This document shows, one piece after another, positions 1-47,363 of a DNA stretch of 47,363 nucleotides. Position 1 is the first letter of the stretch. The number at the start of each line of letters is the position of its first letter. The notes under the pieces were generated by a model that made no database searches, had not been told where the DNA came from, and saw only the letters and a list, made by a program, of their open reading frames with translations. Made by a program: the position numbers and the translations under genes. Source of the stretch: Candidatus Nomurabacteria bacterium GW2011_GWB1_43_19 (GTDB taxonomy: Bacteria > Patescibacteriota > Minisyncoccia > Phycocordibacterales > UBA9973); the NCBI GenBank assembly GCA_000999465.1, contig LCGB01000004.1, positions 11,441-58,803 of the forward strand, given 5' to 3'.

Positions 1-925
1 TGCTATCACCTTCTATTTTCTCGCCTGTTCCAAAGGTGACACCAATGTTAGCTGGAACAACGACATCTGACGTTGCAGTGAGGTTAATAGCTCCACCAGC
101 AGTCAAAGTGATTCCACCAGCTGTTGCAGCCAAAGTGATTGCGCCAGCGGCGGTACCCGGGGTGTTGGTTATAACAATGGTGTCATTTGTACCAGCAGAG
201 TTTGCAGTTAAGCTAATCGCGCTTGCCGCATCTTCTGTGGAAGAAATCGCCACTGACCCCAAGACCGAAGCCAGGGTCAAGTCCGCGCCCGCGCCAGTCA
301 CAGTCAAGTTAGAAGCCGCTGTGGCATCTAAAGAAATTGAAGCTGCGTCCAAAGTAGCGGCGCCAGTTACGTTATTGTCCCAAATGCCCGTAACGTTGGC
401 CACGTAATCGTCACCTACTGTCAGAGTCATATCACCTTCAACTGCGCCAGCGGCTGTTAAAGCAATGGCGCCATCAGTAGTATCTATATCTACTCCTCCA
501 GCTGTGCCGGTAGCATCAATATTGATAGCATCAGCAATAGCTTCTGTAGCAATTAAAACAATTGATCCACCGGTATTGGTAACATTAAAGTCCTCTGTAG
601 CGGTACCAGTTATATCAATATCAATGCCGCCAGCGGTGGCATCAATATTAATAGCATCAGTTGTGTTCTCATCTGAAATCAGATGAAGGGAACCGGCAGT
701 AGTGGTTCCTGATTCAACAGTTAAATCCCCTGCAACAGTTGACCAAGTGGAAGCAGTAGTTCCAACGAGAGTCAACGCAGCTCCTCCAGTAACAGTTAGC
801 GCGCCGGTTTCTGTGATTGCATTAACCGCGTATGTTGTAGTGGCGCTAGTATTATTTGCTCCCACCCCTACGACGAGGGCCAAGGCAATGAAACCTATCC
901 CTAAACCTTTAAATATTTTTTTCAT
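1..925 (-). CDS. Secreted beta-strand-repeat surface protein, partial (runs off the left edge)
   Basis: Minus-strand translation from ATG at 925: MKKIFKGLGIGFIALALVVGVGANNTSATTTYAVNAITETGALTVTGGAALTLVG...ADAINIDATAGGIDIDITGTATEDFNVTNTGG. Signal peptide followed by Thr/Ala/Gly/Asp-rich repeats. Not in the ORF track because no stop lies inside the window; the plus-strand ORFs at 36-932 are antisense shadows. Confidence 0.85.
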   Translation of the reverse strand, partial: MKKIFKGLGIGFIALALVVGVGANNTSATTTYAVNAITETGALTVTGGAALTLVGTTASTWSTVAGDLTVESGTTTAGSLHLISDENTTDAINIDATAGGIDIDITGTATEDFNVTNTGGSIVLIATEAIADAINIDATGTAGGVDIDTTDGAIALTAAGAVEGDMTLTVGDDYVANVTGIWDNNVTGAATLDAASISLDATAASNLTVTGAGADLTLASVLGSVAISSTEDAASAISLTANSAGTNDTIVITNTPGTAAGAITLAATAGGITLTAGGAINLTATSDVVVPANIGVTFGTGEKIEGDS

Positions 926-1127
926 AATTTAAAAAACTTAATAATAATTTCACTAATAATATTTCTTCAATTACTTAATAATGCATTTATAAACAATTGA
1001 AGGTAGCAAAAAAGTATTCGACACTTTTATGCACTTGTAATTATACAACATAAGCAAAAATTAAAACACAATAAAAATGTGGATAACTCCGAACCAGAGC
1101 AAAGCTCGGTACGGGACAGGCTCCTTC

Positions 1128-1487
1128 TTATTTGGGTTGTCCTGCCAAAGTTTTGGCGATTGAACTATCGGACATAAGCGGACCATAAAAAACAACATTG
1201 TCCTTTACTAAGTGCAAAACCTGAGGTGACCAAAGGGCTTCTTTTGTTGGCTGAAGCTGGAAATTGTTCTTGGTTGGATCCTTTTCATCCTTTATAACTT
1301 GCAAAATATAGCTATCTTTTAGCTGAAAATCTGGAAAAGTAGCTAATTTACCTATATACACTTCCCTAGTTGTTAAATACACAATGGAATAACCTTTATT
1401 TTGATTTCCCTTATAAATCAAAAAACCAACTACGATGATAACCAAAACTACAATAACTGCTATTACTATATTTTTTTTATTATACAT
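1128..1487 (-). CDS. Hypothetical membrane-anchored protein, single N-terminal TM
   Basis: ORF with N-terminal hydrophobic segment IVIAVIVVLVIIVVGFLIY; no other overlapping plausible ORF. Confidence 0.7.
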   Translation of the reverse strand: MYNKKNIVIAVIVVLVIIVVGFLIYKGNQNKGYSIVYLTTREVYIGKLATFPDFQLKDSYILQVIKDEKDPTKNNFQLQPTKEALWSPQVLHLVKDNVVFYGPLMSDSSIAKTLAGQPK

Positions 1488-1674
1488 AAATGATTTTTAA
1501 CGAACGCAGTGAGTATAAAAATCTTTACCCTGTTAAATGTCCTTTGAACAATTTTTGCTCTGCAAAAATTATTTAACAGGGTGTTTAAAATACATTCGCT
1601 TTGCTCATTATTTTAATACACTACTTATAATTTAACCATTATATATTATATTTTCATTAACGCAAACAAAAAAA

Positions 1675-1699
1675 CCCCGTCGCTCGCGAGCGACAGGGG
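1675..1699 (-). terminator. Rho-independent terminator-like hairpin
   Basis: CCCC-GTCGCTCGCGAGCGAC-AGGGG; on the minus strand followed by TTTTTTT, downstream of 1725-2030. Confidence 0.6.
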
Positions 1700-1724
1700 A
1701 ATTTTGAATACTTTTTAAGGCGTA

Positions 1725-2030
1725 TTATTCCATGGCTAAATTCAGCCCGACTTTTTCGGCAATCTGTTTTATCCAGCGTTCATGCCTAGTTAGTTGAGTG
1801 GAAATAGCGGCATACTCTAAACGTAGGTCTGATATGACTTTTGCCAAATTATCTATAGAAACCATCATGCCCTGTATGGCCTCTCGCAAACCTTCTACGT
1901 CTTTTTTAACATCTTGAATATCGGACTTCAATACAAGAAATTTGGAATCTAAATCGTCTCTGACTTCCTGTATGTCTGATTTGGTAGCAAGAACAGAAGT
2001 AAGTTTGTTTATATCTTGATCATTTAACAT
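1725..2030 (-). CDS. Small coiled-coil hypothetical protein
   Basis: ORF MLNDQDINKLTSVLATKSDIQEVRDDLDSKFLVLKSDIQDVKKDVEGL..., heptad-like repeats. Confidence 0.7.
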   Translation of the reverse strand: MLNDQDINKLTSVLATKSDIQEVRDDLDSKFLVLKSDIQDVKKDVEGLREAIQGMMVSIDNLAKVISDLRLEYAAISTQLTRHERWIKQIAEKVGLNLAME

Positions 2031-2122
2031 ACCCCCAATATATCACACAACAAGATTTTTTTGCAAGAACTCTCCCCCCTTGGGGGAGGTTGGGAGGGGG
2101 TCGCATTTAATCTCCAAAACAA

Positions 2123-2149
2123 AAAACCACCCCGAAAAGAGGTGGTTTT
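2123..2149 (-). terminator. Terminator-like hairpin
   Basis: AAAACCACC-CCGAAAAGA-GGTGGTTTT with flanking A/T tracts, downstream of 2332-4356. Confidence 0.5.
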
Positions 2150-2331
2150 CTGTTTACCCTCACACCTGTTTTTTAAAAACAGGTGTGAGCTTGCGAAGCA
2201 AGCGGGGGTTTAACCCGTCCATAGCTCCATTATTCATCCGTAGCCATTTGGCGTAGGAGAACTGCGAAGCGACGGAGGGAATACTTTTTAAGGCGTATTA
2301 ACCAGGATAGATTGAACTTAGATTACAACAA

Positions 2332-4356
2332 TTAAGCCGCTGTAAACTCCAGATAAATGGAAGGTGTTTCCCAATCTGGCTGCAAGCTATATGTGTAGTC
2401 CTCATTGGCAGCATTACCGCCAGCAACGTTAGTTAGACCCCACTCAATTGAAGACATACCAACTGATTGGTAGCCGTCAGCTAAGGCGGTAATCGTTACT
2501 TTGTAAGTGAAGGTTTTTTCCTCACCCTTGTAAACTATCCAACCATTGGTTGATGTAGACGCATCGGATGAAGCCAACGCAACCGGCGTAGGTTCGGTGC
2601 CTGCATGTTCATCAAGGAAATAAGTTGAACCTGACCCGTAAGTAGTATCAGTTTCATCAGTGTCCTCCACAAACTCATCCGGAACATAAACATCGGCCTC
2701 AACCGCTTTCACTGTGAAAGTAATAGTGGCCTCCGCTCTTTCCGCTTCTCCGGCAGCGCATACGCCGTCACAAGCAAGCGTTTTGGTAATAGTTGAACTT
2801 ACATGGGTAATCAACGGAGCGCTTGCAAAGACAGCATGTGTCTTTCCCGTAATATCTCCGGTTGCCGTAACCGCATCCCCATCATTGCCTCCTGAGGCCT
2901 GTTCAGCAACAGTGTCCGAGGCATCCATTGTTAGAACGATTGTGTCCGTGTCTTTAACAATCGTTCCGTCAAGCGGTTGGAAGTCGGCATAAAACTTGAC
3001 TTCATAAGTATCACCATTTGGAATAGTGAAATCAAGATTGCTGAACGTATGATCAATGTTTGTAAGATCAGCCGTCGCATTGCCAGCCGCAGTGCTAGTT
3101 ATCACCAAGTCACCATCGGCATCATATACCTTCGCGCGGAATGTTTGGACAAGATCGCTTGTCTGATCCATCGTTCCAGTTGTCGTTATGGTGGTTTCAA
3201 TCAAGATATCTTCAACGAAGATGTCTTGATTATCGGCCTCCAAGTTATAGACCGCCAAAAGCACGTTGTTGGTATCTACCGCATCGTCAAGAGTGATAGC
3301 CATCGCACTTGGATTGTCGGAATCTTGCGACCAAGAAAGCGTTCCGGTATCCGACCCCGCTACGGTGAAATCGACATTTAACTCCGTTGTCGGATATGTT
3401 TCAGTCAATCCATTAGGACTTATCGCGCGAATTCCATTGACCGGAATTGCGGCTTCCCATGACTGGCCTTCATCACTTCCATCAACATTGTCTATAACAT
3501 CAACGGCTACCGCAAGCTGGGCTTCGCTTCCGTCCTTAACAATAAAGTCCAGATTGGAAAATCTGACCGTGTAAGTGTCGTAAGTAACGCTTGCTTCATC
3601 CGTTCTATCCCAATCATCTGAACTTGTAACGGTCTTAGTAGCGATAACATCCCCATCAAGCGTCAAGGAAACCTTCTTGAAGTAATCCCATGGCTTTGAT
3701 GACTCTGTTGAATCAGCCGCCTGGAAATCCACATCAACGCGAGTAACTTTCTGGTCAGAAGTTTCCGCTTCAAAAGATACATTTAGGATTTCCTGTTCAG
3801 TTGTACCTTCATCCACATCCGAAGTATCTGCTGCATCCTCTTCAAATGAGGACAACTTTCCTTCTTCTGTACCCTCAAAAGCTACAGGAGTAGCAGTTGA
3901 ACCTCCATCGCACTTGGCTCCGGTTGTCGGGCTGTATCCCGCGGTTGAACTACAACCTGAAGGAAGAGTTGAAGAGCCAGAACATGACAATCCGGTGCTT
4001 GTGCTAAATCCTGAACTTGAAGTACAACCTGCCGGGAATGATCCTACTGAAACACCTGCGCCAGCCAAAGCCGCTCGGGTTAGAGGACCGACAACTCCGT
4101 CGGCTACCAATCCGTGACTTGCTTGCCAAGCCATAACCGAGGCCTTGGTCATAGGACCAAATTTTCCGTCGGCAGAAGCTCCTACGATTGACTGCAAGCA
4201 TTGAACTTCAACGCCTGTAGAACCTGCCCTTAATGTAGAAGTGATTGAACAATCAGCTGAGGCCTCGTTTGCGCCAACAAGCGCAACGCCACCCAGAACT
4301 AAAACTGTTACAACCAAAACTCCAATAAGAAATTTTGATTTTAATAATTTACTCAT
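2332..4356 (-). CDS. Secreted surface protein with N-terminal peptidoglycan-binding (PG_binding_1-like) domain
   Basis: Signal/TM segment, then LRAGSTGVEVQCLQSIVGASADGKFGPMTKASVMAWQASHGLVADGVVGPLTRAAL (PG_binding_1 pattern), then a long acidic beta-rich region. Confidence 0.85.
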   Translation of the reverse strand: MSKLLKSKFLIGVLVVTVLVLGGVALVGANEASADCSITSTLRAGSTGVEVQCLQSIVGASADGKFGPMTKASVMAWQASHGLVADGVVGPLTRAALAGAGVSVGSFPAGCTSSSGFSTSTGLSCSGSSTLPSGCSSTAGYSPTTGAKCDGGSTATPVAFEGTEEGKLSSFEEDAADTSDVDEGTTEQEILNVSFEAETSDQKVTRVDVDFQAADSTESSKPWDYFKKVSLTLDGDVIATKTVTSSDDWDRTDEASVTYDTYTVRFSNLDFIVKDGSEAQLAVAVDVIDNVDGSDEGQSWEAAIPVNGIRAISPNGLTETYPTTELNVDFTVAGSDTGTLSWSQDSDNPSAMAITLDDAVDTNNVLLAVYNLEADNQDIFVEDILIETTITTTGTMDQTSDLVQTFRAKVYDADGDLVITSTAAGNATADLTNIDHTFSNLDFTIPNGDTYEVKFYADFQPLDGTIVKDTDTIVLTMDASDTVAEQASGGNDGDAVTATGDITGKTHAVFASAPLITHVSSTITKTLACDGVCAAGEAERAEATITFTVKAVEADVYVPDEFVEDTDETDTTYGSGSTYFLDEHAGTEPTPVALASSDASTSTNGWIVYKGEEKTFTYKVTITALADGYQSVGMSSIEWGLTNVAGGNAANEDYTYSLQPDWETPSIYLEFTAA

Positions 4357-4415
4357 ATAATTTTCTAATTTCTACGCCATTAATTAGTTTCGACAAAACT
4401 AAAAGCGTATTTTTT

Positions 4416-4664
4416 CTATCGCCATTTTTTATCCGCTAATAAACTTATAATTGTTAATAATGCAGCGGAAAAAAATAACGAACAGATAATAACTAACATT
4501 GAAAACATAGCTATTTGGTTTTCAATGACCATTCCCCGCCAAAACTTTTGAAGCCCTGGCGGACTATTTATTTTATTCAAGATTTTTTCGACGAAATCAA
4601 GAATGAAAATAAATACATTTATGAATACAGAGTACACAAAAAGCGCGCAATCTGTAAACACCAT
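4416..4664 (-). CDS. Small hypothetical membrane protein
   Basis: 82-aa ORF with two hydrophobic segments; an antisense ORF also exists. Confidence 0.4.
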   Translation of the reverse strand: MVFTDCALFVYSVFINVFIFILDFVEKILNKINSPPGLQKFWRGMVIENQIAMFSMLVIICSLFFSAALLTIISLLADKKWR

Positions 4665-4713
4665 AATATTATAATATATCCCAAAAAATTATGGCAATAT
4701 ACTATGTGGATAA

Positions 4714-4789
4714 CCCCCACACCTATTTTGGTATCGTACTTTTAGTACGTTCTGACAAAGTCAGAACTATACCAAGATAGGTGTGGGGG
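4714..4789. repeat. Nested palindromic element (outer stem plus two inner hairpins)
   Basis: Outer arms CCCCCACACCTATTTTGGTAT / ATACCAAGATAGGTGTGGGGG (20 of 21 paired plus one G-T); inner hairpins CGTACT-TTT-AGTACG and TTCTGAC-AAA-GTCAGAA. Confidence 0.85.
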
Positions 4790-4852
4790 ATAACTCGGCT
4801 TTTAAGCCAATATCCATTAGCTTATATTCTCATATTTTTAGGCGAAAAGCAA

Positions 4853-4922
4853 GCCCCCACACCTATTTTTTGACTGCACCAATAGGCGCGTTTTTAAACG
4901 GTCAAAAAATAGGTGTGGGGGC
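4853..4922. repeat. Nested palindromic element with the same outer-arm sequence but a different core
   Basis: Perfect 22-bp arms GCCCCCACACCTATTTTTTGAC / GTCAAAAAATAGGTGTGGGGGC enclosing TGCACCAATAGGCGCGTTTTTAAACG. Confidence 0.85.
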
Positions 4923-4939
4923 AAGGCGCTCCAGTGGCT

Positions 4940-5812
4940 CTATTTTATAAAATATCTACTCCATCTTTTTTCCCCGGTTTTATTAAGGACACCATTTTTA
5001 ACCATAGATGCAAGCTCTCTTTGAAGTGTTTTCTCGCTGGAAGAAGCAATAAAGGAACTTATTTCGGGTGTTGCCTGAACCTTGTCCTTTATGTCCTTTA
5101 TAGTAGCGCTTCCTCCTGCAATTTTAATTATATTTGTAATATCATCGTGGCGTTGTTTTTTTAATGCCAGAAAATCTTTAGCATGTTTTTCCCGCGCCCC
5201 ATTTCCTGAATTCGGATGTCCTATGTCCGAAAGATTTTTATCGGACAAGGCCTTGAGTAAAGTGTTGCCTTTTTGGACACCGATTCTGTGGTGTCCAATA
5301 GAAGTCCCTCTTTCAAAAACCCCGTCCTTGTTCCTCCCTCTTGCCGAGGGGGAAGTAGAATAAAGATCCAATCTTTCCCCGGAAGATGTTTCAAAAAATT
5401 CCACCAAATCAACTTTCTTATTTATTATACCGGTATTGCCGGTAGATTCTTGTATAGATTGATTTAATTCCGAAAACTCTTTCCTTAAAATATTGGTATT
5501 CATTTCGGAAATGATATTAATGGCGGAAGCGATATCCAAAAAGGACATAATTTCGGATATTTTAATCAAGGGAGTGTCAAGGTTCAACCTTGACATAGAA
5601 GTAATGTCCGATAAAATTTCTATTCCTAATGTCCTTAATTTATTTCTAAGAGGTTCGTCTTTGTCTATAATGTCCGTGACCATGTAAAGCGCGGTAATAA
5701 GCTTATGGGTTTTGGTATAAGACAAACCACCTTCTTGTTCTTCCCTCTTAGTAAGGGAGAGATTGGATGGGCGTGAATTAGTGTCCTTAAGATTTTTACT
5801 TTCTCTAAACAT
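4940..5812 (-). CDS. Hypothetical protein with C-terminal winged-helix-like region; contains repeat-encoded segments
   Basis: 290-aa ORF; C-terminus HDDITNIIKIAGGSATIKDIKDKVQATPEISSFIASSSEKTLQRELASMVKNGVLNKTGEKRWSRYFI resembles a wHTH; antisense ORFs rejected. Confidence 0.75.
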   Translation of the reverse strand: MFRESKNLKDTNSRPSNLSLTKREEQEGGLSYTKTHKLITALYMVTDIIDKDEPLRNKLRTLGIEILSDITSMSRLNLDTPLIKISEIMSFLDIASAINIISEMNTNILRKEFSELNQSIQESTGNTGIINKKVDLVEFFETSSGERLDLYSTSPSARGRNKDGVFERGTSIGHHRIGVQKGNTLLKALSDKNLSDIGHPNSGNGAREKHAKDFLALKKQRHDDITNIIKIAGGSATIKDIKDKVQATPEISSFIASSSEKTLQRELASMVKNGVLNKTGEKRWSRYFIK

Positions 5813-6048
5813 TTGTCCATTATATATAGGACAAGAGAAAAAGCAACTGCAAGCCGCAAAATTATTGCCAAATAACGCACGGATATTTTTTTACTAAAAA
5901 ATGCCTGCTCATGCCTATCTGCGATAAAGGCCTGTGTCTTCAGCATCGCCTGAAAAGTAAAGCAGTTTACTTTTCAGTGTGCTCGCGCCGTCGCGCTCCC
6001 AAGTCGTTATTTGGCAACAATCTTGCTTTTTCAAAAGAAAATCAAGAC

Positions 6049-6170
6049 ATCAAAAAAACTTAAGAAAATGTTTTTAAGGGGTTTTGAGCGCGGCGGCGCG
6101 AAAACTTCAGGATTTTTTAAGCTTCAAAAAATCCGTACCGGCAAAAATATTATTCTTAAGTTTTTTTGAT
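6049..6170 (+). repeat. Three-copy nested palindromic element, copy A (5' of ftsK)
   Basis: Perfect 18-bp outer arms 6049-6066 / 6153-6170 around core GTTTTTAAGGGGTTTTGAGCGCGGCGGCGCGAAAACTTCAGGATTTTTTAAGCTTCAAAAAATCCGTACCGGCAAAAAT, shared with 39058-39156 (+) and 10607-10735 (-). Confidence 0.9.
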
Positions 6171-6175
6171 TTTTT

Positions 6176-7003
6176 GTGCTAAAATTGAAACAAAAAAAAG
6201 ATAATAAAGAATACTCCACCGGATTAAAAACTCAAACCAAGCACGGAATTATCGCGGTCGTTTTATTTGTCCTGGCAGTATTCTTTCTGATGTCGTATTT
6301 TGACGCCGCGGGAAAAGCCGGAGCGTCCGTTTACGAAAAATTAAATTACCTGCTCGGTTTGGGATATGTCCTCCTGCCCGCTCTTTTTATTCTGCTCGGA
6401 GTATCTTTCATAAAATCCGAAGTGCCGAACATCGGATGGACGCGCACCATAAGCGGAATAATGTTTTTGCTTGCAAGCCTGGGAATAATAGACGTTGCCT
6501 CTGAAAATCACGCCGGCGGATTTTTCGGAGAAATTTTATCAACGCCGTTCATGGCTCTCTTTGACACGTATGCCAGCTCGGTCTTCCTCGGAGCGATTTT
6601 GATAATTTCAATTCTGATAATGTTTGACGCCAAACTCAGTTTGGCGCTCTTTGGAAAAATCTGGTCACTTATTCGCAGAAAGAAAACCCTCAACAACACT
6701 CGGGACTCTTTGAATGAAGATGAAATGGAAGAAGTGGAAAAAGTTTCTCTCCCCCTCCTTGATGAGGAGGGGGATGGGGGTGGTAATTCTAAAAAATCAC
6801 CACCTCGCCTTTCAGGCACTCCTCCTCCCAAGGAGGAGACGAAGAAGAAATTCCAATCAGAAAAAGAAAAAACACACTGGGTTCTTACATCCCTCCCCCG
6901 CTATCGCTCCTTGAAGAAGACAAGGGCAAGCCCAACACCGGCGACATCAAAGCCAACGCAAACATCATCAAGCGCACGCTCGCCAACTTCGGCATTGAAG
7001 TAG
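6176..7003 (+). CDS. ftsK: DNA translocase FtsK/SpoIIIE, N-terminal membrane part (reading frame interrupted, see findings)
   Basis: Multi-TM N-terminus; the last ~45 aa are out of frame relative to conserved FtsK sequence that continues in frame 1. GTG start. Confidence 0.8.
   Translation: MLKLKQKKDNKEYSTGLKTQTKHGIIAVVLFVLAVFFLMSYFDAAGKAGASVYEKLNYLLGLGYVLLPALFILLGVSFIKSEVPNIGWTRTISGIMFLLASLGIIDVASENHAGGFFGEILSTPFMALFDTYASSVFLGAILIISILIMFDAKLSLALFGKIWSLIRRKKTLNNTRDSLNEDEMEEVEKVSLPLLDEEGDGGGNSKKSPPRLSGTPPPKEETKKKFQSEKEKTHWVLTSLPRYRSLKKTRASPTPATSKPTQTSSSARSPTSALK
6746..6839. repeat. Intragenic palindromic repeat (CCCCTCCTT..AAGGAGGGG / CACTCCTCCT..AGGAGGAG family), halves in permuted order
   Basis: CTCTCCCCCTCCTTGATGAGGAGGGGGATGGGGGTGGT...ACCACCTCGCCTTTCAGGCACTCCTCCTCCCAAGGAGGAG; same two modules as 7622-7702 and 12017-12095. 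Confidence 0.8.
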
Positions 7004-7005
7004 AA

Positions 7006-8460
7006 ATGGATGAAATCACAATCGGGCCGACGGTCACCCGCTACGCGCTCAAGCCGGCCGAAGGGATAAAACTCTCCCGCATTGTCGGACTGCAGAACGA
7101 CCTGGCGCTTTCGCTGGCCGCGCACCCGATACGCATAGAAGCGCCGATACCGGGCAAGTCCCTGGTTGGAATTGAAATTCCGAACAGGTCAAAATCAATC
7201 GTCGGCCTGGCCACCCTTCTTTCCGACGACAAATTTCAACATTCTTCAAAACCCTTAATGACCGCTCTCGGGCGCAATATTTCAGGCAAGGCGGTTTTTG
7301 GCAATTTGGCCAGGATGCCGCATGTTCTGGTCGCCGGCACGACTGGTTCGGGAAAATCGGTAAGCATCCATTCAATGATTACTTCCCTTTTATACCGCAA
7401 TGGACCGGATGATTTGAAATTCATATTAATAGACCCGAAACGGGTAGAACTTACTCTGTATAACAACATTCCGCACCTGCTTACTCCCGTCATTACCGAA
7501 GCGAAAAAGACAATTTTGGCCTTGAAATGGGCGGCTAAAGAGATGGACCGCCGTTACGACATATTGGAAGCCGAATCGGTGCGCGACATAGAGTCGTATC
7601 ATGCGAATATTTGGGGTAAAAGACCACCTCGCCCTTCGGGCACTCCTCCTCAACGAGGAGGAGAAGCTCCCCTCCTTAATAAGGAGGGGGTTGAGGGTGG
7701 TGTGGACCGCCTGCCATACATTATTATTGTCATTGACGAACTGGCGGACATAATGAGCACTTACCCGAGAGAGCTTGAAAGCGCCATTGTCCGTCTGGCG
7801 CAAATGTCCAGGGCGGTGGGCATTCATTTGATACTCTCCACCCAGCGTCCGGAAGTAAACATCATTACCGGACTGATTAAAGCCAATATTCCGACTCGTG
7901 TCGCTTTGAAAGTTTCTTCGCAGGTGGATTCGCGCACAATATTGGACGCCGGCGGAGCGGAAAAACTCCTTGGCGCCGGCGATATGCTTTACTCTTCGGG
8001 TGAAACCCAACCGGAACGTTTGCAAAGCGCGTTCATTTCCGAATCGGAAGTCAAAAAAGTTGTAAAGTATCTGGCTAATGCCTACCGGGACGAAGTGTCC
8101 GACGAGATAACATTGACCGGGGGCTCTATTTCGGCCGACTCGCCTCGCTGGAGCTCCGGCGAAGCGGGTAGAAGTATTTTTTCCGCCCAAGGCGGATCCG
8201 CCCTTGGCGGAGAAATGTTCAATAATACAGAAGATGACGATGATGATGAAATGTATGAAGAAGCCCGCATCTGCGTTATGGAAGCCGGAAAGGCCTCCAC
8301 TTCTTATTTGCAGAGAAAATTAAAACTGGGCTACGCACGGGCAGCGCGGCTGATGGATAAATTGGAAGAGCGCGGAGTTATCGGTCCGGGAGACGGCGCC
8401 AAACCGAGAGAAGTGCTGGAAAAAATAGAACGGACGGAAACCGGAGAAAATATTATCTAG
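7006..8460 (+). CDS. ftsK: DNA translocase FtsK/SpoIIIE, ATPase and gamma domains
   Basis: VAGTTGSGKSVSIHSMI (Walker A), IIIVIDELADIM (Walker B), LSTQRPEVNIITGLIKANIPTRVALKVSSQVDSRTILDAGGAEKLLGAGDML, C-terminal winged-helix gamma domain. Confidence 0.95.
   Translation: MDEITIGPTVTRYALKPAEGIKLSRIVGLQNDLALSLAAHPIRIEAPIPGKSLVGIEIPNRSKSIVGLATLLSDDKFQHSSKPLMTALGRNISGKAVFGNLARMPHVLVAGTTGSGKSVSIHSMITSLLYRNGPDDLKFILIDPKRVELTLYNNIPHLLTPVITEAKKTILALKWAAKEMDRRYDILEAESVRDIESYHANIWGKRPPRPSGTPPQRGGEAPLLNKEGVEGGVDRLPYIIIVIDELADIMSTYPRELESAIVRLAQMSRAVGIHLILSTQRPEVNIITGLIKANIPTRVALKVSSQVDSRTILDAGGAEKLLGAGDMLYSSGETQPERLQSAFISESEVKKVVKYLANAYRDEVSDEITLTGGSISADSPRWSSGEAGRSIFSAQGGSALGGEMFNNTEDDDDDEMYEEARICVMEAGKASTSYLQRKLKLGYARAARLMDKLEERGVIGPGDGAKPREVLEKIERTETGENII
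7622..7702. repeat. In-frame intragenic palindromic repeat in ftsK
   Basis: ACCACCTCGCCCTTCGGGCACTCCTCCTCAACGAGGAGGAGAAGCTCCCCTCCTTAATAAGGAGGGGGTTGAGGGTGGT; nested inverted repeats; encodes RPPRPSGTPPQRGGEAPLLNKEGVEGGV. Confidence 0.9.
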
Positions 8461-8508
8461 TCCCATATGTCAGACATAGGGGAGTCCCCCTATGTCTGAC
8501 ATATGGGA
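8461..8508. repeat. 22-bp-arm perfect palindrome (TGTCAGAC family)
   Basis: TCCCATATGTCAGACATAGGGG-AGTC-CCCCTATGTCTGACATATGGGA directly after the ftsK stop. Confidence 0.9.
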
Positions 8509-8517
8509 AAAAACACA

Positions 8518-8865
8518 ATGAACAGCAACACAAAAAAAATCATCAAAATATCGGGGCTTTCTGTTTTTTTTATTTTGATTGTTATTTACGCCTTTTTCCG
8601 TTCCCACGACTTAATTTTCGGAGTAAAAATAAAAAATGTGAACTTGACAGATGGCGCCACGATTAACGAAAGTATAATAAAAGTCATGGGTAATGCCAGA
8701 AATGCCATAAAGTTAACTTTAAACGGCCGAGAAATTTCAATAAATCAGCAAGGCGACTTTGAAGAAACGATTGCGCTTTTGGAGGGATATAATATAATCA
8801 ACATCAAAGCAGAGGACAAATTCGGATATATGGACGAGAAAAATTATCAAGTAATGTTAAAATAG
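8518..8865 (+). CDS. Membrane-anchored hypothetical protein, Glucodextranase_B/Ig-like fold
   Basis: TM then [68 protein letters not shown]. The tracked start at 8503 lies inside the palindrome, so the in-frame ATG at 8518 is preferred. Confidence 0.7.
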
Positions 8866-8866
8866 T

Positions 8867-9979
8867 ATGCTAAACAAGAAAAAACCTGCCCGACACGCTG
8901 ACGCGAGTCATGCGGGCGGGGAGAAAAAGGAAGACAAAACGGTGGGAGAAGCGGTTTTGAGCGACACCCTTAAAGCTATCCAAACGAAATTTGGCGAGGG
9001 CGCAATAATGAAATTCGGCAACGCGCCCAAGGTGGATGTGAACGTCATACCGACCGGTTCCATCGGGCTTGATATGGCGCTCGGAGTGGGCGGAATACCG
9101 CGCGGGAGAATTATAGAAATATTCGGTCCGGAATCTTCGGGTAAAACGACATTATCACTTCACATCGTGGCGGAAGCGCAGAAAAAAGGCGGGGCTTGCG
9201 CCTACATAGACGCCGAACACGCCATGGACCCGGACTACACCAGGAAGCTGGGGGTCAATATCAACGACCTGCTGATTTCCCAGCCGGACAACGGCGAGCA
9301 GGCGCTGGAAATAGTGGAGAGTTTGGTGCGCACGGGCAAGATTGACGTGGTGGTAGTGGATTCGGTTGCGGCGCTCACGCCGAAAGACGAGATAGAGGGC
9401 GACATGGGAGCATATCATGTCGGCAAGCAGGCGCGGCTGATGTCTCAGGCGCTTCGTAAACTGACCGCTATTGTCGCCCGCTCCAAGACCGTCGTCATTT
9501 TCATCAACCAAATCAGGATGCAGATCGGGGTGATGTTTGGCAATCCGGAAACGACTCCGGGCGGAAAGGCGCTGAAATTCTACACTTCGGTCCGTCTGGA
9601 TATCCGCAAAATCGCCCAGATAAAGAAGGGCGAAGAGGTGGTGGGCTCGCGCACCCGGGTGAAAGTGGTGAAAAACAAAGTGGCTGCGCCTTTTAAACAG
9701 ACGGAATTTGACATCATCTATAATGAAGGTATTTCCAAAGAGGGTGAGATAATGGCGCTCGGAGAAAAGTTTAAAATCATAGAAAAAACGGGAAATTCAT
9801 ATTTCTATCTTTCTAGCGGAGAGGGTAAACCCGCCGACGCCAAAGGCTCTGGCGAGGCAAAGGAAAAAACAAAATTGGGAGTCGGTTATGATTCCACCCG
9901 CACCTTCCTGAAAGAAAACAAGAAAATCTCCGACCAAATTCTGAAGGAAATTAGGAAAAAGTTCGCGGAGGAAGCGTAA
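8867..9979 (+). CDS. recA: Recombinase RecA
   Basis: [86 protein letters not shown]. Confidence 0.98.
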
Positions 9980-9995
9980 GAAGGAAAATAGAGCC

Positions 9996-10604
9996 ATGTC
10001 ACAGCTTCAATATAACGAAATCCGCGAGAAAAAAATAATAATATATGGTAACGAGCCCTGCGAAGTGGTGGAATCGCATGTTGCCCGCACCCAGCAGCGG
10101 AAACCGCAAAACCAGGTGAAACTCCGCAGTTTGATTTCCGGCAAGGTCTTCCCTGCTACCTTTCACGTGGCCGATTCGGCGGACGAAGCGGACATTATCA
10201 AGCATGACATCACGTTCCTTTACCACAACAAGGGTGAATACTGGTTCTGCGAGCCGGACGACAAGAGCAAGAGATTTAAGTTGGACTCCACGCTCATTGG
10301 AGACACCGCCAAGTTTTTTAAGCAAAACAGCAACGCCACCGCCCTGGTCTGGGAGAATGACGATGAACCCACCGACGCTAAAGCTATGTCGGGCAAGGGA
10401 AAAATTATCAAGGTTACCCTACCGATTAAAATGGAATTTAAGGTCAAAGAAGCCCCGCCGGCCGTCCGCGGAGACACATCCAAGGGAGGAAACAAAATTA
10501 TCACGCTGGAAAACGGAGCGACCCTAAACGCCCCGATGTTTATAAACGAAGGAGACACAATCCGCCTGAATACCGAGACCGGAGAATACGTGGAAAGGGT
10601 GTAA
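9996..10604 (+). CDS. efp: Elongation factor P
   Basis: EF-P/IF5A-like three-domain protein, C-terminus GATLNAPMFINEGDTIRLNTETGEYVERV. Confidence 0.93.
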   Translation: MSQLQYNEIREKKIIIYGNEPCEVVESHVARTQQRKPQNQVKLRSLISGKVFPATFHVADSADEADIIKHDITFLYHNKGEYWFCEPDDKSKRFKLDSTLIGDTAKFFKQNSNATALVWENDDEPTDAKAMSGKGKIIKVTLPIKMEFKVKEAPPAVRGDTSKGGNKIITLENGATLNAPMFINEGDTIRLNTETGEYVERV

Positions 10605-10606
10605 TA

Positions 10607-10735
10607 ATAATCAAGAATCAAAGTTTTTGCCGGAACGCCTGCCCGCCGCAGGCAGGGATTTTTTGAAACTTAAAAAATCCTGAAATTGGCTCGCCGACGC
10701 TCGCCAAACCCCTTAAAAACTTGATTCTTGATTAT
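10607..10735 (-). repeat. Three-copy nested palindromic element, copy B (inverted, with extra inner hairpin)
   Basis: Outer arms ATAATCAAGAATCAA / TTGATTCTTGATTAT; core on the minus strand matches copies A and C but has an added CCTGCCCGCCGCAGGCAGG hairpin. Confidence 0.85.
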
Positions 10736-10737
10736 AT

Positions 10738-10938
10738 TTATTTAACCACGAAAGGCAAAAGGCCCAAGAACCGGGCATGCTTGATGGCGGAGGCGAGAGC
10801 GCGCTGGTTCTTGGAAGTTACACCGGTGCGTTTGTGACTTATAATCTTGCCGTTTGGATTCAGAAATCTCTTCAGGATTTCCACATCCTTGTAGTCAATG
10901 TATTTTATATTGTTGGCTGAAAAGTAATCTTGTTTCAT
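10738..10938 (-). CDS. rpsR: 30S ribosomal protein S18
   Basis: IDYKDVEILKRFLNPNGKIISHKRTGVTSKNQRALASAIKHARFLGLLPFV. Confidence 0.97.
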   Translation of the reverse strand: MKQDYFSANNIKYIDYKDVEILKRFLNPNGKIISHKRTGVTSKNQRALASAIKHARFLGLLPFVVK

Positions 10939-10953
10939 AATGTTTTATATTTC

Positions 10954-11000
10954 GCCCACATGTCAGACTTATGGGATTCCCATAAGTCTGACATGTGGGC
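10954..11000. repeat. 23-bp-arm perfect palindrome (TGTCAGAC family)
   Basis: GCCCACATGTCAGACTTATGGGA-T-TCCCATAAGTCTGACATGTGGGC between ssb and rpsR. Confidence 0.9.
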
Positions 11001-11006
11001 TTTTAC

Positions 11007-11459
11007 TTAAAATGGTATATCTTCCGGATTAATGTCTTCTTCGGGATATTCTATAGCATCCACCTCCCCGCCCTCTTTGGCCGGAGCTTTTGAGCCCACA
11101 CTCGTTGTCCCGCCGCTTCCTGCTCCGGAACCTTTGGGACCAAACTGCGTGCGGTCGGCAACTATTTCGGTGCGATATTTCTTCTCGCCGGTGGTCTTGT
11201 CATCCCAACTCCTTGTCTGTATCCGACCTTCAACTAAGATGGAACTTCCTTTCTTCATATATTGCGCGACTGTTTCCGCCTGACGTCCGAAAACCACGAC
11301 ATTATGGTAATCGGTTGATTCCTGGCGCGCGCCATTTTTATCTTTCCAGACACGGTTGGTGGCCAAAGAAAAACTGCAAACTTTTATGCCTGAAGGAAGG
11401 GAGCGGATTTCCGGATCGCGGGTAAGATTTCCTATTAAAATTGCTTTGTTTAAATACAT
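11007..11459 (-). CDS. ssb: Single-stranded DNA-binding protein
   Basis: MYLNKAILIGNLTRDPEIRSLPSGIKVCSFSLATNRVW... acidic tail EEDINPEDIPF. Confidence 0.97.
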   Translation of the reverse strand: MYLNKAILIGNLTRDPEIRSLPSGIKVCSFSLATNRVWKDKNGARQESTDYHNVVVFGRQAETVAQYMKKGSSILVEGRIQTRSWDDKTTGEKKYRTEIVADRTQFGPKGSGAGSGGTTSVGSKAPAKEGGEVDAIEYPEEDINPEDIPF

Positions 11460-11470
11460 AATTTTAAAAA

Positions 11471-11986
11471 TTAAGATACGACTAATGCGTCTATTTCTTT
11501 ATCAATTTCTTCTTTGTTGATAGGGGCGACATTTTCATTGTCTTCGTTTTTTAATATCCTCGGTCTTCGGTTGCGTGTATCGGTGCGCATAAATCTTTTG
11601 GCGGCAATGGTGTTTTCAGCCACTGTTTTTAATATCAAAAATCTAATAATATTTGGGTCAAGGTCAAGTTTCTTCTTCAGTTCCAGAACTTTATCCGAAT
11701 CCATCATAAATTTTATCCAGCCGAAATGGGCCGTATTAAATTTATTACGCACATTGTTTACAACTTTTACCATTGCGTAAGCAAGCGGTATCATTTTCGG
11801 TATCTCGTCGGAAATGGCATTCCCGCCCAAGGACGATATAAGCTCCTTTAGGTTGCCATAGATAACGGGCACATCCTCTTCGGGGATGGTTGACACCAAA
11901 AGATAGCCCAGTTCGTAGACCTTGGAGTTTTGGGTTTCTTTGGCTTCGTTTTGATCTTCAATTTCCTCCTGTTGCATGAAATCCAT
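11471..11986 (-). CDS. rpsF: 30S ribosomal protein S6
   Basis: YELGYLLVSTIPEEDV...YAMVKVVNNVRNKFNTAHFGWIKFMMD; rpsF-ssb-rpsR operon context. Confidence 0.9.
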   Translation of the reverse strand: MDFMQQEEIEDQNEAKETQNSKVYELGYLLVSTIPEEDVPVIYGNLKELISSLGGNAISDEIPKMIPLAYAMVKVVNNVRNKFNTAHFGWIKFMMDSDKVLELKKKLDLDPNIIRFLILKTVAENTIAAKRFMRTDTRNRRPRILKNEDNENVAPINKEEIDKEIDALVVS

Positions 11987-12016
11987 ATTAACAAAAAGAG
12001 CTTATAAATGCAAACC

Positions 12017-12095
12017 GCCTCGCCTTTGGCACTCCTCCTACATTAGGAGGAGAGGGCTCCTCCCCTCCTTGTGGAGGAGGGGTAAGGGATGGTGA
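12017..12095. repeat. Intergenic copy of the CCCCTCCTT/CACTCCTCCT palindromic repeat
   Basis: CCGCCTCGCCTTTGGCACTCCTCCTACATTAGGAGGAGAGGGCTCCTCCCCTCCTTGTGGAGGAGGGGTAAGGGATGGTG, abutting the tatD stop codon. Confidence 0.85.
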
Positions 12096-12989
12096 TTAAA
12101 TTCCAAAAACACGCCTGGCATTCGCTAAAATGGCCTCTGAAACTCTTTCTTCCGGTAAATTTTTTATTTCAGCAATTTTTTTTACAATTTCTTTCACATA
12201 AACAGGTTCGTTGCGCTTGCCTCTGTAAGGTATGGGGGCGACATAAGGCGCATCGGTTTCGGACATAATCATATCAAGCGGGATGTTTTTGATGATTTCG
12301 TCGTAATCGCGCGTAAAGGTAATAACTCCGGTAAAAGACAAAGTGAAGCCGAAATTCAGGAACGCTTTGGCTTCGTTCCAGTTGCCGGCAAAAAAATGCA
12401 CGTTGCCCTTTACCTTGGAATGTTTTTTCAGTAAATCAAGTGCGTCTGTATACGCGTTATAAATTCCATAATTACCCAGAATCAATTCAGATTCCTCGTT
12501 GTTGCGGATATGAAGCATCAGGGGTTTATTGAACTCGTTGGCAATTTCTATTTGTTCAATAAAAATTTGTTTTTGCCTGATAATGGAGTCCTCGTTGCAC
12601 CGGTAATAGTCCAGTCCGCATTCTCCTATAGCCACTACTTTCTTATCTTTCAAAAGTTCTCTATAAGTTTCCTTATCAAAAACTTCGCCACGCGAAATAA
12701 AACCTTCCGCTTTTCCCTGCCCGTCCGAAGCTTTAGTGAAAGCGGGACCTAACTCTTTTTCGTCATGGAAAGACATTCCGGTGTGGATAGGGTGTAGCCC
12801 GATAATTGCGTAGACGCCTTCCGGATATTGATTGACAAGCTCCACCGCTTTCCTGGAAGTATCTATCTGTGTGCCAACATTTATCATCCAGGTGTTGTTT
12901 TCCAGAGCCCGGGCAACCACCTCGTCCCGGTCGGCGTCAAAGGCGGTGAAATTTACGTGGCAATGTATATCTATGTATTTGGGTTTCAT
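12096..12989 (-). CDS. tatD: TatD-family DNase
   Basis: YIDIHCHVNFTAFDADRDEV, AIGECGLDYYR, MLHIRN, SETDAPYVAPIPYRGKRNEP. Confidence 0.93.
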   Translation of the reverse strand: MKPKYIDIHCHVNFTAFDADRDEVVARALENNTWMINVGTQIDTSRKAVELVNQYPEGVYAIIGLHPIHTGMSFHDEKELGPAFTKASDGQGKAEGFISRGEVFDKETYRELLKDKKVVAIGECGLDYYRCNEDSIIRQKQIFIEQIEIANEFNKPLMLHIRNNEESELILGNYGIYNAYTDALDLLKKHSKVKGNVHFFAGNWNEAKAFLNFGFTLSFTGVITFTRDYDEIIKNIPLDMIMSETDAPYVAPIPYRGKRNEPVYVKEIVKKIAEIKNLPEERVSEAILANARRVFGI

Positions 12990-12990
12990 G

Positions 12991-14430
12991 TTAGTCCTTA
13001 CGTAAAAATAATGGCTGTTCCGGCTTTTTGTTTTTTTTAATTAATTTTTTGAGCAGTTCATTTGTCTCCGGCATTATCGGGTTGAGCATCCGGGCTATGT
13101 TGTAAAGACGAAGAACCATATTGGAAATCAGTTCCTTTCCTTTTTTTTCATCAACTTTTATCACTTTGAAGGGTTCGGCTTTTTGAATAAACTTATCTAG
13201 CTCTCCTATTTCATTCCAAATATAATCTACTGCTTGTTTAATATCAAATTTTTCAAAAAATTTAAAATACTCCGTAAAATTGGATTTTTCAGGAATTTCC
13301 GGACACTTGTCCAGATACTTTTCTGATAAAGTCAAAATACGGCTGGTTAAATTTCCCAGCCCATTCGCCAACCCCGCGTTGTAGGCGTCCTTGAACCTCT
13401 CTATTGTAAACGGACTGTCTTCAAACGGGGAAATTTCACGCAGGAGAAAATATCGGAGCGCGTCCGTGCCGTATTCTTTCACGATGTCGCTCGGATTTAT
13501 CACATTGCCTAGGGACTTGGACATCTTGATTCCGCCCTCTCCGGTGATAAAACCATGATAAATAACCGTATCGGTCGTAGGCAGTCCGGCTGACATCAGC
13601 ATGCCTTGCCACATCACCGACTGGAATTTGACCTGGTCTTTCCCGGCGGTCTGGACATTTTCTCCGTTTTGCCAAAACTTTTCAAAGGCGCCTTTGCTGT
13701 GAGGCCATCCTAAGGTGGAAATATAATTGACTAAAGCGCCAAACCAAACATACATGGTCTGCGTATCGTCTTCCGGTATCGGTATGCCCCAGGTAAGGCG
13801 TTTTTTATCGCGGGAAATTGAAAAATCCTCCATCCCATCTTCCACAAAATCAATCGCTTCCTTCCTTCTCCACTCCGGAACTATCACCTTGTCTCCGGAA
13901 AGATATTCCAGTAATTGCTTTTTGTAATTGCTAATCCGGAAAAAATAATTTTCTTCCTTCACTACTTCGGGCTTTTTGGAGGGATGCAGAGAACAAAAAC
14001 CATCCATCAAATCCTTCTCCGTAATGAACTTTTCGCAGCCAACGCAGTAGAGCCCCCGGTATATTTTTTTATAAATATCCCCTTTCTGGTCGCAAAGGCG
14101 CCAAAATTCCTGCGAGGCCTTGATATGCTCCGGACTGGTAGTCCGTATAAAATTATCATACGAAAGATTTAAAATCTCTCTCAAACCTGAAAATTTTTGC
14201 GCGTAGTAGTCCACATAATCCCGCGTATCTTTGCCTTCCTTTTGGCTTGCTTCCCAAATTTTTTGGCCATATTCGTCGGTCCCGGTGCTAAAAAAAACAT
14301 CTTTTCCCAAAAGCCGTTGATACCGGGCAAGAGCATCCGACTGCACAAGTTCTAGAGCAAAACCGATATGAGGGTCCGCATTCACATACGGAAGTGTAGT
14401 CGTAATGTAAAAACTTTTCTGTTTAGACAT
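12991..14430 (-). CDS. metG: Methionyl-tRNA synthetase
   Basis: TTTLPYVNADPHIGFALELVQSDALARYQR (HIGH region), GGIKMSKSLGNVI (KMSKS). Confidence 0.97.
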   Translation of the reverse strand: MSKQKSFYITTTLPYVNADPHIGFALELVQSDALARYQRLLGKDVFFSTGTDEYGQKIWEASQKEGKDTRDYVDYYAQKFSGLREILNLSYDNFIRTTSPEHIKASQEFWRLCDQKGDIYKKIYRGLYCVGCEKFITEKDLMDGFCSLHPSKKPEVVKEENYFFRISNYKKQLLEYLSGDKVIVPEWRRKEAIDFVEDGMEDFSISRDKKRLTWGIPIPEDDTQTMYVWFGALVNYISTLGWPHSKGAFEKFWQNGENVQTAGKDQVKFQSVMWQGMLMSAGLPTTDTVIYHGFITGEGGIKMSKSLGNVINPSDIVKEYGTDALRYFLLREISPFEDSPFTIERFKDAYNAGLANGLGNLTSRILTLSEKYLDKCPEIPEKSNFTEYFKFFEKFDIKQAVDYIWNEIGELDKFIQKAEPFKVIKVDEKKGKELISNMVLRLYNIARMLNPIMPETNELLKKLIKKNKKPEQPLFLRKD

Positions 14431-15514
14431 TTTTTGTTCTTGCTAAGATTTTATCTTTTTCAATATCGCTTAAAAATTCCATTATAATAACCGCCATTGG
14501 AATGGAAATAATCGCCCCCCAGATTCCGCCCAGTTCAAATCCAATCAAAACGGAGAGGATAATGACAATCGGCGAAAGACCTACGATTTTTTTGATGATA
14601 AGCGGAGAGAAAAGGAAAACTTCAAATTGGTGAACAATAATGTAAGCTCCAGCTACCATAAACGCGCTGGCAAATCCGTTGGAAATATAAGAAAAAGCGA
14701 AAGTCGGAATGAGCGCCACCAGAATACCATAAGGAACCATTTCCGTTATTCCTACGATTATCGCCAAAAGAAGCGCGTATTCTATACCTAGAAGTGAGAG
14801 AATCAGATAAATCAGAACAGCGACAACAAAAGCCACAAGCATTTGCCCCCTTACCCAAAGGCCAATTTTAATGCTTGAGCGCGACCACAAATCCACCGCA
14901 TAATCTTCGTATCGGACGGGAATAATTATGCGAAGAAAATTTTCTATTCCCTTCTCTTGAATTGAAAGATAAAAAGAGAGAACAATAATCAATACAAAAT
15001 TGAAGATGCTTCCGAAAGCCACGGCCAGCGTTTGGAAAAATCCTCCGGAAAGATTCAAAATGAAAGCTTTTGATACGGATAAGAGCCCGCTAAGCGAAAA
15101 ATTACCCGAAAGCGCACCGACTATATCTTTGGCGCCGGAAAATGCCTCGTTCTTAAAATAATCCAAGAAGGAAACACCCGGAACATAAGACGAGATAAAT
15201 ATTGAAAAATTATAAATTTCAGTTATTAAAAGCGGAGCAAAAAGATAAAATGTTCCGGCTAAAGCAAGAAAAGATACGACATATAATATAACAACACCCG
15301 GAATTCTCGCAACTCCCATTTTTTCAAAATAAGGAACGGATGACTCCATAAAAGAGGCAATCACGATAGAAGTCAGCATTACCAAAACCAGATCGCGTAA
15401 AAACCAAATCAAAAATACAAAAATAACAACTAAAACAGCGCGAACCATCGTGCTCGTAGATACGGAAATAGAAGTTAAATTGTGATTTTCGGACATAAAA
15501 ATATAATACCACAA
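14423..15514 (-). CDS. AI-2E/PerM-family transporter (start may be the internal Met of MSENHN)
   Basis: Polytopic membrane protein with the AI-2E exporter pattern LLAIIVGITEMVPYGILVALIPTFAFSY...HQFEVFLFSPLIIKKIVGLSPIVIILSVLIG. Confidence 0.88.
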   Translation of the reverse strand: MWYYIFMSENHNLTSISVSTSTMVRAVLVVIFVFLIWFLRDLVLVMLTSIVIASFMESSVPYFEKMGVARIPGVVILYVVSFLALAGTFYLFAPLLITEIYNFSIFISSYVPGVSFLDYFKNEAFSGAKDIVGALSGNFSLSGLLSVSKAFILNLSGGFFQTLAVAFGSIFNFVLIIVLSFYLSIQEKGIENFLRIIIPVRYEDYAVDLWSRSSIKIGLWVRGQMLVAFVVAVLIYLILSLLGIEYALLLAIIVGITEMVPYGILVALIPTFAFSYISNGFASAFMVAGAYIIVHQFEVFLFSPLIIKKIVGLSPIVIILSVLIGFELGGIWGAIISIPMAVIIMEFLSDIEKDKILARTKNV

Positions 15515-15535
15515 AAAACAAGCAATTAAAAACCC

Positions 15536-16804
15536 TTAAAATTTTAATATCTTTAAGAATTTGGCCCTGTTGTGAAAAGGCCCGATGAGCGCCAGATTCA
15601 AATTTTTATCCGTAAAAATTTTCCTAACGAGAGTCTGTATTTCCAGGGCGGTAACAGCGCGTATTTCTCCGGCTTTTTCTTCCGCATTTTTTATTTCGCG
15701 TTTCAAAAGTTCCTGTCCTCCGTAAAAATGCGCAATATCATCGGTTGATTCAAGCGTCAGTTTCATATTGCCTATCAGACACTCTTTCACTTTATTCATT
15801 TCTTCTTCGCCGATTTTTTCATCCTTTAATCTGTTGCATTCATAGAGGACCGCCTTGAGAACTTCACTGATTCTTCTGTTGTCCACGCCGGCGGAAATTT
15901 GGAAGAATCCATGGTCAGTGTAGGCATCATTATAGGCGCGGACATAATATCCGACACCCATCTCTTCGCGTAGCTTTTGGAAAAGGCGCGAACTCATTCC
16001 TCCGCCTAATATTCCTCCGAGCACCGAGAACGCGGAATTTTTTTTACTAAGGAGTCCACAGGTACGCATCGCGAAGACAAAGTGCGTCTGGTCGGTTTTT
16101 TTGAAAGACACCAGCACTTTCGGTCTTCTTTGTTTTTCCTTTACTTTCAGTTTGTCTGTTTTTCTGCCCCGTTTTACATTTTTGAAAATTTTATTCACTT
16201 CGCTCATTACTTTTTTCGGTGTAACATTCCCCGCCACCACTAAGACGGTGGCTCCCGGCAAATAATGCTCCTTCTTATAGTCGACGAAATCATCTCGCTT
16301 CATATTTAAAATATTTTTCTTTTCTCCGGCAACATTCCACCCCGCCGGAGTGTCTCCATACAGCAATTTCATTATTAAATCCTGCACACGTCGGCTTGGC
16401 ATATCTTCATACATGTTTATCTCTTCTATAATCACACCCTTTTCTTTTTGTATTTCAATGTCCGGAAAAGTAGAGTTCAGATAAATATCAGAAATAATAT
16501 CCAGAATTTGGCTGAAATGCTTAGCATCCGATTTGGCATAGTATCCGGTATATTCTTGGGCCGTAAAAGCATTATACTGGCTTCCAAGCGCGTCCAATTC
16601 TTTTGAAATATCAATCGCTTTAGGCCTTTTGACTGTGCCCTTGAAACACATATGCTCCAAAAAGTGTGAAATGCCGTTCACTTTTTTCTTTTCGTATTTA
16701 CTGCCGGCTTCCACCAGAACCAGAACTGTCGCCGTCGGATTGTCTTTCATCGGGATGGTGACAATCCGCAGTCCGTTTTTTAACACTTTTTTATAAAATT
16801 TCAT
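15536..16804 (-). CDS. M16-family zinc peptidase (pitrilysin/insulinase-like)
   Basis: HFLEHMCFKGT (HxxEH) and downstream E-containing segment; C-terminal M16_C features. Confidence 0.95.
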   Translation of the reverse strand: MKFYKKVLKNGLRIVTIPMKDNPTATVLVLVEAGSKYEKKKVNGISHFLEHMCFKGTVKRPKAIDISKELDALGSQYNAFTAQEYTGYYAKSDAKHFSQILDIISDIYLNSTFPDIEIQKEKGVIIEEINMYEDMPSRRVQDLIMKLLYGDTPAGWNVAGEKKNILNMKRDDFVDYKKEHYLPGATVLVVAGNVTPKKVMSEVNKIFKNVKRGRKTDKLKVKEKQRRPKVLVSFKKTDQTHFVFAMRTCGLLSKKNSAFSVLGGILGGGMSSRLFQKLREEMGVGYYVRAYNDAYTDHGFFQISAGVDNRRISEVLKAVLYECNRLKDEKIGEEEMNKVKECLIGNMKLTLESTDDIAHFYGGQELLKREIKNAEEKAGEIRAVTALEIQTLVRKIFTDKNLNLALIGPFHNRAKFLKILKF

Positions 16805-18016
16805 TTAGATTCTGTCTTTGATGTAATTTTTTAAATCCTCTACTTTTACCCGTTCCTGTTCTCCGCTGTCGCGGTCACGGACGGTCACCGTGTTATCCGT
16901 AAGCGTATCAAAATCAACCACGATGCAAAATGGCGTTCCGATTTCGTCCTGACGGCGGTAGCGTTTGCCGATGTTGCCGTTATCGTCCCAAGCCACGCGG
17001 CCGAATTTTTCCTTTAAGGGTGCATATACTTTCGTATTGGCATATTCCACCAGCTCCGGTTTATTTTTTAGGAGCGGCGAAACGGCGCAGATGACTGGCG
17101 CGATGTTCGGTTTAAATTTCAAGTAGACACGTGTTTCTCCACCTTTTTTGTCCTCGGTATAAACGGAAAGGAGGAGCGAGAGCACGGCTCGATCAACTCC
17201 CATAGACGGCTCGACGACATGCGGCACCATTTTTTCTCCCTCTTCTTCGTCAATATATTCAAGGTTGTGGATATTTAAGTCAAAATCGGTCCGGTAAGCC
17301 AATCCGAAAAGCTCCTTGCGTCCGAAAGGAAAATCAAACTCAAAATCAATCGTCCTCTTTGAGTAATGCGCCCGTTCGGCGTCGGGAACTTCAAGTTCAT
17401 GCACTTTATTCATGTCTAAACCAATTTCTTCCATCCAATCCAGCATCTCGTCTTTCCAATATTCAAAATATTTTTCCCAGTCAGCCGGACGGATAAAATA
17501 TTCTATTTCCATCTGTTCAAATTCGCGTTGGCGGAAAATAAAATCACGGGGGGCTATTTCGTTTCTGAATGCCTTGCCGATTTGCGCCATGCCGAAAGGT
17601 AGTTTGGGATGGAAAGCGTCCACTATATTTTTGAAATTCACGAACATTCCCTGAGCTGTTTCCGGCCGAAGATATACGGTTGCGGCTTCTTCCCCCGCAC
17701 CTATTTCCGTCTTAAACATGACATTAAATTGCTTCCCGTCTTCCATCGAATCGGAAAATCCAGCCACGTGTCCCGAAGCTTCCCATACTCTGGCATTCAT
17801 TAGAATAGCCGCATCTATGCCATACATGTCCTTTCGCCCGTCTACAAATTTTTTCCACCAATATTGCCTAACGTTGTTTTTGAGCGCTAAACCATGGTGC
17901 CCCCAGTCATAAGTACCGGACAGCCCGCCGTATATCTCCGAACCCTGAAAAACAAACCCGCGCCTCTTGCAGAGCGAGACAATTTTTTCCATTAGGTCTT
18001 TGTTTTTTTCTTTCAT
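16805..18016 (-). CDS. glyS: Glycyl-tRNA synthetase (alpha2 type), shortened
   Basis: RRGFVFQGSEIYGGLSGTYDWGHHG, VWEASGHVAGFSD, YLRPETAQGMFVNFKN, EIAPRDFIFRQREFEQMEIEYF, class II motif 3 EPSMGVDRAVLSLL. Confidence 0.95.
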   Translation of the reverse strand: MKEKNKDLMEKIVSLCKRRGFVFQGSEIYGGLSGTYDWGHHGLALKNNVRQYWWKKFVDGRKDMYGIDAAILMNARVWEASGHVAGFSDSMEDGKQFNVMFKTEIGAGEEAATVYLRPETAQGMFVNFKNIVDAFHPKLPFGMAQIGKAFRNEIAPRDFIFRQREFEQMEIEYFIRPADWEKYFEYWKDEMLDWMEEIGLDMNKVHELEVPDAERAHYSKRTIDFEFDFPFGRKELFGLAYRTDFDLNIHNLEYIDEEEGEKMVPHVVEPSMGVDRAVLSLLLSVYTEDKKGGETRVYLKFKPNIAPVICAVSPLLKNKPELVEYANTKVYAPLKEKFGRVAWDDNGNIGKRYRRQDEIGTPFCIVVDFDTLTDNTVTVRDRDSGEQERVKVEDLKNYIKDRI

Positions 18017-18033
18017 GATTTTATTTTATAAAC

Positions 18034-19965
18034 TTATTCAACCACAACAGCCCCATTTCCGGGAAAAGCGGCATCATTATTAAGATTCGTATTGAGGCTC
18101 GCTTTACTTACTCGCACTTCCACATTAGCAAAATCATCGTGTCCAGTCAAAATCGCGCCATTTATGATAACGGGAGTCGTACCGACTTGGGAAAGTGAAG
18201 GAGTGAAAGAAAGCTGGAAGGCAACTTCTTTTTTTGCTCCTGTAATGCCCGCGCCGCGCGGAATTCTGTCCGCGTTCCAAATTATTTCTTTTGTGGAAGA
18301 ATTATAGGTCAAATTTTCACTTGCCGGCAAAAACGGCCCCATAAAAGTTATCCACGGGGGGAGAGTAGAGCGTATTTCCGTTTTAGAAATGCTGTTGGCG
18401 GTATTGGAAAGAGTCCAGACGACGGTGTAAGTCGTGGCTTGTTCCGCTTTCGGAGGGATGGAACCGGTATTGCCAAAGGGTCCGGAATAGTAAAGCGTCT
18501 TAGTGGAGAATCCGACATCGGAAATAACACGAATGATTGCCGAGGAAGAATTATTCAGTTCGTTGGCAACAGAACCTTCAATGGCTTGCGAGCCGGTAAT
18601 ATTTACTTCTATGTTGATAGAAGGATTGACAATAATATCCCCGGAAACTCCGAACAATGGAAGCGGAGAAACGGAAAAAGTGACAGAGCCGGAGTCGCCA
18701 GGATTCACTTCTTTCAATCGATTCCTGTAATTTTTATCCCAGGTCACTATATCTTTGGATGAATCATAAAAACCCTCCGGTGTTCTCACTGTTTTGCGGT
18801 CAAAAGCGTTTCCGGTAATCTTCGCTTCTATTTTCAAATCATTTACCTTGGTATCTAAATTATTCGTGTAGCGAATTTCCGCATTGATCGGGGTTTTGGC
18901 GTCTGTCGCGTATTCTCTTCCTGACGCGCCGTTTACAGAAAGAGTCACCTCAATGAAAGCTTTTTTAACGGTAAGAATATGGCTGATTGAATTAAAAACA
19001 ACTCCGATGACGGATTTGTCCGTGCCGGACTGTGAACCGCTTGATATGTTGAATGTTTTTTCTTCCCCGTCAAAAACATCCAACATTTTGCCGGATATGG
19101 AAATATTACGCTCTGTGCCGGGAGCAAAATCTCCCAAATCCCAAATATTATTGCCGAAGGAGGGCGCCGGCGCAGAACTCACAAAAACGAAACCGGTCGG
19201 ATAATCGGCTCTTACGAGTATTTTTTGGGAAGGCCTGGTGGCATTGAGCGTAGCTTTTATCTTTAGGGCAATGTCTTGATTCGGACTTATGGTAAGAGGA
19301 GCCTCCACGACAAGATTTATCGGTGTAGAATTAATGTTAACTTCATAAAATTTCTCTTTTATAAAAATAGCGTTAGACCCCGCCACCCGATACTCAAGAG
19401 TTATTTTTATCGGGCGACTGCTTCCTTGTTCGCCAAAAAGCACTATTTTTAAATTTTCATTACGGACGGCTCCGGACGGAATTGTCCCAAGCGATACACG
19501 AAGACGCTCGGTTTCGGAAGACAGATCCCCTCTGGAACCTTTCGGATATTCCAAAACAAGATCAACCAGATCAAGCGGGGAATTATTTCTGTTGGTAATT
19601 CCAATAATCAGTGGCAGTTCTTCTCCACCGGCCGTAAAATTATTTCCGAGAATAGAAATATCAATATTGTTGTTGGAAACGGTGTTGCCTCCGGCAAAAA
19701 AAACATAAGATGCGTACAAACTTGTTAAAAGAAAAAAAACCAAGGAAAAAATAAAAAACTTGCGAAATACGGAAGTTTTCATAAAAAAGTTTTCTTTAAT
19801 ATTGCTTTCGGTTTTTTCCCTGGTTTTCCAGGAGTCCAGGACTTCTTTTTTGGTTAAATGGGAAAAACTGTCCCGGTGCTCTATTTTGGTTTGGTAATTC
19901 TTGCTAAAAAGCTTGCTTTTCAGTTCTTCCACCCTGTTAAGTTTGTTTCTATCGCCTAGTAACAT
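18034..19965 (-). CDS. Membrane-anchored large extracytoplasmic protein (DUF11-like repeats)
   Basis: Cytosolic N-terminus, one TM (FFIFSLVFFLLTSLYASYVFF), then repeated beta-sandwich-like segments. Confidence 0.8.
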   Translation of the reverse strand: MLLGDRNKLNRVEELKSKLFSKNYQTKIEHRDSFSHLTKKEVLDSWKTREKTESNIKENFFMKTSVFRKFFIFSLVFFLLTSLYASYVFFAGGNTVSNNNIDISILGNNFTAGGEELPLIIGITNRNNSPLDLVDLVLEYPKGSRGDLSSETERLRVSLGTIPSGAVRNENLKIVLFGEQGSSRPIKITLEYRVAGSNAIFIKEKFYEVNINSTPINLVVEAPLTISPNQDIALKIKATLNATRPSQKILVRADYPTGFVFVSSAPAPSFGNNIWDLGDFAPGTERNISISGKMLDVFDGEEKTFNISSGSQSGTDKSVIGVVFNSISHILTVKKAFIEVTLSVNGASGREYATDAKTPINAEIRYTNNLDTKVNDLKIEAKITGNAFDRKTVRTPEGFYDSSKDIVTWDKNYRNRLKEVNPGDSGSVTFSVSPLPLFGVSGDIIVNPSINIEVNITGSQAIEGSVANELNNSSSAIIRVISDVGFSTKTLYYSGPFGNTGSIPPKAEQATTYTVVWTLSNTANSISKTEIRSTLPPWITFMGPFLPASENLTYNSSTKEIIWNADRIPRGAGITGAKKEVAFQLSFTPSLSQVGTTPVIINGAILTGHDDFANVEVRVSKASLNTNLNNDAAFPGNGAVVVE

Positions 19966-20018
19966 ATATGAGATTGTAGCACTTCGGACGAAATTTTGAA
20001 AATTTTCCGAAAGATATT

Positions 20019-20600
20019 CTATAGATGCGTCTCTTTTAAAGCTTTGTTTATCTGGCGCAGAACTTCTTTTCTTGACTTAGATGCTTTAAAAATCAAATTC
20101 GGCTCAAACGGAGATTTAACGAGACTTTGCAGCATTTCATTGCCACCGATGTATCCCAAGTTATTGAGTATGCGCAAAACAATAACCGCTTCAATGTTCC
20201 GCAAATCCTCTTCCTTCTGTGCTGTTTCCAGAACCGACAGACCGTTTATCAAGTCAATAAATAAAGTTTCGTTCGGTTCAATACCGGCCAGGAGCCTTTT
20301 TAACAGATTCGCGATATTAGAAACAACCGCAAAAGTTTCCGGATTCTTGGAAAGTCGTTCCAATATGTTCCCTTTAGACGCACTCGTTACTCTCCAGAAA
20401 TCCTTACCCTGCACCAGGTCAATTTTCACACAGGCAAAGTCCTGCAAAATAAAGCGTAGCTTTGAAGACATTTTGCGCACGCCTTGGGCGGAAGCGTAGA
20501 CCATCCCCAGGTTGCGGGTAAAAATGGAATAATACCTTCCGGATTCCCCGAAATTCTTGCTGCCTAATATTATTCCTTCGGTGTGGTAAATGTGATGCAT
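20019..20600 (-). CDS. recO: DNA repair protein RecO
   Basis: HHIYHTEGIILGSKNFGESGRYYSIFTRNLGMVYASAQGVRK... (RecO N-terminal OB pattern). Confidence 0.85.
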   Translation of the reverse strand: MHHIYHTEGIILGSKNFGESGRYYSIFTRNLGMVYASAQGVRKMSSKLRFILQDFACVKIDLVQGKDFWRVTSASKGNILERLSKNPETFAVVSNIANLLKRLLAGIEPNETLFIDLINGLSVLETAQKEEDLRNIEAVIVLRILNNLGYIGGNEMLQSLVKSPFEPNLIFKASKSRKEVLRQINKALKETHL

Positions 20601-20606
20601 ATAGAA

Positions 20607-21167
20607 TTATCCCTTTAGGCCCTTCAGAACTTCGAGTAGCGCTTGGTGTTGCGGAGTAAGCTCTTTTTTGACTATATCCAGGCTAATAGCATTCCATTTT
20701 TTCTCCAACTTGTTTTTGAGTAATTTTATCAAATCCCCAAAAGGCATTTCCCTGGTGTATCTTGTGGTAATGATAAACCCTTCAATAGAAATAAATTTGT
20801 AACAGTCAGCATTGCAACAAATTTCTGATTCCGTGGAATAAAATTTTTCAACTCCGTGGTGCTCCAGCACACAATGACGAATGTTTTCTTTCTCTTCTTC
20901 GGATAATGATGATTTCTCTAGCAACTCATTTGTTTTTTCAAGACCCATTTGGACATGCTCTTTTTGGCGATTTTCATTGACCGCCTGTCCCACCATACAG
21001 TCCATCAATAATGTTCCGGCTTCCACAATATCAATGTTTGCGCCCAATTTTTTTGCGAGTTTCTTGCCTATTTCTGTGGTGAAATCTACCTGCATCCGTG
21101 CAGGTATCTTTGTTTTTTCTATTTCACCGTACGCTAACTTTCGTACCTCTTTTAGAAAATCTTCCAT
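20607..21167 (-). CDS. HD-domain protein
   Basis: Helical protein with VEAGTLLMDCMVGQAV and IRHCVLEHHGV, compatible with an HD-superfamily phosphohydrolase (divergent). Confidence 0.55.
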   Translation of the reverse strand: MEDFLKEVRKLAYGEIEKTKIPARMQVDFTTEIGKKLAKKLGANIDIVEAGTLLMDCMVGQAVNENRQKEHVQMGLEKTNELLEKSSLSEEEKENIRHCVLEHHGVEKFYSTESEICCNADCYKFISIEGFIITTRYTREMPFGDLIKLLKNKLEKKWNAISLDIVKKELTPQHQALLEVLKGLKG

Positions 21168-21251
21168 ACTTTTATTTTATCATGGTTCTAAAAAATCACC
21201 ATGATTCCGAACTAATCAATTAAATCCCAAATTATATAAATAAAATAATGA

Positions 21252-21285
21252 TAGTATAATGATAGCGACCGCTATTATTATACTA
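21252..21285. repeat. Palindromic repeat 3' of Cas2-like gene 1
   Basis: TAGTATAATGATAGCG-AC-CGCTATTATTATACTA (16-bp stem with one G-T). Confidence 0.9.
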
Positions 21286-21330
21286 GTTTCTATGCTATAA
21301 ACTAAAACTATAAATACTATAAATGAAAAA

Positions 21331-21894
21331 TTATAAGCGGAAAGCTCTTTCTAAGATTTCCCTGTTTGTTATATCCTTGGCGAGAACAAAATGAACATAT
21401 TTGCCCACCTTCCAATAATTTGCCACGAAATCGATTTCTTCTTGACATGGATACGGGTAAACCCACACACTATCATTTAGTTTTATACACCCAAGTTCCT
21501 TTAGTTTTTCCCGCAAAGAATCACGGGCTGACTTTTTCTTTTCGGGAATATCAAAAATAATCATGCGAAAATTTCTGTCCCATATTCGTGGTTTTTTTAT
21601 TTCTAGTTTTTCATAATTAAATCGCAGAAAAATATTTTTACCGCTCTCAGTCAGGACAATCTTGGTACAACCATCACTTTGTTCTTCAAATTCAACTAAT
21701 TTCTGTTTTCTAAGTTTTAAGAAATAATAAGAAATATTTTTTGGCTTTTCGTTTAAATGGAAAATTTCTTTGACAAGTAGTTTGGTCATTTTATAGCTTG
21801 TTCGTCGGTTGGAAAGAGCAACTGTGATGCCGATCCCCATGCCCAGGGCGCGAATTATTTTTCCGCTATTGGATTCTTTATCAATTATTCTCAT
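21331..21894 (-). CDS. Stand-alone Cas2/PaaX-like protein (N-terminal wHTH + Cas2-like domain), gene 1
   Basis: KPRIWDRNFRMIIFDIPEKKKSARDSLREKLKELGCIKLNDSVWVYPYPCQEEIDFVANYWKVGKYVHFVLA, matching the PaaX_M/Cas2-like pattern. Confidence 0.85.
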   Translation of the reverse strand: MRIIDKESNSGKIIRALGMGIGITVALSNRRTSYKMTKLLVKEIFHLNEKPKNISYYFLKLRKQKLVEFEEQSDGCTKIVLTESGKNIFLRFNYEKLEIKKPRIWDRNFRMIIFDIPEKKKSARDSLREKLKELGCIKLNDSVWVYPYPCQEEIDFVANYWKVGKYVHFVLAKDITNREILERAFRL

Positions 21895-21903
21895 ACATTA
21901 TCA

Positions 21904-21945
21904 ATAATAACATAATGATAGCGGTCGCGTCTATTATATTATTAC
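21904..21945. repeat. Imperfect palindromic repeat 5' of Cas2-like gene 1
   Basis: ATAATAACATAATGATAGCGGTCGCGTCTATTATATTATTAC; shares TAATGATAGCGRYCGC..TATTAT with 21252-21285. Confidence 0.7.
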
Positions 21946-21962
21946 TTTTCTGTTGTGTTATG

Positions 21963-22604
21963 TTATTTTACAATGAAATTCCTTAACCCGACAACTATCG
22001 GCGCTACAGATTCATTGGTAATGTCTTCTGGCTTTATTTTACATTTGGCGAAAATCTGCTTTTCTATGTCTCTTAAAGCATTTTCAAACCGTTTACGTTC
22101 CGATGTCATACCTGAATGATGCGCGTATCGTTTGCTCAAATCTATAAATCGCTCCTCTAAGCTTACTATGTCAAAAGGACTTACTCTTTCATCGGCGTAG
22201 GCGACAATCTTTTTGGCAAAATCTTTATCCAGAACATTGCTGGGAGCGCCAAAAAAACTTATGGAATTAATCAATTCTAAAATTCGCCCGCCCATACCGA
22301 ACTCGAGCGCAATTTTATTATTAGCGTCATGGTCATTGTTACCGTATTTTTTAATATATTCGTCTTGAACTTTTTGCCAATATTTCATCCCCTCCGGTTC
22401 ATTTAATTCCGGGAAATAATCAAGTTTAAATTTCACTATATTCCCCATATCATGAAGTAGGCAGGCCGTGATAATTTCTTTTTTCGGCAGTGGTTCGGTA
22501 AAATTATCGCAAATCAAGGACGCAACAGCCGCCACGCGAAACATATGTTCCTGCAAACTAGGCATTATTTTATATTCTTTGTAAATTTCCGTAATTTTTT
22601 TCAT
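21963..22604 (-). CDS. HD-domain hydrolase
   Basis: LQEHMFRVAAVASLI...TACLLHDMGNIVKF (HD motif)...AYADERVSP. Confidence 0.85.
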   Translation of the reverse strand: MKKITEIYKEYKIMPSLQEHMFRVAAVASLICDNFTEPLPKKEIITACLLHDMGNIVKFKLDYFPELNEPEGMKYWQKVQDEYIKKYGNNDHDANNKIALEFGMGGRILELINSISFFGAPSNVLDKDFAKKIVAYADERVSPFDIVSLEERFIDLSKRYAHHSGMTSERKRFENALRDIEKQIFAKCKIKPEDITNESVAPIVVGLRNFIVK

Positions 22605-23212
22605 TTAAAAAATTCTTCTATTTTTTCTTCCAGTTCCTCCGGAATGTCCACAACGACAAAAGGATTTTCCTTAAGCAGATTCTTCTTTTCGTGAAGCCCC
22701 CAACTTACACCGATGGACTCTACGTTGCACTCTTTTGCCTCTTTGATATCCCCCAAGGTATCGGTAATGAATACGGATTCTTCCGGCGATAATTTATATT
22801 TTTTGAGAATTGTTTTAATTTTAAAAACTTTACTACGGTGAACATCCGCGCCCAATATATCGGTAAAATATTCGGATAAATTCTCTTTTGCCAAAAAATC
22901 TTTGATATATGAACTGTTGGTCGATGAAACAACCACAAGACGGTAATTTTTAACTAAAGACAAGATTAGGTTATGGAGCGCATCATGCATAGTTAGGGCA
23001 TTCAACCCTTTTTCATATTCGCCGTAAAAATCATCCGCCGGCAGGTGTTTGCCTTCTTTTACGGCTTTTTCATATCCTTCATGAAAGTTTCCATTTGAAT
23101 ATTCCTGGTAACTTTTCCAAGTTAAATCCTTGTTTTTTATTTTATGAATTTGATAAGAAAGCTCGTTTGTATTTACCAGCACTCCGTCAAAATCAAAAAT
23201 CACCAATTTCAT
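22601..23212 (-). CDS. HAD-superfamily hydrolase (phosphoglycolate phosphatase-like)
   Basis: VIFDFDGVLVNTNE, VVVSSTNS, FITDTLGDIKEAK. Confidence 0.9.
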   Translation of the reverse strand: MKLVIFDFDGVLVNTNELSYQIHKIKNKDLTWKSYQEYSNGNFHEGYEKAVKEGKHLPADDFYGEYEKGLNALTMHDALHNLILSLVKNYRLVVVSSTNSSYIKDFLAKENLSEYFTDILGADVHRSKVFKIKTILKKYKLSPEESVFITDTLGDIKEAKECNVESIGVSWGLHEKKNLLKENPFVVVDIPEELEEKIEEFFK

Positions 23213-23214
23213 AA

Positions 23215-26200
23215 TTATTTTTCAATTTTAACTTTAAATTCCAATTCGTCTGCTCTTAAAATTTCCCCGTCATTTTTTTTGAATTTCACCCCGGAAGCAA
23301 GCACGGTCTTTTTTATGTCCGCTTCAAACTTGCAAACCAATTTCCTGCCCACATCGTCGGTATCAAACAGAAGCGTGACCACATCATTCGGCGTTAATCC
23401 CATTTTCTTCCTCATGTCTTGCAGCGCGCGCGCCAATTCCCGGTAATCGCCTTCCTCTTTTAATTCCGGGGTTATGTCTGCGTCAAGATTTACTTTATTA
23501 ATACCTATTTTTATTTTTAAAATATAAACGATATTTTTAATATTTAATTCGTCTTTTATTATCTCAATATACTCGTCGGACAATCTCTCTGCTATGATTT
23601 CTAAGCGATTTAACGGCTGGCGAACCCTTATCCCGGCTTTCTGGCGCGCCTCCAGGCCGAGAGTTACGATATTTCTGACTGTTTTCATTTTCTCTAAAAC
23701 TTTCGGTCTAAGAAACGAAAAAAGTTTAAACGGCTTGGTTGGCCAACTTGCCAAATGCACGCTCTTAACATCATTCTCATTTTTTAATTTCAGCCAAATG
23801 TCTTCTGCCGCAAAAGGCGTCAAGGGAGCCAAAATTTTGGCCAAACTTTTCAAAACAAAATAGATGGTTTGTTTCGTCTCTTTATCTCCCTCTTTTATCC
23901 GTTCCCGCGAACGGCGCAGGTACCAAGTAGAAAGGTCGTTGATAAAATCACGGATTGCTCTTGCCGGCTCAAGCAACTTGTAATTGTCCATATTCTTCGC
24001 GGTTAATTTTATCAATTCATCCAATCTGGCTAAAATCCAAATGTCCAAAATATTATCCGGTTTCGGCCTGCCGCCTTCTTCCAATGTTTTATCCCGGTAA
24101 AGTTCGTAAAAAGCAAGCACATTATAAAGCAGACCGAAAACTTGTTGATAAAGCAGGGCAACGGTTCTTTCGTCAAAATTTTTGGATTCCCCCGGCTGAT
24201 TAATCGAATACATCCAAAGGCGAAGCGTGTCCACGCCGTATTTATCTATCATTTTCCATGGGTCAACGACATTGCCAACAGATTTGGACATTTTTTTACC
24301 CTTGACGTCCAAAAGGTGTCCTAAGCAGATGACATTTTTATATGCTTTGCCGCGTCTCATCAGCACGCCGACTGCGTGCAAGGTATAAAACCATCCGCGT
24401 GTCTGATCAATCGCTTCCGAAATGTAGTCAGCCGGATAACCCGGCCCATTTACCCATTTTTTGTTTTCAAATGGATAATGATCTTGCGCAAAAGGCATAC
24501 AGCCGGAGTCAAACCAGACATCCATCACTTCTTTTGTACGCGTTAATTTTCCGCCGCATTTACATACCAGACTCACTTCATCAATATACGGCTTGTGCAG
24601 GTCAAGTTCGTAATTTTCATTATGCGGAAGGGGGATAAAATTCAGTGCTTTAACTTCGCCAGTATTTAACATTTGCCCTTCAGTAAAATTATTTATGGAC
24701 AAACCGGAGGTAATTTTTTGTAAAACCCAAATAGGATTTCCGTGCGAAATTATCAAGATATTTTTATTTTCATAAGTTTTTTCCACTTCATAAATAAAAT
24801 CACCTGTTCTTTTCCAAACCAACTTTATATCTGGCTCATTGCGTTCATGCAATCTATCTTCAATTATTACCTTTTCTTTTTTTAGTCCCAGTTCTTGTCT
24901 TACAATTTCAGCCGTTTCTTTGGTTCTTAAAAAAGGAGAGGAAAAGATAGCATCAATTTTTGCGCGTTTTAATTCTTTAGAGGCGATAATTATTTCTTCT
25001 CTCCCCTTGTCTGTCAAGTGATTGTCGGGGTCGCCTTTGGGGTCGTCCAAATGCTTGGCATTATCAATGGCTTCGCCGTGTCGCATCATAAAATATTGAT
25101 TGCCGGATTTCTTTGTTTTTTCTTTTATTTCTTCAATACTCCCCACTACTTCCGTCTTTTTGCAATCATCGCAAACCCACACCGGTAGCGGCGTTCCCCA
25201 ATACCGTTCGCGGGAAATTGCCCAGTCCTTTATCTCCCTGAGCCACTCGCCGAAGCGTCCATTCTTAATATACGACGGTTCCCAGTTTATTTTTTTATTT
25301 TCACTAATCATCTCTTTTTTAATCTTCGGATCGGACATTTTTATATACCAAGAATCGCGCGCGTAATAAATAAGGGCGGTCTTACAGCGCCAACAATGCG
25401 GATAGGCGTGCTCGTAATTTTCCTTTTTAAAAAAGAGGTTTTTGTCGGCCAGATATTTGATAATATCCACATCCAGAGTCGGCTTTCCGTTGTCGTCTTT
25501 TTCTTTTACGAATCTACTTCCCAAAAAACCGGTCCCTTTCATAAATTTGCCTTCGTAATTTACCAAATGATGTTTTGGTAAGCCGATTTTCGTTCCAAGT
25601 TCAAAGTCGTCTTGCCCATACATAACAGCCGTGTGAACCACTCCGGTGCCGTCGTCTGTGTTCACGAAATCCGCAAAATAAATTTTAAACATTTTATTTG
25701 TCGATCCTTTTTTATTTTTAAGCTGTTCTTTCAAATACGGAAAAAGTGGTTCATATTCCAAACCGACCAAGTCTGCCCCTTTTATTTCTTCCAGAATTTC
25801 ATAAGGTTCGGCAATTACGGAAAGCCGGTCTTTGGCTAAAATAAATATCTCATTCCCAATCTTTGTCCTTACATATGTAATGTCTTTCCCAACCGCCAAA
25901 GCAACATTACCCGGCAAGGTCCAGGGAGTCGTCGTCCAGGCGAGGACGTAAGTATTCTCTTGCCCTACAATTTTGAACTTTGCCGTAATGGACAAATCTT
26001 TCACATCTTCATAGCCCTGCGCCAGCTCGTGGGAAGAAAGCGCCGTTCCGCAGCGCGGACACCAGGGTACAACTTTATAATCTTTATAAAGAAGTTTTTG
26101 CTCGTTTATTTTTTTGACAATGTTCCAGGCGGATTCAATGTAGTTGTTGTGGTAGGTAACATAAGCATTCTCCTGGTCAGCCCAATATCCCATTCGGTTG

Positions 26201-26607
26201 GTAAAGTTTTTCCAAAATTCAACATATTCCCAAACACTCTCCCGGCACTCTTTGTTGAATTTGGCAATCCCGTATTCTTCAATCGCTTTCTTGGAATTAA
26301 GTCCCAGCTTTTTCTCCACTTGGAGTTCCACCGGCAATCCGTGTGTATCCCATCCACCTTTTCGGCGCACGTGGTAACCGCGCATGGTTTTGTATCTGGG
26401 AATCGCATCTTTGAAAGAAAAAGGCACCATGGTGTGCAAAACAGGCTTGGAGTTGGCCGTAACCGGACCATCGTAAAAAATAAATTCTTTCTTGCCTTCT
26501 GTCCGCTCCAAAGATTTTTCAAAAATTTTATTTTCCTTCCAGAATTCCAAAACGCGCTCTTCACGAAGCGCGGCATCGGATTTGGTATTTTCTTCTTTTT
26601 CAGCCAT
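23215..26607 (-). CDS. ileS: Isoleucyl-tRNA synthetase with embedded histidine-phosphatase domain
   Basis: GPVTANSKPVLHTMVP (HIGH-like), WDTHGLPVE, KGKKMSKSVGNVVDPW (KMSKS); residues ~503-660 contain YFMMRHGEA...IFSSPFLRTKETAEIV...LHERNEP...ILIISHGNPIW. Confidence 0.97.
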   Translation of the reverse strand: MAEKEENTKSDAALREERVLEFWKENKIFEKSLERTEGKKEFIFYDGPVTANSKPVLHTMVPFSFKDAIPRYKTMRGYHVRRKGGWDTHGLPVELQVEKKLGLNSKKAIEEYGIAKFNKECRESVWEYVEFWKNFTNRMGYWADQENAYVTYHNNYIESAWNIVKKINEQKLLYKDYKVVPWCPRCGTALSSHELAQGYEDVKDLSITAKFKIVGQENTYVLAWTTTPWTLPGNVALAVGKDITYVRTKIGNEIFILAKDRLSVIAEPYEILEEIKGADLVGLEYEPLFPYLKEQLKNKKGSTNKMFKIYFADFVNTDDGTGVVHTAVMYGQDDFELGTKIGLPKHHLVNYEGKFMKGTGFLGSRFVKEKDDNGKPTLDVDIIKYLADKNLFFKKENYEHAYPHCWRCKTALIYYARDSWYIKMSDPKIKKEMISENKKINWEPSYIKNGRFGEWLREIKDWAISRERYWGTPLPVWVCDDCKKTEVVGSIEEIKEKTKKSGNQYFMMRHGEAIDNAKHLDDPKGDPDNHLTDKGREEIIIASKELKRAKIDAIFSSPFLRTKETAEIVRQELGLKKEKVIIEDRLHERNEPDIKLVWKRTGDFIYEVEKTYENKNILIISHGNPIWVLQKITSGLSINNFTEGQMLNTGEVKALNFIPLPHNENYELDLHKPYIDEVSLVCKCGGKLTRTKEVMDVWFDSGCMPFAQDHYPFENKKWVNGPGYPADYISEAIDQTRGWFYTLHAVGVLMRRGKAYKNVICLGHLLDVKGKKMSKSVGNVVDPWKMIDKYGVDTLRLWMYSINQPGESKNFDERTVALLYQQVFGLLYNVLAFYELYRDKTLEEGGRPKPDNILDIWILARLDELIKLTAKNMDNYKLLEPARAIRDFINDLSTWYLRRSRERIKEGDKETKQTIYFVLKSLAKILAPLTPFAAEDIWLKLKNENDVKSVHLASWPTKPFKLFSFLRPKVLEKMKTVRNIVTLGLEARQKAGIRVRQPLNRLEIIAERLSDEYIEIIKDELNIKNIVYILKIKIGINKVNLDADITPELKEEGDYRELARALQDMRKKMGLTPNDVVTLLFDTDDVGRKLVCKFEADIKKTVLASGVKFKKNDGEILRADELEFKVKIEK

Positions 26608-26639
26608 TATTGGCTGATTTTAGCATAAAATCTTTATTT

Positions 26640-28355
26640 TTACATCTTCACTGGAGTTTCAATACCAAGAAGATGCAGCCCGGTTTTCATTACAAAAGAG
26701 AAAGCATAAGTGAGCGCAACTTTATATGGAGAATTTTTATCCTCTTTGCTGGCAATAACGGTATTCCCGTAGAAGCTGTTAAATGCGCGAGCGGTTTCTA
26801 TCAAATAGTTGACGATATAGTGCGGCTCATATTTCGAGACGGAACGGAAAACGATTTCCGGAAATTTGTACAGCAATTTCTCCACTTCAAAAATTTCAGG
26901 CGGGAAAGCGTGAGGATCCGGTAAAATATTTTCCTTCTGCGCTTTTTCCAAAACGGAATTCGCCCGCGCATACGAATACTGGAGGTAAGGCCCGGAATCT
27001 CCCTCAAAGGAGATGGAACTTTCAAAATCATAAATAATGTCACCGCCGATGGATTGCTTCAAGATAGAGTATTTTATCGCAGCTACCGCCACATCCGAGG
27101 CGATTTTCTCCCGCTCCTCGTTTCCGAATTCACGGTCGGTCATTTTCTCCAGAATTGCATCACGAACATCGTTTAAGAGAGATTCTCCCGTAATCACATT
27201 GCCTTTCCTTGAGCTCATCTTGCCACCCACGAAACGCATCATACCGTGAGTAATATGTTTCATTCTGTTTTCATAATCCGGGTGGATAAACGAGATGGCC
27301 TTCGCAACAACGCGCATATAATCCATCTGTTCGTTGGCGGTAATAACAATAGACAAATCCATTCCGGGATTTGTTTTGAATTTTTCTTCGGTCAAGCCGA
27401 GCTCCTTGGTTTCATAAGTTGGCAAATTAGCGGAAGTGATGAAAACCCGGGTATGAAATTTGGGGTTGTATTTTTCCGCTTTAAACACAATAGCGCTGTC
27501 TGACTCTTCAAAAACTTTGTCCATATTGTCCTTCACGATATCACGCCCGATATCCGCCATAACGCTTTCCAAAAAATAATAATCAAATTTTGTGCCGAGC
27601 ATCCCGTAGAGGTCTTCAAAGGCCTTCATGGTGACGTCAAAACCCCATTGATATATCTCGTTTATTTTTTCGTCGGTTTTGTCGTAGAGTTTCATGTTTA
27701 TGGCGTCTATTTCTTTTTTGACGCCTTCGTCCGTCTCGTACATTTCCGCTCCGTGCGCGTAGGCGCGGCCAATATTGGCTGCCTGCAGGTTGTATGAACC
27801 CGCTTTGCTTTGAAGCTTTTCGTTTTGCATCAGGCCCCAAATGGCTTTGGCTACGTGAAGCCCGACATCACCCTGGTAATTTGCCCGGGAAACCGCCGCG
27901 CCGGAATGCTCCAGAATACGCGCGATAGATTCCCCGATGGCATTGGTCATCAGATGCCCGATATGAAAGGGCTTGAAAGGATTCGGGTCGGTGTATTCAA
28001 TCATTATTTTTTGACCGGAAAAGACATCGTTCTTGCCGACCATTTTTCCTTTATTCAAAATTTCCTCAATTGAACCGGAGAAAAACTTACGGGATAAATA
28101 AAAATTGATAAACCCCGGACCGGCTGACTCCACCTTTTCCAGATTTTTATCCGTATTCAAGCGCAATATCTCGGCAACTATTTTATCCGACAAGTCCTTC
28201 GGGTTGGTTTTTATGTTTTTGGCAATAGCGAGCGCCACGTTCGTGGAATAATCGCCCATCTTCAAGTCCGCTGGATGTTCCAGGATAATATCGCCGACCT
28301 CAATGCTTAGATTTTGTAGCGCGTCTTTTATTAGATTTTTTATGTTTTGTTCCAT
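26640..28355 (-). CDS. argS: Arginyl-tRNA synthetase
   Basis: MIEYTDPNPFKPFHIGHLMTNAIGESIARILEHSG; GKMSSRKGNVITGESLL; C-terminal DALR anticodon-binding domain. Confidence 0.97.
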   Translation of the reverse strand: MEQNIKNLIKDALQNLSIEVGDIILEHPADLKMGDYSTNVALAIAKNIKTNPKDLSDKIVAEILRLNTDKNLEKVESAGPGFINFYLSRKFFSGSIEEILNKGKMVGKNDVFSGQKIMIEYTDPNPFKPFHIGHLMTNAIGESIARILEHSGAAVSRANYQGDVGLHVAKAIWGLMQNEKLQSKAGSYNLQAANIGRAYAHGAEMYETDEGVKKEIDAINMKLYDKTDEKINEIYQWGFDVTMKAFEDLYGMLGTKFDYYFLESVMADIGRDIVKDNMDKVFEESDSAIVFKAEKYNPKFHTRVFITSANLPTYETKELGLTEEKFKTNPGMDLSIVITANEQMDYMRVVAKAISFIHPDYENRMKHITHGMMRFVGGKMSSRKGNVITGESLLNDVRDAILEKMTDREFGNEEREKIASDVAVAAIKYSILKQSIGGDIIYDFESSISFEGDSGPYLQYSYARANSVLEKAQKENILPDPHAFPPEIFEVEKLLYKFPEIVFRSVSKYEPHYIVNYLIETARAFNSFYGNTVIASKEDKNSPYKVALTYAFSFVMKTGLHLLGIETPVKM

Positions 28356-28357
28356 AA

Positions 28358-28783
28358 TTATTTATGTCCAGTACTTCCTTCGCGCCCGATATCCCTAACT
28401 GTTTCGGAAATTTTATCCGTTTCTAATATCTCGCAGTGTTCAAACTTTTGGATTATCATTTGCGCCACTTTATGACCTTTTTCTATTATAACTTCTTTGT
28501 CAGAAATATTTAAGAGATTCATGATTAATTCACCCCTGTAGCCGGCATCAATCACTCCGCCCATAATTTTCAATCCCAAATTAAAAGCAATACTGGATTT
28601 GTCCCATACTAGCCCCACATATCCCTCCGGTATTTCTATCGCCACTCCCGTACGCACATGCATCTGCTTGCCGGGCGGAAATACCACATTTTCCATCGCA
28701 TAGAAATCCATCCCGGCGTCCCCAGGATGCCCGTGCGTCGGCAATTTCGCGTCCTTATGCAGTTTTTTAACTTTTAAAATCAT
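28358..28783 (-). CDS. dut: dUTP diphosphatase
   Basis: HPGDAGMDFYA, WDKSSIAFNLGLKIMGGVIDAGYRGE, GHKVAQMIIQK, GREGSTGHK. Internal start MILKVKK preferred over the tracked 28810. Confidence 0.95.
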   Translation of the reverse strand: MILKVKKLHKDAKLPTHGHPGDAGMDFYAMENVVFPPGKQMHVRTGVAIEIPEGYVGLVWDKSSIAFNLGLKIMGGVIDAGYRGELIMNLLNISDKEVIIEKGHKVAQMIIQKFEHCEILETDKISETVRDIGREGSTGHK

Positions 28784-29261
28784 AATTTTCCATGCGACGC
28801 TTGACGCCATTAAGAAACATATCCGGGTTTTCTTTTATCATTTTTTTAAGCTCACCTACTTCAAACCATTTCACCTCGGCGACTTCCTGTCCCGCTATTT
28901 TAAAATCATTAAATCCATCTGGCAAGGTCAACAAAAATTCTTGAGTAAAGTAATTCCACTTTCCGTTTGAGCGTGTCTTGGTCCCTAATCTGGGATGAAT
29001 GTTTTTTAAACCCAATTCTTCTTTGGCCTCTTTTAGAATATTGGATTCATACGTTTCCCCTTCCTCTATTGTGCCGGCAACCGCCAGACCCCACTTGCCC
29101 GGATCATGGGACTTATCAAGTGCACGCCGCGCGAGTAAAATTTCTCCCTTACCATTTGTAATCCAAAGAGAAGAAACATGATAAATTGCATCAAGGTTCC
29201 TGTCATTCCTGTCTTCATGCCCTATTATTTCATCCTGTTCATTTACAATCGAAATTCTCAT
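28767..29261 (-). CDS. NUDIX hydrolase (IDI-like)
   Basis: GTIEEGETYESNILKEAKEELGL (NUDIX box) within ...KWGLAVAGTIEEGET. Confidence 0.9.
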   Translation of the reverse strand: MRISIVNEQDEIIGHEDRNDRNLDAIYHVSSLWITNGKGEILLARRALDKSHDPGKWGLAVAGTIEEGETYESNILKEAKEELGLKNIHPRLGTKTRSNGKWNYFTQEFLLTLPDGFNDFKIAGQEVAEVKWFEVGELKKMIKENPDMFLNGVKRRMENYDFKS

Positions 29262-29303
29262 ATTATTATTTAATTATATATCTTTTCTCCACCAAAAACC
29301 AAC

Positions 29304-29336
29304 TTAGCATTAGTGTACGACCGTTTGTTAATGCTA
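29304..29336. repeat. 33-nt palindromic direct repeat, left copy flanking Cas2-like gene 2
   Basis: TTAGCATTAGTGTACGACCGTTTGTTAATGCTA; identical to 29912-29944. Arms TAGCATTA/TAATGCTA. Confidence 0.97.
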
Positions 29337-29340
29337 TAAT
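29335..29340 (+). promoter_or_regulatory. Candidate -10 box overlapping the left repeat
   Basis: TATAAT 7 nt before the ATG at 29347, suggesting a leaderless or very short 5' UTR transcript; no good -35 seen. Confidence 0.4.
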
Positions 29341-29346
29341 AAGCAG

Positions 29347-29910
29347 ATGGAGTATAAAAAACAAAGGATAGGAAACACAAAAAAGAAAGTGCTTTTACTT
29401 CTGGTCGCAGGACTTGCGCTTGGCTTGACTAGGTCACCCAAGAAGCATTGGTGGATTTTAAAAAAGATTCCAAAAGAGTGGAAAAATATAAACCGTCAAG
29501 CACTAGAACGAGCAATTAATTCTTTATACGTTTCCCACTTAGTTCGAGAAAAATATAACAAAGACGGCACAACCACCCTTGTACTAAGTGAAAACGGCAG
29601 GCAAAGAGCTCTAAGGTTTAACATTAATAAGATGGAAATCAGGAAACCGATTAAATGGGACAGGAAATGGAGAATAGTTATGTTTGATGTTCCAGAAAAA
29701 TTAAGAAGGTTGCGAGATTCTCTGCGTTTACACTTCCGAGAAATAGGCCTCATTGAACTTCAAAAATCGGTCTTCGTGTATCCTTATCCCTGCAGTAAAG
29801 AGATTGAATTTATTTTGGAATTTTATAATGCCAGAAAGTATGTACGTTCTATTTTGGCTGAAAAGATAGATAATCAACTTCATTTAATGGGCAAGTTTGG
29901 CTTATGCTAA
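29347..29910 (+). CDS. Stand-alone Cas2/PaaX-like protein (wHTH + Cas2-like), gene 2
   Basis: KPIKWDRKWRIVMFDVPEKLRRLRDSLRLHFREIGLIELQKSVFVYPYPCSKEIEFILEFYNARKYVRSILAEKI; clear homologue of 21331-21894. Confidence 0.88.
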   Translation: MEYKKQRIGNTKKKVLLLLVAGLALGLTRSPKKHWWILKKIPKEWKNINRQALERAINSLYVSHLVREKYNKDGTTTLVLSENGRQRALRFNINKMEIRKPIKWDRKWRIVMFDVPEKLRRLRDSLRLHFREIGLIELQKSVFVYPYPCSKEIEFILEFYNARKYVRSILAEKIDNQLHLMGKFGLC

Positions 29911-29911
29911 T

Positions 29912-29944
29912 TTAGCATTAGTGTACGACCGTTTGTTAATGCTA
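29912..29944. repeat. 33-nt palindromic direct repeat, right copy flanking Cas2-like gene 2
   Basis: TTAGCATTAGTGTACGACCGTTTGTTAATGCTA, starts 2 nt after the stop codon; 33/33 identical to the left copy. Confidence 0.97.
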
Positions 29945-29952
29945 AATGGGTT

Positions 29953-30543
29953 TTAGGGCTTGATTTTGAAGTGTTTGATAATCATATTGGCGACCTTTTG
30001 TGGTGAAAGATTTGTGTTATCTATTACTAAGTTGTGCTTTAATTCCGGGGAAGTGTGCCAATCCTTGGTCTTTAATAATTCCTTAAGAATTTTTTTATCC
30101 TTTAACTTTCCGAATCTTTTTCTTGAGTCCGTACTAACACGCCTTAACAGTTCCCTGTCGGCGGCCTTCAGGTGTATCGGTAAAAATCTCGCTCCCAGCC
30201 TAGTGAGTTTTTTCTTATGGTTTTGAACAAATTGCTGCTCGGTAACGCCGCTCGGATATACAAAATCGTGCGAATAGGTATAAGTCGTGACCAGACTAAT
30301 CCCGGCTTTTACTGCTTGTTCCATCAAGTAATTCCTTAAAAATTCCTTCACATTCCCATTTTCTTTGGTTCCACGAGTAAATAAGTGGTCAACCACATCA
30401 TTAATAGCGTGATTATGGGTTAGTGTGTATTGAAGCTTATTTGACAGAACTTTTGCTACTGTCAGTTTCCCCGCCGCAATAGGACCGTACAAAAAAATAA
30501 CAACCGGCTTTTTATTTTTTGATAATTTTTTTGATTTTTTCAT
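29953..30543 (-). CDS. P-loop kinase-like protein
   Basis: VVIFLYGPIAAGKLTVAKVLSNKL (Walker A), LID-like RVSTDSRKRFGKLKDK. Confidence 0.75.
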   Translation of the reverse strand: MKKSKKLSKNKKPVVIFLYGPIAAGKLTVAKVLSNKLQYTLTHNHAINDVVDHLFTRGTKENGNVKEFLRNYLMEQAVKAGISLVTTYTYSHDFVYPSGVTEQQFVQNHKKKLTRLGARFLPIHLKAADRELLRRVSTDSRKRFGKLKDKKILKELLKTKDWHTSPELKHNLVIDNTNLSPQKVANMIIKHFKIKP

Positions 30544-31210
30544 AAACTTTTGCGTGGATATTTTCCCGGGTATCCAATTTGCCGTTTTGCATACATTCTA
30601 TCTTTATCCATCCTTTCTGCGTTTTGGCGAGCCAAAGCGCGCTCTTTCTGGAATTCTCTAAAAATCTAACGTCTTTTTCATGAACGTCCTTTTTCTTACC
30701 CAGATATTTTCTCCTTTTGTCGTTGCCATCCCGCTTGCGGATTAATTTCAAAACTACCGGAATCGGCACATTTAGGTAAAACACCGCATCCGGCCTGGGA
30801 ATTTTAAAAACTTCATATTCCATCTCCGCCAGCCACCCGAGAAAGCTCTCCCTTTTTTTGGTATTCGTAATCTTTCCACCCTGATGGATTTGATTAGCGC
30901 TCGCATACCTGTCAGCGATGACGATATATCCTTCCTTCAACCATTGTTCAATTTTATTCTTGGATTCAAAACGGTCAGCGGCATAGAGTACCGAAGCGAT
31001 TTTTGGATGCACTTTCACGAAATTATAATATTGCTCGGAGAGACAGTGTCCGATGAATTTGCCGAAAAAATTGGAGGAGTAGTCGGGGAAATCAACAACT
31101 TTTACTTTGTATCCGTCTTTCTTTAGATGCTTTATCAAAAGTCCGGCTTGGGTAGCTTTGCCGCTCCCATCCATGCCATCAATTACTATCAATTTACCCT
31201 TTTTTACCAT
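30512..31210 (-). CDS. tmk: Thymidylate kinase
   Basis: GKLIVIDGMDGSGKATQAGLLIKHL, VIADRYASANQIHQGGK. Confidence 0.93.
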   Translation of the reverse strand: MVKKGKLIVIDGMDGSGKATQAGLLIKHLKKDGYKVKVVDFPDYSSNFFGKFIGHCLSEQYYNFVKVHPKIASVLYAADRFESKNKIEQWLKEGYIVIADRYASANQIHQGGKITNTKKRESFLGWLAEMEYEVFKIPRPDAVFYLNVPIPVVLKLIRKRDGNDKRRKYLGKKKDVHEKDVRFLENSRKSALWLAKTQKGWIKIECMQNGKLDTRENIHAKVYEKIKKIIKK

Positions 31211-31234
31211 ACAGGAAATATACCAGAAAAATAT

Positions 31235-31708
31235 TTATTTTCCCAATTCTTTTAACGCTTCGGTGGCGTAAAAACGCACATTCGGTATGAGTTCCATTTT
31301 TTCAAGTTCTTCTGTGTTTACCCAACGGGTATGAGTCCTTTCATGTTCGTTCGTGGAATCGGTAATCTGGTCGGTGTCAGCCGTGGCAAAATAAACAAAG
31401 GCAATGTGCTCATGGTTCTCATTTACCGGATGCCGGCCAAGGTAGCGCGGAGGTATGAGATATTTATATCCGCGATTTTCTGCTTCGCCGTTTTTGGGAC
31501 CGTGCGCCTCTCCGACAATCTTCACCTCTAGCCCCACCTCTTCCTTCACTTCGCGATACGCCGCCTCTATCGGGTCTTCGTCTAGTTCAATGTGTCCACC
31601 GACGGAAAGCCAGATATTGTATTTGTCATGCATACGCAAAAGAACTTTGTTCTTGTGGACAATAAAAACTTCCACGCAGTAATCTATTTTGTCATGTATA
31701 TGAGGCAT
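31235..31708 (-). CDS. NUDIX hydrolase
   Basis: GGHIELDEDPIEAAYREVKEEVGLEV (NUDIX box). Confidence 0.95.
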   Translation of the reverse strand: MPHIHDKIDYCVEVFIVHKNKVLLRMHDKYNIWLSVGGHIELDEDPIEAAYREVKEEVGLEVKIVGEAHGPKNGEAENRGYKYLIPPRYLGRHPVNENHEHIAFVYFATADTDQITDSTNEHERTHTRWVNTEELEKMELIPNVRFYATEALKELGK

Positions 31709-31709
31709 A

Positions 31710-31811
31710 CTATTTCAAATCAAATTTCATTAAAACTTCTTTAAAATATTTATCCGTTGGCTCAAGATTTGAAATATCTTCCAATGAGAGCCATCCGACC
31801 TGTAGTTCCAT
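31710..31811 (-). CDS. 33-aa small ORF resembling a NUDIX C-terminal tail (possible remnant)
   Basis: MELQVGWLSLEDISNLEPTDKYFKEVLMKFDLK; below the tracked ORF length cut-off. Confidence 0.35.
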   Translation of the reverse strand: MELQVGWLSLEDISNLEPTDKYFKEVLMKFDLK

Positions 31812-31812
31812 A

Positions 31813-32487
31813 TTATCTCCTTTTGATAATTAATTCTTCTACCGGTTTCTTTTCTAATAAATTATTAACTATCTTCTCGGCAACAAAATTTGGATCCATA
31901 AGTTCAATATAGTTTTTGGGCTTGCTTTCATCAAACAAATTCGTTTGCATGCCTCCTGGGTAAACCCCTAATACTTTAATTTTTTTTCCATCTACTTCTT
32001 TTGCGAGAGATTGTGTAAACCCTGTTGCTGCAAATTTGCTTGCGCAATAGGCTGTTTCGTTTATTTTTCCATTTAAACCACTGGTTGAAATAATATTTAC
32101 AATTAAACCAAAATTCTGCTTCCTCATTTGAGCTAAAGCAATCTTAGACCCATAAACTGTACCAAATAAATTAACCTCCATTAAGTCATGGGCCCTTTTC
32201 CAATCAGTTTCTTCAATTGGTTTATGAGGCAACCAAATACCGGCATTATTAACCCAGATATCTATTTTACCGAAATCGTTAATAACTTTTTTGGCCAAAG
32301 CCTCAATTTCATTTTCTTTTGTAACATCTGCTTTTACACCAATAATCCCATTTTTTAAATTTTTAAATTCCCCTTCTCGGGAACAAACCACGACTTTTGA
32401 GCCGTTTTTTAAAAAACAAAGAGCGAGAACTTTTCCTAGACCTTTACTTCCTCCTGTTATTACAACTACTTTATTTTTTAAATCCAT
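31813..32487 (-). CDS. Short-chain dehydrogenase/reductase
   Basis: VVITGGSKGLGKVLALCF (TGxxxGxG), NNAGIW, YCASKFAATGF (YxxxK). Confidence 0.95.
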   Translation of the reverse strand: MDLKNKVVVITGGSKGLGKVLALCFLKNGSKVVVCSREGEFKNLKNGIIGVKADVTKENEIEALAKKVINDFGKIDIWVNNAGIWLPHKPIEETDWKRAHDLMEVNLFGTVYGSKIALAQMRKQNFGLIVNIISTSGLNGKINETAYCASKFAATGFTQSLAKEVDGKKIKVLGVYPGGMQTNLFDESKPKNYIELMDPNFVAEKIVNNLLEKKPVEELIIKRR

Positions 32488-32564
32488 CCCGGTAGTAAAA
32501 TTTTAATAATAATATTCAGTGGTTGTGTCTCGTAATCAAAAATTTACTACGGGACAAGTAATTT

Positions 32565-33809
32565 TTATACAAATTTTTTCGGTATCGGAAATTTTTTGGC
32601 AAGTTTTTTGATTTCTTTGTGCACCGCTTCTTTTATTTTTTTATCGTCCTTGTTTTTCAGGACCGTAATCATCAATTCCGCCACATATGCGCATTCTTTT
32701 TCTTTAAACCCGCGAGTGGTAATGGCCGGAGTGCCGAAGCGGATGCCGGAAGGGTCCAGTGGTTTTCTGGTATCCCCGGCAATTGAATTCATATTAAGAG
32801 TAATACCCACTTCGTCAAGTGCTGTCTGCGCCTCTTTGCCGGTCACTCCTAAAGAACCAAAAACATCAACTAAAATAAGGTGATTGTCGGTTCCTCCGCC
32901 TATCATGCGAATATTATTTTTCTTAAAAACTTCCGCCATTGCTTTGGCATTCTTCAAAATTTGCTTTGCGTATGCTTTATATTTCGGCGTCATTGCTTCT
33001 CCGAAAGCGACTGCTTTGGCGGCGATAGTATGCATATGCGGACCGCCCTGAATGCCGGGGAAAATAGATTTATCAATTTTCTTGGCGATTTCTTCGTCTT
33101 CACGGGTAAGTATAATCCCCCCGCGCGGACCGCGGAGAGTTTTATGTGTGGTGGAAGTAATAATATCAAACCCATCGTCAAACGGATTACGAAGAACGCC
33201 CGCCGCGATTAATCCGGCAATGTGCGCCATGTCCGCCATCGTGACCGCGCCCACTTCGCGGGCAATCTCCACGAATTTTTTATAATTCAGCGAGCGCGAA
33301 TATGCGGAAAAGCCGGCAAGAATTATTTTCGGTTTGTGTTCTAGGGCTATTTTGCGTAAATTTTCGTAATCAATCTCGCCCGTATCCGGATTCTTCATCT
33401 TGTAGTTAACGAATTTATAAATCTTGGCCGGCAGGGTCATCGGATGCCCGTGAGTCAGGTGTCCTCCGTGAGACAGATCCATACCAAGTACTGTATCTCC
33501 GGGAGAAAGAAGCGCGGCATAAACGGCCAGATTGGCGGGAGCGCCGGAATGCGGCTGGACATTGGCATATTTGCATTTAAAAAGCTTGCAGGCGCGCTCT
33601 ATGGCCAAACGTTCAACAGCGTCGGTAAAATCTTGCCCGCCATAATATCGGCGGCCGGGGTAACCCTCGGAATATTTGTTGGTAAAAACGGAACCGTTGG
33701 CCTTAAGCACATCTTCGGAAACATAATTCTCTGAAGGAATCAGTTCCAGTCCTTTCGCCTGCCTTTTTTCTTCGCTTTTGATGAGTTTTTCTACTTTCTT
33801 ATCGCGCAT
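32565..33809 (-). CDS. glyA: Serine hydroxymethyltransferase
   Basis: IPSENYVSEDVL, YSEGYPGRRYYGG, TSTTHKTLRGPRGGIIL. Confidence 0.97.
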   Translation of the reverse strand: MRDKKVEKLIKSEEKRQAKGLELIPSENYVSEDVLKANGSVFTNKYSEGYPGRRYYGGQDFTDAVERLAIERACKLFKCKYANVQPHSGAPANLAVYAALLSPGDTVLGMDLSHGGHLTHGHPMTLPAKIYKFVNYKMKNPDTGEIDYENLRKIALEHKPKIILAGFSAYSRSLNYKKFVEIAREVGAVTMADMAHIAGLIAAGVLRNPFDDGFDIITSTTHKTLRGPRGGIILTREDEEIAKKIDKSIFPGIQGGPHMHTIAAKAVAFGEAMTPKYKAYAKQILKNAKAMAEVFKKNNIRMIGGGTDNHLILVDVFGSLGVTGKEAQTALDEVGITLNMNSIAGDTRKPLDPSGIRFGTPAITTRGFKEKECAYVAELMITVLKNKDDKKIKEAVHKEIKKLAKKFPIPKKFV

Positions 33810-34657
33810 ATTTTCATTCTATCACAAGAGAACACCACTGTCCCTAAAATATCGGTCCGCAGAATTTGCGCCCCGAATTGGATAAGAGTGTCAAGCACTT
33901 CCGGGTGGGGGTGTCCGTATTTATTATCTTTCCCGTTTGAAATAAACGCGTAAACCGGAGAAACCGCTTTGACAAAAGAACCCGAAGTGGAAGAACGGGA
34001 ACCGTGGTGTCCGACTTTTAAAACATCACTTTTGAGTTCCGCCTCCTCATATTGGGAGAGAATAATTTTTTCGGTTTTGGCGGAAGCGTCACCGGTAAGC
34101 ATTATGGATGTCGCGCCATAAGAAAGCCGAGCCACCACCGACCCGTCGTTCGTCGTCCAGCCGGAAACATCGCGGTCGGGAAACAAAATATCAATAAACG
34201 CGCTACCGCCGATATTGAGTCTCATTCCCTTTCGCGTCAAGATATTCGGGATATTTTGTCTTTTTACTTCTGTTTTTAGATTCTGGAATGTCTTGGAGTC
34301 ATTTAGCGTTCCCGGCTCAAAGACCGCGCCAACTTTATAATTTTTCAAGATGTCCGAAAATCCCCCAATGTGGTCCGCATCCGGATTGGTTATGACGATA
34401 GCGTCAATACTCCGGTCAAAAGGCAACATTACGCGAGAGAGCGGACCCAGAACCCGGCGCGCCGGTCCCGCGTCAAACATAATTTGTGTTCCGGTCGGCG
34501 ATTCTATGAAAAGCGCGTCTCCCTGGCCGACATTAAGCATGGCAAAGGTAAGACCCCGGCGAGAATCCCGCCAATCCAGATAAAAAAGAAAAATATTTAT
34601 TATAAAAAGCAGAAAAACAAAAAAGAGCAATCCGTGTTTTTTTAATTTGACTAACAT
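33791..34657 (-). CDS. ComEC/Rec2-type metallo-beta-lactamase-domain protein
   Basis: AMLNVGQGDALFIESPTGTQIMFDAGP, VITNPDADHIGGF, LKVGHHGSRSSTS. Confidence 0.93.
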   Translation of the reverse strand: MLVKLKKHGLLFFVFLLFIINIFLFYLDWRDSRRGLTFAMLNVGQGDALFIESPTGTQIMFDAGPARRVLGPLSRVMLPFDRSIDAIVITNPDADHIGGFSDILKNYKVGAVFEPGTLNDSKTFQNLKTEVKRQNIPNILTRKGMRLNIGGSAFIDILFPDRDVSGWTTNDGSVVARLSYGATSIMLTGDASAKTEKIILSQYEEAELKSDVLKVGHHGSRSSTSGSFVKAVSPVYAFISNGKDNKYGHPHPEVLDTLIQFGAQILRTDILGTVVFSCDRMKICAIRK

Positions 34658-34742
34658 GCTACAATACTAACATCTGTCCCGTTGGAAATTCAACAAACGG
34701 GATATAAGGAAAAAAATATTATTAATTAAAATTTCTAATGGG

Positions 34743-35345
34743 ATGAAAAAATTTGAAGAATTAAAATTTAATATTGGAGAATTAAAGGGCATTTCGGTCA
34801 AGAACATTGAGGAGCATTTGAAGCTCTACGCGGGTTATGTGAAAAATACAAATCTAATTTTGGAGAAAATTCCTGAATACGAGAGCTACGCAAAAGAGGA
34901 CACTTTCGCGCCTTACGTTGTAAGTGAAATTCAACGCAGGTTTAGCTTTGAATTTAATGGTATGCGGAATCACGAATATTATTTCAAATCGCTGGAAAGC
35001 GGAGCAAAATCATTATCCGCAAATTCTCAACTAAAGACAGCCATAGAAAAATTTGCCCCGTCTTTTGACGCCTGGCTGGCCGGCTTTAAAACGCTCGCCA
35101 TGACTCGCGGAATCGGCTGGGCGGTGCTTGGTTATGATAAAAAGACGGAGCAACTGGTGCATATCTGGATAGACGAACAGCACCTGGGCCAATTAAACGG
35201 GGTAGAATGGGTATTGGGCATTGATATGTGGGAACACGCCTTCATTTACGACTATCCGACTTCGGAGAAGAAAAAATATGTGGAAGCATTCTTCGCCAAT
35301 CTTAATTGGGAAGTGATTGAAAAAAACTTCAAAGCGGCTCAGTAA
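34743..35345 (+). CDS. Superoxide dismutase (Fe/Mn family)
   Basis: EEHLKLYAGYVKNTN, FNGMRNHEYYFKSL, GIDMWEHAFIYDYP: all four expected metal ligands (H, H, D, H) are present. Confidence 0.88.
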   Translation: MKKFEELKFNIGELKGISVKNIEEHLKLYAGYVKNTNLILEKIPEYESYAKEDTFAPYVVSEIQRRFSFEFNGMRNHEYYFKSLESGAKSLSANSQLKTAIEKFAPSFDAWLAGFKTLAMTRGIGWAVLGYDKKTEQLVHIWIDEQHLGQLNGVEWVLGIDMWEHAFIYDYPTSEKKKYVEAFFANLNWEVIEKNFKAAQ

Positions 35346-36834
35346 AAAATTTTTTCATGCTTCGTCCAAAAAGCCGGTAGGTAAACCAGCCATAAATTAC
35401 CAAAACCAATATAATCGGAAAATTTGGAATGGTAAAAGAAGCAAAAGAAACACCGGCCAGGACATTGATTACACCAAGTTCCCAGTGAAGCAAAAGATAC
35501 GCAATGTAACCGAGCGGCGTCGCCAGAATGTGCGAAATTATCCCGGCAAAGCCGGTGAAAAATCCAAAAATCATGGTAAGCGGTATAAAAGGAAGAATCA
35601 GAACATTGGCAGGGAACGCCACCAGCGACAAGTTCCCCATTTTATACAGAACAAAAGGCAGAACAAAAATATAGGCGGCGAAAGTGACCGAAACTACATC
35701 CCGCAGCTTGAAAGATTCCGGTACCCATAGAAAATACTTCTCTACCTTGGGCGCAAAGAATATCACGGCAATTGTCGCAATGAATGAAAGTTGAAAAGAA
35801 ACATCATAAACAAGCACAAACGGGTTAAAAATAATCATTAAAACACCGGCAAGTATCAACGCCCGTGCAACATCATAATTTCTGCCAGTAGCGCGGGCAA
35901 TAAGCGCCAGGACAGCCATCGTGCCTGCACGCACGGCAGTCGCTTGTCCGCCCGCCATCACTACAAAAAGTAAAATCCCGAAAATACCAGCGCTAAATCC
36001 AAAATTGCGCGGCAAAAACGCAAATATTTCCATAATCCATTCAGCAACAATCGTCACATTATAGCCGGAAAGCGCTACGATATGTATGGTGCCGGTATCT
36101 ATAAATCTCTGACGCATCTCTTGTCCGAAAGAAGAACGTTCGCCGAGAATTAACCCACCCATCAACAGATTTTCGGGTTCAGGAATGGCAAAATCCATTT
36201 TTTCCAGAAATTTTCCCTTGGCGAAAAACAGCGCGCTTTTGACTATGTTGCCGTTCCCCCTCGAAACAATTTCAATTTTCGAATAGCTCATCACATATAA
36301 AATCCCATCCTTGCGCAAATAATTCACATAATCAAAAACTTTGCCTTGGTCGGTGATAAAATTTTCCGGCTTTTTGAGAGTTCCTTTTAAACTTATCTCG
36401 TCTCCATATTTATAATTCTCTTCCAAGCCAGTTGATAATAAAATTTTAACTGACACACTTTCTGCCATGGCAGAGTTTGTGTCAGTTTGGACAAGTTTTG
36501 CAAGAAGAGTCAATTGCTGATTGTTTTCTTTAACGTTCGGTTCATCCACGATTTTTCCCGTCAAAGAAACATTTTTGCTGACTTTGGACTCGAAAACGAC
36601 AGGGTTGGGAGTATCAGCTATATCAAATCTAAACATCCCAACTGAAAACATCAGGACAAAAATTGAAATTAAAATTCCTAAATTCTTCTTGGAAACAAAC
36701 GCAAAAAACAAAAACAGGGCAACAGAAATCACGCTAAACAAGATGGTCAAATAAATATTTACAAAAACAAAAGAGCGCAACAGCACTCCAAATATAAAAC
36801 CGAAACAAACTGAATAGAAAGCCCAATCACGCAT
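35329..36834 (-). CDS. comEC: ComEC/Rec2 competence-family membrane protein
   Basis: DUF4131-like N-terminus; ALSGYNVTIVAEWI, TAVRAGTMAVLALIARATGRNYDVARAL; multi-TM. Confidence 0.92.
   Translation of the reverse strand: MRDWAFYSVCFGFIFGVLLRSFVFVNIYLTILFSVISVALFLFFAFVSKKNLGILISIFVLMFSVGMFRFDIADTPNPVVFESKVSKNVSLTGKIVDEPNVKENNQQLTLLAKLVQTDTNSAMAESVSVKILLSTGLEENYKYGDEISLKGTLKKPENFITDQGKVFDYVNYLRKDGILYVMSYSKIEIVSRGNGNIVKSALFFAKGKFLEKMDFAIPEPENLLMGGLILGERSSFGQEMRQRFIDTGTIHIVALSGYNVTIVAEWIMEIFAFLPRNFGFSAGIFGILLFVVMAGGQATAVRAGTMAVLALIARATGRNYDVARALILAGVLMIIFNPFVLVYDVSFQLSFIATIAVIFFAPKVEKYFLWVPESFKLRDVVSVTFAAYIFVLPFVLYKMGNLSLVAFPANVLILPFIPLTMIFGFFTGFAGIISHILATPLGYIAYLLLHWELGVINVLAGVSFASFTIPNFPIILVLVIYGWFTYRLFGRSMKKFFTEPL
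36448..36487. repeat. In-frame intragenic palindrome in comEC
   Basis: AACTGACACA-CTTTCTGCCATGGCAGAGTT-TGTGTCAGTT; core matches the repeats flanking Cas2-like gene 3. Confidence 0.85.
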
Positions 36835-36841
36835 TTATTTT

Positions 36842-37342
36842 TTATTTATATTTTTTAAGTTCTACTGGTTCTTCTTCCGCAAAACTTGTCGCTATTTCGT
36901 CCGCCCGCTCATTGTATTTGTTTTCGTTATGCCCTTTTACGTAAATCCACTTGATTTTAAATTCCCTCGTAAGTTCATACAATTCTTCCCAGAGTTTGCG
37001 ATTTAAAACCGGTTTTTTGGCGGCATTGCGCCAATTATTTTTCATCCAATTTTCTATCCATTCGGTAATTCCCAAAATCACATACTTGGAATCGGAAACA
37101 ATTTCAATATTATACACAGGCGTTGCCTGTGTATTTTTTCGTTTTAGATATTTAAGGGCCTCTATCGGCGCGGTTAATTCCATTTGGTTGTTGGTCGCAT
37201 GTTTTATATACCTACCTATTTCATGCACGCGCCCTTGTCCGCCGTTATTTTGCGGAAGCAAAATAACGGCGGCCCAGCCGGCCCTTCCCGGATTCCCCTT
37301 CGCCGCCCCATCGGTATAAATGATTATTTTGTCTTTTGTCAT
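36842..37342 (-). CDS. rnhA: Ribonuclease HI
   Basis: IIYTDGAAKGNPGRAGWAAVI, TNNQMELTAPIEAL, IVSDSKYVILGI, KGHNENKYNERADEIA. Confidence 0.95.
   Translation of the reverse strand: MTKDKIIIYTDGAAKGNPGRAGWAAVILLPQNNGGQGRVHEIGRYIKHATNNQMELTAPIEALKYLKRKNTQATPVYNIEIVSDSKYVILGITEWIENWMKNNWRNAAKKPVLNRKLWEELYELTREFKIKWIYVKGHNENKYNERADEIATSFAEEEPVELKKYK
37112..37134. repeat. In-frame palindrome in rnhA (second loop)
   Basis: ATACACAGGC-GTT-GCCTGTGTAT, 10-bp perfect arms. Confidence 0.8.
37239..37272. repeat. In-frame palindrome in rnhA (first loop)
   Basis: CCGCCGTTATTTTGC-GGAA-GCAAAATAACGGCGG, 15-bp perfect arms. Confidence 0.9.
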
Positions 37343-37344
37343 AC

Positions 37345-39027
37345 CTATACTATATCAACTATCCTTAACTTTAACTCTTCCTTGCCACGGAAACGGGAAA
37401 GGTCAAAAGTCGCGAGCAGGTTTACGGCAAGACCTTCAGAGAGAGTATTTTTGAAAGAGTCAATATTGGAGAAAAAGGAAACGGCGGCGGCTTTATGCCC
37501 GTCGGAATCGGAAAAAGCGATTTCTAGGTGTTCCCCTGAGCCGTTTTTGCCGAATTTTTTTATTTTTTCTATTTTCACGCCCGGAAACAAAAAGACGGGC
37601 TTCGGGTTCCCGAGCCCGAAGGGTGACAATTTTTCTATCTCGCGCCAATTCTTCATATTGACCTCTCCTAAATCGGTTTTTATGTCAAAGGCCGTGGCTT
37701 CTTCCGGCTTTGTCCTTTTTAATTTCCCGAAGGAAGCGGAAAGCGCGTCTTCCAGAAAATGAATCCGGTCGTTACGCACCGTGAATCCGCCGGCCAGTTC
37801 GTGCCCGCCGAAATCCAAGAAAAATTCTTTGGTTTCGGTCATCAACTCAACCACCGAGACCGATCCGTCGCTTCGGCAAGACCCTTTGATGCAATCGTTC
37901 TCGTCCTTACCCCAGACAAAAACGGGCTTTTGGTGTTCATCGGAGATTTTCCCGGCCACCAAGCCCAGGATACCCACCCGCCAGCCGGGGTTGCCCATCA
38001 CTATCACTTCCCTGTTCGCGTGGGTCTCAAATTTTTTATTCACTTCCCGCATAATTCCGGTCACAACGGTCTTCCGTTCGTCGTTTATTTTGGACAGATG
38101 GTCCGAGAGCGCGCCCGCTTCCGCCTTATCTTCCGTGGCTAGAAGCTCGTAAGCCCGAAGAGGGTCATCCATGCGCGAGGCGGCGTTCAACCTCGGGGTC
38201 ACCATGAAACTGACATCGTCCTCGGACAAATGTCTTTGGCTGATGTTTAGCTTGGCGAGAAGTTTCGCCAGTCCCGGCCGGGGAGATTTGCGCAAGACCT
38301 TCATCCCGAAATACACCAGGGCCCGGTTCTCGCCCAGAAGCGGGACCATGTCGGAGAGCGTGGCCAGGCCGGCCATGTCCAGCATCCATTTTTCCCAGCC
38401 GTCTTTGATTTTAAAATATTCGCCGTATTTTTTTACAAAACCCTGGGCAAGTTTAAAAACGACTCCCGCCCCACAAAGCATTTTCTCCGGGTAGTCATCC
38501 GTTTTCGGGTTCAAAATCGCATAGGCGCGGGGCAAATCAACGGAGGACTGCCCCCCTTCGCCAAAACTTCGGCGGGGTAAATGGTGGTCGGTAATGATGA
38601 CGTCAATGCCTAGAACCTCCGCCTGGGCCACTTCCGCCGCTGCCGTAATCCCCAGGTCAACCGTGATTAAAAGCGTTGCTTTTCCTTCGACGAATTGCTT
38701 GATTGCGTCAAGATTGAGTCCGTATCCTTCGGAATTCCTTTGGGGGATGTAAATTTCAAAATTTTTATACCCTATTTTTTTAAACAAGTCGGTCAAAATA
38801 ACTGCTCCGGGAATGCCGTCGCAGTCATAATCGGCATAAATGACTGTTTTTTCGTTCGCCTCTATGGCTTCAAAAATCCGCACGCAAGCTTTCTCCATAT
38901 CTCGCATTAAAAAAGGATCGTGAACATCCCGTTCATAATCCGGATTGAGGTATATGTCGGCTTGCGCCTCGGCGGCAATCCCTCTTTTTTCTAAAAGCGC
39001 GCGCAACAATTCACCGTACTTTTGCAT
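37345..39027 (-). CDS. recJ: Single-stranded-DNA-specific exonuclease RecJ
   Basis: VIYADYDCDGIPGAVIL, LITVDLGITAAAEV, VIITDHHLP, GGHELAGGFTV. Confidence 0.96.
   Translation of the reverse strand: MQKYGELLRALLEKRGIAAEAQADIYLNPDYERDVHDPFLMRDMEKACVRIFEAIEANEKTVIYADYDCDGIPGAVILTDLFKKIGYKNFEIYIPQRNSEGYGLNLDAIKQFVEGKATLLITVDLGITAAAEVAQAEVLGIDVIITDHHLPRRSFGEGGQSSVDLPRAYAILNPKTDDYPEKMLCGAGVVFKLAQGFVKKYGEYFKIKDGWEKWMLDMAGLATLSDMVPLLGENRALVYFGMKVLRKSPRPGLAKLLAKLNISQRHLSEDDVSFMVTPRLNAASRMDDPLRAYELLATEDKAEAGALSDHLSKINDERKTVVTGIMREVNKKFETHANREVIVMGNPGWRVGILGLVAGKISDEHQKPVFVWGKDENDCIKGSCRSDGSVSVVELMTETKEFFLDFGGHELAGGFTVRNDRIHFLEDALSASFGKLKRTKPEEATAFDIKTDLGEVNMKNWREIEKLSPFGLGNPKPVFLFPGVKIEKIKKFGKNGSGEHLEIAFSDSDGHKAAAVSFFSNIDSFKNTLSEGLAVNLLATFDLSRFRGKEELKLRIVDIV
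38551..38577. repeat. In-frame palindromic repeat in recJ
   Basis: CCCCCCTTCGCCAAAACTTCGGCGGGG; same family as intergenic 43649-43675. Confidence 0.8.
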
Positions 39028-39057
39028 GAATTAAATTTTAGCATATAATAGGAGAAA

Positions 39058-39156
39058 GCAGAATAAAGTTTTCAAGGGGTTTTGGGCGCGGCGGCGCGAA
39101 AACTTCAGGATTTTTTAAACTTCAAAAAATCCGTACTGGCAAAAATTTTATTCTGC
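39058..39156 (+). repeat. Three-copy nested palindromic element, copy C (5' of the HIT gene)
   Basis: Outer arms GCAGAATAAA(G)TTTT / AAAA(T)TTTATTCTGC around the conserved core; ends 7 nt before the ATG at 39164. Confidence 0.9.
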
Positions 39157-39163
39157 AAAAATT

Positions 39164-39556
39164 ATGGAAAACTGCATTTTTTGTAAAATTGTAAAAGGAG
39201 AAATTCCCTGCGCGCAGGTTTTTGAAGACGGGGATTTTCTGGCTTTTCTGGACATCCAGCCGGTGGCCAACGGGCATCTCCTGATTATTCCGAAAAAGCA
39301 TATTGTTTGGATGCAGGACGCCGAAGACGAAGTGATTACCGGGATTTTCAAATTGGCTAAAAAATTAATGCTGGCGGTAAAAAACGGAATCGGGTGCGAC
39401 TATGTCCAGCTCTCCATTGTCGGCAAGGATATCCCGCATTTCCACATTCATCTGATTCCCAGATACTTAAACGACGGCTTTCCGCAATTTACGACAAAAA
39501 GATACCACGACGGCGAAATGGAAAAGGTCGCGAAAAAAATTATTTCAGCGCTCTGA
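39164..39556 (+). CDS. HIT-family (histidine triad) protein
   Basis: CIFCKIVKGEIPCAQVFEDGDFLAFLDIQP, final triad HFHIHLIPR. Confidence 0.96.
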   Translation: MENCIFCKIVKGEIPCAQVFEDGDFLAFLDIQPVANGHLLIIPKKHIVWMQDAEDEVITGIFKLAKKLMLAVKNGIGCDYVQLSIVGKDIPHFHIHLIPRYLNDGFPQFTTKRYHDGEMEKVAKKIISAL

Positions 39557-39587
39557 TTTTTTGGTTAAATTTGATTAAAAACGATTT

Positions 39588-39627
39588 TTATACTCAAAAC
39601 TCTGCTATGGCAGATAAAAAAGTATAA
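39588..39627. repeat. Palindromic repeat 3' of Cas2-like gene 3
   Basis: TTATACTCAAAACTCTGCTATGGCAGATAAAAAAGTATAA. Confidence 0.85.
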
Positions 39628-39633
39628 GAGTAT

Positions 39634-40128
39634 TTAAAGATTAAAAGAGGTGATTTGGTAACTCTTGGCTAGTCTCAGCGCTTTGAGATGTCTTTGCAGG
39701 CGAATACGTTTTATATAGGATATAAACTCCTCCGGTAAAGGAGAGGGTCCGACCCAAACACTTTTGTGTATCATCTCGTACCCGAATTTTCGCAAATGAA
39801 ACCTGAGCCACTCCCTTTCGGCTTTTTTATTCTGTGGAATGTCATACATCACAATAAGATTTTTAGGAGCATCTTTCGGAAAACACGATGAAAAACTTTT
39901 CATAGAATGAAGCTTTCGCTCAATATATTTCCTACCGGCAAGAGATATAATTGCCCGATTTTCTCCCTGCAAAATATAATTTTTCTTTCTTAATTTGTAT
40001 ACGGCGTTGCGAATAGATTGTTTTTTGTAAGGGCTGAAAGCGGGCAAGCCGAAAAGACTTACCAGCACGCCCTTGTATCGAAGGCGCGGTTTCAAAAGAA
40101 GTTCCAAAATTTTCTCTGATAAATTCAT
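39634..40128 (-). CDS. Stand-alone Cas2/PaaX-like protein (wHTH + Cas2-like), gene 3
   Basis: PKNLIVMYDIPQNKKAEREWLRFHLRKFGYEMIHKSVWVGPSPLPEEFISYI; same architecture as genes 1 and 2 but divergent. Confidence 0.8.
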   Translation of the reverse strand: MNLSEKILELLLKPRLRYKGVLVSLFGLPAFSPYKKQSIRNAVYKLRKKNYILQGENRAIISLAGRKYIERKLHSMKSFSSCFPKDAPKNLIVMYDIPQNKKAEREWLRFHLRKFGYEMIHKSVWVGPSPLPEEFISYIKRIRLQRHLKALRLAKSYQITSFNL

Positions 40129-40144
40129 ATCGAGTTAATCATAC

Positions 40145-40196
40145 CACCCAATATACTTAAAATCTAGCCATGGCATAAATTTAAGTATGTGTGGGT
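40145..40196. repeat. Palindromic repeat 5' of Cas2-like gene 3
   Basis: CACCCAATATACTTAAAATCTAGCCATGGCATAAATTTAAGTATGTGTGGGTG; aligns with 39588-39627 in direct orientation. Confidence 0.8.
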
Positions 40197-40239
40197 GAAA
40201 ATGGCTTTCAAAAAGGGCGTTGCGCGGGCGGGCGACACG

Positions 40240-41448
40240 TCAAACTAAAAGCGGCTGAAGTGCCGGAAGCTCCTTGCCGGCTAGAAATTCCAGAGTCGCG
40301 CCGCCGGCTAAGCTGACATGCGAATAGTCATCCAAACTCGCGTATTTTCGCGCGACATCAATCGTGTCTCCACCAGCTATGATCGTTGTCCCCGCCACCT
40401 CCTTCATGGCATTTAAGACAGCCCTTGAGCCCTCCGCGAATTTTTCATCTTCAAATTTCCCCATCGGCCCGCCCAGGAAAACGGTGGCGGATTTTTTTAT
40501 TATATTGGAAAAATTTTCCCGAGTTTTCGGCCCGATATCAAAGGCAGACCATTTATCCGACATTTTCTCTGAAAAAATATCAACGATTCGCGTTTCGGTC
40601 CCGTCGGACACGACAATATCTTCCGGATACACAATTTTATCCCTATATTTTTCCAATATTTCTTTCGCATACAAAACCCAGTCCCTCTTTTCGCGTTTTT
40701 TCGCGTCCACGAAGATATCTTCAACGAAAGAACTGCCGAGATTTTTGCCCAGCGCTTTCAGGAAGACATTGGCGACCGCTCCGCCGACTAAAATTTTATC
40801 CGCGATGTTTAATAAATTATTCACCGAATCAACCTTGTCGGAAATTTTCGCCCCGCCGATTATCACCGTGAAGGGCCTTTTGGGACTCTCCAGCAGGTCG
40901 GACAGCATATTAACTTCATGCTCCAGATAAAGACCCGCGACTGCCGGCAAATGGCGCTCAATGCCGGTGGTTGAGGCATGCGCCCGCATAGCCTGGGGAA
41001 AGCCGTCAAAAACAATCAGGTCTTTTCCGAGACAAAGTTTTTTTGAAAATTCATCGTCATCTTCCGTTTCTTCCTTGTAAAATCGGACGTTTTCAAGCAT
41101 TAAAATATCTCCTTGCTTCATTTGAGAAATTTTTTCGTCAACCAAGGGACCGATGCAGTCATCCACTTTGAGAACCGGACGGTTTAAAAGTTCGGAAAGT
41201 TTCCGGGCGTGAGGAGTGGTGCGCAGGTTCTCCACGACCTTGCCGTCCGGGCGTTTGACATAGGTAAGAATTATGATTTTGCAGTTTTCTTTCAATAAAT
41301 ATTTCAGTGTCGGAAGTGTCGCCCTAATGCGCATATCGTCGGCCACTTCAAGCGCGCCGTTTATTTCTTTAACATCAATATCATAAGGCGCGCGGTAAAG
41401 AATCGTTTTTCCAGTCAGATTTATGTCGTTTAAGGTCTTAAGTTTCAT
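40240..41448 (-). CDS. pgk: Phosphoglycerate kinase
   Basis: YRAPYDIDV (RVDFNVP equivalent), VIIGGAKISDKVDSVNNLLNIADKILVGGAVANVFL, FLGGPMGKFE. Confidence 0.95.
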   Translation of the reverse strand: MKLKTLNDINLTGKTILYRAPYDIDVKEINGALEVADDMRIRATLPTLKYLLKENCKIIILTYVKRPDGKVVENLRTTPHARKLSELLNRPVLKVDDCIGPLVDEKISQMKQGDILMLENVRFYKEETEDDDEFSKKLCLGKDLIVFDGFPQAMRAHASTTGIERHLPAVAGLYLEHEVNMLSDLLESPKRPFTVIIGGAKISDKVDSVNNLLNIADKILVGGAVANVFLKALGKNLGSSFVEDIFVDAKKREKRDWVLYAKEILEKYRDKIVYPEDIVVSDGTETRIVDIFSEKMSDKWSAFDIGPKTRENFSNIIKKSATVFLGGPMGKFEDEKFAEGSRAVLNAMKEVAGTTIIAGGDTIDVARKYASLDDYSHVSLAGGATLEFLAGKELPALQPLLV

Positions 41449-42206
41449 TCCGAATTTTCCGCTATTTTGATAATCTCCATGAATTTCTTGGTGTCCAGGG
41501 AAGCGCGACCAACCAAGAGTCCCTCCACGCCTCCGTGCCGGAGAAATTCTCCGGCATCTTTCCCGCTAACCGAACCGCCGTAAATGATTCTCGCCTTGGA
41601 CGAGTCCGACCCGAATTTGTCGGAAAGAATTTTGTGAATAAAAATAGCCATTTCCAAAGAATCCTCCGGCGTGGCATCTTTGCGCCCCGGAGTGCTGGAA
41701 ATCGCCCAAACCGGCTCATAGGCGATGATTACTTTGACAATTGAGTCCTTGGAGACCCCCATCAGGCACTCCTCCAACTGCGATTTAACCAGATTAAAAT
41801 AACCGTGGCCTGTGTCCCGCTCGCTCTCCCCCACGCAGAGTATCGGGCGCAGACCGGCGGACAACGCGGACTTTATTTTTTTATTTATGTCCCCATTCCC
41901 CTCGCCTAGGGCACGCCGTTCGGAATGACCCAGGATTACATGCCGGACGCCGAGATTGTAAAGCATTTCCCCGGACACTTCCCCGGTAAAAGCGCCCACC
42001 TCCCCGAAAAAAGCGTCCTGCGCGCCCAAAGATATTTTTCGGGATAATTTTTTCAGTCCTTCTATATACAAAAAAGGCGGGCAAATCGCCACTTCCGTTT
42101 TTTTTATGCGGGAAATTCCTTTGGCTACGCCGGAAAAAAGTCTTTCCGCTTCCTGAATTGTCCGCGGATTCATTTTCCAGTTGCCGATAACGATACGTTT
42201 GCTCAT
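41445..42206 (-). CDS. tpiA: Triosephosphate isomerase
   Basis: VIGNWKMNP, ILGHSERRA, VIIAYEPVWAISS, YGGSVSGKDA. Start at MSKRIV preferred over 42236. Confidence 0.95.
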   Translation of the reverse strand: MSKRIVIGNWKMNPRTIQEAERLFSGVAKGISRIKKTEVAICPPFLYIEGLKKLSRKISLGAQDAFFGEVGAFTGEVSGEMLYNLGVRHVILGHSERRALGEGNGDINKKIKSALSAGLRPILCVGESERDTGHGYFNLVKSQLEECLMGVSKDSIVKVIIAYEPVWAISSTPGRKDATPEDSLEMAIFIHKILSDKFGSDSSKARIIYGGSVSGKDAGEFLRHGGVEGLLVGRASLDTKKFMEIIKIAENSE

Positions 42207-42345
42207 GCGGTAAATTATACCATATTGGCCAAACAAAAAACCAAAACCTTATTTTTTATCTCTAATATTCTCAATACCACAATAGCCGCGGCCGTGGTTA
42301 TTGTGGAATGGTTAATTCGGAATGTTAATATAATCTAGTTTCTAG

Positions 42346-42615
42346 TTAATCTTCTATAAATCTCGGCCGTCGGGACTCGGCGTTAACGGTCACCGTCGCC
42401 GAATCGGAGAGGACGGTCAGGGTGCCCGCAACCCATTTGGAAAGATATCCCGGCACGCCTTCACCAACAACATTTGAACCCGTTTGGGCTTTTATCCAGA
42501 ATACTTCAAAGTTTAGGTTGAACAGAAAGACAATGATGGCCAGAAGCAAGAGAGTGGTCGTCAAGAGGGGAGACGATAGGGTTTTTTTTATGCGTTTGTA
42601 ACTTTTTTTAATCAT
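42346..42615 (-). CDS. Short membrane-anchored protein resembling a truncated N-terminus of a tail-fibre-like surface protein
   Basis: TM segment then GEGVPGYLSKWVAGTLTVLSDSATVTVN, similar in pattern to the N-terminus of 42737-43633. Confidence 0.55.
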   Translation of the reverse strand: MIKKSYKRIKKTLSSPLLTTTLLLLAIIVFLFNLNFEVFWIKAQTGSNVVGEGVPGYLSKWVAGTLTVLSDSATVTVNAESRRPRFIED

Positions 42616-42633
42616 AAATATTTTTCTATTTGC

Positions 42634-42736
42634 CTAGCCGGTTGTGACTATCTCGGGGAGGACCTTTTCCACATCCTGGGCAATGAACTAGACTCGCCGT
42701 CCCAATACCGACATTGCCGCTGATTGGTGAAGCCGA
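42634..42736 (-). pseudogene. Degenerate tail-fibre/S74 chaperone fragments
   Basis: After the TGA of 42737-43633 the same frame encodes SASPISGNVGIGTASLVH; the overlapping +1 frame encodes FIAQDVEKVLPEIVTTG*. Confidence 0.65.
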
Positions 42737-43633
42737 TCAGTACCCATGCATGCACAACGGTCTGCCATTATTGATCGCTATTTGTGTGTCTCCAGAGTTA
42801 CAACCACTGCCAGTATATAGTATGATTTCCGATCCTCCCCATGGACCGATTCGAAGGCCATCACTTGTCCGAACCGCTCCCGCTACGTCTAGCTTCACCC
42901 CAGGACTCGTCTTCCCGATGCCGACGTTATTGCCAAGCGGGTTTATTGCTAATGGTTTTGACCCAAATGACTGTATCCATCCATAAGAACCGGAAATGTA
43001 TCCGAGAGCTGTTCCCGAACCAGAAGGAGAGCCACTACTTGTATTAATAATTCCACTAACGTCTAATGCATACCCTGGACTCGTCGTCCCGATGCCGACG
43101 TTGCCGTTGTTATAATTGATGTGCATCGCGTTAATGGGGCTTGCTACCGTCCCCACGTAAACGTTCAGGTCTCCATAGTAAGAGGAGAATTTGGCAGCGT
43201 AACTGCCTGCTCCGTTCAGGAACCTCAGCCCGACGGTCGAACCTGCAAACGTGCCGCCACTCATGGTGTTGTCATATGTTCCGTCCGTGGTCGTTGTAAA
43301 GGTCGGTGAGTATATGGCACTGCCAAAGTAGCCCGTTGATGAAACATTGAGCGATCCGTTCACATCCAACTTCTGCGATGGACTCGCCGTGCCTACCCCC
43401 ACATTTGTCCCGCTGTCATAGATGATGGAACTCCCGATGAAATTGGATGGGTTCTGGGCTCCGGCAAAGCGGGCGACATAGTTGAGCGTGCCTTCGCCGG
43501 TAATCGCGCCGACAGCGGCTAAAGCGCGCTTAATCAGTTCGTGGCCTCTGGGACTGACTGCATTGACCACCAAGAGAACCGCGACCAGCGACAAAGTTAT
43601 ATTGATGTAAAACACACTTGACTTCCTTTTCAT
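42737..43633 (-). CDS. Tail-fibre-like secreted repeat protein (NVGIGTxSPxxxLDVxG motifs)
   Basis: TM/signal, then GTNVGVGTASPSQKLDVNG, GNVGIGTTSPGYALDVSG, NNVGIGKTSPGVKLDVAG. Confidence 0.85.
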   Translation of the reverse strand: MKRKSSVFYINITLSLVAVLLVVNAVSPRGHELIKRALAAVGAITGEGTLNYVARFAGAQNPSNFIGSSIIYDSGTNVGVGTASPSQKLDVNGSLNVSSTGYFGSAIYSPTFTTTTDGTYDNTMSGGTFAGSTVGLRFLNGAGSYAAKFSSYYGDLNVYVGTVASPINAMHINYNNGNVGIGTTSPGYALDVSGIINTSSGSPSGSGTALGYISGSYGWIQSFGSKPLAINPLGNNVGIGKTSPGVKLDVAGAVRTSDGLRIGPWGGSEIILYTGSGCNSGDTQIAINNGRPLCMHGY

Positions 43634-43747
43634 AATTTTGTTTGACCCGCCGAAGCTTTAGGCGAAGGTGGGTTGATTGTTTTAATATTAATAATTTCTT
43701 TTTAATTCGACTTTATTTTTTATAAAATTGTTACTTTTGTAATTCTA

Positions 43748-46093
43748 TCACTCTATGTCGTACATGTCGCAGGTAGCCGTGTAGGTGGTTGTGGTAGTCG
43801 GATAGACGACGACACTGCCTTCCGGCGCGCCGCCCGTATCAAAATTGGTTCCGGTGCAGGTTGTGGCGCAGGAAGTCCAGGTAACCGTCACCGGGTCTCC
43901 GGCGGTAATGGTCGCCGGTTCGGCGGTAACAACCACGGTTGAAGGAGCACTGCAGACCTGGCTGGAGTCACCCACGCAATCGGCTCCGCCGTTGGCCGGG
44001 GCGGGATTGGTGCAGGTGCGGGTCTGGGTGCCTGTCGTGCCGCAAGCGGTGGCGCTACACTCGCTCCATTCGCTCCATCCGCCATTAACAACCGGTCCGG
44101 TCGTGGTGAACGTCACATCGGAACCATAGGAAGTACCCACGCTATTTTGCGCGTAAGCGCGAACATGGTAAAGGGTGCTGGCCGAGAGTCCGGTAATGCT
44201 GCAGGGCCAAGGGCCGCCGGTTGCCCATCCGCTGGTTGTCTGTCCGGTGGAACCGGAAACAGGGCCGCCGCCCGCGTATGTCGGATTGGCCGACTGACTC
44301 CAGGTGCAGCCGCTGACCGTAATGGTGGCTCCGCCGTTTGATGATATGTTCCCCCCGCCGGTTGCGGTGGTGTCGGTGACGCTGGTAATCGGAGACACGG
44401 TGGTGAGAACGGGCAAGCCCGGAGGGGTAACGGTCGCAAAAGACACTTGCGATCCGTAAGAAATACCGGCGCTGTTTTGCGCGTAAGCGCGGACGTAGTA
44501 AGTGGTGCTGTTTGATAGCCCGGTCAGGTTGCAAGGCCACGGACCGCCGATTGCCCAGCCATCCGTTGTCTGGCCGGTGGAGCCGGAGATGGGACCGCCG
44601 CCTTGGTAAACGGGAGAGCCGGTTGTATTCCAGGCACAGCCGCTGACCGTAACCGTCAGGCCGCTGTTAGAAGTCACGTTTCCCCCGCCGGTTGCGGTGG
44701 TCTCGGTGATACTGCTTACCGAGCTGGTGGTAACAGTCGGGACACCGGTAACAGCGCCGGTGGTAAAGGTGGCATCCGCTCCGTACGACGTGCCAACTGC
44801 ATTAGTGGCATAAGCGCGATAGTGGTAAAGAATGCCGGGAGTTAAGCCGGTCATACTGCTATACCAAGGACCGCCAATCACCCAGCCGTCCGTCGTTTTG
44901 GAATTTGCGGTTGTGGGATTGAGCGTGATACTCCAGACCAGTCCACTTACCGTGACTGTTCCGCCGCCGTTTGAAGTTATATTTCCCCCGCCGGTTGCGG
45001 TGGTCGTGGTAATACTGGTAGCCGGAGACACGGTAGTAAGAGTTGGAGCGGATTTATTTTCCGAACAGGAAGCGGTGGTGCCGCCACTTGGGCCGAGACA
45101 GGTCCAGGTCCAGGTAGTGGAATTGTCGGAATTACTGGCGCTTGTTCCCACGCTGCAGTTGTAATGAGTTGAAGAGCATACACCCGCCGTTCCGCAGGAT
45201 TGCGTCGCGCCATTGGCGTAAGGGCAGGCGGTGCCGCCGTAAGCGGCGGGAGTAGTAATAGTGTAAGTTTGAGAACCGCTGCTGCAAGTTCCCCAAGAAC
45301 CGACGCAATTAACGGGTTTGTTTTCCGAACAGGAGGCGGTGGTACCGCCGTAAATACCGGCGCAACTCCAAGTCCAGGTAGTGGAGCCATCCACGTTGTT
45401 AGTGCTTGTTCCGGCGCTGCAACTATAGTGAGTAGCCGAACAGACGCCGTTCACGGGTTTGTTTTCCGAACAGGAGGCATTGGTTCCGCCATAGAGACCG
45501 TTACAATTCCAGGTCCAAGTGGTGGAACCACTGACATTATTTACGCTACTTCCCACACTGCAATTGTAGTGAGTAGCCGAACAGACGCCGTTGACAACCC
45601 GGTTAACCGTAAACCCTACCGAGTCGCTGGCCTCTTGGCTGTTTGAGTTTGATGCGTAAACTCGCAACGTGTAATTGCCGGCGCTCAAACTTGATATATC
45701 AATATCCCGATGTACATCGTATGACCACTCTTGATAATCGCCGCATTCGCCACTATGGCCGGCGCTTGACGTATCAGCAATAACACTACCTCCTAGCGCA
45801 GTAGAGAGGATATCGTAATTAATATCGCTTAAGGTGTAGGCGTAGGAGGTCTCGTAGGGCCCGTCTACGGGACAGGTAGCTACATCCGTTCCCCCGCTGT
45901 AGCTGCCATACATGGTCAGGGTTGTGGGATTATCAGAGTTATCAACGTAGTAATTCACGCCGAGGTCCGGGTCGGTGCATTCGCGGAGATCGCCGCACCA
46001 GTAAGAATAAACATTGTGGGCAAAAAATGCCAAACTAAAAATTGAAAGGAGAACAAAAAAAAGATTATGTAGATAGGATAATTTCCTAGTCAC
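43748..46093 (-). CDS. Large secreted repeat protein: Cys-rich CSATHYxCS repeats, FnIII-like repeats, C-terminal TSP1-like segment
   Basis: Three near-complete GVCSATHYNCSVGxSxNNxxGSTTWTWxCxGxxGGTxASCSE repeats, three TTxGWxxGGPWxxxxTGLxxxTxYxxRAYAxNxxGxSYG repeats, GGWSEWSECSATACGTTGTQTRTCTNP. Confidence 0.9.
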   Translation of the reverse strand: MTRKLSYLHNLFFVLLSIFSLAFFAHNVYSYWCGDLRECTDPDLGVNYYVDNSDNPTTLTMYGSYSGGTDVATCPVDGPYETSYAYTLSDINYDILSTALGGSVIADTSSAGHSGECGDYQEWSYDVHRDIDISSLSAGNYTLRVYASNSNSQEASDSVGFTVNRVVNGVCSATHYNCSVGSSVNNVSGSTTWTWNCNGLYGGTNASCSENKPVNGVCSATHYSCSAGTSTNNVDGSTTWTWSCAGIYGGTTASCSENKPVNCVGSWGTCSSGSQTYTITTPAAYGGTACPYANGATQSCGTAGVCSSTHYNCSVGTSASNSDNSTTWTWTCLGPSGGTTASCSENKSAPTLTTVSPATSITTTTATGGGNITSNGGGTVTVSGLVWSITLNPTTANSKTTDGWVIGGPWYSSMTGLTPGILYHYRAYATNAVGTSYGADATFTTGAVTGVPTVTTSSVSSITETTATGGGNVTSNSGLTVTVSGCAWNTTGSPVYQGGGPISGSTGQTTDGWAIGGPWPCNLTGLSNSTTYYVRAYAQNSAGISYGSQVSFATVTPPGLPVLTTVSPITSVTDTTATGGGNISSNGGATITVSGCTWSQSANPTYAGGGPVSGSTGQTTSGWATGGPWPCSITGLSASTLYHVRAYAQNSVGTSYGSDVTFTTTGPVVNGGWSEWSECSATACGTTGTQTRTCTNPAPANGGADCVGDSSQVCSAPSTVVVTAEPATITAGDPVTVTWTSCATTCTGTNFDTGGAPEGSVVVYPTTTTTYTATCDMYDIE

Positions 46094-46158
46094 GAACCAA
46101 TTATACTATAAAGTAAAAGCAAAGATAAAAAAACCTCCTGTGGATAAAAAATACAAAA

Positions 46159-46189
46159 GGGCCGAACGACCGCAAAGCGTGTTCGGCCC
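46159..46189 (-). terminator. Rho-independent terminator
   Basis: GGGCCGAAC...GTTCGGCCC; on the minus strand followed by TTTTGTATTTTTT. Confidence 0.65.
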
Positions 46190-46283
46190 CGATGACCGAT
46201 ACGAACAATAAAAAATAAAAGGCACAAAGAACACCTCCTTGGTCGGACGGAGTGGCAGTCCCCCGTCCGACTGGTTATCTCCG

Positions 46284-46685
46284 TCACCGGCAGGTGACGG
46301 AGACCGCAGAGTCGGGGGCGATGCCCTCCGCTCCGCAAATGAAAACGGGCTCGCACAGCCAGGGGTCATTAACCTCTGGCTTGATGCACTTCCCCCCCGC
46401 CTCGGGGGGAAGCGAGAGTTCCACCTTCAACGGACCCGCGGGAGGGCCCGTTAAGGGGACTTTCACGTACCCCCGGTACCCCGCTCCGGGCGGGGCCTTG
46501 GAACGGTCACACCGTTCCATAAGTTCTGGGACCCCTGCCGAGCGGCAGGGGCCAGGTGGCGTGTATGATACCATCGCCACCGTCAGGAGGGTCGGCGTCG
46601 GCGTGGTGGGCCCGCCGTTACCTCCCTCCCGACTCCCACAAGCAGCGACCAGCATGGCCACCAAGACGAGGAGAAAGCGATGCAT
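46284..46685 (-). CDS. Putative small lipoprotein in a GC-rich island
   Basis: MHRFLLVLVAMLVAACGS (lipobox-like VAAC), strong SD GGAGG upstream of ATG at 46685; codon use much more GC-rich than neighbours. Confidence 0.55.
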   Translation of the reverse strand: MHRFLLVLVAMLVAACGSREGGNGGPTTPTPTLLTVAMVSYTPPGPCRSAGVPELMERCDRSKAPPGAGYRGYVKVPLTGPPAGPLKVELSLPPEAGGKCIKPEVNDPWLCEPVFICGAEGIAPDSAVSVTCR

Positions 46686-46811
46686 GGTGCCTCCAATGCC
46701 CCGCTTGAAGCGAGGCACGAAAAAATCTGTTGACGACGAACGACGAACGATATCCTTTATATTATACCATATTATACTTTTTTTGCAAGTTTTTTTGTTT
46801 TGGAAAAACTA

Positions 46812-46843
46812 AAGGCCCCGCCGCTTGCAAGCGGCGGGGCCTT
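46812..46843. terminator. Strong palindromic terminator, possibly bidirectional
   Basis: AAGGCCCCGCCGCTTGCAAGCGGCGGGGCCTT followed by CTTTTTTT; 32-nt perfect palindrome. Confidence 0.8.
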
Positions 46844-46856
46844 CTTTTTTTATTTT

Positions 46857-47363
46857 CTAATCTTCTATGAATGTCGGGATCCTATACTTCTCAAAACATG
46901 CAGCATTTGTGCCTCCACCCGAACCATCGCAAGTCCAGGTCCAAGAATTGAGGCCAGATATGTTATTGTTACTTATTCCTTCGGAACAGTTATAGTGAGT
47001 CACCGAACAAACACCGTCTATGGCACCAGGGTTTTTTGATTCTGAACACTGCGGACTGCGATTTCCGCCATTCAAACCATTGCAATACCAAGTCCAAGAA
47101 TTGAGACCGTTTACCTTATCCACACTTATGCCCGGCAAGCAATTATAATGTGTTGCCGAACAAACACCGTCTATGGCAGAAACACCTGCGATACACCTGA
47201 CTCCGTTCCATTCCGTGCCCGAAACACAACTGGAAGTAACGGTGCTGGTGGCGAGATTGACGGTATTGTTGTAAAGGAAGAATGTTTCTATGTCATACTT
47301 GACCGTGAAGGGAACATTTGTTCCGGAATTTCCGGTAGCGACGATGGTATTGGCCGGATTCCT
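46857..47363 (-). CDS. Secreted Cys-rich repeat protein, C-terminal part (runs off the right edge)
   Basis: GVCSVTHYNCSEGISNNNISGLNSWTWTCDGSGGGTNAACFE and a second copy; same repeat family as 43748-46093. Frame is open upstream of the tracked Met at 47138 to the window edge. Confidence 0.85.
   Translation of the reverse strand, partial: RNPANTIVATGNSGTNVPFTVKYDIETFFLYNNTVNLATSTVTSSCVSGTEWNGVRCIAGVSAIDGVCSATHYNCLPGISVDKVNGLNSWTWYCNGLNGGNRSPQCSESKNPGAIDGVCSVTHYNCSEGISNNNISGLNSWTWTCDGSGGGTNAACFEKYRIPTFIED

Follow-up and report, generated by a model that had tools for sequence, protein, structure and literature searches.

Why does a gene for a short Cas2/PaaX-like protein stand between two identical copies of one 33-nt sequence, with one copy just before its start codon and the other just after its stop codon? 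The gene lies in the 47,363-nt stretch of DNA analyzed here (the window), and we favor reading it as one of many genes for autoregulated DNA-binding proteins, each of which would carry its own paired double-stranded DNA sites and be inherited, gained, and lost with them as a cassette. We put the probability of this reading as a whole at slightly above one half (about 0.52).

The repeats and the gene between them

The sequence TTAGCATTAGTGTACGACCGTTTGTTAATGCTA occurs at positions 29304-29336 and again at 29912-29944, with 33 of 33 positions identical and both copies in direct orientation. No such pair arose in 100 shuffles, and a search of the 623-kb genome found no further copy with three or fewer mismatches. 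The bracketing of a Cas2/PaaX-like gene by two identical direct 33-mers, as an earlier note on this DNA described it, is confirmed. Ten nucleotides separate the left copy from the ATG (29347) and one separates the stop codon (29908-29910) from the right copy. The same note called each copy palindromic, which holds for the outer TAGCATTA/TAATGCTA arms and the ACG-AC-CGT core and fails for the copy as a whole: around the dyad center (between 29320 and 29321) only 11 of 16 pairs match, positions 5 to 8 from the dyad are unpaired, and the perfect repeat is therefore an imperfect palindrome.

The left copy abuts an extended -10 element, TGCTATAAT, and therefore fits the autoregulatory operator that had been proposed to explain it; the operator is predicted from this placement. 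Our promoter consensus scan needs a -35 element and did not flag this -10 element. The gene is probably leaderless. Because this genome holds no site of the unit's class beyond its own pair, the predicted regulator would act only on itself, which counts against this reading. The window contains two further units of the same kind and a solo site (Table 1). The P-loop kinase-like gene beside the unit accompanies it in most relatives, is absent from several that keep the unit, and is not seen at the empty sites examined; it is possibly a passenger.

Table 1. Units, dyad sites, and flanking genes in the window
Feature	Position	Strand	Remarks
Second unit, right dyad site	21251..21286	-	
Second unit, short PaaX/Cas2-like gene	21331..21894	-	187 aa
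Second unit, left (promoter-side) dyad site	21907..21942	-	
Flanking Nudix gene	28767..29261	-	Abuts tmk in genomes without the unit
Left dyad site, 36 bp around the dyad	29303..29338	+	Holds the left 33-mer; overlaps the gene's probable promoter
Extended -10 element TGCTATAAT	29332..29340	+	At right end of left site; ATG about 6 nt downstream; read from sequence
Short PaaX/Cas2-like DNA-binding protein gene (predicted)	29347..29910	+	187 aa; PF20803, E=1.8e-20; modeled at medium confidence as a winged helix plus a Cas2-like fold
Right dyad site	29911..29946	+	Holds the right 33-mer; between the stop codons of two convergent genes
Flanking P-loop kinase-like gene	29953..30543	-	Convergent with the unit
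Third unit, right dyad site	39590..39625	-	
Third unit, short PaaX/Cas2-like gene	39634..40128	-	164 aa
Third unit, left (promoter-side) dyad site	40153..40188	-	
Solo dyad site	42274..42309	.	Class of another unit of this genome (G000:C6:5568)

The protein encoded between the repeats matches PaaX_M (PF20803) at 73.3 bits against a cut-off of 24 (E=1.8e-20), and this is the only PaaX domain listed above cut-off in its 187 aa, with neither the N-terminal nor the C-terminal PaaX Pfam domain among the matches listed. Two Cas2 models fall below their cut-offs (PF09827, 16.3 bits versus 23.8; TIGR01573, 23 versus 24.5), and the PaaX equivalog TIGR02277 scores 21.1 bits versus 264.55. A Pfam search of the protein found no HUH/Y1, DDE, or recombinase signature. 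An AlphaFold2 model built from ten sequences, of medium to low confidence (mean pLDDT, 65.9), places a winged helix before a Cas2-like ferredoxin fold; in a fold search with this model, E. coli PaaX and Cas2 rank high, with none at E<=0.001, and a PDB sequence search returned nothing meaningful. The PaaX_M match and the modeled fold agree with the winged-helix and Cas2-like domains first assigned to the protein. An aspartate at the end of the first Cas2-like strand is near-invariant in the family (94 of 95 sequences), and a catalytic role may therefore be retained. According to the model, the protein would share its ferredoxin fold and this aspartate with Cas2/VapD nucleases; it differs from them in its fused winged helix, and no Cas1 or array is seen near the gene.

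Paired sites across the family

With genes called by a simple open reading frame procedure in incomplete genome fragments, we count 11 family members in this genome (three of them in the window), 19 in a second (G052), 13 in a third (G001), and one in others. In a sample of the phylum, 94 of 290 genomes carry the family at 0 to 11 copies each, some of them broken by stops. The named relatives of the window protein come from Candidatus Nomurabacteria, and a search of viral contigs found no relative.

The bracketed layout, one site just upstream of the start codon and a second just after the stop, is present in 128 of the 166 family members examined (72 of 96 in the set drawn from the genus and order, 56 of 70 in the phylum set), as judged by a script that seeks two palindromes that also match each other, with a threshold of 42 that nearly all composition shuffles fail to reach. 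A near-ubiquitous paralogue of about 175 aa and relatives of canonical length (about 245 to 260 aa) serve as internal controls and mostly lack the site pair. An unbiased search for bracketing pairs over 616 kb, which misses classes with asymmetric arms, returned nine pairs, six of them around family genes, versus two in the reversed control. One unit (L208) has extra tandem copies of its dyad site outside both its left and its right copies.

Across these units the site is a dyad of 34 to 36 bp with an 8-bp core that is nearly always RCNNNNGY (GCATATGC, ACGGCCGT, ACGACCGT, GCTATAGC, and GCGGTCGC, among others) and with locus-specific arms. Symmetry peaks in the core and the outer half-sites and is minimal 4 to 8 bp from the dyad; symmetric half-sites and a symmetric core around an asymmetric spacer are what would be expected of a site read by a dimer. 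Left and right arms agree at 21.5 of 28 positions within a locus, compared with 9.9 of 28 between loci, and in 96.5% of loci the left-right match exceeds the 95th percentile of cross pairs. The two sites of a unit match better in direct orientation in 58 cases and in inverted orientation in 20, with 37 ties. At positions that are asymmetric in both copies, agreement is mostly in the direct and not the inverted sense, and it is clearest in the arms; the copies thus have more in common than being palindromes and are linked by duplication or homogenization. The upstream copy commonly holds the -10 element; of the two, the downstream one is often closer to a perfect palindrome.

The window has two other palindromes. 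A 36-bp ATGTCAGACATAKGGGAATTCCCMTATGTCTGACAT-like palindrome at about position 8484 recurs at many places in the genome and has an unrelated core; the long palindrome CTGACACACTTTCTGCCATGGCAGAGTTTGTGTCAG (36450-36485) lies inside a comEC-like coding region and weakly matches one unit class.

Gain, loss, and dispersal of sites

Orthologues that carry the gene with diverged or absent flanking repeats, which the earlier note had named as evidence against a repeat-gene-repeat unit, are not what the close relatives present. Among 12 genomes with close orthologues of the window gene, a direct-repeat search finds both sites kept in 11 and a looser pair search finds them in all 12, and the sites diverge between species yet stay alike within a locus. 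Ten of the 12 orthologues occupy one slot, between argS-dut-(Nudix) and (kinase)-tmk, and two (L007 and L009) lie elsewhere. In other genomes this slot is empty: the Nudix gene abuts tmk, and neither the gene nor a palindrome is present. The same is seen in the opposite direction, where units of other species are missing from this genome as wholes, gene and both palindromes together, and the neighbors there are only 2 to 42 bp apart.

Solo copies occur as well. The slot between pth and dnaE holds the window-type unit L007 in one genome (G014), different units in G001 and G052, a solo palindrome of the window's class in G035, and no unit in this genome. The units of the three species are about 30% identical, and the difference between G014 and G035 is exactly the gene plus one palindrome. 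Two other apparent solo palindromes (C5:15347 and C6:31836) are unlike any unit class and were left uncounted as chance. At a further slot, between secY and cmk, units are found in several species (L120, L134, L085, and L086), through an old insertion or repeated use of the slot, and a duplicated 3' end of the neighboring kinase gene accompanies at least L120 and L085. A duplicate of the convergent neighbor's 3' end on the far side of the unit measures 43 bp at L120 and 29 bp at L145 and is diverged at L085. Flanking duplications that resemble target-site duplications are clear in only a few of about 130 units (L120, L145, and a few weak cases), which rules them out as a general feature.

Sites are also dispersed outside the units. 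Matrices made from each unit identified roughly 20 extra sites in this genome above the maximum of a reversed-sequence control, a count that varies with the thresholds. Sites of the window's class are present in 16 of 20 tested genomes, against none in any of the 20 for the reversed pattern, and in 4 of those 16 they are orphans, with no window-type gene detected. By their neighbors, 23 sites outside units are convergent, 13 co-directional, and 0 divergent; convergent neighbors make up 42 of 291 pairs in this genome, and with this baseline the sites are strongly enriched at 3' ends. Fifteen sites adjoin the gene for a multicopy treble-clef zinc protein, in places bracketing it (L353, L354, and L355). 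This protein of about 560 aa (IEPDDFxFYEKIKVPPPTFCPxCR; L353, L354, L355, and L362, and C3:39049-40831 and C3:54305-57413 in this genome) has no Pfam or NCBIfam match above cut-off.

Sites also lie inside miaA, at one fixed codon position. Those of six genomes are of the window's class, and those of other genomes belong to other classes; the loci with a site are that of this genome (G000 C3:7402-8220), L248, L256, L258, L259, L268, and L372. Among the six genomes, identity at third codon positions is 0.89 in the site versus 0.50 elsewhere, and the length in codons is unchanged. The miaA site is therefore selected as DNA and was produced by substitution, and insertion of a palindrome is ruled out.

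The leading rival explanation is an autonomous one-gene mobile element, in which the palindromes would be the ends on which the Cas2-like protein moves the unit and perhaps solo palindromes too, much as RAYT transposases do with REP sequences, although the protein is unrelated to theirs. It would account for the patchy multicopy spread (0 to 19 per genome), the discrete empty sites, the use of the pth-dnaE slot by unrelated units and by a solo site in a fourth genome, the one-palindrome step between solo and full states, the close relatives that the window unit has elsewhere (L007 and L009), the direct rather than inverted sites, and the host duplications at L120, L145, and L085; solo sites that are mostly convergent and never divergent are also as expected if they persist where insertion is least harmful. 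We nevertheless judge it fairly unlikely, because a Pfam search found no HUH, DDE, or recombinase signature, host duplications are rare, no unit was caught as two near-identical copies in one genome, 10 of the 12 close orthologues share one location, and the miaA sites are not insertions. The stronger proposal of a new class of minimal mobile element is a speculative one that we would not expect to hold. On that proposal, a winged-helix/Cas2-like protein, in place of an HUH, DDE, or recombinase enzyme, would move its own gene and scatter its own dyad sites, and its specificity would change quickly enough for one 600-kb genome to contain a dozen or more copies independent of one another.

We consider it improbable that the protein is simply an autoregulated transcription factor of the ordinary kind that serves a small regulon. 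The right site would then be an auxiliary operator, and the patchiness would reflect gene loss and transfer by natural transformation. The left site does lie on the promoter, the layout is shared with E. coli PaaX autoregulation, and some dispersed sites are 21 to 27 bp upstream of the start codons of zinc-protein and purine genes. However, nearly all units retain the right site, including those in which it lies between convergent genes; most dispersed sites of the window's class lie at 3' ends, with none between divergent genes; and units of distinct specificities replace one another in a single slot. A purine regulon was considered from a solo site before purD in this genome and rejected, since that site is not conserved in about 29 relatives.

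That the palindromes work as hairpins, either of RNA (for termination or processing) or of single-stranded DNA, is very improbable. Their location just past stop codons and between convergent genes and the G-U-compatible mismatches in the window's clade would suit it, but over 115 units the gene strand has no bias toward G-T over A-C mismatches (97/83 and 82/67), and therefore no sign of a selected single-strand hairpin, which led us to reject this candidate. In addition, transcription probably starts downstream of the left copy, the palindromes have no T-run and a terminator scan finds nothing there, and the inner part is often unpaired while the outer half-sites are still conserved. A CRISPR-repeat-like boundary used by a Cas2-like integrase has a negligible probability, for despite the Cas2-like fold there is no repeat-spacer array among the repeats in 28000-32000, each unit has sites of its own sequence that track its protein and are promoter and 3'-end dyads, and PaaX transcription factors have the same domain. 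Of the earlier proposals, the discrete unit, with empty and solo states, is supported, and the alternative of a CRISPR-like boundary is not.

Proposed autoregulation and possible roles of the second site

An autoregulated dimeric PaaX-type protein is the most economical mechanism that we can propose from these sequences. In this short protein, which is without the PaaX C-terminal domain, the winged helix would read the sequence and the Cas2-like domain would dimerize; the dimer would bind the 34- to 36-bp double-stranded dyad through the outer half-sites and the RCNNNNGY core. Bound to the left copy, on the promoter, it would repress its own gene. The right copy, past the stop codon, would serve as a second site with the same specificity and would mark the far end of the cassette; protein that bridges the two copies could form a loop. 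The extra sites at convergent ends, at zinc-protein genes, and in miaA would be further binding places, probably roadblocks to elongation or 3'-end insulators. Binding, autorepression, looping, and roadblock are steps that we infer.

PaaX is a close precedent for part of this scheme. The E. coli protein binds TGATTC(N27)GAATCA and sterically represses the promoter of its own gene (PMC9493321). PaaX of E. coli and Pseudomonas, like the predicted unit protein, combines a winged helix with a Cas2-like middle domain, and a palindromic operator of similar span on its own promoter (PMC9493321) corresponds to the one predicted here. It differs in its length (about 300 aa versus 187 aa), and the unit has no paa genes nearby, has a candidate operator also after the stop codon, and belongs to a set of many paralogues with separate specificities in one genome. 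A repressor alone leaves unexplained the persistence of 11 to 19 paralogues, each with its own specificity, the almost invariable presence of the right site, and the agreement of the two sites in direct orientation at asymmetric positions. The second site may serve looping, may block read-through, or may be the other end of a mobile unit.

Other systems also associate a gene with palindromes. In RAYT/REP systems the gene is flanked by palindromes of its own class, orthologues stay put, the palindromes drift yet stay palindromic, and extra copies lie between genes (PMC2817692). The units here likewise place a single gene between two palindromes of its own class, with others scattered between genes, and their orthologues too mostly keep their location while the flanking palindromes drift. 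However, their protein has no Y1/HUH transposase domain, their sites are direct where RAYT palindromes are inverted, and the scattered copies number 0 to 10 per class versus more than 100 for REP; therefore, the family is not a RAYT. The symmetry here is also of the double-stranded DNA type, and the left site overlaps the promoter. Integron attC cassettes consist of one gene with a palindromic site right after its stop codon, with variable arms and a conserved core. The site after the stop codon, with its variable arms and conserved core, is shared with our units, and tandem zinc-protein genes here are separated by sites; unlike attC cassettes, a unit has its own promoter, a site on both sides, and chromosome-wide dispersal. 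Insertion sequences share with the units the empty sites in relatives and differ in target-site duplication, which only a few units show.

A limited search of the open-access literature on PaaX or Cas2 in Patescibacteria found no description of the family, and these self-bracketed one-gene units are apparently undescribed so far. They are common in Patescibacteria genomes otherwise reduced to the bare minimum, which raises the question of why a minimal genome keeps many self-recognizing, self-bracketed regulators. The units supply dozens of natural pairs of a predicted DNA-binding protein and its cognate 36-bp site, which could be used to work out a recognition code for winged-helix/Cas2-like proteins. 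Should the protein prove to mobilize its unit, this would give Cas2-like folds a part in mobility that does not involve Cas1.
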